DNA of 64,000 nt, from NCBI RefSeq assembly GCF_009650215.1, contig NZ_CP045851.1, positions 2,135,001 to 2,199,000 of the forward strand, in the 5' to 3' direction. The stretch's first letter is position 1. Every line of letters starts with the position of its first letter. The position numbers and the translations under genes are program-made. The DNA is from Actinomarinicola tropica. GTDB lineage: Bacteria; Actinomycetota; Acidimicrobiia; Acidimicrobiales; SKKL01. The notes under the pieces are model-generated. The model did no database searches and had not been told where the DNA came from. It was given only the letters and a program-made list of their open reading frames with translations. This document shows positions 1 through 64,000 of the stretch, piece by piece.

Positions 1-348
1 CACGAGGGCCACGGTGATGACGCGCACGGCGAGGAAGCGATCGGCAGCGTCGGGACCAGCCTTGCCGGACCTGATGAGCTTCTGCTTCACCTGATCGACG
101 TAGCCGACGGGCGTGAAGCGCCGTCCCAGGCCGGTCAGGCCCTGGAGGACGGGCTTGATCGCCCGGTCCGAGAGCGGGTTGAGCAGCTCCTGGTCGCGGA
201 CGTTCTCGACCTCGTAGCCGTCGAGCTGCCGGAGCGAGTCGCGGACGACCGATCGGTCCTCGGCCTGAGAGAGGAAGAAGTAGATGGCGAGACCGATCGC
301 GACACCGATCCCGATGACGACCAGCTCGAGGGGCAGGTCAGATGTCAA
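1..348 (-). CDS. TadC-like pilus assembly membrane protein (5' part, cut by window edge)
   Basis: N-terminal 116 codons of a type II secretion F-family protein that would sit in the inner membrane as part of the Tad/Flp pilus platform. One hydrophobic segment near residues 8-26 is followed by a charged cytoplasmic stretch and the start of a second hydrophobic stretch at the edge. I chose the TTG at 348 because the frame is closed by a TGA just upstream; it overlaps the end of the vWA-TadB gene by 11 bases. The identification as TadC rests on its position right after TadB in a cpaB-E-F-tadB order, and on its membrane topology. The GspF domain itself lies outside the window. Confidence 0.7.
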   Translation of the reverse strand, partial: MTSDLPLELVVIGIGVAIGLAIYFFLSQAEDRSVVRDSLRQLDGYEVENVRDQELLNPLSDRAIKPVLQGLTGLGRRFTPVGYVDQVKQKLIRSGKAGPDAADRFLAVRVITVALV

Positions 349-2263
349 CCTCGATCACCTTCTTCATCCAGTAGAAGCCGACGCCGGCGAGGATGATCGC
401 CCCACCGAGCAGGAAGTTGCCGAGCCGCGTGTCGAACAGCGCGGAGATGTAGTCACGGTTCAGCATCCACATCGCGATGCCGAGCCCGATCGGGAGGAGC
501 CCGAGCACGATGGCGCTGATCTTGCCCTCGGCGGTGAGCGCCGCGACGTCACGGCGGAGCCGCTCGCGCTGGGTCATCGTGTCGGCCACGGTCAGGAGGA
601 GCTCCGCGAGGTTGCCGCCGACCTCCCGCTGGATGCGGATGGCCATGACCGCCCACGCGAAGTCGCCGCTGTCCATGCGCTCCGCCGAGGCCTCGAGCGA
701 CTCCTCGAGGGGCCGACCGAGACGAGATTCGGTGACGACCCGTCGGAGCTCCTGACCCATCGGCTCAGAGACCTCACGGGACACCGCCTCGACGCCCTGC
801 ATGAGGGAGTAGCCGGCCCGCAGCGTGCCGGACAGCAGCTGGAGGGTGTCCGGCAGCTGCGACTCGAACGCCTTCTGGCGACGGGAGGCGAGGAAGTTGA
901 CCACCGCCGGCGGGATGAGGATGCCGATCAGCACCACGACCACCGCACCGAGCAGGTTCCTCGTCAGCACGAGGGCGAGCAGGAGGAGGAGACCGACGCC
1001 GGCGGCGTAGAAGAACAGGGCCTCGGCAGCGCGGAGGGGCAGGTTCGCCCGCTCGAGCATGGCCTCGATCTTGGCCAGCAGGCCCTGGCGCTCGGCGAAG
1101 CCCTCGGTGAGGCTGACCGCTCGCTGGATGAACGCGGTCTTCGCGAGGGAGCTGTCGCCCTCGTCGTCGTACGGCGAGGGGGCGGCGGGTTCGGTGTACT
1201 GCTCGAGCACGGCGTCGAGGCTGCCGGCATCGGGAGTCAGCAGCGACACCACGGCGTAGATCGCGAGCGCCACTGCGAGCAGGACGAGCCCGATGCCGAT
1301 CAGCAAGCCGTTGTCCCTCAGGAAGCCCACGCCGCCGGGTTCGCTCGCAGTCACCGGACGTAGGTTCGCGGCCCCCTCGGCGACGCCGCCGCTGACGAAC
1401 GACACCGAGGTCGACGCATCGGCCACGTCCAGCTCCAGGTCGACCGGACCGGTGCCCTCTGCCGAGGCGTAGGTGAGCACGTGGTTGTCGGCGACGACGG
1501 CTGCGTAGCCCTCGAGCACGTCGGCGATGGCCGACGGGCTCTCCTGGGCGGTGTAGATGCCACCGGTGGCATCGGTGAGGCTGCGCAGCGTGCCGCCGTC
1601 GACGCCTCGGTTCTCGAGGCCGAGCGTGTACAGCGTCGCCCGCGACGTGACGAGTGCGCCGCGGGCACGACTCCCGGTGACCGTCGACGAGGTGATCGGG
1701 CCACCCGCGACCAAGATGATCTCGCGCTGGCGGCCTTCGCCCGTGGCGACGAGGTCGGACGCTGTGACGACGCCGTTGAGCAGCGAGCTGCCGCCGCTCG
1801 GGGCCAGGTTCTCGACCGCCGCGAGCAGCCGCTCCCGATCCGTCGTGAGCCGCTGCACCACCCGAGCGGCGTTCCCACCGAACGAGACCAGCCCGATGGT
1901 CTGGCCCTCCGGGGCGTCGCGGATGATCGCGGACACCGCCTCGCGCGTCTGGACGAGCGCGCCGCCGGCGTCCATCGCCTCGGAGGTGTCCACCGCGATG
2001 ACGAGCGCCGAGCGGGTGGCCGGCAGGGCGCTGACCGCGTTGACCGAGCGCTCCTCACCGTTCTCCCGGATGGTCGCGCCCTCGAGGGCTGCGGGGTCAC
2101 CGCTGTACTCGACGACCATGCGGACGTCGGTGGGGTCGGTGCTGTCGATCGAGCGGATCCGCAGCCGCTCGGAGCTGTCCTGGTCCTGGGCGACCGCTCC
2201 TGGGGCCCACCCGGCGAGGGCGACGAGGAGGAGGGCGCAGACGAGCGCCAGACGTCGCCTCAC
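338..2263 (-). CDS. vWA domain-TadB fusion, Tad/Flp pilus platform protein
   Basis: 641-residue inner-membrane protein of the Tad pilus machine. In order: a signal peptide (residues 1-25), an exported von Willebrand A-like domain (about 85-255) with a MIDAS-like DTSEA at 92-96, a membrane segment (about 315-340), a cytoplasmic linker, two more hydrophobic stretches (about 410-460), a GspF/TadB domain (about 475-600) and two C-terminal membrane segments. Ordinary TadB is about 300 residues and lacks the vWA part. The last MIDAS position is Ala rather than Ser, so metal binding may be weakened. The start ATG overlaps the cpaF stop by 4 bases, indicating translational coupling. The vWA part may contact pilin or the envelope; that is inference. 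Confidence 0.85.
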   Translation of the reverse strand: MRRRLALVCALLLVALAGWAPGAVAQDQDSSERLRIRSIDSTDPTDVRMVVEYSGDPAALEGATIRENGEERSVNAVSALPATRSALVIAVDTSEAMDAGGALVQTREAVSAIIRDAPEGQTIGLVSFGGNAARVVQRLTTDRERLLAAVENLAPSGGSSLLNGVVTASDLVATGEGRQREIILVAGGPITSSTVTGSRARGALVTSRATLYTLGLENRGVDGGTLRSLTDATGGIYTAQESPSAIADVLEGYAAVVADNHVLTYASAEGTGPVDLELDVADASTSVSFVSGGVAEGAANLRPVTASEPGGVGFLRDNGLLIGIGLVLLAVALAIYAVVSLLTPDAGSLDAVLEQYTEPAAPSPYDDEGDSSLAKTAFIQRAVSLTEGFAERQGLLAKIEAMLERANLPLRAAEALFFYAAGVGLLLLLALVLTRNLLGAVVVVLIGILIPPAVVNFLASRRQKAFESQLPDTLQLLSGTLRAGYSLMQGVEAVSREVSEPMGQELRRVVTESRLGRPLEESLEASAERMDSGDFAWAVMAIRIQREVGGNLAELLLTVADTMTQRERLRRDVAALTAEGKISAIVLGLLPIGLGIAMWMLNRDYISALFDTRLGNFLLGGAIILAGVGFYWMKKVIEVDI

Positions 2264-3621
2264 CGACCCACCGCCCGCTGCCCCATCGGCTCGGGCTGGA
2301 ACACCTCGGGGCCGAGGCGGATGCCGAGGTCGGCGAGCTTCTCGGCGAACTTCGGTCGCACGCCGGTGGCCTTGAGGTGCCCCCGGAAGCGACCGTGCTC
2401 GTCGACGCCCATGCCGTAGTCGAACAGGAAGATGTCCTGGAGGGTGATGACGTCGCCCTCCATGCCCTGCACCTCGGTGATGTGGGTGATGCGGCGGGTG
2501 CCGTCCCGCAGACGGGTGAGGTGCACGATGAGGTCGAGGGCCGACGCCATCTGCTCACGGATGGCCCGGACCGGCAGGTCGAAGCCGGCCATCAGCGTCA
2601 TCGTCTCGATGCGGGACAGGGTGTCGCGGGGGCTGTTCGAGTGGACCGTCGTGATCGAGCCGTCGTGGCCCGTGTTCATGGCCTGGAGCATGTCGAGGGC
2701 CTCGCCGGAGCGGCACTCGCCCACGACGATGCGGTCGGGACGCATCCGGAGGCAGTTCTTGACCAGCTCGCGGATCGTGACCTGGCCACGGCCCTCGATG
2801 TTCGGCGGCCGGGCCTCGAGCGACAGCACGTGGTCCTGGTGGAGCTGGAGCTCCTTGGCGTCCTCGACGGTGACGATGCGCTCGTCGGAGGGGATGAACG
2901 ACGACAGCACGTTGAGGGTCGTCGTCTTGCCGGTGCCGGTACCGCCGGAGACGATCACGTTGAGCCGGCCGACGACGCAGGCCTGCAGGAACCGCGCCGA
3001 CTGGGCGTTCAGCGTGCCGAAGCGGATGAGGTCGTCGATCTGGAGCGGGTCGGTGGAGAACTTCCGGATGGTGAGGAAGGGGCCGCCGATCGCCAGCGGG
3101 TGGATCACCGCGTTCACGCGGGAGCCGTCGGGCAGCCGAGCGTCCACCATGGGGGTCGACTCGTCGATGCGACGGCCGACCTGGCCGACGATCTTGTCGA
3201 TGATGCGACGCAGGTGCGTCTCGTCGACGAACGAGGCCGCGTCCTTCTCGATGCGACCTGACCGCTCCACGTAGACGCTCTCGGGGCCGTTCACCATGAT
3301 CTCGGTGACAGCCTCCTCCTTCAGGAGCCGGTCGATCGGGCCGTAGCCGAGGATGTCGTCGGAGACGTCCTGGATGAGCTGCGCCTTGTCGGCGGCGGTC
3401 AGCGGCGTCCGCTCCTGGGCGAGGGCGGCCGACAGCTGCTCGTGGACCCGACGGCGCAGGTCCTCCTCGCTCAGCCGCTTGTCGTAGAGGATCGGGCCCA
3501 GCTCGTCGATGAGGTGGTGGTGGATCCGCTGGCGGAGCTCGTCGAGGACCGGGTCGCGCCGCTGCGCGAGCGGCGTGCCCGGGGTCCCCTGCTGTTCGTG
3601 GAGCCTCTTGTACAACGACAT
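2260..3621 (-). CDS. cpaF: Tad/Flp pilus assembly ATPase TadA/CpaF
   Basis: 453-residue secretion ATPase of the type II/IV family that powers Flp pilus assembly from the cytoplasmic face. The N-terminal part (to about residue 130) is the CpaF-type helical region. A Walker A motif, GGTGTGKTTT, lies near residue 224. The later Asp-box and Walker B region includes RMRPDRIVVGE, followed by a His-box with HDGS and TTVHSNS. Length is normal for CpaF. It follows cpaE after 47 bases and runs into vWA-tadB with a 4-base overlap. The gene order cpaB-cpaE-cpaF-tadB-tadC is the classic Tad order; pilin and prepilin peptidase genes are not in the window. Confidence 0.95.
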   Translation of the reverse strand: MSLYKRLHEQQGTPGTPLAQRRDPVLDELRQRIHHHLIDELGPILYDKRLSEEDLRRRVHEQLSAALAQERTPLTAADKAQLIQDVSDDILGYGPIDRLLKEEAVTEIMVNGPESVYVERSGRIEKDAASFVDETHLRRIIDKIVGQVGRRIDESTPMVDARLPDGSRVNAVIHPLAIGGPFLTIRKFSTDPLQIDDLIRFGTLNAQSARFLQACVVGRLNVIVSGGTGTGKTTTLNVLSSFIPSDERIVTVEDAKELQLHQDHVLSLEARPPNIEGRGQVTIRELVKNCLRMRPDRIVVGECRSGEALDMLQAMNTGHDGSITTVHSNSPRDTLSRIETMTLMAGFDLPVRAIREQMASALDLIVHLTRLRDGTRRITHITEVQGMEGDVITLQDIFLFDYGMGVDEHGRFRGHLKATGVRPKFAEKLADLGIRLGPEVFQPEPMGQRAVGR

Positions 3622-3668
3622 CGTGGCCAGTCCTCAGAAGTCGGCGGGATGCGGGTGGGGCGGTCCGG

Positions 3669-4826
3669 CTAGCGCCGGCGGGCGGAGCTCGGCAGGAAGT
3701 GGCCGGCCAGCTCCTCGATCGACTTGCTGACCCCCGACTTCGGGGCCGTCTGGACGACCGGCGTGCCCTTGTTGACCGACTGCGGCACGACGACGTCGCT
3801 CGGGATGAGGGCCTCGGCCTTGATCCCCAGGGTCTTCTCGACCTCGCCGATCTCGAGCTTGACCTTCGAGTTGGCCCGGTTGAGGACGAGGTGGATCTTC
3901 TCCATCGGCGTGTTCAGCAGCTTCATCGTCTGCAGGCCGATCTTCACGTTCTTGATGTTCGGGATGTCCATGCCGGCGACGAGGACGACGTCGTCGCTGG
4001 TCTCGATGAGACCCAGGACCACATCGTTGAAGTAGGCCGGCGTGTCGACGATCACGTGACCGGCGAACGAACGGAGGAGATCGATGATCCGGATCATCTC
4101 CTCGGCGCCGATCTGGTCGGCGAACGCCGGCTCCAACGGCGCGGGCAGCACGTAGAGCCCCGAGCTCTCGTGGACCGAGAGGAGGCTCTGGAGCAGGGAC
4201 GCGTCGAGCTTCTGGATCGAGCTGACGGCGTCGACGATCGTGTGCTGCGGGGCGAGCTTCAGCATCACGGCGATGTCACCGAACTGGAGGTTGCCGTCGA
4301 CGAGCACCACCGGACGCTCGCTGCGCTGGGCCATCGAGACCGCCAGGTTGACCGCGAGGACCGACTTGCCGGCTCCGCCCTTGGTCGAGAAGACGGTCAT
4401 GACCTGGCCGAGCTCCCCCGACTGGAGGGCCGGGTCCTCGGTCGTCGTGCCGCCGGAGGGCACGTAGAGCGTCTCGGCGACCCGCTGCACGGCGGCGACG
4501 AGCTGCGCGGTGTCGACGGGCGAGCCGAGGACGTCGCGCACGCCGGCCCGGAGGGCCTGCTGGAGCAGCGCGGTCGACAGCTCCTGGCTGAGGAGGATCG
4601 CCCCGACCTCCCGATGGACGCGCACCAGCTCCTCCACCGCCGCCAGCTCGGGGCCGTAGGCACACGACGGACCGAGGATGGCGACGACGGGATGGCCGAG
4701 GAGGCGCCCCCGCAGCTCGGCGACGCTGCCGAACGTGGTGGCGTTCTCCCCCAGCTGCATGGCGAGGCGGTTGCGGACCGCCTGGTCGACGTCGACGACC
4801 GCGATGGCCATGCCAGCGGGGATCAT
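3669..4826 (-). CDS. cpaE: CpaE/TadZ-like pilus localisation ATPase
   Basis: A 385-residue protein with an N-terminal receiver-like domain (about 1-115) and a C-terminal MinD/ParA-type ATPase domain with a deviant Walker A, TKGGAGKS, near residue 149. CpaE/TadZ proteins position the Tad machine at the cell pole or envelope. I start it at the ATG at 4826 (MIPAG) because GGAGG lies 7 bases upstream on the minus strand; an upstream ATG at 4883 would add 19 residues with no good ribosome site. The receiver-like domain begins AVVDVDQAV, so the usual acidic cluster is only partly kept and phosphorylation is doubtful. Confidence 0.88.
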   Translation of the reverse strand: MIPAGMAIAVVDVDQAVRNRLAMQLGENATTFGSVAELRGRLLGHPVVAILGPSCAYGPELAAVEELVRVHREVGAILLSQELSTALLQQALRAGVRDVLGSPVDTAQLVAAVQRVAETLYVPSGGTTTEDPALQSGELGQVMTVFSTKGGAGKSVLAVNLAVSMAQRSERPVVLVDGNLQFGDIAVMLKLAPQHTIVDAVSSIQKLDASLLQSLLSVHESSGLYVLPAPLEPAFADQIGAEEMIRIIDLLRSFAGHVIVDTPAYFNDVVLGLIETSDDVVLVAGMDIPNIKNVKIGLQTMKLLNTPMEKIHLVLNRANSKVKLEIGEVEKTLGIKAEALIPSDVVVPQSVNKGTPVVQTAPKSGVSKSIEELAGHFLPSSARRR

Positions 4827-4884
4827 CGGACCACCTCCGGGTCGGTGCGAGTCGAACGCACTGGGGTCAGGGGCGAAGGACATG

Positions 4885-5700
4885 TCACTCCCGGCCTTCG
4901 GGGCCGAACGGGGTCAGGCGGCCGCCGTCCTCGCCGGGCAGGCTCTCCTGGAGATCGAGCGGCGGGATGGCCTCTGCGGTGTAGTCGGGCGGCACGAGCG
5001 AGAGGTAGATGCTCGTCGGGTCGACCGAGGCGATCCGCTGGGCGGCCTCGGGCGGCACGGCGAAGGTGATCGTGCCGGTGCCGGTCTCGGCGGCGGCGGG
5101 GTCGACGGTCTCGCCGGGCTGGGGCACCGCCGACCGGCCGATCGCGATGATCGGGACGTCGTGGTAGAGGTAGCGGGCCGGCTGCTGGTACCGGGTCTCC
5201 TCGCCCTCCGAGCCGACCACCGGGACCGAGTCCTCGAGCTGGTTGGCGACCATGATGTTCACCCGGTCGCCGGGGACGAGGAGGCCGGCCACGCCACGCA
5301 CCTGGTCGACCGACACGGTGATGGCGACGTCGCCGTCCTCGAGCCGCTCGGAGAAGGTGATGAGCGCCGCCGCGGGGTCGACGAACATGCCCTCGACGAG
5401 GACCTGGTTGGCCGACAGGTCGTTGAGCGCCACCTTGCCCTCGATCGTCTCGAGCGAGCGGGTGTAGTTGGCGGGGAGGAACTGGCGCGGGATCTCCGAG
5501 CGCTCGATGTAGCTCTCGGCCGTGGCCTGCTCGCCGGGGAGCCCCTTCGGGATGTCCTGGGCGACCTTGAACACCTCGATGAGCTCGGCGTCCTCGTTGG
5601 CGCGGTCCTCGATCCCCTGCACGTAGCTGAACAGCGCGAAGGCGGCGATGGCGCCGACTGCGATCGCTGCGATGAGGATCAACGTTCTCCTGGAGCTCAA
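4885..5700 (-). CDS. cpaB: CpaB/RcpC-like Flp pilus assembly protein with SAF domain
   Basis: 271-residue protein with one N-terminal membrane anchor (residues 6-26), then a SAF domain (about 45-115) and an RcpC/CpaB C-terminal domain. CpaB sits in the periplasm or cell-wall zone and helps pilus assembly. The frame stays open to an ATG at 5874, but that extension is Arg/His-rich, low-complexity and unlike the family. The TTG at 5700 has GAGG five bases upstream and starts right before the membrane anchor, so I prefer it. It is the first gene of the Tad operon. The gap to the chosen cpaE start is 58 bases. Confidence 0.85.
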   Translation of the reverse strand: MSSRRTLILIAAIAVGAIAAFALFSYVQGIEDRANEDAELIEVFKVAQDIPKGLPGEQATAESYIERSEIPRQFLPANYTRSLETIEGKVALNDLSANQVLVEGMFVDPAAALITFSERLEDGDVAITVSVDQVRGVAGLLVPGDRVNIMVANQLEDSVPVVGSEGEETRYQQPARYLYHDVPIIAIGRSAVPQPGETVDPAAAETGTGTITFAVPPEAAQRIASVDPTSIYLSLVPPDYTAEAIPPLDLQESLPGEDGGRLTPFGPEGRE

Positions 5701-5907
5701 TTCGACCTCGCTCGTCCGGTGCGTGTGGGTGTGGCGGTGGCACCGGCGCCCACGCGCCGCCGCGACCTGGTGCGGTGCAGAGCCACCGCCGTGCCACTCC
5801 TTCGGCCGATTGCCCCGCGGACGTGAGGACTTTCCGTCGGGAATCCGGCGCGATGCGTCGAGCGCGGTTGCCACCCGATCCCCCCGGGCGGCCCCCGGAC
5901 GCGACGG

Positions 5908-5940
5908 CGGAGCAGCCCCTATCCCTCGGGTGCTGCTCCG
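5908..5940. terminator. Perfect hairpin between cpaB and rpsA (likely rpsA terminator)
   Basis: Positions 5908-5916 pair perfectly with 5932-5940 (9 bp), and three further C:G pairs can form inside. It lies 48 bases past the rpsA stop, so a GC-rich terminator without a U-tract, common in actinobacteria, is the likely role. The rest of the 5701-5987 gap holds a TTGACG at 5945-5950 (minus strand) that could be a -35 box for the cpaB operon. No convincing -10 follows it. I see nothing else there. Confidence 0.5.
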
Positions 5941-5987
5941 CTGTCGTCAACCGTGCTGTGCGCCCGACCTGGGTCGGACGGCCCGGA

Positions 5988-7439
5988 TCACCCCTCGGGC
6001 TGAGCCTCGTCGGCCTCGCCCCCGGCCGGGGCGTCGCCCTCGGCGGCAGCGTCGGCCTCCGCCGCCTCGACGACGGCCTGAGCCTCCTCGGGGTGCTCGG
6101 CGTAGTACTCGGCCCACGCGGCCTCGGCGTCGGAGGGCGTCTCGGTGGCGCCACCGATGTAGTTGCCCTCGTCGTCGTAGGCGTGCTCGCCGAAGTGCTC
6201 CTGGTACTCGGCGGCGACGACACCGCCCTCGGCGGCCTGCTTGATCGAGAGGCTGATGCGGCGGCGCTGGAGGTCGAGGTCGATGATCTTGACCCAGAGC
6301 TCCTCGCCCGGCGTGACGACCTGCTCGGGGAGGTCGACATGGTGGGCCGACATCTCCGAGATGTGGACGAGTCCCTCGATGCCGTCACCCACCTGGACGA
6401 AGGCGCCGAAGGGCACGAGCTTGGTGACCCGGCCGTAGACGAGCTCGCCGACGCGGTGGTTGGAGGCGAACTCCTGCCACGGATCCTGCTGGGTGGCCTT
6501 GAGCGAGAGGCTGATGCGCTCCCGGTCGAGGTCGACCTCGAGCACCTGGACGGTGATCTCGTCGCCGACGGCCACGACCGAACCGGGGTGGTCGACGTGC
6601 TTCCACGACAGCTCGGACACGTGGACGAGGCCGTCCATGCCGCCGAGGTCGACGAAGGCGCCGAAGTTGACCACCGAGGAGACGACGCCCTGGCGGACCT
6701 CGCCCGGCTTCAGGTTGGCGAGGAAGTCCTCGCGCTGCTCCTTCTGCGTCTCCTCGAGCCAGGCCCGACGGGAGAGGACCACGTTGTTGCGGTTCTTGTC
6801 GAGCTCGATGATCTTGGCCTCGAGCGTGCGCCCGACGTAGGGCTGCAGGTCGCGGACGCGGCGCAGCTCGACGAGCGACGCCGGGAGGAAGCCCCGCAGG
6901 CCGATGTCGAGGATCAGGCCGCCCTTGACGACCTCGATGACCGGACCGGAGACGACGCCCTCGGCCTCCTTGATGGCCTCGATCGTGCCCCAGGCCCGCT
7001 CGTACTGGGCCCGCTTCTTCGACAGGATCAGGCGGCCCTCCTTGTCCTCCTTCTGGAGGACGAGGGCCTCGACGCGGTCGCCGAGCGAGACGATCTCGGA
7101 GGGGTCGACGTCGTTGCGGATCGACAGCTCGCGGCTGGGGATCACACCCTCGGACTTGTAGCCGATGTCGAGGAGGACCTCGTCGCGGTCGACCTTGACC
7201 ACGGAGCCCTCGACGATCTGGCCGTCCTCGACGTCGACCATGCTCGCCGAGTACGCCTCGTCGAGGGACATGCTCCCCAGGTCGTTCTCGACGACCTGGC
7301 GGGGGGTGTACTCACCCTTCTCGTCGAAGGTCCCCATGCCGGTGGGCTCGTCGGTGGGGGTGGATGCTGCTGCGCTCGAGGGCACCTCGTCGCCGGGAGC
7401 GACGCCCTCGGCGATGTCGGTGCTGGCCTGGTCGGACAC
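5988..7439 (-). CDS. rpsA: 30S ribosomal protein S1
   Basis: 483-residue protein with four S1 RNA-binding repeats, starting at about residues 55, 140, 225 and 310. Each carries the typical V(V/I)xxVxxGAFVDLGG-type core; examples are VNFGAFVDLGG and LVPFGAFVQVG. It ends in an acidic Ala/Glu-rich tail. S1 binds mRNA at the 30S platform. Four repeats match actinobacterial S1 rather than the six of E. coli. Start GTG at 7439 is backed by AGAAGG eight bases upstream; a longer open frame upstream is not S1-like. It is transcribed alone, ahead of a hairpin terminator. Confidence 0.96.
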   Translation of the reverse strand: MSDQASTDIAEGVAPGDEVPSSAAASTPTDEPTGMGTFDEKGEYTPRQVVENDLGSMSLDEAYSASMVDVEDGQIVEGSVVKVDRDEVLLDIGYKSEGVIPSRELSIRNDVDPSEIVSLGDRVEALVLQKEDKEGRLILSKKRAQYERAWGTIEAIKEAEGVVSGPVIEVVKGGLILDIGLRGFLPASLVELRRVRDLQPYVGRTLEAKIIELDKNRNNVVLSRRAWLEETQKEQREDFLANLKPGEVRQGVVSSVVNFGAFVDLGGMDGLVHVSELSWKHVDHPGSVVAVGDEITVQVLEVDLDRERISLSLKATQQDPWQEFASNHRVGELVYGRVTKLVPFGAFVQVGDGIEGLVHISEMSAHHVDLPEQVVTPGEELWVKIIDLDLQRRRISLSIKQAAEGGVVAAEYQEHFGEHAYDDEGNYIGGATETPSDAEAAWAEYYAEHPEEAQAVVEAAEADAAAEGDAPAGGEADEAQPEG

Positions 7440-7541
7440 GTGATCGCCTTCTAGTGGTCTGGGTCGGGCAGCCGTCGCGGACGACGACCGGCGTGGGGTG
7501 CCACCGGGAGGTGGGCGCGGGCCCGCACGCACAGGGAGTCG

Positions 7542-7547
7542 ATCGTA
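7542..7547 (-). promoter_or_regulatory. Candidate rpsA -10 box (TACGAT)
   Basis: On the minus strand TGATACGAT is an extended -10 element directly next to the stop codon of the upstream methyltransferase gene. It would give a leader of roughly 95 bases before the rpsA start. No clear -35 box is visible. Unlike most genes in this window, rpsA therefore appears to have a real 5' leader and a Shine-Dalgarno site. Confidence 0.5.
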
Positions 7548-8291
7548 TCACCCGACCCTGTCGGCGATCACCAGGAGCTCCGGGTGGTCGAGATCCGGCG
7601 GGCGCGCCGCGTAGTCGCCGGGCGTCACGGACCACAGGTGCCGCAGCCGCAGGCCGGCGGCGTCGACGAGGAGCCGCAGCTCGCGGGGCGTGAAGCACGA
7701 GGTCCACAGGTCGACCTCGGTGGCCTCGCCCGCCTCCGACCGGATGGTCGTGCGCTCGTGGTTGACCCCCCTCTCGGCGTCGAAGCCGTCGTGGTCCTCC
7801 AGGTAGCGGACCTGGAAGTAGGCAGAGAACGCCGAGAGGGCGAGCCGCCCGCCCGGTCGCAGGGCCCGTGACATCCCGACGAGCACGTCGAGGTCGGGGT
7901 CGATCGACGACGCGCCCTCCGCCGCGGGCCCGGCGACGAGGCCGAAGGCGCCCTGGCACAGCGAGATGGCGGCGTCGAACTCGGCCTCGAACGACAGGGC
8001 TCGGGCATCGGCGCGCGAGAACGTGACGCCGTCGGGGGCGTCACGCCGGGCGAGGTCGACGAAGCGCTGGGAGATGTCGACGCCGTGGACCTCGATGCCC
8101 CGGCGGCCCAGCGCGTGGGCGTGGCGCCCCGGGCCGCAGCCCACGTCGAGGACCCGGTCCCCGGGTCGCAGGTCGAGCGCCGACACCAGGTGGTCGACCT
8201 CCTGCTCGGTGCCCTTGGTGAACGAGTACCGCAGGTACGCGGCGCCCATGTGGTCGGCCAGCCCCTCGAACCAGTGGGAGCCGCCGCTCAC
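7548..8291 (-). CDS. Class I SAM-dependent methyltransferase
   Basis: 247 residues. The SAM-binding motif I, VLDVGCGPGRHAHALG, is near residues 46-61, followed by an acidic VHGVDIS loop; motif IV-like FDAAISLCQGAFG is near 105. This is the Methyltransf_11/25 type. The substrate cannot be read from the sequence. The GTG start has AGGCGG a few bases upstream. It lies between a small membrane protein gene and rpsA on the same strand. Confidence 0.85.
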   Translation of the reverse strand: MSGGSHWFEGLADHMGAAYLRYSFTKGTEQEVDHLVSALDLRPGDRVLDVGCGPGRHAHALGRRGIEVHGVDISQRFVDLARRDAPDGVTFSRADARALSFEAEFDAAISLCQGAFGLVAGPAAEGASSIDPDLDVLVGMSRALRPGGRLALSAFSAYFQVRYLEDHDGFDAERGVNHERTTIRSEAGEATEVDLWTSCFTPRELRLLVDAAGLRLRHLWSVTPGDYAARPPDLDHPELLVIADRVG

Positions 8292-8304
8292 AGGCCGCCT
8301 GCGA

Positions 8305-8502
8305 TCAGTAGATCGGCCCCGGCGCCGGGCACTCCCAGCCCGGCGGGACGAGGCGCCACTCCTTGTAGTCGTTGAGCTCGCCGCAGGCCGAGTTCGTCGT
8401 CGCCAAGGCGTACGCCACCGACAGGAGCGCGTAGAGCACGACGGCGAGGGCGATGTAGGTGATGGGGCCGCTGCGCGTGCGCTGGGCGTTCCGCTTCGAC
8501 AT
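8305..8502 (-). CDS. Small single-pass membrane protein, unknown function
   Basis: 65 residues: a basic N-terminus (MSKRNAQRTR), one hydrophobic helix at about 14-34, then a short outward tail with two Cys (40 and 58) and a Pro-rich end. The basic cytoplasmic end predicts N-in orientation, which would let the two Cys form an external disulfide. A TACGGT hexamer eight bases upstream of the ATG supports it as a real leaderless gene. Its stop is 13 bases before the methyltransferase start, so the two may be co-transcribed. I do not recognise a family. Confidence 0.65.
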   Translation of the reverse strand: MSKRNAQRTRSGPITYIALAVVLYALLSVAYALATTNSACGELNDYKEWRLVPPGWECPAPGPIY

Positions 8503-8510
8503 CGGCGGCC

Positions 8511-8516
8511 ACCGTA
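8511..8516 (-). promoter_or_regulatory. Leaderless -10 box (TACGGT) of the small membrane protein
   Basis: TACGGT on the minus strand ends eight bases before the ATG at 8502, matching the spacing seen at many genes in this window. Confidence 0.5.
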
Positions 8517-8552
8517 CCGGTCGCGGGCGCCGCCGTGGCGGAGCGCGCGCCC

Positions 8553-11267
8553 CTAGCCCTTGGCATCGGCCCAGCTGTCGCCGAACGAGAGGTTCACCTC
8601 GAGCGGAACCCGGAGGTCGAAGGCGTCGGCCATCGTGGCGACGGTGAGGTCGGCGACGGCGTCGTGCTCGGTCGGGTCGACCTCGAGGAGCACCTCGTCG
8701 TGCACCTGCAGGACGATGCGGCTGCGGCTCCCGCGTGCCTCCAGGGCGTCGTCGAGGCGCACGAGGGCGACCTTGAAGATGTCGGCGGCGAGGCCCTGGA
8801 TGCCGGCGTTCATCGCCTGGCGCTCGCCCGCCTGGCGGATGCGGAAGTTGGAGGAGGCGAGCTCGGGGATCTGGCGTCGGCGCCCGAAGAGGGTCTCGGT
8901 GTAGCCCCGCTGGCGGGCCTCCTCGACCGTGCGCTCCATGTAGTCCTTGACCGCCGGGAAGGCCACGAAGTACGCGTCGAGGATGACCGCGGCCTCCTCG
9001 GTGGGGATGTTCAGCCGCTGCCCGAGGCCGTAGGCCTCCATCCCGTAGGCGAGGCCGTAGGACACCATCTTGGCCTTCGAGCGCTGCTCGATCGTGACCG
9101 CGGTGGGCTCGACGCCGAAGACCCGCGAGGCGGTGGCGTTGTGGATGTCCTGGCCGGACTCGAACGCCGCGATCAGCCCAGGGTCCTCGGCGAGGTGCGC
9201 GATGCACCGCAGCTCGATCTGGTTGTAGTCGGCGACGAGCAGCTCGAACCCGGTGCCGGGCACGAAGGCGCGGCGGAACTCCCGGCCCTGCTTGGTGCGC
9301 ACGGGGATGTTGTGGAGGTTCGGGGCGTCGGAGCTGAGCCGGCCCGTCCGAGCGACGGTCTGGTTGAAGGTGGCGTGGATGCGACCGTCCGGCGCGACCT
9401 CGGCGAGCAGCCCCTCGCCGTAGGTGGAGCGCAGCTTCTCGACCTCCCGGTAGCGCAGGAGGTGGTCGATGATCGGGTGCTGCCCCTGGAGCTTCTCGAG
9501 CGAGGCGGCGTCGGTGGAGTAGCCCGTCTTCGTCTTCTTCTGCGGGGTGAGGCCGAGGCGGTCGAAGAGGACCTCGCGCAGCTGCTTGGTCGAGTTGACG
9601 TTGAACTCGCCGCCGGCGTCCTCGTGCACCGCGTGCGTCAGCTCGGCCGCCTCGGCGGTGAGGTCGCGGTGCAGTCGCCGGAGGACGTCGACGTCGACCC
9701 CGATGCCGACCGACTCCATCCGGGCCAGCACCCGCACGAGCGGGACCTCGATCTCGTCGTGGAGCCGACGGAGCCCCTGGGCGTCGAGCGCGGCCTCGAT
9801 CGGCTCGACGAGGCGCGACACGGCCAGGGCCCGGCAGGCGGCCGACGCCGCGTCGTCGACCTCGCCACCGCCGAGGTCGAGCCGGCCCTCCTCGGCCGGG
9901 GACTCCTCGGGCAGCCGCAGGCGGCAGTGGCGTCCGAGCAGGTCCTCGAGGAGGTAGCGGGCCTCGGCGGGGTCGAGGAGGTAGGCGGCGAGCATCGTGT
10001 CGAGGCGGAGCGTGCGCACGTCGACGCCGAGCCCCGCGAGCGCCCGCAGCAGGGGCTTGGCGTCGTGGGCGACGATCCCCGGCCCGCCGTCGCCGACGAA
10101 CCGGCCGAGCGCCGCGACCACGTCGGGCTCGACGAGCACGGTGGCCGGCACCCACGCCGTGGCCCCCGACGCCGGGTCGGTGACGACGGCCAGCCCGTTG
10201 ATCGGCGACCGGCCGGGGGCGCCCCAGGAGGCGTCGCGCCACGACGGCGTCCCCCGCCACCCCGCTGCGACGCCGACCGGTCCGTCGGCCCGGGCGAGGG
10301 CGTCGAGCGCCCTGACGGCCGCCGGGCCGTCGAGCTCGTCGACCTCGGCGACGAGCACGTCGAGCCCCCCGCCGCCATCGGTGGGCGCGGGCTCGGCGCC
10401 CATGGCCTCCTGGAGCCGCTCGACCAAGCTGTGGAACTCGAGGAAGTCGATGAGCTGGCGCAGTGCCTCGGGGTCGACGCGCTCGGACGACAGCGGCCGC
10501 GGCTCGACGTCGATCTCGAGGTCCCGCCGCAGGACCATGACCTCGGCGTTGCTCCGGACCTGCGCCTCGTTGGCGGCGAGGTTCTCACGGAGCTTCGGCG
10601 TCTGCGCGTCGAGGGCCTCGAAGATGCCGTCGAGCCCGCCGTAGGTGTTGACGAGCTTCGCCGCCGTCTTCTCCCCCACCCCGGGCACGCCGGGCAGGTT
10701 GTCCGACGGGTCGCCGCGGAGGGCCGCGTACTGGACGTAGTCGACGGGGCGCACCCCCGTGCGCTCGAGGATGCCGGCCTCGTCGTAGAGGGCGTAGTCG
10801 GACACGCCGCGCTTGTTGTAGAGGACCTTCACGTGCGGGTCCTCGACCAGCTGGTAGGTGTCGCGGTCACCGGTGACGATCAGCACGTCGTCGCCACGGT
10901 CCCGCGCCGCGGTGGCCAGGCTGGCGATGATGTCGTCGGCCTCGAAGCCGGGCATCTCGACGATCGGCAGGTCGAGGACCTCGAGGACCTGGCGCACCAG
11001 CCCCATCTGCTGGCGGAGGATGTCCGGCGCGGCCTCCCGCGTGCCCTTGTAGTCCGGCACCGCCTCGTGGCGGAACGTGGGCTCCGGGCGGTCGAAGGCC
11101 ACCACCACGCCGTCGGGGCGGTGGTCGCGCACCAGGTTCACCAGCATGGAGGTGAAGCCGTAGACGGCGTTGGTGACCTGCCCGGAGGCGGTGGTGAGGT
11201 CGGTCGGGAGGGCGAAGAACGCGCGGTAGGTGAGCGAGTTCCCGTCGAGCAGCATGAGGCGGGCCAC
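8553..11267 (-). CDS. polA: DNA polymerase I
   Basis: 904 residues. The 5'-3' exonuclease domain (1 to about 290) begins MLLDGNSLTYRAF and carries helix-3-turn and H2TH motifs, including GVGEKTAAKL. The middle 3'-5' exonuclease-like domain (about 310-500) is poorly conserved, as is usual in actinobacteria, and is probably inactive. The polymerase domain has motif A DYNQIELR (about 678), motif B RSKAKMVSYGLAYGM and motif C VHDEV (about 856). It repairs DNA and processes Okazaki fragments. Start GTG at 11267 sits seven bases after a TAGGCT hexamer, so the mRNA is probably leaderless. Confidence 0.97.
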   Translation of the reverse strand: MARLMLLDGNSLTYRAFFALPTDLTTASGQVTNAVYGFTSMLVNLVRDHRPDGVVVAFDRPEPTFRHEAVPDYKGTREAAPDILRQQMGLVRQVLEVLDLPIVEMPGFEADDIIASLATAARDRGDDVLIVTGDRDTYQLVEDPHVKVLYNKRGVSDYALYDEAGILERTGVRPVDYVQYAALRGDPSDNLPGVPGVGEKTAAKLVNTYGGLDGIFEALDAQTPKLRENLAANEAQVRSNAEVMVLRRDLEIDVEPRPLSSERVDPEALRQLIDFLEFHSLVERLQEAMGAEPAPTDGGGGLDVLVAEVDELDGPAAVRALDALARADGPVGVAAGWRGTPSWRDASWGAPGRSPINGLAVVTDPASGATAWVPATVLVEPDVVAALGRFVGDGGPGIVAHDAKPLLRALAGLGVDVRTLRLDTMLAAYLLDPAEARYLLEDLLGRHCRLRLPEESPAEEGRLDLGGGEVDDAASAACRALAVSRLVEPIEAALDAQGLRRLHDEIEVPLVRVLARMESVGIGVDVDVLRRLHRDLTAEAAELTHAVHEDAGGEFNVNSTKQLREVLFDRLGLTPQKKTKTGYSTDAASLEKLQGQHPIIDHLLRYREVEKLRSTYGEGLLAEVAPDGRIHATFNQTVARTGRLSSDAPNLHNIPVRTKQGREFRRAFVPGTGFELLVADYNQIELRCIAHLAEDPGLIAAFESGQDIHNATASRVFGVEPTAVTIEQRSKAKMVSYGLAYGMEAYGLGQRLNIPTEEAAVILDAYFVAFPAVKDYMERTVEEARQRGYTETLFGRRRQIPELASSNFRIRQAGERQAMNAGIQGLAADIFKVALVRLDDALEARGSRSRIVLQVHDEVLLEVDPTEHDAVADLTVATMADAFDLRVPLEVNLSFGDSWADAKG

Positions 11268-11274
11268 GCGGGCC

Positions 11275-11280
11275 AGCCTA
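11275..11280 (-). promoter_or_regulatory. Leaderless -10 box (TAGGCT) of polA
   Basis: TAGGCT on the minus strand, seven bases before the polA GTG. It overlaps the stop codon of the response regulator gene upstream. Confidence 0.55.
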
Positions 11281-11859
11281 CGCAGGGGGTGTGACGGCCC
11301 CGTCGATCACCTGCTGGGCGACGTCCTTCATCGTGCGCCGCTCCCGCATCGCGGTGCGCTGGATGAACGTGAACGCGTCGCCCTCGGGCATCGAGTGCTC
11401 GTCCATCAGCTTGCCCTTGGCCCGCTCCACGACCTTGCGGGTCTCGAGCTGGTCCTCCAGGTTCGACGTGGCCGCGTGCAGCTCCTTGATCTCCTGGAAC
11501 CGCCCGAGCGCGACCTCGACCGCGGGCACGAGCTCGCTGCGCTGGAACGGCTTCACGAGGTAGGCCATCGCGCCGGCGTCGCGGGCCTGCTCGATGAGGT
11601 CACGCTGGCTGAACGCGGTGAGGATCAGCACCGCGGCCCGGCGGTCGGAGGTGATCTCCCGGGCCGCCGTGAGGCCGTCCATGCCGGGCATCTTGATGTC
11701 GAGGATCGCCAGGTCCGGCTCGAGGTCCTTGACCATCTGGACCGCCTCGTCGCCCCGGCCGGTCTCCCCGACGATCTCGTAGCCCTCCTCCTCGAGGGTC
11801 TCCTTCAGGTCGAGGCGGATGATGGCCTCGTCCTCTGCGATCACGACTCGTGTGGGCAA
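11278..11859 (-). CDS. ANTAR-domain response regulator (AmiR/NasT type)
   Basis: 193 residues: a receiver domain (1-120) with acidic pocket AEDE near residues 8-11, phospho-acceptor Asp in LAILDIKMPGMDG near 55, and the later Thr and Lys in LTAFSQ and LVKPF. A C-terminal three-helix ANTAR domain follows (about 130-185; VVERAKGKLMDEHSM is its signature). ANTAR proteins bind paired RNA hairpins to prevent transcription termination. Start is TTG with GGAGAG five bases upstream. No kinase gene is adjacent. It resembles the stand-alone regulator found near polA in other actinobacteria (from memory). Confidence 0.93.
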   Translation of the reverse strand: MPTRVVIAEDEAIIRLDLKETLEEEGYEIVGETGRGDEAVQMVKDLEPDLAILDIKMPGMDGLTAAREITSDRRAAVLILTAFSQRDLIEQARDAGAMAYLVKPFQRSELVPAVEVALGRFQEIKELHAATSNLEDQLETRKVVERAKGKLMDEHSMPEGDAFTFIQRTAMRERRTMKDVAQQVIDGAVTPPA

Positions 11860-11881
11860 GTGGTCTCTCCAGTGCGGCGGA

Positions 11882-12202
11882 TCAGCGGGATCCGTCAGCG
11901 GACATGGGCGGTGCGGCCAGCGCGACGAGCTCGTCGAGGAGCTCGTCCTGGACGGTCTCGAGCCGTCGGACCTCGGCGGCCAGCTCGTCGCGGCTGCGCT
12001 GGATCGCGGCGGCGTGCCGGGCGGCGTCGCGGTGCTCGCGCTCGGCCAGCGGCGTCTCCGACACGAGGGACCGCAGGCGTGCGTCGTCGGCCTCCTGCAC
12101 GAAGTGCACGAGCTGCTCGTCGGCCACCCCGAGGTCGACCCGCAGCTGCTTCAGCCGCTCGGCCACCTCGGTCAGCCGACGCTCGATGAGCGACCGCGAC
12201 AT
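11882..12202 (-). CDS. Small coiled-coil protein, unknown function
   Basis: 106 residues, almost entirely helical and charged. Heptad-like Leu/Val spacing runs over residues 5-95, e.g. RLTEVAERLKQLRVDLG and AAEVRRLETVQDELLDEL. No membrane segment or known domain is visible. A TACACT hexamer six bases upstream of the ATG supports a leaderless gene. It lies 22 bases before the ANTAR regulator on the same strand, so the two are probably co-transcribed. Function unknown. Confidence 0.65.
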   Translation of the reverse strand: MSRSLIERRLTEVAERLKQLRVDLGVADEQLVHFVQEADDARLRSLVSETPLAEREHRDAARHAAAIQRSRDELAAEVRRLETVQDELLDELVALAAPPMSADGSR

Positions 12203-12208
12203 GGCGCC

Positions 12209-12214
12209 AGTGTA
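12209..12214 (-). promoter_or_regulatory. Leaderless -10 box (TACACT) of the coiled-coil gene
   Basis: TACACT on the minus strand with a six-base gap to the ATG at 12202. Confidence 0.5.
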
Positions 12215-12247
12215 GGAGAGCGACAGCACCGCCCTCGTCGCTCTGCG

Positions 12248-12330
12248 TGCCCGGGGCGGGACTCGAACCCGCACGCCCTCTCGGACAAGGGATTTTGAGT
12301 CCCCCGCGTCTGCCATTCCGCCACCCGGGC
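12248..12330 (-). tRNA. tRNA-Leu (anticodon CAA)
   Basis: Class II tRNA of 83 bases including discriminator A. The acceptor stem GCCCGGG pairs perfectly with CCCGGGC. The anticodon loop CTCAAAA (12293-12299) gives anticodon CAA at 12295-12297, and a long variable arm lies between anticodon and T stems. The T arm has GGTTCGAGTCCC. CCA is not encoded. It reads leucine UUG codons, which are rare in a genome this GC-rich. Confidence 0.95.
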
Positions 12331-12412
12331 CGGGCGACGCCTCAGCGTAACCTCTGGGTCCGACCCCCGGTCAGACGCTCGACACACCCACCACCAGGAC
12401 GCTCCCCCTCTG

Positions 12413-13597
12413 ATGATCGCCTTCACCTTCCCCGGACAGGGGTCCCAGAAGCCCGGCATGGGCGCCGCCTGGGCCGACCACCCCTCCTGGGAGCTGGTCG
12501 CCGAGGCGTCCGAGGCCGCCGGCCGGGACCTCGCGGCGCTGCTGCTCGAGGCCGACGCCGACGAGCTCGTCCAGACGCACAACGCCCAGCTCGCCACGTT
12601 CCTCACCTCCCTGGTCGTGCTCGACGCCGTGGAGCGGACCGGCGTGGAGCCGGCGCGGGTCGCCGGCCACAGCCTCGGCGAGTACACGGCGCTGGTCGCC
12701 TCGGGTGCCGTGTCGTTCGAGGACGGCGTCCGCCTCGTCACCGAGCGGGGCAACGCCATGAAGGCGGCAGCCGAGGAGCACGACGGCACGATGGCCGCCG
12801 TCCTCGGCCTCGACGACGACAAGGTCGAGGTCGCCTGCGCGCGCGTCGACGGCGACGTGTGGGTCGCCAACTTCAACGCCCCGGGCCAGGTCGTCATCGC
12901 CGGCGCCCCGGACGCCCTCGAGCAGGCCGGCGCCGCCGCCAAGGAGCTCGGGGCCAAGCGGGTGATGGCCATCGCCGTCGGCGGTGCCTTCCACACGCCG
13001 TTCATGGCCCCGGCGCGGGACCGCCTCCGCAAGGCGCTCGATGCCACCGACTGGCGGGACCCCGCCGTCCCGGTGCACGCCAACGTCGACGCGATGCCCC
13101 ACGGCGCCGGGTCGGAGTGGAGCGGCCTGCTCTCCGCGCAGCTCACCAGCCCGGTGCGCTGGCGCCACACGCTGCACGAGCTCGACGCCGCCGGCGTGAC
13201 GACCTTCGTCGAGCTCGGTCCGGGCACCGTGCTCACCGGCATGGCCAAGCGCACGGTCAGCGGCGCCCGCACCCTCTCGGTGTCCTCCCCGGCCGACCTC
13301 GACGCGCTCCTCGAGGCGCTGTCGCAGTCGCCCGCCACCGGCGCGGCCGACGTCGGCCAGCGCGACGGCGAGCACCTCTTCGCCACCGAGCGGATGGTGG
13401 TGAGCCCGGCCGCCGGCATCTTCACCCCCGAGGGCACCCTCGAGCCCGGCGCGCACCTCGCCCCCGGGCACCTCCTCGGCCACGTGGCCGACCACGACGT
13501 CCGCTCGCCCTTCGACGGCGCCCTCATGGGTTGGCTGGCCGTCGAGGGTGAGCGCGTCACGACGAGCCAACCCATCGCCTGGCTGAGGACGGTCTGA
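12413..13597 (+). CDS. fabD: Malonyl-CoA:ACP transacylase with C-terminal lipoyl-like barrel
   Basis: 394 residues. Residues 1-305 are a complete FabD: GQGSQ oxyanion loop at 8-12, nucleophile Ser87 in GHSLGEY, and His194 in GAFHTPF. It loads malonyl onto ACP for type II fatty-acid synthesis. Normal FabD ends near residue 310. Here residues about 318-394 look like a biotinyl/lipoyl-type half-barrel pair (VVSPAAG, then SPFDGALMGWLAVEGE, ending QPIAWL), but the modified Lys is absent: the turn reads VADHDV. First gene of the fab operon; fabH begins two bases after its stop. Confidence 0.93.
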   Translation: MIAFTFPGQGSQKPGMGAAWADHPSWELVAEASEAAGRDLAALLLEADADELVQTHNAQLATFLTSLVVLDAVERTGVEPARVAGHSLGEYTALVASGAVSFEDGVRLVTERGNAMKAAAEEHDGTMAAVLGLDDDKVEVACARVDGDVWVANFNAPGQVVIAGAPDALEQAGAAAKELGAKRVMAIAVGGAFHTPFMAPARDRLRKALDATDWRDPAVPVHANVDAMPHGAGSEWSGLLSAQLTSPVRWRHTLHELDAAGVTTFVELGPGTVLTGMAKRTVSGARTLSVSSPADLDALLEALSQSPATGAADVGQRDGEHLFATERMVVSPAAGIFTPEGTLEPGAHLAPGHLLGHVADHDVRSPFDGALMGWLAVEGERVTTSQPIAWLRTV

Positions 13598-13599
13598 AC

Positions 13600-14526
13600 A
13601 TGCGTGGAGCCCAGATCAAGGGGTGGGGCTCGGCCCTCCCCGAGAAGGTCGTCACCAACAAGGACCTCGAGAGCACGCTCGACACCAACGACGAGTGGAT
13701 CGTCGAGCGCACCGGCATCCGCGAGCGCCGCATCGGCGGCAGCACGTCGGGCCTCGCGATCGAGGCGTCGCGCCTCGCGATGGCGCGCGCCGGGTGGGAG
13801 CCAGAGACCGTCGACCTGCTCATCCTGGCCACGACGAGCCCCGACCAGCAGATCCCGGCGTCGGCCTCCACGGTCCAGAACGAGCTGGGCCTCACCTGCG
13901 GGGCGTTCGACCTCAACGCGGCCTGCTCCGGGTTCGTGTACGCCCTCGTGGCCGCCCACGGCTTCGTGCAGACGGGCCTGTCCCGCATCCTCGTCATCGG
14001 CTCGGACACGCTCAGCCGCCTCACCGACTGGGAGGACCGGGGCACCGCGATCCTCTTCGCCGACGGCGCCGGCGCCGCCGCCGTCGAGGCGGTCGACGGC
14101 CCCGGCGAGCTGCTCGGCTACGACCTCGGCTCCGACGGATCGGCCCGCCACATCCTGGACGCCGACATCGGCGGCTACATGCACATGGACGGCAAGGAGG
14201 TGTTCCGGCGGGCGGTGCGGGTCATGGTCGCATCGGGGAACGCCGCGCTCGAGCGCGCCGGCCTCACGATCGACGACATCGACCACGTCGTCCCGCACCA
14301 GGCGAACATCCGGATCATCGAGTCGGCCTGCAAGAAGCTCGGCGTGCCCGTGGAGAAGGCCGTGACGGTCCTCGACCGCACCGGCAACACGTCCGCGGCG
14401 TCGATCCCCCTCGCGCTCGTCGACGGCGTCGACTCGGGGCGGATCCAGCCCGGCGACACGATCCTCTTCGTGGGGTTCGGTGCCGGCATGACCTGGGCCT
14501 CGGCCGTCGTGAGGTGGCAGCCGTGA
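13600..14526 (+). CDS. fabH: 3-oxoacyl-ACP synthase III (KAS III)
   Basis: 308 residues, thiolase fold. Catalytic Cys is in NAACSGF (about residue 109), His in PHQANIRI (about 235) and Asn in TGNTSAAS (about 265). KAS III joins an acyl-CoA starter to malonyl-ACP to begin chain synthesis. In actinobacteria it often takes branched starters; specificity cannot be read here. The stop overlaps the fabG start in a GTGA, so translation is coupled. Confidence 0.95.
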   Translation: MRGAQIKGWGSALPEKVVTNKDLESTLDTNDEWIVERTGIRERRIGGSTSGLAIEASRLAMARAGWEPETVDLLILATTSPDQQIPASASTVQNELGLTCGAFDLNAACSGFVYALVAAHGFVQTGLSRILVIGSDTLSRLTDWEDRGTAILFADGAGAAAVEAVDGPGELLGYDLGSDGSARHILDADIGGYMHMDGKEVFRRAVRVMVASGNAALERAGLTIDDIDHVVPHQANIRIIESACKKLGVPVEKAVTVLDRTGNTSAASIPLALVDGVDSGRIQPGDTILFVGFGAGMTWASAVVRWQP

Positions 14527-15254
14527 GCCCGGCCGACGCCCCCTCCTCCGGCCGGGTCGTCCTCGTCACCGGCGGCAACCGCGGCATCGGCCTCGCCACC
14601 GCCACCGCCTTCGCCGACGCCGGCCACCGGGTGGCGGTCACCTACCGCTCGCAGGCGCCGGACGACGACCGCTTCCTCTGCGTGCCGTGCGACGTGGCCG
14701 ACACCGCCCAGGTCGAGGCCGCGTTCGAGAAGGTCGAGTCCGAGCTGGGCCCGGTCGAGGTCCTCGTCGCCAACGCCGGCATGACCCGCGACGGGCTCGT
14801 GCTGCGGATGTCCGACGACGACTTCGCCGACGTGCTCGACACCAACCTCACCGGCGCGTTCCGGTGCGCCCGGCGGGCCGTGAAGCAGATGATGCGCGCC
14901 CGCTGGGGTCGCATCGTCCTGCTGTCCTCGATCGTCGGCACCGCCGGACAGGCAGGCCAGGCCAACTACGCGGCGTCGAAGGCCGGGCTCGTCGGCCTGG
15001 CCCGCTCGCTGGCCCGGGAGTTCGCATCCCGCAACGTCACGGTCAACGTCGTCGCGCCGGGTCCGATCGCCACGGACATGACCGACGCCCTCACCGACGA
15101 CCAGCGCGCGGCCATGGGCCAGGCCGTGCCCCTCGGCCGCTTCGGCACGCCCGACGAGGTCGCCGCCACCATCCGCTTCCTCGCCTCCGACGAGGCCGGG
15201 TACATCACCGGTGCGGTGATCCCGGTCGACGGCGGTTTGGGCATGGGAAGCTGA
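14523..15254 (+). CDS. fabG: 3-oxoacyl-ACP reductase (SDR family)
   Basis: 243 residues. Rossmann nucleotide-binding motif TGGNRGIG is near residues 17-24, NAG near 85, catalytic Ser in LLSSIVG (about 135) and YAASK (about 150). The C-terminal IPVDGG is typical of FabG. It uses NADPH to reduce the 3-keto group after condensation. The GTG start at 14523 overlaps the fabH stop. Position inside the fab operon supports FabG rather than a general SDR. Confidence 0.94.
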
Positions 15255-15315
15255 CCCGACCCATCATTCCCCGGGGCCCCGTGCCCCACGACACCCACCC
15301 ACGAACGGAGCAGCA

Positions 15316-15555
15316 GTGAGCGAAGCCGAGAACTTCGAGCGTTTCAAGAAGTGCGCAGTCGAGGTCCTGGACGTGGAGGCCGACCAGGTCACGCGCGAGG
15401 CCCGCTTCGCCGACGACCTCGACGCCGATAGCCTCGACCTCGTCGAGCTCGTCATGGCCCTCGAGGAGGAGTTCGACGTGAGCGTCGACGAGGAGGAGCT
15501 CGAAGGCATCGAGACCGTCGGGGCGGCGTTCGACCTCATCACCTCGAAGCTCTGA
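15316..15555 (+). CDS. acpP: Acyl carrier protein
   Basis: 79 residues, acidic four-helix ACP. Ser39 in DADSLD is the 4'-phosphopantetheine attachment site. Start is GTG at 15316 after a GGAG-rich upstream sequence. A gap of 61 bases separates it from fabG. Its TGA shares a base with the fabF ATG (TGATG), so the two are translationally coupled. Confidence 0.97.
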
Positions 15556-16733
15556 TGTCCGCCCGCCGCGTCGCCGTCACCGGCATCGGCGTCGTCGCGC
15601 CGTGCGGCATCGGCGCGGAGGCGTTCTGGGAGGGCCTGCTCGGTCCGGCACCCGCCGGGTCCGAGCGGCCCATCCCCGACTTCGATCCCTCGCCGTGGTT
15701 CGAGAGCCGCAAGGAGGCGCGCCGCACCGATCGGTTCGCCCAGTTCGCCTTCGCCGCCGCCGCCATGGCGCTCGAGGAGGCCGGCGACCTCAAGGTCGAC
15801 CCCACCCGAGCCGGCGTGATCATCGGCACCGGCGTGGGCGGGATCGCCACGCTCGAGGAGCAGATCGTCGTCAACCACGAGAAGGGCCCGGACCGCGTGT
15901 CGCCGTTCCTCGTGCCGATGATGATGGGCAACGCGGCGTCGGCCGGCGTGTCCATGCGCTACGGCTTCCAGGGGCCCTGCGAGACCACCGTCACCGCCTG
16001 CGCGGCGGGGACCCACAGCATCGGCAACGCCGCCCGACTGGTGCGTGACGGCCGCTGCGACGTCATGGTCGCGGGCGGCTCGGAGGCGGGACTCACGCCC
16101 ACCGCGCTCGCCGGCTTCCGCAACATGACGGCCCTGTCGACGAGCGGACGTTCACGGCCGTTCGACCGCCGGCGCGACGGCTTCGTGATGGCCGAGGCCG
16201 CCGGCGTCCTCGTGCTGGAAGAGCTCGAGCACGCTCGGGCCCGCGGGGCGACGATCCTCGGCGAGATCATGGGCTCGGCCAACACCGCGGACGCCCACCA
16301 CATCACCGCCCCGTCCCCCGGCGGCGCGGGCGCCGTGGCGTGCATGGAGCTCGCGCTCGCCGATGCCGGCGTCGCCGCCGCCGACATCGTCCACGTCAAC
16401 GCCCACGGGACGTCGACGCCGAGGAACGACCAGGCCGAGGCCGAGGCGCTCTCCAAGCTCTTCGGCACGCCCGGGCCGCTCGTCACCTCCACCAAGGGCG
16501 TCACGGGACACGCCCTGGGCGGTGCGGGCGCCATCGAGGCCGCCGCGGTGCTGCTCTCCATGCGGCACCGCACGATCCCGCCGACGGCGGGGTTCGAGGA
16601 GCGCGACCCCGAGATGCCCGAGATCGCCATCGTCACCGAGCCCACGTCGTGGGAGCCCGGGCCCTCGCTGTCGAACTCGTTCGGGTTCGGGGGCCACAAC
16701 GGCACGCTGGTGATCGGACCCGCCCCCGCCTGA
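15555..16733 (+). CDS. fabF: 3-oxoacyl-ACP synthase II (KAS II)
   Basis: 392 residues. Cys149 in TACAAGTHS is the acyl-binding residue. The two His of the Cys-His-His triad lie in NAHGTSTP and in KGVTGHALGGAG; the last also holds the conserved Lys. It catalyses the elongation condensation between acyl-ACP and malonyl-ACP. Last gene of the fabD-H-G-acpP-F operon; it converges on ogt with 21 bases between the stops. Confidence 0.95.
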   Translation: MSARRVAVTGIGVVAPCGIGAEAFWEGLLGPAPAGSERPIPDFDPSPWFESRKEARRTDRFAQFAFAAAAMALEEAGDLKVDPTRAGVIIGTGVGGIATLEEQIVVNHEKGPDRVSPFLVPMMMGNAASAGVSMRYGFQGPCETTVTACAAGTHSIGNAARLVRDGRCDVMVAGGSEAGLTPTALAGFRNMTALSTSGRSRPFDRRRDGFVMAEAAGVLVLEELEHARARGATILGEIMGSANTADAHHITAPSPGGAGAVACMELALADAGVAAADIVHVNAHGTSTPRNDQAEAEALSKLFGTPGPLVTSTKGVTGHALGGAGAIEAAAVLLSMRHRTIPPTAGFEERDPEMPEIAIVTEPTSWEPGPSLSNSFGFGGHNGTLVIGPAPA

Positions 16734-16754
16734 GCCGGCGGCCCGCACGACCGT

Positions 16755-17375
16755 TCAGCGTCGCGGTGGCTCCACGCCCTCGTGGGTGAGGAGCCACCGC
16801 TTCGCGTCGAGCCCACCTCCGTAGCCACCCAGGTGCCCGCCGGTGCGCAGCACCCGGTGGCACGGGACCACGATCGGGATGGGGTTGGTGGCCATCGCCG
16901 TGCCGACCGCCCGAGCCGCCCGTGGGCTGCCGACCCGTTCGGCGAGGTCGAGGTAGCTGACCGTCTGGCCGAAGTCGACCCGCTCGAGCACCCGGAGCAC
17001 CTCCGATCGGAAGCCCTTCGACATCCGCCGGTCGAGGGGCAGGTCGAAGTGCCGCCGCCGCCCCTCGAAGTACTCGTCGAGCTCACGCCGCACCTCGTCG
17101 AGCCGGCCGGGCGCCTCGAGGATGCGGGGGGAGATGCGGGTGGCGATGACGTCCAGCCCGCCATCGGGGTCGCCGAAGCCGACCGACAGCAGCCCCAGGT
17201 CGGTGCCCGCCACCCAGAGCGGCCCGATCGGCGAGTCGACCCTGGCCCAGGCCACGTCCACCAGCCCTTCGTCGAGGGCTCGGGCCACGAAGCGGGTGAG
17301 GTCGAACGGCGCCGCCTCTTGCGCGGCACGGCGCAGCCGCGCCTCCAGCTCGATGTCGATCCGGTCGTCGCTCAT
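16755..17375 (-). CDS. Methylated-DNA-protein cysteine methyltransferase with N-terminal extension
   Basis: 206 residues. The C-terminal part (about 110-206) holds the active-site VPCHRVL, an Asn in ATNPIPIV and the downstream GGYGGGLDAKRWLL, as in Ogt/AGT. It removes alkyl groups from O6-alkylguanine in a one-time reaction. Residues 1-42 form an extra helical segment before the usual AGT N-domain (DSPIGPLWVAG). The ATG overlaps the sigma factor stop (ATGA). Location directly after an ECF sigma factor gene suggests stress-linked expression. Confidence 0.9.
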   Translation of the reverse strand: MSDDRIDIELEARLRRAAQEAAPFDLTRFVARALDEGLVDVAWARVDSPIGPLWVAGTDLGLLSVGFGDPDGGLDVIATRISPRILEAPGRLDEVRRELDEYFEGRRRHFDLPLDRRMSKGFRSEVLRVLERVDFGQTVSYLDLAERVGSPRAARAVGTAMATNPIPIVVPCHRVLRTGGHLGGYGGGLDAKRWLLTHEGVEPPRR

Positions 17376-17845
17376 GCCGTGACCTCCCCTCGCAGCGCCT
17401 TGACCCCGTCGTGGACGCGCTGGCGCGCCGCGCCCTCCGTGCAGCCGAGCACCTCGGCGATCTCTCGGTACGGCATGTCGTCGACGAACCGCAGGGCCAC
17501 CGCGGCCCGCTGCCCGTCGGGTAGCCGGCGCACCGCCGACCAGAGCTCGTCGTCCGCTCCTGGCGGTACGACACCGTCGCCGCCGCCCGGGTCGTCCTCG
17601 AGGGGGACCGTGCTCGGACGACGGCCGTCGTGGCGGAACCGGTCGATCGCCTTGTGCCGGGCGATCGTCCACAGCCAGCCCTTGAGGTTCGACCCGTCGC
17701 GCAGGCCCGGGTAGGCCCGCAGGGCGGCGATGAGGACCTCCTGGGTCACGTCGTCGGCGTCGTTCGCGCCGACCAGGGCCCGGACGTGGCGGTGGAGCGC
17801 CACGGCGTGCTCGTCGAGCAACATCTGGAACGGCGGCAGGCTCAC
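17372..17845 (-). CDS. ECF-type RNA polymerase sigma factor
   Basis: 157 residues from the GTG at 17845. Region 2 (about 10-75) has DDVTQEVLIAALR and KGWLWTIARHKAIDRFR; region 4 (about 100-155) has LPDGQRAAVALRF and a helix-turn-helix in YREIAEVLGCTEGAARQRVH. The frame is open further upstream to 17938, but that would overlap fabZ and does not look like sigma. No anti-sigma gene follows; the next gene is the AGT. The operon is bcp-fabZ-sigma-ogt. Confidence 0.88.
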   Translation of the reverse strand: MSLPPFQMLLDEHAVALHRHVRALVGANDADDVTQEVLIAALRAYPGLRDGSNLKGWLWTIARHKAIDRFRHDGRRPSTVPLEDDPGGGDGVVPPGADDELWSAVRRLPDGQRAAVALRFVDDMPYREIAEVLGCTEGAARQRVHDGVKALRGEVTA

Positions 17846-17876
17846 GACCGGTACAACGCCGTCGGCGAGCGTTCCG

Positions 17877-18317
17877 TCAGGTCGTCGGTTCGGCGTCGAC
17901 CACGACGAAGAGCAGGTCGGCCTGGCAGGCGAGCTCACCGCCCACCGACGCCGTCCCGCTGCCCTTGCCCGCCCGGGCCGACAGGCGTCCCATCGTGATC
18001 TCGAGGTCGAGCACGTCGCCGGGACCGACCTGGCGGCGGAAGCGGGCCGAGTCGACGCCGCCGAACAGCGGCAGCTTGCCGGTGAACCGCTCGTCCTGGA
18101 GCACGGCCACCGCGCCGAGCTGGGCGATGGCCTCCACCATCAGCACGCCGGGCAGGGTGGGTCGACCGGGGAAGTGGCCGGCGAAGAAGTCCTCCTCACC
18201 CGTGAGGTGCCAGCGCCCCTTGGCCGACACGCCGGGCACCAGCTCGACGAGCTCGTCGATGAAGAGGAACGGCTGGCGGTGCGGGATGATCGACGACGGT
18301 GACGGGAGGTCGCTCAC
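17877..18317 (-). CDS. FabZ-like 3-hydroxyacyl-ACP dehydratase
   Basis: 146 residues with a hot-dog fold. The catalytic His and Glu lie in GHFPGRPTLPGVLMVEA (about 50-66), as in FabZ. It removes water from 3-hydroxyacyl-ACP. Length is normal. The start GTG overlaps the bcp stop (GTGA). Its place away from the fab operon, in a peroxiredoxin-sigma operon, leaves open whether it is the main FabZ or a side dehydratase. Confidence 0.85.
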   Translation of the reverse strand: MSDLPSPSSIIPHRQPFLFIDELVELVPGVSAKGRWHLTGEEDFFAGHFPGRPTLPGVLMVEAIAQLGAVAVLQDERFTGKLPLFGGVDSARFRRQVGPGDVLDLEITMGRLSARAGKGSGTASVGGELACQADLLFVVVDAEPTT

Positions 18318-18781
18318 GCCGAGAGGGCCTTCAGCAGGTTCTTCGGCGTGTCCTTCGGGCTGATCTTCGGCCACGCCTCGGCGACCTTGCCCTTCTCGTC
18401 GAGGAGGAACGCCGAGCGGATGATGCCCATGTACTTCTTGCCGTACATCGACTTCTCGCCCCAGACCCCGAACTTCTCCGCCACCTCGTGCTCCGGGTCG
18501 GACAGGAGGGTGAAGCCGAGCCCGTGCTTGTCGTCGAACTTCTTCAGCTTCTCGGGCTGGTCGGGGCTGATGCCGAGGATCACGGTGTCCCCGATGTCGT
18601 CGGCGATGTCCCGCAGCCCGCAGGCCTGGGTGGTGCAGCCCGGCGTGTCGGCCTTCGGGTAGAAGTACACGAGCACCTTGCGGCCGGCGAACGAGCTGAG
18701 GCGCACCTTCTCGCCGTTCTGGTCGAGCAGGGTGAACGCCGGCGCCTTCTTCCCGACGGCAGGGGTCGTGGTCTCGCTCAT
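18314..18781 (-). CDS. bcp: Thioredoxin-dependent peroxiredoxin, Bcp/PrxQ type
   Basis: 155 residues. The catalytic motif PGCTTQAC (about 45-52) holds the peroxidatic Cys and, five residues on, the resolving Cys typical of PrxQ. It reduces hydrogen and organic peroxides in the cytoplasm. First gene of the bcp-fabZ-sigma-ogt operon, preceded by a TAAGGT hexamer six bases before the ATG. Confidence 0.94.
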   Translation of the reverse strand: MSETTTPAVGKKAPAFTLLDQNGEKVRLSSFAGRKVLVYFYPKADTPGCTTQACGLRDIADDIGDTVILGISPDQPEKLKKFDDKHGLGFTLLSDPEHEVAEKFGVWGEKSMYGKKYMGIIRSAFLLDEKGKVAEAWPKISPKDTPKNLLKALSA

Positions 18782-18787
18782 GGCCGG

Positions 18788-18793
18788 ACCTTA
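18788..18793 (-). promoter_or_regulatory. Leaderless -10 box (TAAGGT) of bcp operon
   Basis: TAAGGT on the minus strand, six bases upstream of the bcp ATG; it overlaps the stop codon of the upstream NUDIX gene. Confidence 0.5.
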
Positions 18794-19258
18794 CCGCCGG
18801 GCGATCGAGCACCGGAGCGGCTCGATCCACATGGCCTGGATCGGCCACAGCTCCGCCGCGGCGACGTCGAGGTCGACCCAGCGCAGCGCGAACCGGTGCA
18901 GTGGCACGTCGCCGTCGCCGCACTCGTCCCACTCCCAGGCGTCAACCGCCGTCGGCCGGTCGAGGCGCAGGTGGAACACGTGCTGGACCTGCTCCTCCAG
19001 CCCGACCGGGACCCGCCCGTGGTCGGCGTACCGCCACGCCTCCCCGAGCTTGCGGACGACCTCGGCGTCCGCGATGCCGGACTCCTCCGCCAGCTCCCTC
19101 CGCACGGCGTCGACCGGCGCCTCGCCGAGGTGGATCCCGCCCGCCGGCACCTGCGTCCCCGCCTCGGGCTCGCCGACGTGGTCGAAGACGAGCAGGCGGC
19201 CCGCGGGATCGGTGACGAAGGCCGTCGCCCGCTGGTAGCAGTCCCGTGGCAGGTCCAT
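18791..19258 (-). CDS. NUDIX hydrolase
   Basis: 155 residues. A perfect Nudix box starts at GGIHLGE and continues to RELAEESGI (about residues 38-60), fitting Gx5Ex7REUxEExGU. Such enzymes hydrolyse nucleoside diphosphates linked to another moiety; the substrate is not readable. I start at MDLPRD (19258): a CAAGAT hexamer sits six bases upstream. Upstream codons in frame are Arg/Pro-rich and overlap the hup terminator. Confidence 0.85.
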   Translation of the reverse strand: MDLPRDCYQRATAFVTDPAGRLLVFDHVGEPEAGTQVPAGGIHLGEAPVDAVRRELAEESGIADAEVVRKLGEAWRYADHGRVPVGLEEQVQHVFHLRLDRPTAVDAWEWDECGDGDVPLHRFALRWVDLDVAAAELWPIQAMWIEPLRCSIARR

Positions 19259-19285
19259 CGGGACATCTTGGCCCCGGACGCGACG

Positions 19286-19313
19286 GTGGGACGGCCCTTT
19301 CGGACCGTCCCAC
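19286..19313 (-). terminator. hup terminator hairpin
   Basis: On the minus strand GTGGGACGG (19305-19313) pairs perfectly with CCGTCCCAC (19286-19294), with three more pairs inside closing a GAAA tetraloop. It lies 25 bases past the HU stop. No U-tract follows. Confidence 0.75.
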
Positions 19314-19337
19314 ACGTGCGATCGGTGCTGCGGGGCC

Positions 19338-19613
19338 TCAGCCCTTGGCGGCAGCCTTGAGCTTCGAACCCGCCGAGACCTTGGCGGCCTTGGTGGCAGG
19401 GATCTGGATCGTCTCACCGGTGGCCGGGTTGCGGCCGGAGCGGGCGGAGCGCTCCGTCTGCTCGAACGAGATCCAGCCGGGGATGCTCACCTTCTCCCCC
19501 TTCCCGATGGCCTCGGCCACGACCTCGAAGAGCGCGTTGATCGTCTCGTCGACGTCCTTCTGGCTCTGCTCGGTGCGGGCGGCGACGGCGGCGACCAGCT
19601 CGGACTTGTTCAT
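19338..19613 (-). CDS. hup: HU-family DNA-binding protein
   Basis: 91 residues, the standard HU length. It starts MNKSELVAAVA and has the core VSIPGWISFE followed by the DNA-binding arm GRNPATGETIQIPA. There is no long Lys/Ala-rich tail like that of mycobacterial HU. It bends and compacts DNA as a dimer. A strong GAGGAGG lies nine bases before the ATG, so this gene is translated from a leader. A TTGACG at 19693-19698 (minus strand) may be its -35 box. Confidence 0.96.
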   Translation of the reverse strand: MNKSELVAAVAARTEQSQKDVDETINALFEVVAEAIGKGEKVSIPGWISFEQTERSARSGRNPATGETIQIPATKAAKVSAGSKLKAAAKG

Positions 19614-19694
19614 GTGGGATGTCCTCCTCGGGGGCCCGGGACGTCGGATGGACCGGGCCGTTGGGGGCCACGCGAGTCGATCAGGCCCGCCACG

Positions 19695-20135
19695 TCAAGC
19701 ACCCGCGGGTCCGGGACCCGTGAAGCGGAACGGCGAGTTGACCATCGCGGACGCCGCCATCTCGAAGTACGAGAGCATCTGCTGCTCGATCTCATCAGGT
19801 AGATCACGGGCCGCCAGCGTGCGGTCGACGGCGTCGCGCATGTGCGCGAGCCAGTGATCGCGCTCGGTCTGGCCGATCGTGAACGGGTTGTGGCGCATGC
19901 GCAGTCGGGGGTGGCCACGCTCCTCGCTGTAGCGGGGAGGGCCGCCCCAGTACTGGGCGAGGAAGCCGGCCAGGCGGTGCCGGGCGCCGGCCATGTCCTC
20001 CTCGGGGTACATCGGTCGGAGGACGGGGTCGCCCTCGACCCCGTCGTAGAAGCGGTCGACGAGCTCGTCGAAGAACGGTTGGCCCCCGACGGCGTCGTAG
20101 ACGGTGGGACCTTCGGGCGGTGCGGCGTCGGACAT
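19695..20135 (-). CDS. Group II truncated haemoglobin (TrHbO-like)
   Basis: 146 residues, a 2-on-2 globin. VYDAVGGQPFFDELVDRFY is the A/B/E start, RHNPF holds the proximal His (about residue 81), and a conserved Trp lies in DHWLAHM. Group II globins bind oxygen and may deliver it or detoxify NO and peroxide. TACGGT lies eight bases before the ATG. Confidence 0.92.
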   Translation of the reverse strand: MSDAAPPEGPTVYDAVGGQPFFDELVDRFYDGVEGDPVLRPMYPEEDMAGARHRLAGFLAQYWGGPPRYSEERGHPRLRMRHNPFTIGQTERDHWLAHMRDAVDRTLAARDLPDEIEQQMLSYFEMAASAMVNSPFRFTGPGPAGA

Positions 20136-20143
20136 CGCCGCCC

Positions 20144-20149
20144 ACCGTA
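20144..20149 (-). promoter_or_regulatory. Leaderless -10 box (TACGGT) of the globin gene
   Basis: TACGGT on the minus strand, eight bases upstream of the globin ATG at 20135. Confidence 0.55.
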
Positions 20150-20157
20150 CCGGCCGC

Positions 20158-20514
20158 TCAGCGGGTGACCCGCTCCCCTCCGACGCCCGTGTAGCGCGAC
20201 ATCGCCCGGCTCATGCGCTCGGCCCACCAGTGCTCGTCACGGGCGTGGGCGTGGAAGTGCGTCGGCACCTGGCGCATGGTGCGATCGATCGTGAAGGCGC
20301 CGTCGCCGAACCGCGCCGCCGCCACCGCCGAGAGGGTCGCGAGCATGGCCTCGACCTCGGCCTCCGACGGCGAGGCCCCGTGGCGCTGCCAGACGACCAT
20401 CGGCACGGAGCAGACCTCGCAGTCGGCCACCCAGCACAGCTCGTCCTCGTGGTACCAGTGGGTGAACCGTGCGGCCTCGCACAGCTCGCAGTCAGCCGCG
20501 GTCGATCCGCTCAC
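20158..20514 (-). CDS. Cys/His-rich HIT-like small protein, unknown function
   Basis: 118 residues. Two close Cys pairs occur: CELC at about 9-12 and CEVC at about 32-35. A THFHAHAR near residue 87 resembles the HxHxH loop of HIT-family nucleotide hydrolases, and many HIT proteins also carry an N-terminal zinc-binding CxxC. The spacing suggests a HIT-like fold with a metal site, but the family is not certain. Its ATG overlaps the trpA stop region by 23 bases, so it is the tail gene of the trp run. Confidence 0.6.
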   Translation of the reverse strand: MSGSTAADCELCEAARFTHWYHEDELCWVADCEVCSVPMVVWQRHGASPSEAEVEAMLATLSAVAAARFGDGAFTIDRTMRQVPTHFHAHARDEHWWAERMSRAMSRYTGVGGERVTR

Positions 20515-21283
20515 GGAACTCCCCGACGAGCTCGACGCAGGCGTCGAACCCGTGGTCGGTCAGCCGCTGGATGATCGCCGAGCCGACGACGACGCCGTCG
20601 GCGACCTCGCAGGTCTGGGCGGCCTGCTCGGGGGTCGAGACGCCGACACCCACGGCGACGGGCACGTCGGTGAGGCGGGTGAGGCGTCCGGCGATGTCGA
20701 GGGCGCTGGCTGCGAGCTGCTCGCGCTCACCGGTGATCCCGAGCAGGCCCACGGCGTAGACGAAGCCCCGTGCCCGGGCGCAGATGCGGCTGAGCCGCTC
20801 GTCGGACGCGGTGGGCGCGGCGAGCATCACCGTCTCGATGCCGGCAGCGTCCGCCTCCGTGCACCACGGGCCCGACTCCTCGAGGGGCAGGTCCGGCAGG
20901 ATCGACGCCACGATCCCGGCGCGCCGCAGGTTCTCGGCGTAGCGCTTCAACCCCATGTGGAACGGGATATTGTAGTAGGTCATGGCGATGAGCGGGATGC
21001 CGACGTCGAGCTTCTCGACCTCGTCGAGGATCGACGCCGGGGTCGCACCGGCCTCCAGGGCGGCTGCGGATGACACCTGGATCGTGGGTCCGTCCATGAC
21101 CGGGTCGGAGAACGGGATGCCGATCTCGATCGCATCGGCGCCGGCGGCGGCGACGGCCTCGACCAGGCGCGGCCAGTCGGCGCCGTAGCCGGCGGTGAGG
21201 TAGGGCATGAAGAACTTGCGGCCGTCCGCCCGCCGGGCCCGGAGGTGCCGCTCCAACGGGCCGTGCGACGTCCCGTCACCCAC
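20492..21283 (-). CDS. trpA: Tryptophan synthase alpha subunit
   Basis: 263 residues, TIM barrel. Catalytic Glu is in [12 protein letters not shown] and Asp in [11 protein letters not shown] (about residues 48-64). The phosphate-binding loop is [11 protein letters not shown]. It splits indole-3-glycerol phosphate to indole, passed to TrpB. The start overlaps the trpB stop by 8 bases. Confidence 0.96.
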
Positions 21284-22451
21284 CGAGGATCTCCATCATC
21301 TGGGCGACGTCCTTGTCCCCTCGCCCCGAGAGGTTGAGCAGCACGACCTTGCCGGCCAGCTCGTCGCGCGCCCGACTGACCCAGGCCAGAGCGTGGGCCG
21401 ACTCGAGCGCGGGGATGATGCCCTCGGTGCGGGCGAGCAGCTGGAAGGCGTCGACGACCTCGGCGTCGGAGACGTGCTCGTAGCGGGCCCGACCGATCTC
21501 CGCGAGGTGCGCGTGCTCGGGGCCGACCCCCGGGTAGTCGAGGCCGGCGGAGATGGACTCCGCCTCGATGACCTGGCCCCACTCGTCCTGCATGAGGTAG
21601 CTGGTCATGCCGTGGACGACGCCGGGCACCGCGCGTCCGATCGCCGCCCCGCCCATCGGCTCGACGCCGACGAGCTCGGCGTCGGTGTCGACGAACCCGG
21701 AGAAGATGCCGATGGCGTTGGACCCACCGCCGACGCAGGCGGTGACCACGTCGGGGTCCCGCCCCAGCAGCTCCTGCACCTGCTCCCGGGCCTCCGTGCC
21801 GATGACCCGGTGGAGCTCGCGCACCATCCAGGGGTACGGGTGCGGGCCCATCGCGGACCCGAGGCAGTAGGCGGTCTCGCCCACCGTCGCGACCCAGTCC
21901 CGCATCGCCTCGTTGACGGCGTCCTTCAGGGTGCGGCTCCCGGAGGATGCCGGCTTCACCTCGGCGCCGAGCAGTCGCATGCGGAAGACGTTGAGCGCCT
22001 GGCGCTCCATGTCGACCTCGCCCATGTAGACGGTGCACGACAGGCCGAACAGGGCTGCGGCGGTGGCCGTCGCGACGCCGTGCTGCCCGGCGCCGGTCTC
22101 GGCGACGAGACGGGTCTTGCCCATGCGCCGGGCGAGCAGGGCCTGGCCGAGGACGTTGTTGATCTTGTGCGACCCGGTGTGGTTGAGGTCCTCGCGCTTG
22201 AGCAGCAGGGTGAGGCCGAGCTCGTCGGAGAGCCGGTGGCAGGGCGTGAGCGCCGACGGCCGACCGGCGTAGGAGCGCAGGAGCTCGTCGAGCTCGGACC
22301 GGAAGGCGGGGTCGGCCCAGGCCTCGGTGAACGCGGCCTCCAGCTCCTCGCACGCGGGGACGAGCGTCTCGGGGATGAACCGGCCGCCGAAGCTGCCGAA
22401 GCGTCCGTTCTCCGGAAGGCCCATGAGGGAGCCCCCGTCGGTGGCGGTCAT
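21276..22451 (-). CDS. trpB: Tryptophan synthase beta subunit
   Basis: 391 residues. PLP-binding Lys is in [10 protein letters not shown] (about residue 84); the phosphate loop [10 protein letters not shown] lies near 231. It is the canonical TrpB1 type. It condenses indole with serine. I start at MTATDG (22451), whose ATG overlaps the trpF stop. The same frame stays open far upstream but only shadows trpF. Confidence 0.96.
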
Positions 22452-23113
22452 CCGCCCTCCTCCTGCCAGTCGTAGAGCGCGCCGGTCGGCGCGTGGTCGT
22501 GCTCGAGGTCCTCGCCCGCAGCCTTGGCGGCGGCGACGAAGGCCCGCACCTTGCGAGGGTCCTTGCGGCCGGGCGAGGACTCGACGCCGCTCGACACGTC
22601 GACGCCCCAGGGTCGGACGCGTGCGATGGCATCGCCCACGTTGTCGGGTGTGAGCCCCCCGGCGAGGAGGATCCGACGACCCGACGGAGCGCCCTCGGCG
22701 AGCGACCAGTCGAAGACCTGCCCGCTCCCGGGCGTCGGCGAGTCGATCAGGATCACGTCGGCGCCCCACTCGTCGGAGCGCCGCAGGGCATCGGCACCGG
22801 CGGGGAACGCCTGGACCAGGAACCCGACCCGTGCACGCACGAACCGCGCGTCCTCCGGGGTCTCGTGGCCGTGGAGCTGGGCGCCGCCGAGACCGGCCGT
22901 CTGGACCTGCTCGACCACGCGCTGCGGCGCCTCGTCCCGGAACACCCCGAGGGTGAGGATCTCGGGGGGCAACCGGCGGACGATGTCCCGCACGTGACCG
23001 GCCGCGACCTGCCGCGACGACGGCGCGAACACGAAGCCGAGCGCGTCGGCTCCCATCGCCACCGCGAGGAGGGCGTCGTCCTCGCTCGTGATCCCGCAGA
23101 TCTTCACGAACAC
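22448..23113 (-). CDS. trpF: Phosphoribosylanthranilate isomerase
   Basis: 221 residues, TIM barrel. It begins VFVKICGIT, with catalytic Cys7-equivalent in KICG, and has the catalytic Asp in [12 protein letters not shown]. It isomerises PRA to CdRP. I place the start at the GTG at 23113: a TACGGT hexamer lies exactly seven bases upstream, and the upstream ATG at 23146 would contain that promoter. A dedicated TrpF is notable because many actinobacteria use the bifunctional PriA instead. Confidence 0.92.
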
Positions 23114-23120
23114 GGCTGGC

Positions 23121-23126
23121 ACCGTA
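23121..23126 (-). promoter_or_regulatory. Leaderless -10 box (TACGGT) of trpF-trpB-trpA
   Basis: TACGGT on the minus strand, seven bases upstream of the chosen trpF GTG. It decides the start. Confidence 0.6.
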
Positions 23127-23142
23127 CCGCGGCGACCGTGCG

Positions 23143-23940
23143 TCACCCCTCCACTTGGCGGGCCGGAACGGCCCGCAGCGCCTCCACCGCGGCGCCGGGG
23201 TCCCCGGCGGTGACGAGGCTCTCACCGACGAGCACGGCGTCGTAGCCGGCGTCGGCCAGCCGTCGGGCGTCGTCGGGGCCGCGGACGCCGGACTCGGCCA
23301 CCCGCACGACGCTCGGCGGGATCAGCGGGGCGACACGCTCGGCGCGCGCCGTGTCGACCTCGAAGGTCACGAGGTCCCGCTGGTTGACCCCGACCATGTC
23401 GGCGTCGATCGCGAGGGCACGCTCGAGCTCGGCCTCGTCGTGGACCTCGACGAGGACGTCGAGCGTCAGCGCTCGCGCCAACTCCGCGAAGTGGCGCATC
23501 TCGCCGTCGTCGAGGGCCGCGGCGATGAGCAGGACGGCGTCGGCGCCCATCAGGCGGGCGTCGCAGACGTCGAGGGGCGACACCGTGAAGTCCTTGCGGA
23601 GGACGGGGACGCCGACCGCGGCCCGGGCCGTCGCGAGGTCGGCCGGCGAGCCCCCGAAGTGGCCGACGTCGGTCAGGACCGACAGGCACGTGGCACCACC
23701 GCCCTCGTACGCCGCGGCCAGGACCGCTGGGTCGAGGTCGGCGAACAGGTCACCCTTGGACGGCGACCGGCGCTTCACCTCCGCGATGACGGCGAGGCCC
23801 TCGGACTCGGCGATCGCCCGCCGGAACCCCCGGGTGGGCGGCGCGGTCCCGGCCTGGTCGATGAGCCACTCGACGTCGCGGTCGTCGTCGGCGGCGAGGG
23901 CGCGGTGCGCGGCCAGGATCGCGTCGAGGTACGTGGTCAC
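23143..23940 (-). CDS. trpC: Indole-3-glycerol phosphate synthase
   Basis: 265 residues, TIM barrel. Conserved catalytic elements: [12 protein letters not shown] (about 51-62), VLRKDF (about 114), VEVHDEAEL (about 162), VGVNQRDL (about 182) and VAESGVRG (about 214). It closes CdRP to indole-3-glycerol phosphate. Start GTG with TAGGGT six bases upstream. It is followed by trpF 29 bases after the stop. Confidence 0.96.
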
Positions 23941-23946
23941 CGCGGC

Positions 23947-23952
23947 ACCCTA
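23947..23952 (-). promoter_or_regulatory. Leaderless -10 box (TAGGGT) of trpC
   Basis: TAGGGT on the minus strand, six bases before the trpC GTG at 23940, in the 13-base gap after dnaJ. Confidence 0.55.
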
Positions 23953-23953
23953 G

Positions 23954-24487
23954 TCAGAGCCGATCGTGACGTCGGGTCTCGAGGACGACGGCCAACGGGG
24001 CGAGGGCGAACAGGACCACCCCGAGCACGACGGCCGACACGCCGAGCGCCACCACCGGGCCGAGCCGCACGATCGACCCGACGACCAGGGCGCCGATGCC
24101 GAGCACGACGCAGGCGACGGGGACGATCGCCAGGGCCCGACCGCCCCGGGGCCGACGGGCGTGCGCCTCCCCGTACAGATCGTCGAGGTCGAGCTCCTCC
24201 TCGTCCGTGTCGTAGGGCGTCCAGGTCCACGGGTCGTCCTCGGCGGCGTCGACGTCGAACGAGGGCCCGGCGAGGCTCAGGTCGTACCGGTCGCGGCGCG
24301 CCGGGTCCCGCAGCTCGCGCCAGGCCTCGTTGATCTGGCGCATGCGGCGCTCGGCCTCCGCCCGGGCCGCAGGCGGGGAGTCGGCGTGGCGGTCCGGGTG
24401 GTGGTCCCGGGCCAGGCGCACGTAGGCCCGGCGGATCTCGTCGGTGGAGGCCGTCGGGTCGACGCCGAGCACCTCGTAGTGGGTCAC
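23954..24487 (-). CDS. J-domain membrane protein
   Basis: 177 residues. The N-terminal J domain (1-72) has the essential HPD within ARDHHPDRHAD (about 29-32). An acidic linker with the segment DTDEEELDLDDLYGE follows, then two membrane segments (about 115-137 and 143-165). J domains stimulate DnaK ATPase; this one would tether DnaK at the membrane. It lacks the Gly/Phe and zinc domains of true DnaJ. A TAGCCT hexamer six bases upstream of the GTG suggests its own promoter inside the end of the GT87 gene. Confidence 0.88.
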   Translation of the reverse strand: MTHYEVLGVDPTASTDEIRRAYVRLARDHHPDRHADSPPAARAEAERRMRQINEAWRELRDPARRDRYDLSLAGPSFDVDAAEDDPWTWTPYDTDEEELDLDDLYGEAHARRPRGGRALAIVPVACVVLGIGALVVGSIVRLGPVVALGVSAVVLGVVLFALAPLAVVLETRRHDRL

Positions 24488-25680
24488 GCGGTCAGGCTAG
24501 GACCGCGCGCGCCGACCAGATCCGCCGAGGCACCGGTCCAACGGGCCCAGTGCGCCCACGCGAAGGTGCCCACGACGAGCGCGGTGACGGGTTCGAAGCC
24601 GAGCGTCGACGCCCCGAGGTGGGCGAACCCCGCCGCCCACCAGGCCGCGACCGCCGCCAGCCGCCAGGCTGCTGGCACGGTGGGCAGAAGCGCGGCGAGG
24701 GCCACGAGGAGCAGTCCGGCGTCGTAGTACAGCGCGTGCGGAGCGATGAGGAGGAGGCTCGGCAGCACGAGCGCGGGGACGAGGGGCGAGGCGAGAGGCA
24801 GACCCCGCAACGACAGGACCAGCAGGACCGCGACCGCAGCCGACGCGCCCATCCCGATGACCGCCGCCGCGCCGCTCCCCTGTCCCAGCGCGACCTCGGC
24901 CATCCCGAGCGGCGACACCTCGTTGCGCAGGTTGCTGCCCTGGTCGATGTCGCTCAGGGAGGAGACCATCTCGAGCCAGCGGGCGACCCACCCCGGCCCG
25001 GCGACGAGCGCCGACCCGAGCCAGACCGCGAGCGACGCGGCTGCCGCACCACCGAGGGCACGCCACCGGCGGTCGAGGAGCAGCAGGCCGACGACGACCG
25101 CCCCGTACTGGGGCTTGACGAGCAGCAGACCTGCAGCGACCCCTGCGAGGAGGTCGCGGTCGTCGAGCAGCGCCACCCAGACGGCGACGACGAGGAGGAG
25201 CACCGCAGCCGTCGTCTGGCCGTTGAAGACCCCGATGAACATCGGTAGGAACGTCAGGCCCACCGCGAGCGCAGCCGGGGCGTACCGTCGCTCGAGCCAC
25301 GGCAGCCGACCGCGCAGCAGGCGGACGGAGGCGAGGGCGCACCCCACCATGAACCCGGTGTGGACCAGGTAGACGAGCCGCAGGTCGAGGTCGGCCATCG
25401 CCGCGTACGGCGCGGCCAGGACCGCGGGGTACGGGAAGAGGATCCCCCCGGTCTCCCCATCGGCCCAGAGGTCGGCCTGCGCGGCCAGCTGGCGCTCGGG
25501 CTCGTAGAGGTCGACGCCGTCGCCGTCGGCCACGATGCGTCCGGCTCCCACGAACTCGGGCAGGTCGCCCCCGAGCCGGCCGGTGAGGGTCGCGGCGTCC
25601 CTGCTCGAGACGACGACGAGGAGGACGGCGAGCAGGAGCGCACCGAGGACCGCCAACGGATAGACCCGAGTGCGGTCCAC
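24484..25680 (-). CDS. GT87-family (DUF2029) membrane glycosyltransferase
   Basis: 398 residues with about ten hydrophobic helices. After the first helix an outer loop contains GGDLPEFVGAGRIV and DLYEP, matching the Asp-bearing first loop of GT87/GT-C mannosyltransferases. LLLVKPQYG near residue 195 is the family KPQ motif. Such enzymes add mannose from polyprenyl-phosphomannose to cell-envelope glycolipids in mycobacteria; the acceptor here is unknown. GTG start, three bases after the ygfZ stop. Confidence 0.83.
   Translation of the reverse strand: MDRTRVYPLAVLGALLLAVLLVVVSSRDAATLTGRLGGDLPEFVGAGRIVADGDGVDLYEPERQLAAQADLWADGETGGILFPYPAVLAAPYAAMADLDLRLVYLVHTGFMVGCALASVRLLRGRLPWLERRYAPAALAVGLTFLPMFIGVFNGQTTAAVLLLVVAVWVALLDDRDLLAGVAAGLLLVKPQYGAVVVGLLLLDRRWRALGGAAAASLAVWLGSALVAGPGWVARWLEMVSSLSDIDQGSNLRNEVSPLGMAEVALGQGSGAAAVIGMGASAAVAVLLVLSLRGLPLASPLVPALVLPSLLLIAPHALYYDAGLLLVALAALLPTVPAAWRLAAVAAWWAAGFAHLGASTLGFEPVTALVVGTFAWAHWARWTGASADLVGARGPSLTA
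24494..24499 (-). promoter_or_regulatory. Leaderless -10 box (TAGCCT) of the J-domain gene
   Basis: TAGCCT, then GACCGC and GTG. The same 15 bases occur at rlmN (35991-36005) on the other strand. Confidence 0.55.
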
Positions 25681-25683
25681 GCG

Positions 25684-26565
25684 TCAGGAGCCGACCAGGG
25701 GGAGGTCGCGGATGGGGGCCTCGACGCCGTCGACGACGATCGGCGCCGGCGACTCGACGCCGCGCTTGAGGTAGGCCAGGGCCACGGCACCCCCGTGGGT
25801 CCCGCCCGCCGTCGCGCTGGTGATCGTTCCGACAGCGTCGCCGCCGAGGTTCAACGCCGCACCCGTCGCCGGGACGCGCTCGTCGTCGAGCAGCACGCCG
25901 ACCAGCCGGCGGGGCGTCGTGCTCCCGCGCGAGTCGATGCGGGCGACCAGCTCCTGTCCCGTGTAGCAGCCCTTGGTGAAGCTCACCGAGGCGGGGACGA
26001 CGCCGGCTTCGGCGGGGATGGTCGACTCGTCGAGCTCGGCCCCCATCCGGGGTGTGCCGGACTCGATGCGCAGCACCTCGAGCGCCGCCGGGCTGCAGGG
26101 GGCGAGTCCGGCGGGGACGGCGACGTCGGGGCCGAGCACGTCCCAGCCGCGCTCCCCTGGCCGGTCGACGGCCACCACGAGCCCGCCGTCGGGACGGGTC
26201 GCCTCGCGGCCTCGGATGGCCACGCCGGACCACTCGCGCGGCGTGAAGGTGACGGCCGTGCGCAGTCGGAACCGCTCGAGGCGGGCGAGGAGGGCCTCGC
26301 CCCAACCGGGGTCGCAGTCGAGGACGAACGCCGCATCGCCGATCCGGGTGATGCGGAACCAGACGTCGACCTTGCCCTGGGGCTGCAGCACGAAGGTCCA
26401 CGCCGACGAGCCGACGGCGAGCGCCGCGACGTCCTGGCTCAGCTGGCCCTGGAGGTAGTCGACCGCCGCCTCGCCCTCGGCGTGCACCACGTCGCGGGCG
26501 AGCGGCGCGGCGCCGGCGGCCTCACGCATCGTGCGGACCTGGTCGCGGATCTCGTCGGGCGTCAC
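25684..26565 (-). CDS. ygfZ: YgfZ/GcvT-like folate-binding protein
   Basis: 293 residues from the GTG at 26565. The family signature K-G-C-Y-x-G-Q-E is present as TKGCYTGQELVAR (about residue 195). YgfZ proteins use folate to support assembly or repair of certain iron-sulfur proteins. The start overlaps the trpE stop by four bases, so it is read with trpE. Confidence 0.9.
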   Translation of the reverse strand: MTPDEIRDQVRTMREAAGAAPLARDVVHAEGEAAVDYLQGQLSQDVAALAVGSSAWTFVLQPQGKVDVWFRITRIGDAAFVLDCDPGWGEALLARLERFRLRTAVTFTPREWSGVAIRGREATRPDGGLVVAVDRPGERGWDVLGPDVAVPAGLAPCSPAALEVLRIESGTPRMGAELDESTIPAEAGVVPASVSFTKGCYTGQELVARIDSRGSTTPRRLVGVLLDDERVPATGAALNLGGDAVGTITSATAGGTHGGAVALAYLKRGVESPAPIVVDGVEAPIRDLPLVGS

Positions 26566-28091
26566 GCGCCGCGCTCCTCGCGGTCCTTGCGGCGCAACGC
26601 CGTGAGCCGACGGGCGGGTGGGATGGCCACGAGGAGGGCTCGGGCCTTGTTGCGGCACTCCAGGTCCTCGTGCTCGGGCACGCTGTCGGCCACCACCCCG
26701 GCGCCGGACTGGACCGACGCGATGCCGTCGTCGCCGATGATCATCGTCCGGATGGCGATCGCCGTGTCGATGTTCCCGGAGAAGTCGATGTAGCCGGCGA
26801 CCCCGGCGTAGGGACCCCTCTTGACGGGCTCGAGCTCGTCGATGATCTCCATCGCCCGGACCTTCGGGGCGCCGGAGACCGTGCCGGCCGGCAACGTGGC
26901 CCGCAGCACGTCGATCGGCGTCCTCCCGGGGGCCAGCTCGCCCGACACCTGCGAGGTGAGGTGCATGACGTGGCTGTAGCGCTCGAGGACCATCATCTCG
27001 TCCACCTGCTCGGTGCCGAAGCGCACCACCCGACCGACGTCGTTGCGGGCGAGGTCGACGAGCATCACGTGCTCGGCGATCTCCTTGGGGTGCTCGCGCA
27101 GCTCGGCACCGAGGCGGCGGTCGTCCTCCTCGGTGGTGCCGCGCCGGCGCGTCCCGGCGATCGGGCGCGAGATCACCCGGCCGTCGAGCAGCTGCACCAT
27201 CGGCTCCGGTGAGCAGCCGACCAGGCTGAGGCCCGGCTGGCGGATGAAGAACATGTAGGGGCTCGGGTTCACCTGCCGGAGCACGCGGTAGACGTCGAAC
27301 GGGTCGGCGTCGAGCTCGACGTCGAACCGCTGCGACAGCACCACCTGGAAGATGTCGCCGGCGAGGATGTGCTCGCGGGCGACCTCGACGGCCCGGTGGT
27401 ACGGCTCGCCCCCCATCGTGGAGGTGAACTCGGGGAGCTCGTCCGACGCCGGGAGCTCGACGAGCGGCTCGGCGAGGGGCTTGGCGCCGTCGCGGGCGAG
27501 CTGGTCGAGGCGGGCGACGGCGTCGTCGTAGAGCGCGTCGAGCTGGTCGTCGTCGGCCCCGGCCGGCACGATGACGTTCTCGATGAGGGTGACCCGCTGG
27601 CGCCAGTGGTCGAACGCCGCCAGCTCGCCGATGACCGAGAGCACGGCGTCGGGGTGGCCCCGGTCGTCGTGCGGGACGTCGGGCAGGCGCTCGACCTCGC
27701 GCACGACGTCGTAGCCGAGGTGGCCGACGACGCCGCCGTGGAGCGGCGGCAGGTCGGGCAGCTGCGGGGAGCGGTACCGCTCGAGCAGCGCCTCCAGCGT
27801 CGCGAGCACCCCCTCGTCCACCGGCAGGTCATCGGGCAGGTCGCCCTCGACGGTGACCGTGCCGCCCCGCGACGTGATCGTGCCGATCGGGTTGCGGCCG
27901 ACGAAGGACCAGCGGCTCCAGCGCTCGCCGTGCTCGACCGACTCGAGCAGGAACCCGGGCTGGTCGTCGCCGCAGAGGCGGGCGTAGGCGGCCACGGGCG
28001 TGATGAGGTCGGCGAGCAGCTCCCGCCACACGGGGACGACGGTGTGGTCCCGGGCCAGCGCCCGGAACTCCTCCCTACTCGGTCGCAGCAC
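26562..28091 (-). CDS. trpE: Anthranilate synthase component I
   Basis: 509 residues. The N-terminal Trp-feedback region includes [16 protein letters not shown]. The C-terminal chorismate-binding domain has SPEPMVQL, the [10 protein letters not shown] loop, [21 protein letters not shown] and a final [11 protein letters not shown]. It makes anthranilate from chorismate with ammonia from TrpG, which is not in this window. The start overlaps the end of hisI by 17 bases. No leader peptide or attenuator precedes it. Confidence 0.96.
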
Positions 28092-28440
28092 CGAACCCCC
28101 TGAAGAAGCAGCTGCGGTGGCCGGTGTGGCAGGCGCCGCGGCCCTCCTGCTCGACGCGGAAGAGCACGACGTCGCCGTCGCAGTCGTAGGCGCCGGAGCG
28201 CACGAACTGACGGTCGCCGGATGTCTCGCCCTTGCACCACAGCTCGGCGCGTGACCGGCTCCAGAACCAGGTGCGGCCGGTCTCGAGGGTGCGCCGGAGC
28301 GACTCCTCGTTCATCCAGGCGACCATCAGGACCTCACCGGAGGCGTCGTCCTGGATGATCGCGGGGACCAGGCCTCGCTCGTCGAAGCGGATCTCGGCGA
28401 GATCGGCCTCGTCGATCGGGAGGGGTGTGGCGACGGGCAT
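28075..28440 (-). CDS. hisI: Phosphoribosyl-AMP cyclohydrolase
   Basis: 121 residues. [28 protein letters not shown] and YDCDGD, plus the Cys-containing [10 protein letters not shown], are the HisI metal-site motifs. It opens the adenine ring in step 3 of histidine synthesis. I choose the ATG at 28440 because a TACGAT hexamer lies seven bases upstream; the ATG at 28449 falls inside that hexamer. The HisE partner domain is absent, so hisE must be elsewhere. Confidence 0.94.
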
Positions 28441-28447
28441 GGCGCCC

Positions 28448-28453
28448 ATCGTA
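28448..28453 (-). promoter_or_regulatory. Leaderless -10 box (TACGAT) of hisI-trpE
   Basis: TACGAT on the minus strand, seven bases before the hisI ATG at 28440. It places trpE and ygfZ downstream of a his-gene promoter. Confidence 0.55.
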
Positions 28454-28458
28454 GGGAC

Positions 28459-28809
28459 TCAGAGGTAGAGGCCCGTGCTGCCTTCCGCGAGGCGAGAGGC
28501 GGCCACGGCGTGGATGTCGCGCTCGCGCAGGATGATGTAGTCGTCGCCCCGCACCTCGACCTCGTAGCGGTCCTCGGGGTTGAAGAGCACCTGGTCGCCG
28601 GGCTCCATGGCGCGGACGTTGGGGCCGACGGCCACGACCTCGGCCCACGTGAGGCGCTTCGACATCTGCGCCGTGGCGGGGATGAGGATGCCTCCCGACG
28701 AGCGCCGCTCGCCCTCGGCCGACTCCATCCTCACCAGGATGCGGTCGTTGAGCATCTTGATCGGGAGCTTGTCGTCGCCGGTGAGGCCGGCGCCCTCGGG
28801 GGTGGTCAT
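28459..28809 (-). CDS. Stand-alone GroES-like protein with C-terminal GLYL tail
   Basis: 116 residues. Residues about 16-100 match the Cpn10/GroES barrel: LNDRILVRM, a mobile-loop region [25 protein letters not shown] and YIILRERDI. There is no groEL gene nearby. The mobile-loop IVL-type triplet is ILI, so GroEL binding is possible. The C-terminus extends past the barrel to AEGSTGLYL. From memory, related actinobacterial paralogs also end STGLYL. The tail resembles the GQYL/GTYL tails by which proteasome activators dock to the 20S core. A TACCGT hexamer lies eight bases upstream. Confidence 0.85.
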
Positions 28810-28817
28810 CGCCCAGA

Positions 28818-28823
28818 ACGGTA
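28818..28823 (-). promoter_or_regulatory. Leaderless -10 box (TACCGT) of the GroES-like gene
   Basis: TACCGT on the minus strand, eight bases before the ATG, in the 19-base gap after hisF. Confidence 0.55.
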
Positions 28824-28828
28824 CCGGC

Positions 28829-29617
28829 TCACGCCGGCCGCACCGTCACCCCACGGTCGGCCATCAGCGCCTTGGCCTCGGCCACCGAGTGCTCCCCGAA
28901 GTGGAAGATCGACGCCGCGAGCACGGCGTCGGCCCCGCCCTCGGTGACCCCCTCGACGAGGTGGTCGAGGGTGCCCACGCCACCGGACGCGATGATCGGC
29001 ACGTTGGTCGCCTCGGCGACGGCCCGGGTCATCTCGAGGTCGAAGCCCTCCCGCGTGCCGTCGCGGTCCATCGAGGTGAGGAGGATCTCCCCCGCCCCCA
29101 GCGACTCGGCTCGCTGCGCCCACTCGACGACGTCGATCCCGGTCGGCGTGCGACCGCCGTGGGTGAAGACCTCGAAGCCCGTCGGCACGTCGCCCAGGCC
29201 CGTGGCGTCGGCCCCCGTGCGGCGCCCGTCGATGGCGACGACGACGCACTGGGCCCCGAACTCCTCGGCCAGCTCGGCGACGAGCTCGGGTCGCTCGACC
29301 GCCGCGGTGTTGACCGACACCTTGTCGGCGCCGGCACGCAAGAGGCGGCGGGCGTCGTCGACCGACCGGATGCCGCCCCCGATGGTGAACGGGATGAAGA
29401 CCTGCTCGGCGACGTGGCGGGCGATGTCGACGATCGTGTCCCGCGCGTCGGACGAGGCGGTGATGTCGAGGAACACCACCTCGTCGGCACCCTCGGCGTC
29501 GTAGCGGGCCGCCAGCTCGACGGGGTCGCCGGCGTCGCGCAGGTCGACGAAGTTGGTGCCCTTGACGACGCGCCCGGCGTCGACGTCGAGGCACGGGATC
29601 ACACGGGCGGCGCGCAT
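28829..29617 (-). CDS. hisF: Imidazole glycerol phosphate synthase cyclase subunit
   Basis: 262 residues, TIM barrel. Catalytic Asp residues are in IPCLDVDAG (about 11) and VVAIDGRR (about 132). Phosphate loops are IGGGIRS and IASGGVG. It uses ammonia from HisH to form IGP and AICAR. The start overlaps the hisA end by 19 bases. Confidence 0.97.
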
Positions 29618-30339
29618 CGCAGGACCTCCACGGCGTCACGGACGGGGACGGCACCCTCGTAGATGGCGGTGCCGACGATGGCGCCGGCGAGGCCTCGCCC
29701 CTCCGGCGTGCGCAGCGCGTCGAGGGCCCGCAGGTCGTCGAGGCTGCTGACCCCGCCGGACGCGACGACATCGAGCGGCGTGGCGGCGAGCACCTCGGCC
29801 AGACCGGCGAGGTCGGGACCCTCCATCAGGCCCTCCTTCTGGATCTGGGTGACGACGACGGCCTCGGCGCCGGCGTCGGCGAGACGGGCGAGCGCCTGGT
29901 CCCAGGTGGTGCCCGAGCCCTCGGTCCACCCCTTGACCGCGACCTCGCGCCCGCGGACGTCGAGCCCGATGGCCACCCGCTGGCGGGCCGCCACCCGGGC
30001 GACCATCGCCGGGTCCTCGAGCGCGGCGGTGCCGATGACCACGCGGGCGACCCCCAGCTCGGCGAGCGCCGCGGCGGCGTCGTCGGAGCGCACGCCCCCG
30101 CCCACCTGGACCGGGACCGAGACGGCGTCGACGACCCGGCCGATCAGCTCGCGGTTGGTCGGCTGGCCGGTGCGGGCGGCGTCGAGGTCGACGCAGTGGA
30201 TCCAGGGGGCACCGGCGGCCTCGAACTCGCGCGCCACCGCCACGGGGTCGTCCCCGTGGACCGTGCCGGAGTCGTAGTCGCCCTGGACGAGCTGCACGAC
30301 CCGCCCCCCCAGTAGGTCGATCGCCGGGAGCAGGTCCAT
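29599..30339 (-). CDS. hisA: HisA/PriA-type isomerase
   Basis: 246 residues, TIM barrel. Catalytic Asp in LPAIDLLGG (8) and in IGLDVRG (about 127); phosphate loops VGGGVRS and ASGGVSS. It isomerises ProFAR to PRFAR. Some actinobacterial homologs (PriA) also do the TrpF reaction. A separate trpF in the same block suggests this one may be HisA only, which the sequence cannot prove. Start and hisH stop share a base (TGATG). Confidence 0.94.
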
Positions 30340-30968
30340 CAGGCCGCCACCGAGGCCCGGACCCGTTCGACGAAGTTGCCGAGGAGGGCGAGCCCCGCAG
30401 CGCCGGACTTCTCCGGGTGGAACTGGGTGGCGGCGACGCTGTCGCGCTCGACGGCCGCGACGACCGGGCCGCCGTAGTCGCAGGTGGCGATGGTGAGCGG
30501 CCCGTCCTCGGCGGCGTAGGAGTGCACGAAGTAGACCCAGGCGGGGTCCGGCAACCCGTCGAGCAGCGGCGAAGGATCCGTGGGGCGCAGGACGTTCCAC
30601 TGCATCTGCGGGCGCTTGACGCCCGCCGGGAGCAGTCGCACCGTGCCGGGCAGGATGCCGAGACCCGGGACGCCCGGCGACTCCTCCGAGCCCTCGTACA
30701 TCAGCTGCATGCCCACGCAGATGCCGAGGAACGGTCGCCCCGACGCGGCGGAATCCACCGCGACCTCGGCCAGGCCCGTGCGGTGGAGGGCCTCCATGCA
30801 CCGCCCGAACGCGCCGACACCGGGCAGGACGACCGCCGCAGCATCGGCGATCAACGCCGGGTCGGCGGTGAGGCGGGCGTCGGCCCCCACGTGCTCGAGC
30901 GCCTTCTGGGCCGAGCGCAGGTTGCCGATCTCGTAGTCGAGGACCGCGACGAGGGGACGGTCGGTCAC
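30339..30968 (-). CDS. hisH: Imidazole glycerol phosphate synthase glutaminase subunit
   Basis: 209 residues, class I glutaminase. Nucleophile Cys is in LGICVGMQLM (about residue 82); His and Glu are in TQFHPEKSG (about 187-190). The oxyanion strand LPGVGAFG is near 48-55. It feeds ammonia to HisF. The GTG start overlaps the hisB stop by four bases. Confidence 0.97.
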   Translation of the reverse strand: MTDRPLVAVLDYEIGNLRSAQKALEHVGADARLTADPALIADAAAVVLPGVGAFGRCMEALHRTGLAEVAVDSAASGRPFLGICVGMQLMYEGSEESPGVPGLGILPGTVRLLPAGVKRPQMQWNVLRPTDPSPLLDGLPDPAWVYFVHSYAAEDGPLTIATCDYGGPVVAAVERDSVAATQFHPEKSGAAGLALLGNFVERVRASVAA

Positions 30969-31576
30969 AAGGTGCCCTTCGTGGACGGGACGACGCCGCC
31001 CTCGACCTCGACCTTCACCGCGTCGCGCAGCGATCGGGCGACGCCCTTGAACGACGCCTCGATGATGTGGTGGGTGTTCCGACCGCGCACGAGCTCGAGG
31101 TGGAGCGTGATGCCGGCGGAGGTGATGAACGCCCGCCAGAACTCCTCGGCCAGCTGCGGGTCGAACGGCGGGTCGCCGAGGATCTTCTGGCCCGGCGGGT
31201 CGATCTCGTAGTGCAGGTAGGGCCGGCCGGACAGGTCGAGCGCGACGTCGATCAACGCCTCGTCGAGCGGCACCCTGTTGGAGGCGAAGCGGCGCACGCC
31301 GGCCTTGTCGCCGAGCGCCTCGGCGAAGGCCTCGCCGAGGAGGATGCCGGTGTCCTCGACCGTGTGGTGCGAGTCGATCTCGATGTCGCCCGTGGCGCGG
31401 ACCGTGAGGTCGAAGCCGCCGTGGCGGCCGAGCTGGCTCACCATGTGGTCGAAGAACGGGAGCTTCGTGTCGACCTGCACCACGCCACCGGCGGTGGCGT
31501 CGAGGTCGATCGAGATCTCGATCTCGGTCTCCTTGGTGACCCGGCGACGGGTGGCGGAACGGGGCGCGGTGCTCAT
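30965..31576 (-). CDS. hisB: Imidazoleglycerol-phosphate dehydratase
   Basis: 203 residues, monofunctional IGPD without the phosphatase domain. Manganese-binding motifs are DHMVSQLGRHGGF, DSHHTVED and NTHHIIEA, with SFKGVARSLRDA completing the site. The start overlaps the hisC stop by four bases. Confidence 0.97.
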   Translation of the reverse strand: MSTAPRSATRRRVTKETEIEISIDLDATAGGVVQVDTKLPFFDHMVSQLGRHGGFDLTVRATGDIEIDSHHTVEDTGILLGEAFAEALGDKAGVRRFASNRVPLDEALIDVALDLSGRPYLHYEIDPPGQKILGDPPFDPQLAEEFWRAFITSAGITLHLELVRGRNTHHIIEASFKGVARSLRDAVKVEVEGGVVPSTKGTL

Positions 31577-32640
31577 GTGAGGATCTCCCTGAGGGCGGCG
31601 AGGAACGCATCGTCCTCGTCGCGCGTGCCGATGGTGACGCGGAGGCAGTCGTCGAGCCCGGGCCACGAGGCGCAGTTGCGCACGAGCACGGACCGCTCGA
31701 CGAGCAGCTTCCAGACCTCGTCGCCGGCGCGGGCGTCGGGTCGGAAGAGGACGAAGTTGGCGCCGGAGGGCCACACCGTGACCGGCAGCTGCGCGAGCTC
31801 GGCGACGAGCCGGCCGCGCTCCTCGACGAGTTGGGCGACCCGGGCCTCCATCTCTGCGAGGTGGCCGACGGCGAGGGTGCCGGCCAGTTGGGTGACGGCG
31901 TCGAGGTGGTACGGCAGCACGACCTTCTCGAGCTCGTCGACCACCCAGGTGGGCGCCAGCGCGTAGCCGAGGCGGGCGGCGGCCATGGCCCACGTCTTCG
32001 AGTAGGTGCGCGTGACGACGAGCGGCAGCTCCTCGTCGAGCAGCGATGCGGCCGACCAGGGGGCGAACTGGCCGTAGGCCTCGTCGACCACGACGAGGCT
32101 GCCGAGCGACGTGGCGACCTCGACGACGGTCTCCACGACCTCCTGCGGCTCGACGAGCCCGGTGGGGTTGTTGGGCGAGCACAGGAAGGTGAGCGTCGGC
32201 TGAGCGGACTCGAGGGTGCGACGGACCACGTCGAGGTCGAGCGTGAAGTCGTCCCGACGGGGCGCCGAGACGACCTCGGTGCCGGTGACCCTCGCGATGT
32301 GGCCGTGCAGCGCGTAGGTGGGCTCGAAGGTGACGGCGCGCCGACCCGGTCCGCCGTAGGCCAGGCACAGCGACTGGAGCACCTCGTTCGAGCCGTTCGC
32401 GGCGAACACCTGCTCGTGCCCCCGTCCGTGCAGCGACCCGATCGCGGCGCGCAGGTCGCGCGCCGCGCGATCCGGGTAGCGGTGCCACTCGACCCCTGCG
32501 ATCGCGTCGGTGAGCTCGGCGACGAACGACGCCGGCGGCCCGAGCGGCGACTCGTTGGTGTTCAGGCGGACGTCGACGTCGACCTGGGGTGAGTGGTAGC
32601 CCTCCATCGCCACGACGTCGTCGCGGGGCGCGGGCCTCAT
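31573..32640 (-). CDS. hisC: Histidinol-phosphate aminotransferase
   Basis: 355 residues, class II-type PLP aminotransferase. LNTNESPLGPP lies near the start, SPNNPTG near 160, DEAYGQF near 188 and the PLP-Lys in TYSKTWAMAAARLGYA near 215. It transfers the amino group from glutamate to imidazole acetol phosphate. The start overlaps the hisD stop by four bases. Confidence 0.96.
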   Translation of the reverse strand: MRPAPRDDVVAMEGYHSPQVDVDVRLNTNESPLGPPASFVAELTDAIAGVEWHRYPDRAARDLRAAIGSLHGRGHEQVFAANGSNEVLQSLCLAYGGPGRRAVTFEPTYALHGHIARVTGTEVVSAPRRDDFTLDLDVVRRTLESAQPTLTFLCSPNNPTGLVEPQEVVETVVEVATSLGSLVVVDEAYGQFAPWSAASLLDEELPLVVTRTYSKTWAMAAARLGYALAPTWVVDELEKVVLPYHLDAVTQLAGTLAVGHLAEMEARVAQLVEERGRLVAELAQLPVTVWPSGANFVLFRPDARAGDEVWKLLVERSVLVRNCASWPGLDDCLRVTIGTRDEDDAFLAALREILT

Positions 32641-33929
32641 CGGTCGGCCTGGCGGAGACGGATCGACTCCGCGTGGGCGTCGAGGCCCTCGGCCTCGGCG
32701 ATGGCGACGACGTGGGGTGCGACGGCGTCGAAGCCCTCGGGGTCGACGGTGACGACGTGGACGTCCTTGGTGAAGTCGGCGACCGTGAGCGCGCTCGCGA
32801 AGCGCGCGGTGCCGTCGGTGGGCAGCACGTGGCTCGGCCCGGCGAGGTAGTCCCCGATCGAGGCGGGGGCGAGCGGGCCGCAGAAGACCGCCCCGGCGTG
32901 GCGGACCCTCGGGACGAGCGAGCGCGGATCGGCGCACAGCAGCTCGAGGTGCTCGGGAGCGATGAGGTTGGCGACGTCGATCGCCTGCTCCGGACCGTCG
33001 ACGAGGGCCACGTAGCCGCCCTTGTCGAGGGTCGCCTCGATGTCGGCCCGGCGTGGCGCCGACGCGACGAGGCGCTCGATGGCGGCGTCGACGTCCCGCG
33101 CCACGTCGTCGGACCAGGTGATCAGCCACGAGAGTCCGTCGGGGCCGTGCTCGGCCTGGAGGACGACGTCGATCGCCGCGTAGTCGACCGGGGTCGACCC
33201 GTCGGCCACCACGACCACCTCGGAGGGGCCGGCGAAGGCCGCCGCGATGCCGACGTGGTCGGCGACCTCGCGCTTGGCGACGGCGACGTAGACGTTGCCC
33301 GGACCGGCGATGACGTCGACCGGACGGATGGTGGCGGTGCCGTAGGCCAGTGCCCCGATCGCCTGGGCCCCTCCGATGCCGTACACCTCGTCGACGCCGG
33401 CGATGGCCGCGGCGGCGAGGGTCACATCGGCGACCCGACCGGTGTCTCGGTTCGGCGGGACGACCAGCGCGACCTGCTCGACCCCGGCGACCAGCGCCGG
33501 GATGGCCGCCATGAGGACGGTGCTGGGGTAGGCCGCGCGGCCGCCCGGCACGTAGATGCCGGCCCGGTCGACGGGTCGGACGAGGGCCTCGACCACCAGC
33601 CCGTCGCGACGGAGCTCGTGGTCGGGGCGGACCTGCGTCTCGTGGAACGCGCGGATCCGCTCCGCGGCGATCTCGAGTGCCCGACGCACGTCGGGGTCGA
33701 TGCGGTGGAGCGCCGCGTGGAGCTCCTCGACCGGGACGCGGAGCTGCTCCGGGCGCACGCCGTCGAAGCGCTCGGTGAGGTCGCGCAGCGCCTCGTCGCC
33801 CCGCACCCTCACGTCGTCGAGGATCTCCCGGACGGCGGCGACGGGCCCCTCGCCCGCGACCTCCGGCCGCGGGAGGTGTCGCGCGAGCTCGTCGGCGGCG
33901 ACGCCGCGGAGGTCGACCGGGGTCAGCAT
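32637..33929 (-). CDS. hisD: Histidinol dehydrogenase
   Basis: 430 residues. YVPGGRAAYPSTVLM, the GPGNVYVAVAKREV region, zinc and catalytic residues around AEHGPDG and APEHLEL, and the C-terminal FTKDVHVV are diagnostic. It oxidises histidinol twice with NAD to give histidine. First gene of hisD-C-B-H-A-F. Its ATG overlaps the stop of a nine-residue upstream reading frame. Confidence 0.97.
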   Translation of the reverse strand: MLTPVDLRGVAADELARHLPRPEVAGEGPVAAVREILDDVRVRGDEALRDLTERFDGVRPEQLRVPVEELHAALHRIDPDVRRALEIAAERIRAFHETQVRPDHELRRDGLVVEALVRPVDRAGIYVPGGRAAYPSTVLMAAIPALVAGVEQVALVVPPNRDTGRVADVTLAAAAIAGVDEVYGIGGAQAIGALAYGTATIRPVDVIAGPGNVYVAVAKREVADHVGIAAAFAGPSEVVVVADGSTPVDYAAIDVVLQAEHGPDGLSWLITWSDDVARDVDAAIERLVASAPRRADIEATLDKGGYVALVDGPEQAIDVANLIAPEHLELLCADPRSLVPRVRHAGAVFCGPLAPASIGDYLAGPSHVLPTDGTARFASALTVADFTKDVHVVTVDPEGFDAVAPHVVAIAEAEGLDAHAESIRLRQADR

Positions 33930-33952
33930 CGGGGATCAGCGAGCTCGTCCAT
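33923..33952 (-). CDS. Possible nine-residue leader ORF before hisD
   Basis: ATG at 33952 opens MDELADPRC and stops at a TGA (33923-33925) that lies two bases past the hisD ATG in another frame. A TACCGT hexamer nine bases upstream would make this the first start on a leaderless mRNA. It could couple translation into hisD, which lacks a clear ribosome site. It contains no His codons, so it is not a classic his attenuator. Confidence 0.3.
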   Translation of the reverse strand: MDELADPRC

Positions 33953-33961
33953 GCGGGCGCC

Positions 33962-33967
33962 ACGGTA
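33962..33967 (-). promoter_or_regulatory. Candidate -10 box (TACCGT) of the his operon
   Basis: TACCGT on the minus strand within a near-perfect palindrome at 33963-33980 that also carries TACGGG on the plus strand, facing the small gene at 33997. Confidence 0.5.
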
Positions 33968-33996
33968 CCGGCCGGTACGGGGCATCATCGACAGGT

Positions 33997-34188
33997 ATGG
34001 ACGACCCCCGGTCGCAGCTGACCTCCGCCCTCACGACCCTCGACGAGCTGACCCAGCGGCTCGTCGAGGTCGCCGACGCCCACCGTGACACCGAGCGCGA
34101 GGACATCACGTTCGACCTCGACGAGGTCGAACGCTCGCTGCGGGGTGCGACGCGCCGCCTGCAGCGCCTGGTGCGGCGGCTCGACTGA
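33997..34188 (+). CDS. Small helical protein, unknown function
   Basis: 63 residues, charged and helical with heptad-like Leu spacing (LTSALTTLDELTQRLVEVA; VERSLRGATRRLQRLVRRLD). The basic C-terminus could bind nucleic acid. Start is the ATG at 33997; no ribosome site or clear -10 box at leaderless distance is visible. It diverges from hisD with 67 bases between starts. No family recognised. Confidence 0.5.
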   Translation: MDDPRSQLTSALTTLDELTQRLVEVADAHRDTEREDITFDLDEVERSLRGATRRLQRLVRRLD

Positions 34189-34245
34189 ACGCCGACGGCT
34201 CGACGGCGTATGGGTGTCCTCTACCGGATCCGAGCCCGGACGCGA

Positions 34246-34349
34246 GTCGGCGCCCCCGAAGGGGCGCCGACCGGGTGACCTCAGGCGGCGGATCCCGGGT
34301 CACCTTCAGCCAGGTGGCGGGACCTGGCAGGGATGACTGTAACGCATCC
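34246..34349. other. Structured intergenic region with four consecutive inverted repeats
   Basis: The 273-base gap before mshD holds four hairpins in a row. 34246-34256 pairs with 34261-34271 (11 bp perfect, four-base loop). 34274-34280 pairs with 34298-34304. 34310-34315 pairs with 34322-34327. 34331-34335 pairs with 34345-34349. Read on the minus strand the first loop is C(UUCG)G, an extra-stable tetraloop, and a TTACAGT near 34336-34342 faces the same way. It could be a terminator cluster, a small RNA on the minus strand or a leader element. It does not match a riboswitch I recognise. The rest of the gap (34350-34448) is less GC-rich and holds repeated GGGTTGA words. Confidence 0.5.
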
Positions 34350-34448
34350 GTTCGCGCTCTGCTGCACACCGCGTCAGGAAATCTGGGGTTGAGTGACCCA
34401 ATTCACACGGTTCAGGGTTGAACGTCCTGGTCGAGGACGAGGCGCCGG

Positions 34449-34454
34449 TACCCT
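34449..34454 (+). promoter_or_regulatory. Leaderless -10 box (TACCCT) of mshD
   Basis: TACCCT seven bases upstream of the ATG at 34462; supports this start over an ATG at 34393 with no such signal. Confidence 0.5.
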
Positions 34455-34461
34455 CCGCCGG

Positions 34462-35214
34462 ATGGTGTCGGAGGTGCAGGCGGAGGTCGATGGCGCGCAG
34501 GGACGGGCGTGGCGCGAGCGCCACGGCTGGGAGCTCGAGCTGGCTGCCGGCCGGGGTCGCCTCGACGTGCCCGTCGCCCGTGAGCTGCTCGCCGCCCTCG
34601 TCGACGGCATCCGCGGGGCGGGCGGCGGGGTGGCGCGCTGGCGCGTGCCGACCGCCACCACGGAGCACGCGCGCGCGGCGAGCGACGCCGGCTTCGACGG
34701 CCGACGCCGCCTCGTCCGCCTCGACCGTCCCCTCCCCGCGCCACCCCCGGAGCCTGCCCTCGCGACGCGGCCGTTCGTCCCCGGCGCCGACGACGACGAG
34801 TGGCTGCGGGTGAACCGCGCCGCCTTCCACTGGCACCCCGAGCAGGGGATCTGGACCCACGAGGAGCTGCGCGCTCGGATCGCGGAGCCGTGGTTCGACC
34901 CCGAGGGCTTCCTGCTCCACCCCGACGGACCCCCCGGGTCGCCCGTCCACGGCTTCTGCTGGACGAAGGTCCACGACGACGTCGACCCCGCCGTCGGCGA
35001 GATCTTCGTCATCGCGGTCGATCCGGAGCGCGCCGGGTCCGGGCTGGGCCGGCGGCTCGTCCTCGCCGGGCTCGCCCACCTCGCGGGGGCGGGCCTCGGT
35101 CACGCCATGCTCTACACCGAGCGCGACAACGCCCCGGCCATGGCGCTCTACGAGTCGCTCGGGTTCTCCCTGCACCACGAGGTGCAGGTGTTCACCCGGG
35201 ACGTCACACGCTGA
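34462..35214 (+). CDS. mshD: Mycothiol synthase (tandem GNAT acetyltransferase)
   Basis: 250 residues. The N-terminal half is a degenerate GNAT domain. The second half starts with VNRAAFHWHPEQGIWT and EPWFDPEGFLLH, the MshD signature, and has the acetyl-CoA loop ERAGSGLGRRL. It acetylates Cys-GlcN-Ins to give mycothiol, the main low-molecular-weight thiol of actinobacteria. Known MshD is about 300 residues, so the N-terminal domain is shortened. It overlaps the end of the convergent VIT gene by 11 bases. Confidence 0.85.
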   Translation: MVSEVQAEVDGAQGRAWRERHGWELELAAGRGRLDVPVARELLAALVDGIRGAGGGVARWRVPTATTEHARAASDAGFDGRRRLVRLDRPLPAPPPEPALATRPFVPGADDDEWLRVNRAAFHWHPEQGIWTHEELRARIAEPWFDPEGFLLHPDGPPGSPVHGFCWTKVHDDVDPAVGEIFVIAVDPERAGSGLGRRLVLAGLAHLAGAGLGHAMLYTERDNAPAMALYESLGFSLHHEVQVFTRDVTR

Positions 35215-35953
35215 CGCCGACGACCGACCCGATGCCGTAGGTGATGGCGGCGGCGAGCGCGGTGATGAGCACCTGCCGCCCGGCCGCGAACGGCAGCGAC
35301 CGGCCGGAGAAGTAGCCCACCAGCGCGCCGAGCGTGGCGGCGCCGAGGAGCCCGGCGACGATCGAGCCGGCCAGCGCGGCGCCGCCGGAGCCGACGAACC
35401 AGGGCAGCAGCGGCAGGAGGGCGCCCACCGCGAACGCGACGAACGACCAACCCCCGGCGACCCAGGGCGAGCCGAGGTCGTCGGGGTCGATGCCGAGCTC
35501 CTCGCGCGCGTGGACCTCGAGCGCGACCTTCGGGTCGCTCATCACCGCGTCGGCGAGCTCGTGCGCCAGCTCCGAGGTGATGCCGCGCGACTCGTAGATC
35601 TTCACCAGCTCGAGGGTCTCCAGGGCGGGGTTCGCCTGCTGGGCCCGGCGCTCGATCGCCAGCTCCCGCTCGAAGAGCTCCTGCTGCGCCCGCATGGAGA
35701 TGTACTCGCCGGCCGCCATCGAGACCGCGCCGGCGATCAGCCCCGCGATGCCGGCGAGCCGCACGACCGACGCCGATGGGTCGGCGGCGGCCACCCCGAG
35801 GATCAGCGCGGCGTTCGACACCAGGCCGTCGCTGGCACCGAAGACGGCGGCCCGAGGACCGCCCGAGCCGACGCTGCGGTGGTGGTGGTCGTAGTGCGCC
35901 GCGTGGATCACCGCCTCGAGCGGCAGATCCTCGAACGACGGGGTCGATGCCAT
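35204..35953 (-). CDS. VIT1/CCC1-family metal transporter
   Basis: 249 residues with five membrane segments. The first has the family motif FGASDGLVSNAALILG (about 38-53) and the second IAGAVSMAAGEYISM (about 70-85). A cytoplasmic helical, acidic insert (about 88-155, rich in Glu) is the metal-binding region. Such proteins export Fe2+ or Mn2+ from the cytosol. A TACCCT hexamer six bases upstream of the ATG suggests a leaderless mRNA. Confidence 0.92.
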   Translation of the reverse strand: MASTPSFEDLPLEAVIHAAHYDHHHRSVGSGGPRAAVFGASDGLVSNAALILGVAAADPSASVVRLAGIAGLIAGAVSMAAGEYISMRAQQELFERELAIERRAQQANPALETLELVKIYESRGITSELAHELADAVMSDPKVALEVHAREELGIDPDDLGSPWVAGGWSFVAFAVGALLPLLPWFVGSGGAALAGSIVAGLLGAATLGALVGYFSGRSLPFAAGRQVLITALAAAITYGIGSVVGVSV

Positions 35954-35959
35954 GGGTCG

Positions 35960-35965
35960 AGGGTA
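35960..35965 (-). promoter_or_regulatory. Leaderless -10 box (TACCCT) of the VIT gene
   Basis: TACCCT on the minus strand, six bases before the ATG at 35953. Confidence 0.55.
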
Positions 35966-35990
35966 CTGCCGCCGCCGTCGGGGCCCCCGT

Positions 35991-35996
35991 TAGCCT
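35991..35996 (+). promoter_or_regulatory. Leaderless -10 box (TAGCCT) of rlmN
   Basis: TAGCCT six bases before the rlmN GTG at 36003. The 15-base string through the start codon is identical to that of the J-domain gene. Confidence 0.55.
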
Positions 35997-36002
35997 GACC
36001 GC

Positions 36003-37040
36003 GTGCTCCGGCGATACGACGCCTCACACGAGGACATCAGCGACCTGCTCGCCGACCAGCCCGCCTACCGCAGCCGCCAGGTGTGGGACGGGCTCCACCG
36101 GCGACTCGCCGAGCCGTCCGACATGACCGACCTGCCGCTCGCCCTGCGCGAGCGCCTGGCCGACGCGCTGCCCCCGGCCCTGGCGCCGGTGACCGCCTCG
36201 CGCTCCGATGACGGCGCCACCGTCAAGTGGCTGTGGGAGCTCCACGACGGGGCCCGCGTCGAGACGGTGCTCATGCACTACGACGACCGGTCGACCGTGT
36301 GCGTGAGCACGCAAGCCGGCTGCGCGATGGCGTGCAGCTTCTGCGCCACCGGTCAGTCGGGGTTCGAACGCCACATGACCGTCGGCGAGATCGTCGAGCA
36401 GGTCGTCCGGGCCCAGCGCGAGGCGGGCGAGCGGCGCGTCTCCAACGTCGTGTTCATGGGGATGGGCGAACCTCTGGCCAACTACGACGCCACGTGGGCC
36501 GCGGTCGAGCGCCTCCACGGGGCGATGGGGCTGTCCGCCCGCCACCTGACGCTCTCCACCGTCGGCCTCGTGCCCGGCATCCGTCGCCTGGCGACCGAGG
36601 ACCTGCCCGTGAACCTCGCGGTGTCGCTCCACCTGGCGGACGACGCCCGTCGGGACGACCTCGTCCCGATCAACCGCCGGTACCCCCTCGCGGTGCTCGC
36701 CGAGGCCTGCGAGGAGTACCTCCGGGCCAAGGGCCGCCGGCTGTCGTTCGAGTGGGCGCTGATCGACGGCGTGAACGACACCGACCGCGACGCCCGCCAG
36801 CTCGCCGCGTACGCCCTCCCGCTGCGCGCCCACGTGAACCTCATCCCCCTCAACCCCACGCCCGGGTACGCCGTGCGTGGCTCGGCCCCGCAGCAGGTGC
36901 GCTGGTTCCGGGACCGCTTGCGCGAGCTCGGCGTCAACGCCACGGTGCGCCAGAACCGCGGCACCGACATCGACGCCGCCTGCGGTCAGCTGCGCGCCGG
37001 ACACGAGGCGACGCCGGTGGCCTCACCCCGCCGCCGGTAG
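36003..37040 (+). CDS. rlmN: Dual-specificity rRNA/tRNA adenine-C2 methyltransferase RlmN
   Basis: 345 residues, radical SAM. The cluster motif CAMACSFC lies near residues 103-110; GMGEPLANYD follows near 150. The second catalytic Cys is in DIDAACGQL (about 328). It methylates A2503 of 23S rRNA and A37 of some tRNAs. It converges on the nucleotidyltransferase gene with an 18-base overlap. Confidence 0.96.
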   Translation: MLRRYDASHEDISDLLADQPAYRSRQVWDGLHRRLAEPSDMTDLPLALRERLADALPPALAPVTASRSDDGATVKWLWELHDGARVETVLMHYDDRSTVCVSTQAGCAMACSFCATGQSGFERHMTVGEIVEQVVRAQREAGERRVSNVVFMGMGEPLANYDATWAAVERLHGAMGLSARHLTLSTVGLVPGIRRLATEDLPVNLAVSLHLADDARRDDLVPINRRYPLAVLAEACEEYLRAKGRRLSFEWALIDGVNDTDRDARQLAAYALPLRAHVNLIPLNPTPGYAVRGSAPQQVRWFRDRLRELGVNATVRQNRGTDIDAACGQLRAGHEATPVASPRRR

Positions 37041-37793
37041 CGGGCGCACCAGCACGGTCATCTCGGCGCTGGCCCGGATCGCACCCACGAGCGCCTCGCC
37101 GGCGCGCACCGTGGCGCCCGGCCAGACCACGCTGCGGTCGAGGTCGCCGTCGACCGACGCGCCCTCTCCGACGACGCTCCGACCGTCGGAGGCCACCAGG
37201 TTGGCCACGAGGTAGTCCCGAGGCGTCGCGCAGTCGACGAGGCGCCCGCTCCACCCGACCACGTCGAGCCGGCCGGCCGCCGCGGCGTCGCGCCAGCAGA
37301 CCTCGTAGAGCCCCGACGGCTCCGGGCGCAGCCGACGCACCGCCGCCGCCGGCATGACCGAGGCCACGATCCGGCTCCGGGGCCCCAGCTCCGGCGCCCC
37401 CTCGACCACCACCCTGACGCGCTCGCCGTCCCAGCCCTCGAGGATCGACGCGTCGTCGCCCCGGCACCACGTGTCGGCGTTGACGACGACCAGCCCGTCG
37501 TCGCCGAGCCACTCGGCGACGGCGGCGACACCTCCGGCCGTTCCGAGCGCCTCGTGCTCCTCGATCGAGAGGTGGGCGCGCCCGGCGAGGTGCTCCTCCA
37601 TCTGCGCCCGGCCGTGGTGGACGTTGACCGCCACCCGTCCCGGGGCGACGAGCGGCGCCACCCGCTCGAGCGCGAGGTCGACGAGGGGACGACCGTCGAC
37701 CGGGCAGAGCGCCTTCGGGCGGAGGCGGGTGAGCGGGGCGAGACGCGTCCCCGCTCCCGCAGCGAGCACGAGCGCTGCCAGACTGTCAGCCAT
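37023..37793 (-). CDS. Sugar-phosphate nucleotidyltransferase
   Basis: 256 residues. The NTP-binding signature LAAGAGTRLAPLTRLRPKAL is at 11-30, and the metal-binding VVNADTWC near 105. It resembles MurNAc/GlcNAc-1-P uridylyltransferase or mannose-1-P guanylyltransferase; the sugar is uncertain. Its ATG overlaps the start codon of the divergent membrane gene (shared CATG at 37791-37794). Confidence 0.8.
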   Translation of the reverse strand: MADSLAALVLAAGAGTRLAPLTRLRPKALCPVDGRPLVDLALERVAPLVAPGRVAVNVHHGRAQMEEHLAGRAHLSIEEHEALGTAGGVAAVAEWLGDDGLVVVNADTWCRGDDASILEGWDGERVRVVVEGAPELGPRSRIVASVMPAAAVRRLRPEPSGLYEVCWRDAAAAGRLDVVGWSGRLVDCATPRDYLVANLVASDGRSVVGEGASVDGDLDRSVVWPGATVRAGEALVGAIRASAEMTVLVRPLPAAG

Positions 37794-38187
37794 GGAGACC
37801 CGCCGGTGGACGAACCCGCACCAGCCCCAGACCCTTCAGGTGGCGGTGATCCTCCTGTACATCAGCGCGGTGTTCCAGCTCATCTTCCCGTCGTGGCTGT
37901 ACGCGTCGTTCGGCGCACGCCTCGGTGCGGCGGCGCTCGTCAGCCTCCTCGCCGCGGCGGCGATGGGCGCAGGTGCCTTCGGCATCGCCAACGACCGCAA
38001 GTGGGGCTACAACCTCGCCGTGGCGGTGACCGGTGTCGGCGTGTTCGAGCTGCTCATCCAGCTGTCGGGCGACCTCTCGAGGATCGTCAGCCCCTCGTTC
38101 CTGCTGCTCGCGCTGTTCCCGGTGGCGCGCTTCGCCCTGCTCGTGCACCCGATGAGCCGGCAGCACCAGCGCATCTGGTTCCAGTAG
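37792..38187 (+). CDS. Four-helix membrane protein, unknown function
   Basis: 131 residues with four hydrophobic segments, about 17-35, 43-66, 72-90 and 97-117. The short basic ends are cytoplasmic. No known motif. The ATG at 37792 overlaps the divergent nucleotidyltransferase ATG, so both transcripts must start inside the neighbouring reading frame. The following acyl-CoA synthetase gene begins 57 bases on, with its own promoter. Confidence 0.7.
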   Translation: METRRWTNPHQPQTLQVAVILLYISAVFQLIFPSWLYASFGARLGAAALVSLLAAAAMGAGAFGIANDRKWGYNLAVAVTGVGVFELLIQLSGDLSRIVSPSFLLLALFPVARFALLVHPMSRQHQRIWFQ

Positions 38188-38231
38188 CCCGCACCCCATC
38201 CCGGCATGATCGCACCCGTGCGGGCCGGGAC

Positions 38232-38237
38232 TACCGT
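38232..38237 (+). promoter_or_regulatory. Leaderless -10 box (TACCGT) of the acyl-CoA synthetase
   Basis: TACCGT seven bases before the GTG at 38245. It selects this start over the ATG at 38206. Confidence 0.55.
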
Positions 38238-38244
38238 CGCCGCC

Positions 38245-39840
38245 GTGACCTTCCACCTGGCGGACCTCTTCGAGCGCGTGGCCCGTGCCGTGCCGGCGCG
38301 CGAGGCGGTCGTCTGGGGTGAGCAGCGGCTGACCTACGCGGAGCTCGATCGCCGAGCCGATCGGGTCGCCGCCGCCCTCGCCGAGGCCGAGGTCCACCCG
38401 GGCGACATGGTCGCCGTCGGCCTGCGCAACCGCCCCGAGCACCTCGAGGTGCTGCTGGGTGCGCTCAAGGCCGGCGCCGTCCCCGTCAACCTCAACCACC
38501 GCTACCGGCGGGCGGAGCTCGAGCACCTCCTCGCCGACAGCGGCGCGTCGCTGGTGGTGCACGAACCCGAGATGGCCGCGCTCGTCGCCGACGCCACCGC
38601 CGTGCTGCCCACGCTGCGCCGGGCGATCGCCGTCGGTCCGCCGTACGAGGCGTGGCTCGCCGCCACCGGTGGCGGACCGCCGCAGGTCGCTCGCAGCGGG
38701 GACGACCTGTACGTGCTCTACACCGGCGGCACGACGGGGCGCCCGAAGGGCGTGGTGTGGCGACACGAGGACGTGTTCTTCGCCGCGATGGGCGGCGGCA
38801 TCCGCGGCGGGGAGCCGATCGCCCGCCCCGACGACATCGTGGGGTCCCTCGCCGAGGTGCCCCACCGGGCGCTCGCCGCCTCGCCGCTCACCCACGGCAC
38901 CGCGCAGTGGTTCGCGTTCCTGACCCTCTTCGCGGGCGGCACCGTCGTGCTCTCGCCCGACCCCACGCTCGAACCGGTGAAGCTGCTCGATCTCGTCGAG
39001 TCCGAGTCGGTGAGCTACGTCGGCCTCGTCGGCGACGCCATCGCCGTGCCGATCGCCGACGCCCTGGCCGCCCACCCCGACCGGTGGGAGCTCGACACCC
39101 TCACGCTCCTCCTCTCCGGAGGCGCCCCGTTGTCCGCGCCCACCCGCCGACGGCTGCTCGAGCTGCTCCCCTGGGTCGTCGTGGTCGACAGCTACGGGAC
39201 GTCGGAGACCGGCGGACAGGCGTCGGCCGTCCACGCCGCCGGCATGGCCGAGCCGGCGGGGCGTCCGGTGTTCGAGCCCCGGGTCGAGACCGCCGTGCTC
39301 GGCCCGGATCTGCGTCCGGTGGAACCGGGTCGAGGCATCGTCGGCCGGGTCGCCCGCCGGGGGCACATCCCCCTCGGCTACCACCGCGATCCGGCGGCGA
39401 CTGCGGCCACCTTCCCCGTCGTCGACGGCGTGCGCTGGGCGCTCACGGGTGACCAGGCGACCGTCGACGAGCGTGGGCGCATCGTGCTGCTCGGACGCGG
39501 CGCCTCGACCATCAACTCGGGTGGCGAGAAGATCCACCCCGAGGAGGTCGAGGCGGCGCTGCGGGAACACCCCTCGGTGTACGACGCGGTCGTCGTCGGC
39601 GTCCCCGACGAGCGGTGGGGCGAGCGTGTCACCGCCGTCGTCTCGACCCGCTTCGGACCCGAGGTCGGCGCCCACGACCTGGCCGACGAGCTGGCCGAGC
39701 ACTGCCGAAGCCGGCTCGCCGACTTCAAGGCCCCGCGGTCGGTCGTCATCGTCGACGCCGTACCCCGCCTGGACTCCGGCAAGTCCGACCGCTCCCGAGC
39801 GCGGGAGCTGGCCGTGCGGGCCGCCGGGGTGGGTCGGTAG
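38245..39840 (+). CDS. Fatty-acyl-CoA synthetase (AMP-forming)
   Basis: 531 residues, ANL superfamily. P-loop YTGGTTGRPKG is near residues 160-170, motif SYGTSETGG near 317, ALTGDQATVDERGRIVLLGR near 395-415 and the C-terminal Lys in RLDSGKSDRSR near 513. It activates a carboxylic acid, probably a fatty acid, to its CoA ester. The next gene, on the opposite strand, is an acyl-CoA dehydrogenase, which fits a beta-oxidation context. Confidence 0.9.
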   Translation: MTFHLADLFERVARAVPAREAVVWGEQRLTYAELDRRADRVAAALAEAEVHPGDMVAVGLRNRPEHLEVLLGALKAGAVPVNLNHRYRRAELEHLLADSGASLVVHEPEMAALVADATAVLPTLRRAIAVGPPYEAWLAATGGGPPQVARSGDDLYVLYTGGTTGRPKGVVWRHEDVFFAAMGGGIRGGEPIARPDDIVGSLAEVPHRALAASPLTHGTAQWFAFLTLFAGGTVVLSPDPTLEPVKLLDLVESESVSYVGLVGDAIAVPIADALAAHPDRWELDTLTLLLSGGAPLSAPTRRRLLELLPWVVVVDSYGTSETGGQASAVHAAGMAEPAGRPVFEPRVETAVLGPDLRPVEPGRGIVGRVARRGHIPLGYHRDPAATAATFPVVDGVRWALTGDQATVDERGRIVLLGRGASTINSGGEKIHPEEVEAALREHPSVYDAVVVGVPDERWGERVTAVVSTRFGPEVGAHDLADELAEHCRSRLADFKAPRSVVIVDAVPRLDSGKSDRSRARELAVRAAGVGR

Positions 39841-39864
39841 ACGCCCCGACGGCCCGTTCGGACC

Positions 39865-41091
39865 TCAGATCGGCAGGCGGCCGGTGGCGGCGTTGACGCT
39901 GCCGGTGTCCTTGTAGGCGGCGAGGGTCCGCTCGGCGATCCGCATCTGGTGGATCTCGTCGGCGCCGTCGGCGAAGCGGCTCCAGCGGGCCTGCGTGAGC
40001 ATGCCGGCGAGGGGCGTGTCGGTGGAGTAGCCGAGCGCGCCGTGGACCTGGATCGCCCGGTCGATGATGTTCCAGAGGGCGTTGGCGACGTGGTGCTTGG
40101 CCATCGACACCTCGGACTTGAAGTCGGCGCCCTTGTCGATCAGGTAGGCGGCGTGCAGCACCATCAGCTTCGCCTGGTAGAGCTCCATGGTGGAGTCGGC
40201 GATCTTCCACTGGATGCCCTGCTTCTCGGCGAGGAGCGAGCCGTGGGAGTACCGGTTGAGGGCCCGTTCGCACATCATCTCGAGCGCCGTCTCGGCCTGG
40301 CCGATCCAGCGCATGCAGTGCGCGAGGCGGGCCGGACCGAGCCGGGCCTGGCCGAGGAGGTGGCCCTGGCCGCGACCGCCGAGCATCTTCGAGCCGTGGA
40401 CCCGCATGTCGGTGATGCGGATCTCGCAGTGGTTGTGGGAGCCCGACATCGTCTCGACGTCACGCACGATCTCCCAGCCGGGGGTGTCGGTGTCGACGAG
40501 GAACGCCGAGTTCGCCGCCTGGGGGAGATCGGGGTCCTCCTCGGTGCGGGCGATGAGGATCGCGAACTTGGCGCCGCGTGCACCGGAGATGAACCACTTG
40601 TGGCCGTTGATGACCCACTCGTCGCCGTCCTGGTAGGCGTGGGTCTTGATGAGCGTCGGGTCGGAGCCGGCGACCTCGGGCTCGGTCATCGCGAAGCAGG
40701 AGCGGACGCGGCCCTCGCACAGCGGGCGGAGGTAGTCCTCCTTCTGCTCGTCGGTGCCCCAGTGGAGGAGGGTGTGCATGTTGCCCTCGTCAGGAGCCTG
40801 GGCGTTGAGCGCGAACGGGCCCATCGGCGTCTTGGCCGCCTCGGCGGAGATGGCCGCCATCGTCACGTGCCCGAGGCCCATGCCGCCCCACTCCTCCGGC
40901 ATGTGCGGCAGCCAGAGGCCGGCGTCCTTCGCAGCCTGGCGCATCTCGATGATCGCCGGGATCCACTTCGAGCGGTCCCAGCCCTCCCGTTCCGCCGTCT
41001 CGCTGACCGGGGCGACCTGGGTCGCCATGAACTCCTTGACGCGATCGAGGATCGCGACGTGCTCGGGGTCGAAGCTGAAGTCGATTGCCAT
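39865..41091 (-). CDS. Acyl-CoA dehydrogenase
   Basis: 408 residues. FAMTEPEVAGSDPTLI (about 135) and KWFISGARGAKFAI (about 168) are the FAD and substrate signatures. The region after LNRYSHGSLL lacks the Glu of classical medium-chain enzymes, as in the FadE-like ACAD11 type. It inserts the alpha-beta double bond. Start is the ATG at 41091, six bases after GACACT. Converges on the synthetase gene. Confidence 0.92.
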   Translation of the reverse strand: MAIDFSFDPEHVAILDRVKEFMATQVAPVSETAEREGWDRSKWIPAIIEMRQAAKDAGLWLPHMPEEWGGMGLGHVTMAAISAEAAKTPMGPFALNAQAPDEGNMHTLLHWGTDEQKEDYLRPLCEGRVRSCFAMTEPEVAGSDPTLIKTHAYQDGDEWVINGHKWFISGARGAKFAILIARTEEDPDLPQAANSAFLVDTDTPGWEIVRDVETMSGSHNHCEIRITDMRVHGSKMLGGRGQGHLLGQARLGPARLAHCMRWIGQAETALEMMCERALNRYSHGSLLAEKQGIQWKIADSTMELYQAKLMVLHAAYLIDKGADFKSEVSMAKHHVANALWNIIDRAIQVHGALGYSTDTPLAGMLTQARWSRFADGADEIHQMRIAERTLAAYKDTGSVNAATGRLPI

Positions 41092-41148
41092 CGGGCCAGT
41101 GTCGTCCAACTTGACCGGACGGTCCACTTGTCCGGGCCCGGGCGCGCA

Positions 41149-41211
41149 CCGGGCGGCCGCACCGCGAGGTGCGCACCGCCCGGCACGAGGCCCCTACTCC
41201 AGGGGTGCCGG
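41149..41211. other. Two overlapping, mutually exclusive hairpins in the fadE-menG divergent region
   Basis: Hairpin A: 41149-41156 pairs with 41176-41183, enclosing a second stem 41158-41163/41168-41173 with a GCGA loop. Hairpin B: 41180-41186 pairs with 41205-41211, enclosing CCCT/AGGG. They share 41180-41183, so only one can form. Both neighbouring genes diverge from this region and have their own -10-like hexamers nearer the genes, so this is not an ordinary terminator. Confidence 0.45.
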
Positions 41212-41265
41212 CGATCCCCCAGACCGCACGGCAGCGCCGGGACCCTAGCGGTCGGCCGGGGCCCG

Positions 41266-41271
41266 TACCAT
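41266..41271 (+). promoter_or_regulatory. Leaderless -10 box (TACCAT) of menG
   Basis: TACCAT seven bases before the menG GTG at 41279. Confidence 0.55.
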
Positions 41272-41278
41272 CGCGACC

Positions 41279-41977
41279 GTGACCGACCAGCCCAGCGCCC
41301 TCCCCCAGGGCGAGGAGAAGGTGGCGGCGGTGCGCTCGATGTTCGACGCCATCGCCCCCCGCTACGACCTCGTCAACCGGATCATGACCTTCGGACTGGA
41401 CGTGCGCTGGCGCCGGCGCGCGCTGCGCGACCTGGCGCTCCCGAGCGGATCTCGGGTGCTGGACCTCGCCGCGGGCACCGGCGACTTCTGCCGCGAGCTC
41501 GAGGCGGCGGGCATGCGCCCGATCGGCGTCGACCTGTCGTTCGGGATGCTCGCCAACGCCCGCACCGGCGCGCCGCTGGTGCAGGCGGACATCCTCCGGC
41601 TCCCCGTGCCCGACGCCTCCGTCGACGGGGTCACCTGCGGGTTCGCGCTCCGCAACCTCGTCGACCTGCCGCCCTTCTTCGCCGAGCTGGCCCGGGTCGT
41701 GCGGCCCGGCGGCCGCATCGCGCTGCTCGACGTGGGCGAGCCGTCCCACCCCGTGGTGCGGTTCGGCCACGGCATCTACTTCGGCAAGGTCGTGCCCCTG
41801 ATCGGCGGTGCGCTCTCCGATCCCGCTGCTTACCGCTACCTGCCGAAGTCGGTCGCCTACCTGCCGGAACCCGCCGAGCTGGTGGCCGGCCTCCGGCGGT
41901 CGGGCTTCGCCGATGCCGGCCGCACGCTGCTGTGGCCCGGCGCGGCGCAGCTGCTCGTCGGGTCGCGAGATGGCTGA
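41279..41977 (+). CDS. menG: Demethylmenaquinone methyltransferase
   Basis: 232 residues, UbiE/MenG family. MFDAIAPRYDLVNRIMTFG (about 21-39) is the family start; SAM motif VLDLAAGTGDF is near 60; GVDLSFGML follows near 80; FALRNL and RVVRPGGRIALLD are near 122-146. It methylates demethylmenaquinone, the last step of menaquinone synthesis. Overlaps menF by eight bases. Confidence 0.93.
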   Translation: MTDQPSALPQGEEKVAAVRSMFDAIAPRYDLVNRIMTFGLDVRWRRRALRDLALPSGSRVLDLAAGTGDFCRELEAAGMRPIGVDLSFGMLANARTGAPLVQADILRLPVPDASVDGVTCGFALRNLVDLPPFFAELARVVRPGGRIALLDVGEPSHPVVRFGHGIYFGKVVPLIGGALSDPAAYRYLPKSVAYLPEPAELVAGLRRSGFADAGRTLLWPGAAQLLVGSRDG

Positions 41978-43217
41978 GCGCCCCTACGTCGCCCGCACGC
42001 GGCGCCTCGACCGCGACGTCGACCTGGTGGCGTTCGCCGGAGGCGACGGCCACCTCTTCGAGCGGGAGGGCCTGGGGCTCGCCGGTCGAGGCGAGCTGCT
42101 GCGCATCGACGTGCCCCCGCTCGACCCGGCCGCCGCGGCCGCCGCCACATCGGACGCGTTCGACCGGTTCGAGGTCGACGACGAGGTGGGCTCGCCCGGG
42201 TGCGGGCCGGTGGCGTTCGGCGCGTTCCCGTTCGATCCCGCCGAGCCACGGACCCTCGTCGTGCCGCGTGTGGTCGTCGGCCGGGCCGAGGACGGCACCC
42301 GTTGGATCACCACCACGGCACGGCGCGACGAGCCCGCGCCCGACCCGTCGACCGTCGGGCTCGACCTCGTCCCGCCCGCCGAGTCCGAGGTCGACCCCGG
42401 CGCGATCGTCGTGCGCGCCGCCCGGCCGGCCGCCGACTGGTGCGCGGCTCTCGCCGACGGGCGCGACCGGCTGCGGGACGGGGAGCTGACGAAGTTCGTG
42501 TTCGCGCGGGAGGTCGTCGTCGAGACCGAGCGGCCGCTCCCCCGCTCGGCGATCCTCCGACGGCTCCGCGCCGGCTACCCCAGCTGCTACATCACCTCGG
42601 TCGGCGCGATGGTCGGCGCCTCCCCCGAGCTGCTCCTGTCCCGCCGGGGCGACGTCGTCCGCTCCCGTCCGATGGCGGGCACCGCCCCTCGCAGCCCCGA
42701 CCCCGCCGTCGACGCCCGCCTCGCGGCCGGCCTGCTCGCGTCGAGCAAGGACCGCCACGAGCACCAGATCGTCATCGACATGATCCACGACGCGCTGCTC
42801 CCCTGGTGCTCGTACCTCGACGCCGAGCCCGAGCCGTCCGTGCTCGGCATGGCCAACGTGCAGCACCTCGCGACCTACCTCGAGGGACGGCTGTCGGCCC
42901 CCGCGGCGTCGGCCGTCGAGCTGGTCACCGCGCTCCACCCGACACCGGCCATCTGCGGCACCCCCACCGACCGGGCGCTCGAGGTCATCCGCGAGCTCGA
43001 GGGGCTCGAGCGCGGCGCCTACGCCGGTCCGGTCGGTTGGCTCGACGCCGAGGGCAACGGCGACTGGGCGGTCGGCATCCGCTCGGCGGAGCTCGTCGGC
43101 ACCCGCGCCCGGGTCTTCGCCGGGGTCGGTGTGGTCGCCGACTCCGATCCCGAGGCCGAGCTCGCCGAGACGCGCAGCAAGCTGCAGGCGATGCTCTCGG
43201 CCCTCCTGCGCCCCTAG
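41970..43217 (+). CDS. menF: Isochorismate synthase
   Basis: 415 residues, chorismate-binding fold. Conserved KFVFAREV, VGASPELLLSRRGD, RPMAGTAPR, SSKDRHEHQIVID, LHPTPAICGTPT, and the final VFAGVGVVADSDPE match MenF/EntC. It isomerises chorismate to isochorismate. The window context (menG, menD) supports menaquinone over siderophore synthesis. The stop overlaps the convergent menD end by four bases. Confidence 0.92.
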   Translation: MAERPYVARTRRLDRDVDLVAFAGGDGHLFEREGLGLAGRGELLRIDVPPLDPAAAAAATSDAFDRFEVDDEVGSPGCGPVAFGAFPFDPAEPRTLVVPRVVVGRAEDGTRWITTTARRDEPAPDPSTVGLDLVPPAESEVDPGAIVVRAARPAADWCAALADGRDRLRDGELTKFVFAREVVVETERPLPRSAILRRLRAGYPSCYITSVGAMVGASPELLLSRRGDVVRSRPMAGTAPRSPDPAVDARLAAGLLASSKDRHEHQIVIDMIHDALLPWCSYLDAEPEPSVLGMANVQHLATYLEGRLSAPAASAVELVTALHPTPAICGTPTDRALEVIRELEGLERGAYAGPVGWLDAEGNGDWAVGIRSAELVGTRARVFAGVGVVADSDPEAELAETRSKLQAMLSALLRP

Positions 43218-44971
43218 CCCGCCGCGTCCTGGCGCAGCGCGCTCGCCACCGCGGCGTTGAGCTCGTCGTGGACCGCGACGTTGGTGTCCCGCCGGGTGCG
43301 CACCACGACGACGTGGGCGCCGGTCCCCGTGAGGCCTGCGGACAGCGCCGGGGCGAGGTCGGCGTCCCGCTCGACGACCGTCACGGGCAGGTCGTGGAGG
43401 GCTGCGAGCGCGGCGATGTCGACGCCGTGGGGCGTGCCGAACAGCTGCTCGAAGCGGTCGGTCGGGAGCTGCCTCGCCTGGGGCAGGAACGAGAAGATCC
43501 CGCCCCCGTCGTTGTCGACGACGACGAGCAGCAGCGGGCCCCCGAGCGGGCGGCCCCCGAGCCCCAGGAGCCCGTTGGTGTCGTGGAGCAGGGCGACGTC
43601 GCCGATGAGGAGCGCCGTCGGGGCCGTGCCCGCGCCGAGGGCCGCGCCGACCGCCGTGGAGACCACGCCGTCGATGCCGTTCGCCCCCCGGTTGGCGAGG
43701 ACGGCGAGCCCGGCCCGTGCCGGCGCGAACCACTCGACGTCGCGGATCGGCATGGACGAGGCCACGACGAGCTGCGACCCGTCGGGAAGGGCGCCGACCA
43801 GGGCCCGTGCCGTCCCCGGCTCCGTGGCCGGCTCGTGCCCGGCGAGGGTGGCGGTTACCGCAGCCTCGGCGGCGGCATCGGCCGCAGCCCAGGACTCCAG
43901 CCAGGCGTCGTCGACCTCGTGTCGCTCGGCGCGGACCCGCTCGGCGAGATCGGTGCACACCAGGGTCGGGTCGGCGACGATCGAGACCGCGGCGAGCCGG
44001 TCAGGGTCGAACCAGGCGCCGTCGCGGCCCACCACGACGAGGTCGGCGCCGCTCCCCGCGAGCCACTGGCCCTGCACCTTCGAGGCCGCCGGCTCGCCGA
44101 CCTGCACCACCACCTCCGGTCGGTGCGCCTCGGCGAACGGCGCGTGACGGAGGAGCAGGTCGCCGTGCGCGACCGTCGTGCCGTCCGGCGTGCGACACCC
44201 CGAGCGGGGGTCGGCGAGCACCGGCCAGCCGAGCGCCCGGGCCAGGTCGTGGACCGCCGGGGCATCGGCACCCCGCCCTCCCCCCGTCGCGCCGGCCACG
44301 ATGACGCCACGACGACCGACCAGGCGCCCGGCGATCTCGGCCAGCGCCGCCTCGCCCAGCGGGGTGTCGGGTCGGAGCGACCGGTGCCAGCTCGCCGCGC
44401 CGTCGCGTGCCGCGGGGAGCGGGCCCGGACGCCCGACCAGGGGATCGCGGAACGGCAGGTTGACCTGGACGGGACCGGCCGGGACACCGGTCGCCTCGGC
44501 GACGGCGCGGGCGGCGAGCGACCGCCACGCGGGGCGCGACGCCTCGTCGGGCACGCCAGGATCGACGAACCAGCGGACGGCGTGGCCGTAGAGGCGGTTC
44601 TGGTCGACGGTCTGCGGGGCGCCGACGTGGCGCAGCTCGGGAGGCCGGTCCGCGGTGACGCAGATCATGGGGACCCGGGCGTGGTGCGCCTCGACGACCG
44701 CAGGGTGGAGCTCGACCGCCGCCGTCCCGCTCGTGGTGATCACCGGGGCGGGGCGTCCGGACACCAGCGCGAGCCCGAGGGCGAGGAACCCGGCCGACCG
44801 CTCGTCGTGGTGGACGTGCACGCGGAGGCGATCGTCGGCGGCGACGGCCAGCGCGAGGGGCGTCGAGCGCGAGCCCGGCGCCACGACCACGTCGGTGATC
44901 CCGCACCGGTGCCACTCGTCGACGAGGGTGGCGCAGAACGTGGCCGCGGTGGTCTCGGGGACGTCGCTCAT
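43214..44971 (-). CDS. menD: SEPHCHC synthase (MenD)
   Basis: 585 residues, thiamine-diphosphate enzyme. N-terminal VDEWHRCGITDVVVAPGSRSTPLA contains the ThDP-activating region. The C-terminal cofactor domain has LLIGDVALLHDTNG and VVDNDGGGIFSFL. It joins 2-oxoglutarate to isochorismate. Start is the ATG at 44971; a TAGGCT hexamer eight bases upstream interlocks with the menH promoter. Confidence 0.95.
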   Translation of the reverse strand: MSDVPETTAATFCATLVDEWHRCGITDVVVAPGSRSTPLALAVAADDRLRVHVHHDERSAGFLALGLALVSGRPAPVITTSGTAAVELHPAVVEAHHARVPMICVTADRPPELRHVGAPQTVDQNRLYGHAVRWFVDPGVPDEASRPAWRSLAARAVAEATGVPAGPVQVNLPFRDPLVGRPGPLPAARDGAASWHRSLRPDTPLGEAALAEIAGRLVGRRGVIVAGATGGGRGADAPAVHDLARALGWPVLADPRSGCRTPDGTTVAHGDLLLRHAPFAEAHRPEVVVQVGEPAASKVQGQWLAGSGADLVVVGRDGAWFDPDRLAAVSIVADPTLVCTDLAERVRAERHEVDDAWLESWAAADAAAEAAVTATLAGHEPATEPGTARALVGALPDGSQLVVASSMPIRDVEWFAPARAGLAVLANRGANGIDGVVSTAVGAALGAGTAPTALLIGDVALLHDTNGLLGLGGRPLGGPLLLVVVDNDGGGIFSFLPQARQLPTDRFEQLFGTPHGVDIAALAALHDLPVTVVERDADLAPALSAGLTGTGAHVVVVRTRRDTNVAVHDELNAAVASALRQDAAG

Positions 44972-44979
44972 CGCCGGGC

Positions 44980-44989
44980 AGCCTATGGT
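44980..44989. promoter_or_regulatory. Interlocked divergent -10 boxes of menD and menH
   Basis: The ten bases AGCCTATGGT contain TAGGCT for menD (minus, 44980-44985) and TATGGT for menH (plus, 44984-44989), sharing the central TA. Each is eight bases from its start codon. The whole gap between the genes is only 26 bases. Confidence 0.6.
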
Positions 44990-44997
44990 CCGCCGAC

Positions 44998-45756
44998 GTG
45001 ACCGCCCTGCACGCCGACCGCCGCGGCACCGGCCCGCGCCTCGCCCTCGTCCACGGGTTCACCCAGACGCGCCGCTGCTGGGGACCGATCGCCGAGGACC
45101 TGGCAGCCGACCACGAGCTCGTGCTCCTCGACGCCCCCGGTCACGGGCGCTCGGCCGACGTCGCCCTCGACCTGGTCGACGGCGGCCGCGCCCTGGCCGA
45201 CACCGCCGGACCGGCCACGTTCGTCGGGTACTCGATGGGCGGCCGCTTCGCCCTCCACGCCGCCCTCGAGCGGCCGGCGCAGGTCCGCGCCCTCGTCCTC
45301 GTCGGGGCGACGGCGGGCATCGAGAGCGCGGACGAGCGGGCGCAGCGTCGTGAGGACGACGAGGCGAGGGCACGCCGGATCGAGGAGATCGGCGTCGACC
45401 GGTTCCTCGACGAGTGGCTCGCGCTGCCCCTCTTCGCCGGGCTCTCCCCCGAGGCGGCGTGCCGCGAGGAACGGCGGGAGAACACCGCGGCGGGCCTGGC
45501 GTCGTCCCTACGCCTCGCCGGCACGGGGACCCAGCTGCCGAGCTGGCACCGCCTCGGCGAGCTCTCGATGCCGGTGCTGGTGGTCGCCGGCGCCGACGAC
45601 GAGAAGTTCCTGACCCTCGGCACGCGCCTGGCCGAGGCCGTGGGTGGCGACGTCGAGATCGCCGCCATCGAGGGTGCGGGCCACACCGCGCACCTGGAGC
45701 AGCCGGGCCGGTTCCTCGCCGTCCTGCGCCCCTGGCTCGCCGCCCGCGGGCTCTGA
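44998..45756 (+). CDS. menH: MenH-like alpha/beta hydrolase
   Basis: 252 residues. LVHGFTQT oxyanion region, nucleophile Ser in VGYSMGGRFAL (about residue 81), Asp in VAGADDEKF and His in EGAGHTAHLEQP. GYSMGGR is typical of SHCHC synthase, which removes pyruvate from SEPHCHC. Divergence from menD supports the assignment. Its 3' third is overlapped on the other strand by the sigma-2-like gene. Confidence 0.88.
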   Translation: MTALHADRRGTGPRLALVHGFTQTRRCWGPIAEDLAADHELVLLDAPGHGRSADVALDLVDGGRALADTAGPATFVGYSMGGRFALHAALERPAQVRALVLVGATAGIESADERAQRREDDEARARRIEEIGVDRFLDEWLALPLFAGLSPEAACREERRENTAAGLASSLRLAGTGTQLPSWHRLGELSMPVLVVAGADDEKFLTLGTRLAEAVGGDVEIAAIEGAGHTAHLEQPGRFLAVLRPWLAARGL

Positions 45757-46326
45757 GGACAGCGCCACGACGAGCAGCCCCACAGCGAGGGCCAGCGCCG
45801 CCACCAGGCCGGCGAGCCGCCAGCGGCGACGTCGCGCCGTTCGCTGGTGCACCTCGGCCACCGGCGGGACGACAACCCCGGCCTCGCTCCGCCGGGCTGC
45901 CGCGGCGAGGACCTCGAGCTCGTCGTCCGGATCGGGCGCGGCGACGGTCCGCTGCGCGACGAGCGCCCTGACCAGACGCGCCTCGCGCTCGCCCCGTCCG
46001 ACGTCGCGCAGGAGCGACCAGAGGGCGAGGGCGGGATCCTCGAACGCATCGGCCTCCCTGCGCCAGCCGTTCACCGCGTCGTCCCGTCGGAGCCGCACCC
46101 GCCAGCGGGCTCGCCGCAGGGCGACGCGGACCACCCAGCGGTCGACCGCCGTGGTCTGCGACGCCCGCTCCCAGCGGTCCTGGGCGCGGCCGATCGCGTC
46201 CATCGCCGCAGTCCGTGCGGTGGCGGGCGACCCGGTCACCGCGACCAGGAGGATCACGAGACGGGGGAACCACGCCCGGTACCAGGCGAGGAAGCGCTCC
46301 TCGTCGTTCGTCAGCCGCTCAGCCAC
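45508..46326 (-). CDS. Sigma region-2-like membrane protein
   Basis: 272 residues from GTG at 46326. Residues 8-85 look like a degraded ECF sigma region 2: FLAWYRAWFPRLVILLVAVTG, then RAQDRWERA and VDRWVVRVALRRARWRVR. Region 4 is missing. A charged stretch follows, then one membrane helix at 170-190. Residues 191-272, beyond the helix, are encoded entirely antisense to the end of menH (45508-45756). The start overlaps the menA stop by 16 bases. It might be a membrane-tethered regulator or a decayed sigma; unknown. Confidence 0.6.
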   Translation of the reverse strand: MAERLTNDEERFLAWYRAWFPRLVILLVAVTGSPATARTAAMDAIGRAQDRWERASQTTAVDRWVVRVALRRARWRVRLRRDDAVNGWRREADAFEDPALALWSLLRDVGRGEREARLVRALVAQRTVAAPDPDDELEVLAAAARRSEAGVVVPPVAEVHQRTARRRRWRLAGLVAALALAVGLLVVALSSEPAGGEPGAQDGEEPARLLQVRGVARTLDGGDLDVATHGLGQARAEGQELLVVGAGDHQHRHRELAEAVPARQLGPRAGEA

Positions 46327-47183
46327 AGGCCGACCGCGAGCAGGGCGCCGTAGATCAGCTGGACCCGTCCGGTCGCGCCGAGCACCGGGATGAGCGCACC
46401 GCCGACCGCACCCTCGAGGACCCGCGTGACCGGCACGCGCGCGAAGGGGATGGCGGCCAGCGCCACGACCGCGCCGATGCGCCCGAACGCCGCGAGCGGG
46501 GGGACGACGAGGAACGGCACTGCGAGGAGCACGACGTAGAGCGCCCGCGTCCGTGGCGCACCGAGCCGCACCGCCAACGTCCGCTTGCCCGCCTCGGTGT
46601 CGCCCGGGATGTCGCGCAGGTTGTTGACCACGAGAAGCGCGGTGGCGAGCAGGCCGACCGGGACCGACGCCGCAGCGGACAGACCCGTGACGTCGCCGGT
46701 GTGGACGTAGGTGGACCCGACGGTCGCCACCACACCGAAGAAGACGAACACGAACAGCTCGCCCAACCCTGCGTACCCGTAGGGACGCGGGCCACCGGTG
46801 TAGAACCACGCCGAGGCGATGGCGGCGACCCCGACGAGCAGCAGCTCCCAGCCGACCGCCGCCGCGAGCGACAGACCCGCGGCCGCCGCCACGCCGAACG
46901 CGAGGAACGCCGCACGCTTCACCGCCGCGGGCGCCTTGATCCCCGACCCCACCAGACGGATCGGCCCGACACGGGCGCCGGCCGCGTCCGTGCCCCTCAC
47001 GCCGTCGCTGTAGTCGTTGGCGTAGTTGACCCCGACCTGCAGCGCGAGCGACACGACGAGCGCGGCGACCGCGCGCCAGGCGACGATCGGCGCGACGCCG
47101 ACTGCGGCCGCGGTGCCGACCGCCACGGGGACGACGGCCGCGGGGAGCGTGCGCGGGCGTGCACCCGCGAGCCAGTCCTTCAC
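46311..47183 (-). CDS. menA: 1,4-dihydroxy-2-naphthoate prenyltransferase
   Basis: 290 residues, UbiA superfamily, about eight to nine membrane helices. The first Asp-rich motif is NYANDYSDGVRGTD (about 61-74) and the second is NNLRDIPGDTEAGKRTLA (about 180-197). It attaches the polyprenyl tail to DHNA in the membrane. GTG start at 47183, eight bases after TAGGCT. Confidence 0.95.
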   Translation of the reverse strand: MKDWLAGARPRTLPAAVVPVAVGTAAAVGVAPIVAWRAVAALVVSLALQVGVNYANDYSDGVRGTDAAGARVGPIRLVGSGIKAPAAVKRAAFLAFGVAAAAGLSLAAAVGWELLLVGVAAIASAWFYTGGPRPYGYAGLGELFVFVFFGVVATVGSTYVHTGDVTGLSAAASVPVGLLATALLVVNNLRDIPGDTEAGKRTLAVRLGAPRTRALYVVLLAVPFLVVPPLAAFGRIGAVVALAAIPFARVPVTRVLEGAVGGALIPVLGATGRVQLIYGALLAVGLWLSG

Positions 47184-47191
47184 GAGGCGAG

Positions 47192-47201
47192 AGCCTACGC
47201 T
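47192..47201. promoter_or_regulatory. Interlocked divergent -10 boxes of menA and menE
   Basis: AGCCTACGCT contains TAGGCT for menA (minus, 47192-47197) and TACGCT for menE (plus, 47196-47201), sharing TA. The starts are eight and six bases away; the gap between genes is 24 bases. Confidence 0.6.
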
Positions 47202-47207
47202 CGGCCC

Positions 47208-48332
47208 GTGCACCACCTCGTCGCCCTCATCGGACCCGCGGGAACCGCGTGGGTCGACGAGCTGCGACGGGCCTGGGACATGGGCAACGCAGTGCTGCCC
47301 GTCGATCCCCGCCTGCCCCATGTGGCCCAGCAGCGGCTCCTCGACGCCATGGCCCCCTCCTACGCCGTCGTCGTCGACGGCCGCGGCCACGTCGAGTGGG
47401 ACGAGCTGCACGGCGGTCGGCCGGTCGAACCGGGCGATGCCCTCGTGATGGCGACGAGCGGCACCACCGGGGAGCCGAAGGGCGTGGTGCTCACCCACGA
47501 CGCCGTGGCGGCCTCGGCCCGGGCCACGTCGACGCGACTGGGCGTCGACCCGACCCACCACCGCTGGCTGGCCTGCCTCCCGCTGGCGCACGTGGGCGGT
47601 CTCTCCGTCGTCACCCGGGCCATCGCCACCGGCACGCCGTTCGAGGTGCACGACGGGTTCCACCCGTCGCTGGTGGCCGACGCGGCGCGCCGTGGTGCCA
47701 CCCACGTGTCGCTGGTGGCGACGGCGCTCCAGCGCATCGATCCGTCGGCCTTCCGCTGCATCGTCCTCGGCGGCGCGGCGCCGCCGGCCGACCTGCCGGC
47801 GAACGTCGTCACCACCTACGGCATGACCGAGACCGGCAGCGGCGTGGTCTACGACGGCGTGCCCCTCGACGGGGTCGAGGTGCGGGCGGTCGGCGGCGAG
47901 CTGCAGATCCGCGGTCCGATGCTCCTGCGGGCCTACCGGGACGGGACGGACCCGAAGAGCCACGACGGCTGGCTGCCCACCGGCGACCTCGGCGAGGTCG
48001 ATCCCACCTCGGGGCTGGTGCGGGTGTTCGGCCGCTCGGGGGACCTCATCATCACCGGCGGCGAGAACGTGTGGCCCGCCGCGGTCGAGCGGGTCCTGCA
48101 CGCGCACGCCAAGGTCGCCGAGGTCGCCGTCGTGGGTCGACCCGATCCGGAGTGGGGCCATCGCGTGGTCGCCGTCGTCGTCCCTGCCGACCCGCACGAC
48201 CCGCCGACGCTGGCCGAGCTGCGCGACCACGCCAAGGGCCAGCTGCCGGCGTTCGCCGCACCCCGAGAGGTCGACCTGGTCGATGCGCTCCCCCGGACGC
48301 CGCTCGGCAAGGTCGTCCGCCGCGACCTCTGA
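47208..48332 (+). CDS. menE: o-Succinylbenzoate-CoA ligase
   Basis: 374 residues, a short ANL enzyme. P-loop MATSGTTGEPKGVVLTHD near 80-97, TYGMTETGSG near 204, LPTGDLGEVD near 258 and the C-terminal Lys in RTPLGKVVRRDL. Short length and the men context point to MenE, which activates o-succinylbenzoate. The N-terminal ANL subdomain is reduced. MenB and MenC are not in the window. Confidence 0.9.
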   Translation: MHHLVALIGPAGTAWVDELRRAWDMGNAVLPVDPRLPHVAQQRLLDAMAPSYAVVVDGRGHVEWDELHGGRPVEPGDALVMATSGTTGEPKGVVLTHDAVAASARATSTRLGVDPTHHRWLACLPLAHVGGLSVVTRAIATGTPFEVHDGFHPSLVADAARRGATHVSLVATALQRIDPSAFRCIVLGGAAPPADLPANVVTTYGMTETGSGVVYDGVPLDGVEVRAVGGELQIRGPMLLRAYRDGTDPKSHDGWLPTGDLGEVDPTSGLVRVFGRSGDLIITGGENVWPAAVERVLHAHAKVAEVAVVGRPDPEWGHRVVAVVVPADPHDPPTLAELRDHAKGQLPAFAAPREVDLVDALPRTPLGKVVRRDL

Positions 48333-48339
48333 CCGCGGC

Positions 48340-49635
48340 TCAGCCTCCGAACGGCAGGACGTCCAGCGGCACGAACGCCACCAACCACCCCATGTCGCCG
48401 CTGCGCAGCCTGCCCCGATCGAGGCCGACGACCGACGGCTCGCCGCCCGACCCGATCTCCGCGACCCTGAGCGCCGTGAGCTGGTCGATCCAGAACAGCG
48501 CCCGACCGTCCGCCGACCACTGCGTCGACTCCCGTCCCGGTCCGAGGAGCGGCAGGTCGACCCAACCGTCCGCACCGCCGACCCAGGTGAGCTCCTCCGG
48601 CACGGACGGGTCCCAGCCCGCCACCCAGGCCGACCTGCCGTCGGGCGATGCGCTGCCGCTCCAGAGCTCCGCCGCGACGGGCAACGGGTCGAGGACGGTC
48701 TCGTCGACCAGCTCGCCGTTCCGGATCCGCCCGAGGCTCACACGGCACTCGAACGTGTCGTCGCAGCTGTGACGGAGCACCACGTCCCCCGCCACGTCGA
48801 GCAACCGGCCGCTGGCGATGCGGCGAGGGCCGTCGCGCCCGGCGAGGAAGATCCCGTCGAAGGTGGAGAACACAGCACCTTCCGAGACCATGCCGATCGC
48901 CCCGCCGCTTCCCCAGGTGGCGGCGGCGGCCTCCAGGACCTCGAGCGTCCCGTCCGGCCGGACGGCGCCGAGGTCGGGCACCGGGCCCTCGCCCGCGAGG
49001 AGCACCGTTCCCGATGGGTCGATCCAGTCCACCCGGCGGTCGCCGAGCTCGACCTCCCGCCAGCCGTCGTCCGCCCACCACCAGATGCGCTGGGCGCCCG
49101 ACGCGACCAGCACGTCGCCTGTCCACTGCAGGTGGCGGACCTCCACCTCCGGGTCCGGCGCACCGAGGACGACCTCCGTGCCCGTGCTCGGATCGACCGC
49201 GACGATCCCCTCCGGGGTGACGGCGACGACAGCGGTCCCGTGCCCGTCGACCGTCAGGCCGTCGGCGAGCAGCGGCGGCACCTCACCCGGCACGGTGGTC
49301 GTCGTGGCCCGTGGACGGGTGGTGGTCGTCCGCTGTCGCGTGGTCGAGGTCGTCGACGACGAGGTGGGTGCGGCATCGTCCTCGGCCCCGTCGTCGCCGC
49401 CGGCGAAGAGCGACAGCCCCACCACCACGGCCAACACCCCGAGCACCACGCCGGCGACGGTGCGCGCCGAGCGGCTGCTGCCCTCCGACGGCTCCCCCGA
49501 CGACGCATCGCCAGGGCCCTCGCCGACGAGCGGGATGACGGGGACGCTGCCGACCGACGCGCCGCAGCGCGGGCAGAACGACGCGCCGGCGGGGAGCTCC
49601 GCCCCGCACGATGCGCACCTGCCCGCCCCGGCCAT
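48340..49635 (-). CDS. Zinc-ribbon membrane protein with extracytoplasmic beta-rich domain
   Basis: 431 residues. A cytoplasmic zinc ribbon (CASC at 7-10, CPRC at 21-24), one membrane helix (about 59-78), and a Thr/Ser-rich linker with TSSSTTSTT and ATTTTVPGE (about 90-117). A large outer domain follows with repeated strand-like blocks (DGTAVVAV, VSEGAVFSTFDGIFLAG, GRALFWIDQL), suggesting a beta-propeller-like fold. Function unknown. The start is four bases after the stop of the 51-residue gene, so they share an operon. Confidence 0.75.
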   Translation of the reverse strand: MAGAGRCASCGAELPAGASFCPRCGASVGSVPVIPLVGEGPGDASSGEPSEGSSRSARTVAGVVLGVLAVVVGLSLFAGGDDGAEDDAAPTSSSTTSTTRQRTTTTRPRATTTTVPGEVPPLLADGLTVDGHGTAVVAVTPEGIVAVDPSTGTEVVLGAPDPEVEVRHLQWTGDVLVASGAQRIWWWADDGWREVELGDRRVDWIDPSGTVLLAGEGPVPDLGAVRPDGTLEVLEAAAATWGSGGAIGMVSEGAVFSTFDGIFLAGRDGPRRIASGRLLDVAGDVVLRHSCDDTFECRVSLGRIRNGELVDETVLDPLPVAAELWSGSASPDGRSAWVAGWDPSVPEELTWVGGADGWVDLPLLGPGRESTQWSADGRALFWIDQLTALRVAEIGSGGEPSVVGLDRGRLRSGDMGWLVAFVPLDVLPFGG

Positions 49636-49639
49636 CGCC

Positions 49640-49795
49640 CTACGCCAGCATCACGAGGAGGGCGCTGGCGAAGCTGCCGACCACCAGGCCGACGACGGCG
49701 AGCACCGCCACCCACCACACCACCGGGCTGCGCTCGCGCAGGGTCGGCAGGTCGTCGGGCTCGGAGGTGCCCTTGGGGGTGACGCGCTTGCTCAT
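49640..49795 (-). CDS. 51-residue single-pass membrane protein
   Basis: Starts MSKRVTPKGTSEPDD and has one helix at about 26-49 ending at the C-terminus. Lies between an SDR gene (13 bases) and the zinc-ribbon gene (4 bases) on the same strand. The MSKR start and single helix resemble the polA-linked small protein, but no homology is clear. Function unknown. Confidence 0.6.
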   Translation of the reverse strand: MSKRVTPKGTSEPDDLPTLRERSPVVWWVAVLAVVGLVVGSFASALLVMLA

Positions 49796-49808
49796 CGCCC
49801 CGATGATG

Positions 49809-50558
49809 TCAGCCCCGACCGGCGACCATGGCACCACCGTCGACCACGAGGGTGTGACCGGTGATCCACGAGGCCATGTCGGAGGCGAGGAAGAGAGCGG
49901 CGTGGGCGATGTCCTCCGGCTCGCCGATCCGCCCGAGCGGGGTGCCCTGCCCGAGCTGGGCCTCGTTGGGCTCCCAGAGCGCACGCGCCATGTCGGTCTT
50001 CACCAGGCCGGGGGCGATGGCGTTGACGCGGGTGGGTGCCAGCTCGACGGCGAGCACCTTCGTCAGGTGGATGAGGGCGGCCTTGGTGTTGTTGTAGATG
50101 CCGATCGACGAGCCGACGCTCAGCCCGCCGATCGAGGCGATGTTGATGATCGTCGACCCCGGCCGGTCCTTCAGCGAGCGGTGCCATGCGTGGTGCGACC
50201 ACAGCAGCGGGCCCCGCAGGTTGACCTCGAAGGTCTTCTGCCAGCGGGGCACGTCGATGTCGATCGAGCGCCCCATGTAGGGGTTGGTGGCCGCGTTGTT
50301 GACCAGGACGTCGATGCCGCCGAAGCGCTCGATCGTGGCGTCGACGGCGGCCTCGGCGGCGTCCGGGTCGCCGGCGTTGGCCTCGAACACGTCGACGTCG
50401 CCGTCGACGGTCGCCGCGGCGTCGTCGAGCGCGTCTCGCTTCCGCGACGAGAGCATCACCTTCGCCCCGTGCGCCGCGTAGGCCTGCGCGATGGCGAGAC
50501 CGATCCCCTTCGACGCGCCGGTGACCAGCGCGACCTTCCCCCCGAGCGAGATGTCCAT
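49809..50558 (-). CDS. Short-chain dehydrogenase/reductase
   Basis: 249 residues, classical [11 protein letters not shown] at about 13-20, NNAA near 90, catalytic Ser in INIASIGG (about 140) and YNNTK (about 155-159). C-terminal VVDGG. Substrate unknown. I start at MDISLGGK (50558), seven bases after a TACTGT hexamer. Confidence 0.88.
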
Positions 50559-50565
50559 CGGTCGG

Positions 50566-50571
50566 ACAGTA
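50566..50571 (-). promoter_or_regulatory. Leaderless -10 box (TACTGT) of the SDR gene
   Basis: TACTGT on the minus strand, seven bases before the ATG at 50558; 12 bases separate it from the divergent TACGGT. Confidence 0.55.
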
Positions 50572-50583
50572 CCGCCCCCTCGG

Positions 50584-50589
50584 TACGGT
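50584..50589 (+). promoter_or_regulatory. Leaderless -10 box (TACGGT) of the DUF255 gene
   Basis: TACGGT six bases before the ATG at 50596. Confidence 0.55.
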
Positions 50590-50595
50590 GACCGG

Positions 50596-52611
50596 ATGAG
50601 CGGCCGGAACCGACTCGCCGACGAGACCAGCCCGTACCTGCGCCAGCACGCCGACAACCCGGTGCACTGGTTCCCCTGGGGCGAGGAGGCGTTCGCCGAG
50701 GCCCGGGAGCGAGATGTGCCGATCCTGCTGTCGGTCGGCTACTCGGCCTGCCACTGGTGCCACGTGATGGCTCACGAGTCGTTCGAGGACGACGCGACCG
50801 CGGCCGTGATGAACGACGGGTTCGTCAACGTCAAGGTCGACCGGGAGGAGCGGCCCGACGTCGACGCGATCTACATGGAGGCCGTGCAGGCGATGACCGG
50901 CACCGGCGGCTGGCCGATGACGGTCTTCGTCGATCACGACGGCCGGCCGTTCTACGGCGGCACCTACTTCCCGCCCGTGCGCCGGCAGGGCATGCCGAGC
51001 TTCACCGATCTGCTCGAGGCGGTCAGCACCGCGTGGCGGGACCGTCGAGCCGACCTGGCCGAGCAGGCGGAGGGGCTCACCGACGCCATCCGCCGGACCG
51101 GGGCGCGCCTCGCCGCCACCGAGGCGCTGCCAGGACGTGGTGCGCTGCACGACGTGGTCCCACGCCTCGTGGAGGCGTTCGATGCCGAGTGGGGCGGGTT
51201 CGGCTCGGCGCCGAAGTTCCCCCCGTCGATGACGCTCGAGCTGCTGCTGCGCATCCACCTCGACACCGGCGACCAGCAGGCCCTGTCGATGGTCGAGCGC
51301 ACGCTCGACGCCATGGCCGCCGGCGGGATGTACGACCACCTCGGGGGCGGTTTCGCCCGCTACTCCACCGACCGCCGCTGGCTCGTCCCCCACTTCGAGA
51401 AGATGCTCTACGACCAGGCGCTGCTGGCAGGGGCCTACCTGCACGGCTGGCAGGTGGGCGGGGACGACGGCCACCGCCTCGTCGTCGAGGAGACGATCGA
51501 CTACGTGCTCACCGTCCTGCGCCACCCCGAGGGGGGCTTCTTCTCGGCCGAGGACGCGGACTCCGAGGGCGTCGAGGGCCGGTTCTACGTCTGGTCCGCC
51601 GCCGAGGTCGACGAGGTCTGCGGCGACGACGCGGCAGCGGCGCGCGCCTGGTGGGGCGTCACCGACGCCGGCAACTGGGAGGGCACCAACGTCCTCCACC
51701 GACCGACGTTCGGGGCCCTGCTGCGCCCGCCGGAGGTCGAGCGAGCCCGCCGCGCGCTGTGGGAGCGGCGCGAGTCACGCGTGCGGCCGGGCCTCGACGA
51801 CAAGGTCCTCACCGAGTGGAACGCCCTCATGCTCTCGACGCTCGCCGAGGCCGCCGCCGTCCTCCAGCGCGACGACTGGCGCGACGCGGCGGTCGCCAAC
51901 GGCGAGTTCCTCCTCACCCACCTCCGCCGGGACGACGGCCGGTGGATGCGCTCGTGGCAGGCGGGTGACGCCACGCGGCCGGCCGCCGCCCGGCACCTCG
52001 CCTACGCCGCCGACCACGCCGCACTGGTCGACGCCTTCGTCCGCCTGGCCGAGCTCACCGGCGAACGGCGCTGGCTCGTCGCCGCCACCGAGGCCGCCGA
52101 CGCCCTGCTCGACCTGTTCTGCGACGACGAGCACGGAGGCGTGTTCACGACGGGCACCGACGCCGAGGCGCTGGTGATCCGGCCGAAGGATCTCATGGAC
52201 GGCGCGACGCCGTCGGCCCAGAGCCTCGCGGCGATGGCGCTCCTGCGGCTCGGGGCGCTCACGGGCGAGCGCCGCCACCTCGACGCCGCGGACGCCATCC
52301 TCCGGTTGCTCTCCCGGGTGGCGCTCGACCACCCGTCGTCGTTCGGGCACCTGCTCTGCGCGCTCCACCTCGCCACCGCCGGCACCATCGAGGTGGTCGT
52401 CACCGGCCATCGACCCGATCTGGTCGGCGTCGTGAGGGAGCGCTTCCGTCCCCGCGCCGTGCTGGCGTGGGGCGAACGGGACGATGCATCGCCGCTGTGG
52501 ACCGGCCGCGAGGACGGCCTGGCCTACGTGTGCCGGAACTTCGCCTGCCGCCGGCCGGTCGACGACCCCATCGAGCTCGTGGCCGAGCTGGACACCGCGG
52601 GCGCCACCTAG
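50596..52611 (+). CDS. DUF255 thioredoxin-fold / six-hairpin glycosidase-like protein (YyaL/SSP411 family)
   Basis: 671 residues. The N-terminal thioredoxin-like domain (1-160) has [18 protein letters not shown], then SACHWCHVM (CxxC at about 53-56) and [11 protein letters not shown]. The rest is an alpha/alpha barrel with [35 protein letters not shown] and a [11 protein letters not shown] region. The family is widely conserved; its biochemical role is unclear. Intact and normal in length. Confidence 0.92.
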
Positions 52612-52612
52612 G

Positions 52613-53212
52613 TCACCAGCCCCCGCGGTGCACGACCTGGTCGGCGGGACGGCGAGGCCGCGCCGCCGATCGGCCCGGCTCGTCGGGGGCGGGGTGGCCG
52701 ATGGCGACCGCCCCGATCGGACGGATGCCCTCGGGCACCCCGAGCGAGCGGAGCAGCCGCTCCTCCTCGCGGAAGATCCCGAAGAACAGGGCACCCAGAC
52801 CGGCGTCGACCACCGCGTGGAGCAGGGTCATGGTGGCGAACGCGGTGTCGACCACCCAGTACGGGACGGGCCAGGCGTCCTCAGACGCGCCGAGGCCGGT
52901 GCGGGCCTTGTCGTCCTCGGCGTAGCGGGCCACGTAGGCGCCGGCGTCGGCCATCGGCAGCACGATGACCGGAGCGCGGAGCAGGCCCGGCCAGCGGAAG
53001 CCGTCACGCCGCTCCGGCGGGAGGGTGACGTCCCAGAAGCGGGACGTCTGCTCCGGACCCTCGAGCACGAGGAAGTGCCACCCCTGGCTGTTGCCGGCCG
53101 ACGGGGCGCGCCGCGCGAGGTCGAGCAGGGCGTCGACGACCTCCGGTGCGACCGGCTCGTCGGTGAAGTTGCGCACCATCCGCCGGCGACGGACGGCGTC
53201 GCCGAGCTCCAC
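52613..53212 (-). CDS. Nitroreductase-family flavoprotein
   Basis: 199 residues from the GTG at 53212. RRRRMVRNFTDEPV and RRAPSAGNSQGWHFLV are the FMN-binding start of the family; AVVDAGLGALFFGI lies near 140. It would reduce nitro groups, quinones or similar with NAD(P)H. Starts eight bases after the stop of the upstream unknown gene, so probably one operon. Confidence 0.87.
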   Translation of the reverse strand: MELGDAVRRRRMVRNFTDEPVAPEVVDALLDLARRAPSAGNSQGWHFLVLEGPEQTSRFWDVTLPPERRDGFRWPGLLRAPVIVLPMADAGAYVARYAEDDKARTGLGASEDAWPVPYWVVDTAFATMTLLHAVVDAGLGALFFGIFREEERLLRSLGVPEGIRPIGAVAIGHPAPDEPGRSAARPRRPADQVVHRGGW

Positions 53213-53220
53213 GGTGCGGC

Positions 53221-53889
53221 TCAGGCCAGCTTGGCCAGGTCCTCGGCCATCGCCCAACCGAAGGCGATGAGCGAGTCGCCACGCTCGGTGTCGAGTGGCT
53301 CGAACAGGGCGGCCACGTCCGGATCGATCTTCTCCGGCTTCAGGCTGGCGTGGTCGAGGACGCACGCCACCGCGCCGTCGCCCTTGGCGATGAAGGTGTG
53401 GTCGTCGTAGTTGCCGTTCTCGATGCCGAAGCGCTTGGCCAGCCGCCGCCCCCACGCCCGCTCCTCGCCCGAGGCCTTGTGGCCGGGGCGGGGCACGATG
53501 TCGTCGAGCTGCTTGTAGGCCTCGAAGGCCGACGCGTCGGCGAAGCGGGCGCCGACGAGGACGTCCTCGTCGGGGAAGGCGAGCACCGCCCGACGCAGCT
53601 GGTCGGTGACGATGCCCTTCAGGATGGTGTCGCGCTTGCTCGTGCGCTTGATCGACGCCACACCGACGAGCACGCACGGCGTCCCCCCGATGCGCTCGAG
53701 CGTGCTGAACGAGAAGCCCTTGAGCTTGCCGTTGTCCCGGGCGAGGGTGATGAGCACCCATGCCTCGGCCTGCTTGGAGAGGATGCCGACGCCGAGGTCC
53801 GACGACGACTCGGCGCAGATGTCGGCCATCTCCGCGAAGTCGGCATCGCTCAGGGCGGTGCAGTCCTTGGTCTCGATCTCGATCGCCAT
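53221..53889 (-). CDS. Conserved-looking protein of unknown function
   Basis: 222 residues, soluble, mixed alpha/beta. The block KGFSFSTLERIGGTPCVLVGVA (about 56-77; quoted only in part here as FSFSTLERIGG) and the helix after it resemble GNAT strand order, but the acetyl-CoA loop is not clear. DNGNYDDHTFIAKGDG-like region near 170 reads NGNYDDHTFIAKGDG. ATG at 53889 with AGGG close by and a TACTGT about 20 bases upstream, so it has a short leader. I do not recognise a family. Confidence 0.6.
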   Translation of the reverse strand: MAIEIETKDCTALSDADFAEMADICAESSSDLGVGILSKQAEAWVLITLARDNGKLKGFSFSTLERIGGTPCVLVGVASIKRTSKRDTILKGIVTDQLRRAVLAFPDEDVLVGARFADASAFEAYKQLDDIVPRPGHKASGEERAWGRRLAKRFGIENGNYDDHTFIAKGDGAVACVLDHASLKPEKIDPDVAALFEPLDTERGDSLIAFGWAMAEDLAKLA

Positions 53890-53968
53890 AGCCCTGCAGT
53901 GACCCCCAAGAACAGTAGACGGCGGCCCGTACAGTCCAGTGTGTCCGGGCGCAGGATGCAACTCGGTC

Positions 53969-54763
53969 TCAGCGCGGCGTCGGCCCGAGCCACACCTCGC
54001 AGGTGCCCACGGGCCGGAAGCCGCAACGGCGGTAGACCCCTTCGCCGTCTGCGGTGGCCTGGAGCCACACCCCGTGGGCGCCACGCCGCACCGCGCTCTC
54101 GAGCGCGCCGAGGGTGAGCGCCGTGCCAGCGCCCTGACGGCGGTGCCGCCGCATGACGCCGGCGCCGACGATGCCGGCGATCGGTCCGTCCACGTGCACC
54201 GTCACCGAGCCGACGACCCGGGATCGGTGCCCGAGCGCCACGAGCACCTCGACGCCGGGATCGTCGAAGGCGTCGGGCGGCACCATCTGCTCGGCGAGCC
54301 GCCGGCTGACGCCGAACGCCTCGCACTGGGCGACGACCACGGCGCGCCGATCGGCCGGCGCCGCCCTGCGCACCTCGGTCGACGGCGCCTCGGTGGTGAC
54401 GGGGTCGCCCTCCCGCAGGACCATCGCCGGCCGTCGCACCGCCACCCGGTACCCGCGGCCCCGCAGGGCGTCCTCGAGCTCCGGGTGCGCACCGGCGACC
54501 ACGTCCACGGCGGGCTGCCAGCGGCGGCGGCCGAACAGCACCTCGGCCGCCGCGAGGGCCGCGTCGGGATCGTCGAGAGCGCCCTCGATCACGGCCACCT
54601 GCTGGGTCTGATCGGGCACGCCGCTGAGCGCCACGAAGAGGCCGCCGACGCGGTGGGCGTCCCCACCGGTCCACCGGACCTGTCGGGACCAGCTGGCGAC
54701 GAGTCCCCCCTCGACGACCGCGAGGTCCTCGGGTGACGGCACCGCCTCAGAGGAGGATGGCAT
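53969..54763 (-). CDS. GNAT-family acetyltransferase
   Basis: 264 residues. The first part is a degenerate domain; the acetyl-CoA loop is VMRRHRRQGAGTAL (about 205) followed by GALESAVRRGAHGVWLQATADGEG and a final YRRCGFRPVGT. Substrate unknown. The ATG overlaps the dnaE stop by 17 bases, so it is read after dnaE; a GTG eight codons on is an alternative start. Confidence 0.82.
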   Translation of the reverse strand: MPSSSEAVPSPEDLAVVEGGLVASWSRQVRWTGGDAHRVGGLFVALSGVPDQTQQVAVIEGALDDPDAALAAAEVLFGRRRWQPAVDVVAGAHPELEDALRGRGYRVAVRRPAMVLREGDPVTTEAPSTEVRRAAPADRRAVVVAQCEAFGVSRRLAEQMVPPDAFDDPGVEVLVALGHRSRVVGSVTVHVDGPIAGIVGAGVMRRHRRQGAGTALTLGALESAVRRGAHGVWLQATADGEGVYRRCGFRPVGTCEVWLGPTPR

Positions 54764-57700
54764 CGGGCCCGATCAGGACCCGCAGCTCCCCCACCAGACC
54801 GTTCTCGGTCGACACGGCGAACTGGTCCGGCAGCTTGACGACCGTCGTCTCCCCCATGTGGAGGAACACCTCGGCGTCACCTGGGTGCTCGAGCAGGAGG
54901 TTCTTGAGCTTGGCCGACAGGGACTCCGACAGCACCGCCGGGTTGACGCGGATCCGCAGGGGCGGCGCCGAACCGGTCGTCACCCCGTCGAACGGCTCGA
55001 TCTCGACGGCCATGAGCTTGGGCAGGTCGTCGCGCTTGTCGACCCGGCCCTTGATGCAAACGATGCGGTCGTCCTCGAGCAGGTGCCCGTACTGCTGCAT
55101 CGTCTTCGGGAAGACCATGACCTCGGTCGAGCCCTGCAGGTCCTCCAGCGTGAGGACGGCCATCAGGTCGCCCTTCTTCGTCCACTTGCGCTGCAGGCCC
55201 GTGATGACGCCGCCGCAGGTGCGCACCGCGCCCTCGTCGATGTCGAGGAGGTCGGCGATCGCGCAGTCGGTCTTGCGCCGCAGAGCGTGCTCGGCGCCCA
55301 TGAGCGGGTGGTCCGAGACGTAGAGGCCGAGCATCTCCTTCTCGAACGCGAGCCGCGCCATCTTGTCGAACTCGTGGTCGGGGATCCGCGCCCGCTCGTC
55401 GAACACCGGCCCGTCCTCGACCTCCCCGAAGAGCGTCATCACGCCCATGTCGCGCTCGCGGCGACGGGCCACCGTGGTGTCGACGATCTGCTCGAACGCC
55501 GCCAGGAGCCCCTGGCGGGGGTGGCCGACCGAGTCGAAGGCGCCGGCCTTGATGAGCGACTCGATCGTGCGCTTGTTGAGGACCGAGAGGTCGACGCGCT
55601 CGCAGAAGTCGTAGAAGTCGGCGTAGGGGCCGTTGGCCTCGCGCTCGGCGACGATGTGGCCGACGAGGCCCTCGCCCACGTTGCGGACCGCGGACAGCCC
55701 GAACGGGATCGACCCCAGCTTGCCCCCGTCGGGATCGGGGATCGCGGTGAAGTTCGACTCCGACACGTTGATGTCGGGCACGAGCACCGTGACGCCCATC
55801 TGGCGGCACTCGGCCAGGTAGACCGCCGCCTTCTCCAGGTTGTTCTTCACCGAGGTGAGCAGCGCCGCGAAGTACTCGACCGGGTAGTTCGCCTTCAGGT
55901 AGGCCGTCTGGTAGGCGATGAAGCCGTAGCCGTAGGAGTGGCTCTTGTTGAAGGCGTAGTCGGCGAAGGGCTCGATGATGTCGAACCACTTCTTGCCGAG
56001 GTCCCGGCCGTAGCCGGTGGTCTCGCACCCTTCCTCGAACTTCTCGCGCTCCTTGGCGATGAGCTCGCGGATCTTCTTGCCGCACGCCTTGCGCAGGTTG
56101 TCGGCCTCTGCCAGCGAGTAGCCCGCGAACTTCTGGGCGATCCGCATGACCGACTCCTGGTAGATCATCAGCCCCTGGGTGGAGGCGAGGATCTCCTCGG
56201 CGTCGGGGTGCAGGTACTCGATCGGCTTCCGGCCGTTCTTGCGGTCGGCGTAGTCGTTGTGCATGTTCGCCGCCATCGGACCCGGCCGGTACAGGGCCAC
56301 GAGGGCGGCGACGTCCTCGAACGTGGTGGGTGCGAGCGAGCGCATCAGGGCCCGCATCGGTCCGCCCTCGAGCTGGAACACGCCGATCGAGTCCCCTCGG
56401 CGCAGCAGCTCGTAGGTGGGCTCGTCGTCGAGCGGCACCGAGTCGATGTCGAGGTCGACGCCCCGCGTGGTGCGGATGAGCTCGACGGCGTCGGAGATCA
56501 CGTCGAGGTTCCGGAGGCCGAGGAAGTCCATCTTGAGCAGCCCGAGGTCCTCGACCCCGTGCATCTCGTACTGGGTGACGACCGGCGCGTCCTCCGGGGC
56601 CTGGCCGGACTCCGGCTTGCGCTGGATCGGCAGGTACTCGGTGAGGGGCTCCTTGGTGATCACCACCGCGGCGGCGTGGATGCCGTCCTGGCGCCGCAGG
56701 CCCTCGAGGCCCTTCGCGACCTCGATCACCTTCTGCATGTCCGGGTCGGTGGTGTACATCTCGCGCAGCTCGGCGGCCATCTTGTAGCCGTCCTCGAACT
56801 TCGGGTGCGGCTCGAGGCAGGCGTACAGCGGCGTGTCACGGCCCATGATGAGCGGCGGCATGGCCTTGGCCACCTTGTCGCCCACGGCGTAGGGGTACCC
56901 GAGCACCCGCGCCGCGTCGCGCACCGCGGCCCGGGCCTTGATCGTGGAGAAGGTGACGATCTGCGCGACGTGGTCGCGGCCGTACATCTGCGCCGCGTAG
57001 CGGATCATCTCGTCCCGGTAGCGGGAGTCGAAGTCCATGTCGATGTCGGGCATCGAGATGCGGGACGGGTTGAGGAACCGCTCGAACAGCAGGTCGTACT
57101 TGATCGGGTCGAGGTCGGTGATCCAGAGGCAGTAGGCGACGGCGCAGCCCGCGGCCGACCCACGACCGGGACCGACCCGGATGCCGGAGTCGCGGGCGTG
57201 GCGGATGAGGTCCCACGTGATGAGGAAGTACGACGAGAACCCCATGTCCCGGATGACCTGGAGCTCGTAGGCGAGGCGCTCGACCACCTTGTCGTCGAGC
57301 TGGTCGCCCCACCGCTTCTTGGCTCCCTCGAAGGTGAGGTGCTGGAGGTACTCGTCGTCGCTCTCGAAGCCTGCCGGTAGCGGGAAGTTCGGCAGCTGCG
57401 GCTTGCCGAACTCGATCTCGACGTTGCACCGTTCGGCGATCCACAGCGTGTTGTCGCACGACTCGGGGATCTCCGAGAACAGGTGGCGCATCTCGGCCGC
57501 CGACTTCAGGTAGTGCTGGTCGCCGTGGAACTTGAAGCGGTCCGGATCGCTCATCAGGGAGCCGGTCTGGACGCACAGCAGGGCGTCGTGGGCCACGGCG
57601 TCGTGCTGGTGGGTGTAGTGGCTGTCGTTGGTGGCGAGCAGCGGCGCCCCGATCCGGCGAGCGATCTCGACGAGCTGGGGGTTGGTGCGGTGCTGCTCGG

Positions 57701-58283
57701 GGATGCCGTGGTCCTGGATCTCGACGAACAGGTTGTCCTTGCCGAAGATGTCCTGGAGCCGGCCCGCCTTCTTGTAGGCACCTTCGGTGTCGCCCCGCAT
57801 CAGCGACTGCAGGACGTGGCCGCCGAGGCAGCCGGTGGTGGCGATGACGCCCTCGCTGTGCTCCTCGAGCAGCTCCCAGTCGACGCGGGGCTTGTAGTAG
57901 TAGCCCTCGAGGAAGGCCCGGGACGCCAGTTGGATGAGGTTCTTGTAGCCCGCACCGTTCTCGGCGAGGAGGGTCAGGTGGTAGTAGAGCTTCTTGCCGC
58001 CGTCGACCTCACCGCCCGAGTCGTCGACGCGGCCGCGCCGCGACGGACGCTCGAACCGGTCGTCGTGGGCCATGTAGGCCTCGGTGCCGATGATCGGGGT
58101 GATCCCGTGGTCCCGGCACGCCCGGTAGAAGTCGAGCGTGCCGTACATGTTGCCGTGGTCGGTCATGCCGAGGGCCGGCTGCCCGTCGGCCGCGGCCGCC
58201 GCCACGACGTCCCCCACCCGCGCCGCCCCGTCGAGCATCGAGAACTCGGTGTGGACGTGAAGGTGGGTGAACGAGTCGGTCAC
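54747..58283 (-). CDS. dnaE: DNA polymerase III alpha subunit
   Basis: 1178 residues, DnaE1 size. PHP domain starts HLHVHTEFSMLDG and has GMTDHGNMYG. Polymerase catalytic acids are in PDIDMDFDSRYRD (about 410). The region FNKSHSYGYGFIAYQTAYLK is near 780. A helix-hairpin-helix and OB domain end the protein. It replicates the chromosome. GTG start with AGGAGG eight bases upstream: one of few genes here with a strong ribosome site. Confidence 0.98.
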   Translation of the reverse strand: MTDSFTHLHVHTEFSMLDGAARVGDVVAAAAADGQPALGMTDHGNMYGTLDFYRACRDHGITPIIGTEAYMAHDDRFERPSRRGRVDDSGGEVDGGKKLYYHLTLLAENGAGYKNLIQLASRAFLEGYYYKPRVDWELLEEHSEGVIATTGCLGGHVLQSLMRGDTEGAYKKAGRLQDIFGKDNLFVEIQDHGIPEQHRTNPQLVEIARRIGAPLLATNDSHYTHQHDAVAHDALLCVQTGSLMSDPDRFKFHGDQHYLKSAAEMRHLFSEIPESCDNTLWIAERCNVEIEFGKPQLPNFPLPAGFESDDEYLQHLTFEGAKKRWGDQLDDKVVERLAYELQVIRDMGFSSYFLITWDLIRHARDSGIRVGPGRGSAAGCAVAYCLWITDLDPIKYDLLFERFLNPSRISMPDIDMDFDSRYRDEMIRYAAQMYGRDHVAQIVTFSTIKARAAVRDAARVLGYPYAVGDKVAKAMPPLIMGRDTPLYACLEPHPKFEDGYKMAAELREMYTTDPDMQKVIEVAKGLEGLRRQDGIHAAAVVITKEPLTEYLPIQRKPESGQAPEDAPVVTQYEMHGVEDLGLLKMDFLGLRNLDVISDAVELIRTTRGVDLDIDSVPLDDEPTYELLRRGDSIGVFQLEGGPMRALMRSLAPTTFEDVAALVALYRPGPMAANMHNDYADRKNGRKPIEYLHPDAEEILASTQGLMIYQESVMRIAQKFAGYSLAEADNLRKACGKKIRELIAKEREKFEEGCETTGYGRDLGKKWFDIIEPFADYAFNKSHSYGYGFIAYQTAYLKANYPVEYFAALLTSVKNNLEKAAVYLAECRQMGVTVLVPDINVSESNFTAIPDPDGGKLGSIPFGLSAVRNVGEGLVGHIVAEREANGPYADFYDFCERVDLSVLNKRTIESLIKAGAFDSVGHPRQGLLAAFEQIVDTTVARRRERDMGVMTLFGEVEDGPVFDERARIPDHEFDKMARLAFEKEMLGLYVSDHPLMGAEHALRRKTDCAIADLLDIDEGAVRTCGGVITGLQRKWTKKGDLMAVLTLEDLQGSTEVMVFPKTMQQYGHLLEDDRIVCIKGRVDKRDDLPKLMAVEIEPFDGVTTGSAPPLRIRVNPAVLSESLSAKLKNLLLEHPGDAEVFLHMGETTVVKLPDQFAVSTENGLVGELRVLIGPDAILL

Positions 58284-58330
58284 CGCCGCGTCCCCTCCTG
58301 CGAATGACAGCGTTGTGATCCTGGAGGGCG

Positions 58331-58336
58331 ACTGTA
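58331..58336 (-). promoter_or_regulatory. Candidate dnaE -10 box (TACAGT)
   Basis: TACAGT on the minus strand about 48 bases upstream of the dnaE GTG, leaving a leader of about 40 bases with AGGAGG at its end. Lies in the gap after bpa. Confidence 0.5.
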
Positions 58337-58346
58337 CCCCACCGGG

Positions 58347-58856
58347 CTAGAGGTAGGTCCCCGGACGATCGGTGTGCCCGGCCTCGGCAGCGGGGCCACC
58401 CTGCGGCGGCATGAGCTGGCTCTGGCGCATCTGCTCGATCTGCTGGCGCGCCGCCATCTGCTGGGCGAAGAGCGTGGCCTGGATGCCGTGGAACAGACCC
58501 TCGAGCCAGCCGACGAGCTGGGCCTTCGCGATCCGCAGCTCGGCCCCGGACGGGACGTCCTCGTCGCCGAACGGCATGGCCAGCCGGTCGAGCTCCTCCT
58601 GGAGGTCGGGCGAGAGCGCGGAGCCGAGCTCGTTGACCGACAGGTCGTAGATGTCCCGGAGGCGATCCCGGCTGGCCTCGTCGAGGTCGGTGCTGCGGAC
58701 CTCGTCGAGCAGCTGCTTCATCATCGAGCCGATCCGCATCACCTTCGCCGGCTCGTCGACCGCCTCGCGGTGCTCCTCCGGCTCGGCCTCGACGGGCTGG
58801 ACCAGCTCGCCGCGCTCGACCGTGGACTCGTCGGGGGTGGGGTTCGCGTCGGACAC
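58347..58856 (-). CDS. bpa: Bacterial proteasome activator (Bpa/PafE, DUF2587)
   Basis: 169 residues. EPAKVMRIGSMMKQLLDEVR, DEASRDRLRDIYDLSVNEL, ELRIAKAQLVGWLEGLFHGIQ and FAQQMAARQQIEQMRQ match mycobacterial Bpa closely (from memory). It forms a helical ring that docks on the 20S proteasome without ATP. It ends RPGTYL, in place of the mycobacterial GQYL docking tail. I use the GTG at 58856, seven bases after TAGGGT. Implies that the organism has a 20S proteasome, not seen in this window. Confidence 0.93.
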   Translation of the reverse strand: MSDANPTPDESTVERGELVQPVEAEPEEHREAVDEPAKVMRIGSMMKQLLDEVRSTDLDEASRDRLRDIYDLSVNELGSALSPDLQEELDRLAMPFGDEDVPSGAELRIAKAQLVGWLEGLFHGIQATLFAQQMAARQQIEQMRQSQLMPPQGGPAAEAGHTDRPGTYL

Positions 58857-58863
58857 GAGCGCC

Positions 58864-58869
58864 ACCCTA
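58864..58869 (-). promoter_or_regulatory. Leaderless -10 box (TAGGGT) of bpa
   Basis: TAGGGT on the minus strand, seven bases before the GTG at 58856; the GTG at 58865 lies inside it and cannot be used on this transcript. Confidence 0.55.
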
Positions 58870-58879
58870 ACGGCGCGGG

Positions 58880-59998
58880 TCAGCCCCCGGCACCGAGCAG
58901 CGGGACGAGCATCTCCGCGCTCGTGACCGACCCGTGCCGACCCACCAGCTCGTAGGGTCCGCTGTCGGCCGGATCGAGGAACGCCAGGTTCCCCCAGGGC
59001 GCGACGAGGATGTCGCCCATCCGTGCCCGGGCCATGTCGGTGACCTTCGGTCCGTACCAGCCCTCGCTGATCGCCTCGTCGCGCGTGCGGATCCAGGCCT
59101 GGTGGCCGTGGTGGGTCGTGAGGGCCTCGAGCAGCGCGGGCGTGCGCCCGGGTCGGGCGTGGAACCAGCGGAACCGGCCCTCGCCCGACTGCATCGAGGT
59201 CTCGGCGAGCACCGCCGGGTGCGGCGTGGTGACGTCGCCCCCGGTCTCGACGTGGCCGTGGTCGGCGGTGATGAGCAGCGCCGCCCCCGGAGGGAGCAGG
59301 TCGATGATGTCGCTGACCAGTCGGTCCACGGCCACGAGCTCGGCGTCGTAGTACTCACCGAAGCCGTACTCGTGGGCGACCTTGTCGATCCCGTCGTAGT
59401 AGGCGTAGACGAACGGCTCGTTGGCGTCGAGGACGTGCTGCAGCTCGATGAGCATCGTCGAGGTCATGCGGTAGCCGTGGAACCGCACCTGGTGGAGGTG
59501 CGCCCCGGAGAAGCCCGAGGTGGCGAACTCGGCCTTGGTGACGATGGGTGGCCGCTGCCCGGCGAAGGGGACGACGTCCTGCACCCGCTCCGGCGGGAAG
59601 CGGTCGCGGGCGTCGCCGGTGGAGGTCGACCACCTCAGGACGTTCAGGACCTCCCCCTCGAGGGCCATCCGGTAGCCGACGACGCCGTGCTCGCCGGGCG
59701 CGAGGCCGGTGGTGATGGAGGTCAGCGCGGTGGCCGTCGTCGAGGGGACGACGCTGCTCGCCGGACCGCCGACGAGCGAGCACAACGTGGGCGCGAGGTC
59801 GCGCCGAGCCTGCAGCTGCTCCCAGCCGAGGCCGTCGAGCACGAGGAGGACCACCTGGTCCGCGTCGGCCACCGGGGCCGGCAGCCACGAGGGGACGTCG
59901 GTCCACTCGAGGAGGGCGGGCACGATGTTCGAGAGGCACGCGCCCGAGTAGTCGGGCAGGTGCGGCCGCTGCGGGGAGTTGTCGCCCATCGCCTTCAC
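58880..59998 (-). CDS. Alkaline-phosphatase-fold nucleotide pyrophosphatase/phosphodiesterase
   Basis: 372 residues. LVLDGLGWEQL (about 53-63) gives the first metal Asp; SSVVPSTTATALTSITTG holds the nucleophile Thr; YYDGIDKVAHEYG and ITADHGHVETGG supply the other metal ligands. Phosphodiesterase I / PglZ-like superfamily. Substrate unknown. GGAGG lies seven bases before the GTG at 59998; an ATG three codons on is possible. Divergent from rrf2. Confidence 0.88.
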   Translation of the reverse strand: MKAMGDNSPQRPHLPDYSGACLSNIVPALLEWTDVPSWLPAPVADADQVVLLVLDGLGWEQLQARRDLAPTLCSLVGGPASSVVPSTTATALTSITTGLAPGEHGVVGYRMALEGEVLNVLRWSTSTGDARDRFPPERVQDVVPFAGQRPPIVTKAEFATSGFSGAHLHQVRFHGYRMTSTMLIELQHVLDANEPFVYAYYDGIDKVAHEYGFGEYYDAELVAVDRLVSDIIDLLPPGAALLITADHGHVETGGDVTTPHPAVLAETSMQSGEGRFRWFHARPGRTPALLEALTTHHGHQAWIRTRDEAISEGWYGPKVTDMARARMGDILVAPWGNLAFLDPADSGPYELVGRHGSVTSAEMLVPLLGAGG

Positions 59999-60049
59999 TC
60001 CATCACCTCCGAGGGGTCGTCGCCAACCACCCTCCCCTCCCGTCGGCCG

Positions 60050-60055
60050 TACAGT
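60050..60055 (+). promoter_or_regulatory. Leaderless -10 box (TACAGT) of the Rrf2 gene
   Basis: TACAGT seven bases before the GTG at 60063. Confidence 0.55.
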
Positions 60056-60062
60056 GGTCGCC

Positions 60063-60506
60063 GTGAAGGTCTCGACCCGTGGCGACTACGCGTGCCGCGC
60101 CCTCCTGTCGCTCGCTCTCCACGACGAGACCGAGGGGCCGACGTCGGTGCGCGACATCGCCGAGCGGACGGGCCTCCCCCAGCCGTACCTGGAGCAGATC
60201 CTGCTCGCGCTCAAGGGGGCGGGACTGGTGCGCTCGAAGCGCGGCGTCGGCGGCGGGTACGTGCTGGCCCGCGAGCCGGGCAGCATCTCCCTGGCCGACA
60301 TCGTGAGCGCGGTCGACGGCCCGATCGTCGCCGGTGACTTCGGCGAGCCCCACCAGGACGGTGCGTGCGACCACGAGGGGCAGTGCGTGCTGCTCGCGGT
60401 GTGGGCCGAGGCCGGCGAGCACATGCGCCGCCACCTCGAGGCGCGCTCGCTGGCCGACGTGGCGTCGATGGCCCGCGGCGAGCGGGAGTGGCCGATCACC
60501 GGTTGA
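60063..60506 (+). CDS. Rrf2-family transcriptional regulator
   Basis: 147 residues. It starts VKVSTRGDYACRALL, with a winged helix and SVRDIAERTGLPQPYLEQILLALKGAGLVRSKRGVGGGYVLAR. Later CDHEGQC gives two Cys where IscR-type members have three iron-sulfur ligands, so cluster binding is possible but unproven. Iron-sulfur, cysteine or redox control is typical of the family; no target is obvious next to it. Confidence 0.92.
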   Translation: MKVSTRGDYACRALLSLALHDETEGPTSVRDIAERTGLPQPYLEQILLALKGAGLVRSKRGVGGGYVLAREPGSISLADIVSAVDGPIVAGDFGEPHQDGACDHEGQCVLLAVWAEAGEHMRRHLEARSLADVASMARGEREWPITG

Positions 60507-60519
60507 CCGGTGCCCGCGG

Positions 60520-61965
60520 TCATGCGGGTGGTGTGGTGGGTGTGCCGTCGGGGCGGTGGATGGTCCAGGTGCCGTCGGGTGCGCGGGTGGGGTGCCAGCC
60601 GTGGTTCTTGAGCCGGTTGTGGGTGTCGCAGAGCACGGCGGCGTTGGCTTGGTCGGTGGGTCCGCCGCGGCTCGCGTCGAGGGTGTGGTCGATCTGCAGG
60701 CCGTGTCGGCGGTGGCAGCCGTTCCAGATGCAGCGCAGTCCGTCGGGGTGGGCGAGGGTGTTGGTGAGCTCGGCCGCCTCGCGGGCCGAGCCGGTGAAGA
60801 ACCGGCGGCGGCGTCCGAGGTCGATCACGTTGGAGTCCGCGTCGATGATCACGCGGCGGACCTGGCCGGCCAGGGCGGCGGCGACCACATCGGACGGGGC
60901 GAGGGGCACCCCCGACAGGGTGCGGCAGATGCGCTGCCCGGTCGGGTCGGCAACCGTGTGGGTGCCGGTGAGGGCGGTCTCGAGGGTGTGGAGGTCGACG
61001 ACGATGTTGACGAGCGGCACGGCCCGGCCGACGGTGGAGGCCGCCCGGGCGAAGATCGCGGCGAGGGCGTCGGCGCCGCGCTGTGCGGCGGTGCGGGGCA
61101 GGTCGGCGTCGGTGGCGGCGTCGCCGAGCCGGGCTCGGGCGTCGGCCCAGTCGGCGAGGAGCTCGGCGCGGGCGAACCACTCGAAGGTCTCCGCGATGGC
61201 GGCGCCCTGGAGGTTGCCGAACCCGCCGGTGAGGGTGAACCCGCCGTCGTAGTTCTCGACCACCGATCCGTTCCGTCGTGCGTGGGAGGTCTCGGCGTCG
61301 TGTTCGGTGCCGTCGACATCGACGAGACGTTCCCACTCCCGCAACCACCGACAGAACCCGTCGTGGGAGTGGTCCCGTGCCATCTCCACGATCACGTCCT
61401 CGATCACCGGCAACAGGTCCACGACTCGAGGGTTGCGCGCCACCCGCCCCACGGCCCGCACATGGCCGGTCGGGACCTCCCCCGCCTGATGCGCCGCGGC
61501 CAGCGCCGGCAGGTCCCGCAGCACACGGGCGCAGTGCACCCGCGCCCGCGCCTCGCCGTGCGGCAACCGGCCCAGGTGCCGGACCGCCACCGCAGCGGAG
61601 GCCAACCCGTCCACTGCGTACGCCTGCGAGCGGTCCAGATGCCCCGCCAGGCGGTCGGTCACGGCGTCGAGGCGGCGACGCAGGACCTCCACGTCGCGCA
61701 CCAGACCCATCTCCGACCGCGCATCCAACGCATCCAGATCCACCGCCCCGAGCAGATCCACCGCCCGCGCCAACGCCGACAGCGCCACACCCGGACCCAC
61801 CGGACCCACATCCGCTTCCCCGACATCGAGCAGCACCACCGGCGCCACCTCCCACTCGCCATCGCCGCACACAAGCCGGCACCGAAGCCGACGAACACGG
61901 CAGTCCGGACCCGGGGAAGAACGACCCGACCACCTGCACACCACCCTACGCAGGGGGTGTGACAC
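60520..61965 (-). CDS. DUF222 and HNH endonuclease domain protein (13E12-like)
   Basis: 481 residues. Residues about 60-360 are the helical DUF222 domain; the C-terminal HNH nuclease motif is CIWNGCHRRHGLQIDHTLD, followed by NAAVLCDTHNRLK (about 425-460). Such genes occur in many copies in actinobacteria, often linked to mobile DNA; function is unsettled. The start is uncertain: the first 50 residues are Arg/Cys-rich and a later GTG may be used. It lies next to an IS110 remnant. Confidence 0.85.
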   Translation of the reverse strand: MSHPLRRVVCRWSGRSSPGPDCRVRRLRCRLVCGDGEWEVAPVVLLDVGEADVGPVGPGVALSALARAVDLLGAVDLDALDARSEMGLVRDVEVLRRRLDAVTDRLAGHLDRSQAYAVDGLASAAVAVRHLGRLPHGEARARVHCARVLRDLPALAAAHQAGEVPTGHVRAVGRVARNPRVVDLLPVIEDVIVEMARDHSHDGFCRWLREWERLVDVDGTEHDAETSHARRNGSVVENYDGGFTLTGGFGNLQGAAIAETFEWFARAELLADWADARARLGDAATDADLPRTAAQRGADALAAIFARAASTVGRAVPLVNIVVDLHTLETALTGTHTVADPTGQRICRTLSGVPLAPSDVVAAALAGQVRRVIIDADSNVIDLGRRRRFFTGSAREAAELTNTLAHPDGLRCIWNGCHRRHGLQIDHTLDASRGGPTDQANAAVLCDTHNRLKNHGWHPTRAPDGTWTIHRPDGTPTTPPA

Positions 61966-62164
61966 TCATGATGGGGAGGCCCTCGGGCTGGGGTGGGCCT
62001 GACCCTTGGTGTGACTGGCTGTGTGCCTTGTCGCTGATCTGTCGGCCCGGTCCTCGCCTGGGGGCGCGCAAGGAGCCTTGCCAGACCACCCTGAGTGTCC
62101 TGTCCGACCGTCCCGGCCGGTGGTGCCCAGCCCCATCGACGAGACGAGGAAGGCAGCCACCAGC

Positions 62165-62845
62165 ATGACCCAACCCGAACCCGGCATCTACGGCGGTGTC
62201 GACACCCACCGCGATGTGCACGTCGCAGCGGTGGTCGACCAGACCGGCCGGATCCACGACGTCGAGTCGTTCCCCGCCACCCCGGCGGGCTACCGCCAGC
62301 TGCTCGGATGGATGCGAGGCCATGGCGAGGTCGTCCGGGTCGGAGTTGAAGGCACCGGCAGCTACGGCGCCGGCCTGGCCCGCCACCTGGTCAGCAACGG
62401 GGTCGACGTGGCGGAGGTCAATCACCCCAACCGCCAGACCCGCCGTCAGCGAGGCAAGAACGACACCGTTGACGCCGAAGCCGCCGCCCGAGCTGCGCTC
62501 AACGGTGAAGCTACCGCTGTTCCCAAAGCCGCAGATGGAATCGTCGAGTCGATCCGCGCTCTGCGGGTGGTGTTCTGCTCGACCCGCAACGCTCGCACAC
62601 GGATCGCCAACCAACTCCGAGACCTCGTCGTGACCGCTCCTGATGCGCTCCGCCAGGACCTCGAGCCGCTCGACACACCCGAGCGTGTCGAACGTGCTGC
62701 CCGGTTCCGGCCCGCCAACCCCGTCCACCCGGTCGAAGCCATCAAGCTCGCCATGCGAACCCTCGCCCGCCAACACCAAGCCCTCACCGGCGATCTCGAC
62801 AACCTGCGCCGCCAGTGGAGTTGCCCCGCTTCGGTGGACACCTGA
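62165..62845 (+). pseudogene. IS110-family transposase, N-terminal part (broken)
   Basis: The first about 215 residues are the DEDD catalytic half of an IS110 transposase: GGVDTHRDVHVAAV (first Asp), VGVEGTGSYGAGL (Glu), GKNDTVDAEAAARAA (two Asp). After DNLRRQ the match ends and the frame runs into foreign sequence, stopping at 62845. The central part with the catalytic Ser of the second domain is lost, so the transposase is dead. Confidence 0.85.
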
Positions 62846-62926
62846 TTCTGGGGGAGACCCTGGAGGAAGGAGGCCCGTGTGGGTCGTCCAGCGAAGTACC
62901 CCGCCGAGTTCCGTCGTGAGGCAACC
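62816..62926 (+). mobile_element. IS3-type left-end fragment inside the IS110 gene
   Basis: After a stretch resembling an IS terminal repeat (near CCCCGCTTCGGTGGACACC) and GGAGGAAGGAGG, a GTG at 62880 begins VGRPAKYPAEFRREA, the usual start of an IS3-family OrfA. It breaks off after about 15 codons, straight into the C-terminal part of the IS110 gene. It is therefore a relic left after insertion and deletion. Confidence 0.65.
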
Positions 62927-63279
62927 GCCAAGCGAACCACGCTCTCTGGCGCATCGCCATGGTCCGACTCACCTGCGACCCCGCCACCCGCGCCTACGCC
63001 CAACGACGACGCGCCGAAGGCAAGACCACCCGCGAGATCATCCGTTGCCTGAAGCGCTACATCGCTCGCGAGGTCTACCGGCACCTCACCAACCCCCAGC
63101 CCATCGCCGACCGAACAGAGCTCCGAGCCGCCCGCACAGCCGCTGGACTCAGCCTCCGTCAAGCCGCCGACGCCCTCAGCACCATCCCCAGCCGCCTCAG
63201 CGAGATCGAACGAGACATCCGCCGCAACGGTGACCTCGAAGCCCGCTACCGAACCTGGCTCGGCCTCACAGCCGCTTGA
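62927..63279 (+). pseudogene. IS110-family transposase, C-terminal part with HTH tail (broken)
   Basis: From about 62929 the frame reads QANHALWRIAMVRLTCDP, the usual last block of IS110, then KTTREIIRCLKRYIAREVY. A C-terminal helix-turn-helix-like tail follows: LRAARTAAGLSLRQAADAL and PSRLSEIERDIRRN. The ATG at 62959 leaves a 106-residue open frame that could still be translated into a small DNA-binding-like protein. About 90 codons of IS110 are missing before this point. Confidence 0.8.
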
Positions 63280-63313
63280 CCACCCATAGGAGCATCAGCG
63301 AACGTCCCGCTCG

Positions 63314-63865
63314 TCAGGTGGTGAGGTCCAGCCGCCAGACGACCTCGATGCCGATCTCGCCGGGGGCGCTCACCTCGTCGGGGTGCTCCTCGATCCGGCT
63401 GAAGCCCGCCTTCTCGGCCACCCGGCCACTGGCGAGGTTGGCCGCGTCGTGGTGGATCTCGAGGCGGTCGACCCCGTCGACCGTGGACACGGCGCCGACC
63501 ACGGCACCCACCGCCGCCGAGGCGACACCCCGACCCGTGCGGTCGCTCCGCACCCAGTAGCCGACCTCCAGGCCGCCCGGACCGATCCGTCGGTGTGCCC
63601 CGCAGGCACCGAGCAGCTCCCCGCCTGCTGCATCGACGATCGCGAAGCTGAAGTCGCTCCCGGCGTCCCAGGCCGTCATCCACGTCTCGACCAGCCCGCA
63701 GCGCTCGGCGAAGGTCAGCGGCTCGCCGGCCACCCACGGCATCCACGGGCGGAGGTGCTCGAGGTTCGCCAGCACGAGCACGTGGAGGGCCGAGGCGTCC
63801 TCCGGGCGCCACCGGCGCACCTCGACGCCGACGACGGCGATCGGTTCGGCGGGCTGGGCGGCCAT
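63314..63865 (-). CDS. RimJ/RimL-type GNAT acetyltransferase
   Basis: 183 residues. VRRWRPEDASAL at the start, LEHLRPWMPWV (about 35), GLEVGYWVRSDRTGRGVASAAVGAVV (acetyl-CoA loop, about 97-120) and NLASGRVAEKAGF (about 143) define this type. It probably acetylates a protein N-terminus or small molecule. Start ATG at 63865; no clear -10 box at leaderless distance. Confidence 0.88.
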   Translation of the reverse strand: MAAQPAEPIAVVGVEVRRWRPEDASALHVLVLANLEHLRPWMPWVAGEPLTFAERCGLVETWMTAWDAGSDFSFAIVDAAGGELLGACGAHRRIGPGGLEVGYWVRSDRTGRGVASAAVGAVVGAVSTVDGVDRLEIHHDAANLASGRVAEKAGFSRIEEHPDEVSAPGEIGIEVVWRLDLTT

Positions 63866-63916
63866 GCCCCAGCCTGCCCGCGAGCGCGGCGCACGGCGAG
63901 CCGGTTGTGCGCTGAG

Positions 63917-64000
63917 TCAGCCGAGGGTGCCGAGGACCGCCTCGAGATCGGCGGGCAACGGCGAGGTGGCCTCGACCGGCTCGCCGGTCACCGGGTGGGC
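63917..64000 (-). CDS. C-terminal tail of a probable RluA-family pseudouridine synthase (cut by window edge)
   Basis: The last 27 codons, reading AHPVTGEPVEATSPLP then a short helix ending TLG. HPxTGEPxxxxxPLPxDL is the usual end of RluA/RluD-type 23S rRNA or tRNA pseudouridine synthases. Only this tail is visible, so the call is tentative. It would be upstream of the GNAT gene on the same strand, 51 bases apart. Confidence 0.55.
   Translation of the reverse strand, partial: AHPVTGEPVEATSPLPADLEAVLGTLG

Follow-up and report, generated by a model that had tools for sequence, protein, structure and literature searches.

A roofless GroES relative with an activator-type C-terminus: a probable seven-tailed partner, so far undescribed, of the bacterial 20S proteasome

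Why should a protein of the GroES fold, encoded apart from groEL, end in the same way as the activators of the bacterial proteasome? The question is raised by a gene of Actinomarinicola tropica, in a stretch of 64,000 nucleotides of contig NZ_CP045851.1 (positions 2,135,001 to 2,199,000, referred to as the window). A first-pass annotation, made from the sequence alone, had described a Cpn10-fold protein without adjoining groEL and with an STGLYL end, and a Bpa in the same window ending in GTYL. Both descriptions were confirmed: the open reading frame, its coordinates, strand, C-terminus (EGSTGLYL before the stop codon) and Pfam assignment all agree, and Bpa is recognized by its own family model. 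The features of the window referred to below are as follows.

28459–28809, minus strand: Cpn10-fold paralog (cpn10-like), 116 amino acids, STGLYL end, assigned by Pfam and by fold
28462–28473, minus strand: codons of the GLYL tail (residues 113–116), the proposed 20S docking motif, from ortholog conservation and a genome motif scan
28474–28500, minus strand: variable linker from barrel to tail (residues 104–112), from positional entropy
28594–28626, minus strand: site of the deleted roof hairpin (residues 62–72), a loop of 8 residues versus 16–18 in canonical GroES
28669–28695, minus strand: mobile-loop motif GGILIPATA (residues 39–47), equivalent to the GroEL-binding loop in GroES, from alignment
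28829–29617, minus strand: hisF, upstream neighbour
28075–28449, minus strand: hisI, downstream neighbour
58347–58865, minus strand: Bpa (bacterial proteasome activator), GTYL end, PF10759 with E = 2.3e-63

The Pfam model Cpn10 (PF00166) matched residues 17–102 with an E-value of 6e-20 and 71.4 bits, against a gathering cut-off of 21.1; the Pfam search returned Cpn10 matches only and showed no homology to Bpa (PF10759). With the NCBIfam GroES models the protein remained below all cut-offs, the best score being 51.1 bits versus 96. The monomer was predicted as a Cpn10 barrel in which a loop and the tail are disordered (pLDDT under 50 for the tail). Its closest structures are Cpn10 proteins (Z 10.5), and the best sequence match in the PDB is Cpn20 of a chloroplast complex (7ekq). 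In the source genome (G000; 3.7 Mb, one contig) the gene is flanked by hisF and hisI/trpE, with groEL not adjacent. The canonical groES-groEL pair is located separately, at C1:306 kb, and its GroES ends in NARDVLAIRK, without a tail. The proteasome set is present with prcA, prcB, pup, dop, pafA and an ARC ending in ATGQYL. A J-domain (DnaJ-like) protein with apparent C-terminal membrane segments is encoded a few kb from the paralog (window 23954–24487, minus strand).

A whole-genome scan for GxY[L/F] followed by a stop codon, on both strands and in any frame, gave six pattern matches. Only three true GxYL-stop sites were found in the 3.7-Mb genome, namely those of ARC, Bpa and the Cpn10-like gene, and this is the strongest single-genome argument against a tail arisen by chance.

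The statement in the first-pass annotation that paralogs of other actinobacteria end alike proved correct. All 239 complete ortholog sequences keep the tail in the form G-[L/Q]-Y-[L/I], in which neither G nor Y ever varies. They consist of the even phylum sample (98/98), Acidimicrobiia (79/79), family f48 (12/12), a class sample (48/48), Nonomuraea gerenzanensis and a phage-labelled contig, some genomes having been read twice. Among the 98 orthologs of the phylum sample the tail is GLYL in 86, GQYL in 11 and GLYI in one; the GQYL form, which is exactly the tail of Mpa and Bpa, occurs in two separate lineages, family f25 and genus g21 of family f5. In these orthologs, positions −2 and −4 have an entropy of 0 bits, position −1 of 0.08 and position −3 of 0.51; it rises to 2.2–3.2 bits at positions −6 to −14, where the residues of the linker are nearly random. 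Linker and tail together extend 13–18 residues past the last barrel strand. The tail is encoded by 43 different 12-base sequences in the 98 orthologs, which points to selection at the protein level, and it was found in none of 21 canonical GroES proteins.

Two trivial causes of this conservation were considered and rejected. An overlapping gene does not account for it, with the stop codon 9 bases short of hisI, neighbours that vary by lineage and the 43 codings. Neither does a bias of the search towards tailed homologs, given the clean gap in score between paralogs (at least 127 bits) and canonical GroES (at most 53 bits); some orthologs were aligned over the barrel only (residues 17–105) and end in GQYL nonetheless. 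Niveispirillum and rhizobial plasmid matches were set aside as apparently ordinary GroES, the one that was read ending in MGVLNA.

The distribution of the paralog was compared with that of the 20S core, prcB being scored as present when TIGR03690 exceeded its cut-off; all genomes belong to the Actinomycetota. In the union of 487 genomes, 194 have both genes, two the paralog only, 74 prcB only and 217 neither. The first-pass annotation had proposed comparing the paralog's occurrence in genomes with and without the proteasome, and a near-complete restriction to the former was found: prcB is present in 194/196 genomes with the paralog, and the paralog is absent from 217 of the 219 genomes lacking prcB. 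Rather than being equally frequent in both groups, it occurs in 194/268 genomes with prcB versus 2/219 without. The individual samples follow the same pattern, with 97 genomes having both, one the paralog only, 52 prcB only and 196 neither in the phylum sample (paralog in 98 of 346), 76, 1, 21 and 20 in the class sample and 38, 0, 12 and 10 in family f48. Fisher p values are tiny but blind to shared ancestry, and the useful contrasts are those within groups. Genus g227 of family f48 contains one genome with both genes and one with neither, and families f27 and f42 likewise include genomes of both kinds.

The two exceptions without detectable prcBA are both fragmented metagenome-assembled genomes. 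One (G006, 250 contigs) has an ARC that still ends in GQYL, beside a contig end; the other (G406, 230 contigs) has the paralog and no ARC or proteasome matches, which makes it either a true exception or an assembly from which the entire locus has dropped out. Nine genomes have kept ARC and lost the 20S core (G133, G260, G024, G375, G385, G387, G395, G383 and G398), and the paralog is absent from all of them. It therefore tracks the core and not Pup/ARC, and the latter association was discarded. In seven (G260, G133, G375, G385, G395, G383 and G398), which serve as a positive control, ARC has no GQYL where the 20S is gone; the paralog is wholly absent from these, not kept in a tailless form. 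Conversely, the 74 prcB genomes without the paralog indicate that the proteasome does not require it. One genome of genus g227 (G357; L264, L253) carries prcB and a paralog ending in GLYL, yet its ARC has lost GQYL and ends in GDVL; the Cpn10-like protein may work with the 20S there where ARC no longer docks.

Beyond the points raised by the first-pass annotation, alignment showed that the barrel has lost its roof hairpin and retained the GroEL-binding loop motif. The roof segment has 8 residues in the paralogs measured versus 16–18 in canonical GroES of the same phylum, and the gap is identical in all twelve aligned paralogs. Orthologs with as little as about 41% identity still carry the mobile-loop motif, G-[I/L]-[L/V/I]-I-P-A-T-A, in almost unchanged form, and the hydrophobic tripeptide of the mobile loop is present within GGILIPATA. 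A roof loop is also missing from gp31 of bacteriophage T4, which shares the Cpn10 fold (1g31, Z 8.6) but is a viral replacement of GroES in a host without proteasome. In GroES, the hole left between the seven roof hairpins measures about 5 angstroms (PMC5653362); where these hairpins are lacking, the ring should therefore be open.

In Mycobacterium tuberculosis, seven Bpa protomers occupy the seven pockets of the alpha ring, with Tyr and Leu of the tail contacting R26 and K52 of PrcA (PMC11953334). The PrcA of the source genome aligns at both tail-holding sites, with the arginine in GIAR and the lysine in RKISE. Both were placed by the residue numbering of M. tuberculosis PrcA. GLYL is a hydrophobic-Tyr-x motif. 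Since the middle residue of GQYL, the glutamine, is dispensable in M. tuberculosis (PMC12288473), GLYL should work as well. With the pocket residues kept, the glutamine unneeded and a Cpn10 heptamer that would pair with the alpha ring subunit for subunit, tail-dependent docking on the 20S appears very likely. The second residue of the motif also varies in known activators, GTYL instead of GQYL being found at the end of the window Bpa and of the ARC of another genome (G393, L261).

These results support the earlier interpretation of a 20S-linked ring or adaptor derived from Cpn10, through the conservation of the tail and the co-occurrence with the core, and they make the gene a strong candidate for a 20S partner not yet described. 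A specialised GroES paralog that forms a roofless Cpn10 ring, docks on the bacterial 20S and serves as its partner is the favoured reading, and a fairly probable one. The subunits would assemble into a ring, probably seven-membered in view of the Cpn10 fold, and the flexible linkers would let the G-[L/Q]-Y-L tails enter the seven pockets between PrcA subunits as does the GQYL of Mpa/ARC and Bpa. With no roof hairpin to close the dome, an open central hole would sit above the 20S gate. Its likeliest role would be that of a cap, independent of ATP, which docks, probably opens the gate and presents or filters unfolded clients, possibly passed on from GroEL via the retained mobile loop. That the protein is a ring-shaped cap seems reasonably likely, slightly less so than the reading as a whole. 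That docking results in activation and not in another consequence is more doubtful, and a cap need not activate, as the co-chaperonin complex Cpn11/20/23 of the Chlamydomonas chloroplast caps ClpP and reportedly represses it (PMC8889267, PMC12282863). On the sequence evidence the protein may be ring, adaptor, activator or client handler, the forms named by the first-pass annotation, and once docked it may activate, cap, aid assembly or bridge to GroEL.

Among the alternatives, a bridge between chaperonin and proteasome survives best, although it is rather unlikely. Mobile loops on one face would bind GroEL and the tails the 20S, so that proteins left unfolded by GroEL are handed over. The near-invariance of the loop motif favours such a bridge, as does the ordinary groES kept besides; the loop may nevertheless have been kept for clients or for the stability of the ring, and groEL does not adjoin the paralog in any of the neighbourhoods examined (his/trp, Bcp-DUF3618 and hspR-clpB). 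A more specific form, with a seven-fold Cpn10 ring linking GroEL and 20S by GxYL tails in all seven pockets and mobile loops that receive GroEL clients, is a little less likely again. If true, it would provide a direct fold-or-degrade handover in bacteria.

Two further explanations are improbable to the same degree. The tail could belong to a chaperone of proteasome assembly or maturation, binding alpha rings or half-proteasomes like the HbYX-tailed assembly factors of eukaryotes and archaea; factors of this kind are known (Kusmierczyk 2011, as cited in PMC4254994), and the class of motif and the dependence on 20S presence would be the same, but 74 of the 268 prcB genomes have the core without the paralog. 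An inhibitory cap or competitor would instead fill the alpha pockets with the gate unopened and limit the access of ARC and Bpa under stress. A GxYL tail would compete directly with theirs, and the reportedly repressive chloroplast Cpn20 (PMC12282863) offers a parallel; against this, gate opening by Mpa and Bpa needs GQYL (PMC12288473), and it is the ring-closing roof that has been deleted. An ordinary second GroES with a tail unrelated to the proteasome, in keeping with the Cpn10 fold and the GroEL-type mobile loop, is very improbable, as it leaves unexplained why GxYL is invariant behind a random linker, why GQYL variants occur, why canonical GroES is tailless and why the gene is nearly absent from 219 proteasome-free genomes.

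Compared with known systems, the favoured roofless 20S partner resembles Bpa/PafE, the dodecameric ATP-independent activator (PF10759), in its C-terminal GxYL after a variable linker, its occurrence only together with prcBA and the distance of its gene from the pup locus. Bpa is a four-helix bundle forming a 12-mer, whereas the Cpn10-like protein is a beta-barrel with an expected 7-mer. With Mpa/ARC it shares the C-terminal GQYL and, if it assembles as expected, the ring, and loss of the ARC tail likewise goes with loss of the 20S; Mpa/ARC, however, is an AAA+ ATPase recognising Pup, and ARC persists without the 20S while the paralog does not. From GroES (PF00166), with which it has the fold and the mobile-loop motif in common, it differs by the missing roof hairpin, the linker with GxYL tail and a gene not adjacent to groEL. 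The chloroplast complex (7EKQ) similarly places a co-chaperonin axially on a ring-shaped protease, but it is a plastid hetero-oligomer of one- and two-domain subunits acting on ClpP and not on the 20S, and it is reportedly repressive.

Reviews of 2025 and 2026 name Mpa/ARC and Bpa/PafE as the bacterial proteasome activators and Cpa as a third associated factor (PMC12288473, PMC13091356). Among openly licensed published papers, these reviews included, no description of a Cpn10-like 20S partner was found. All sampled genomes of family f41 have the 20S and none has the paralog; f41 is probably the family of M. tuberculosis, in which Bpa does occur. A partner missing from that species would have been overlooked because work on the system is largely mycobacterial and Bpa itself came from a search of the M. 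tuberculosis genome. Bpa was discovered by the logic of HbYX tail and co-occurrence (PMC4254994), and the Cpn10-like gene, which shows the same two properties, occurs in about three quarters of the sampled proteasome genomes (194/268). This roofless GroES relative with its activator-type tag is thus probably a bacterial 20S partner with seven tails that has gone undescribed. If so, the GxYL-tailed partners would gain a third fold, one with an expected symmetry that matches the alpha ring, and parts of the chaperonin would be joined to the proteasome, much as a co-chaperonin caps ClpP in the chloroplast.

The genomic surroundings of the paralog differ between lineages. In Acidimicrobiia it lies in the his/trp operon. 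In families f51 and f54 (L060, L062 and L065) it is located directly downstream of clpB on the same strand, the two frames touching in L060, and hspR precedes clpB in two of these three loci, forming a heat-shock operon. HspR is a substrate of Bpa-20S (PMC11953334, PMC13091356), and as Bpa-20S degrades it, this neighbourhood fits a role in proteostasis. In families f36, f45, f48, f65 and f72 the neighbours are mostly a Bcp peroxiredoxin and a DUF3618 protein; the arrangement of Bcp, DUF3618 and Cpn10-like gene is conserved in L026, L049, L208 and most loci of f36 and f48, and DUF3618, of unknown function, may be functionally associated with the Cpn10-like gene. One of these loci (L208) lies on MT835744.1, an unverified contig labelled Bacteriophage sp., and was not accepted as a phage gene; with the three genes in the order found in actinobacterial chromosomes, the contig is probably misfiled bacterial DNA.
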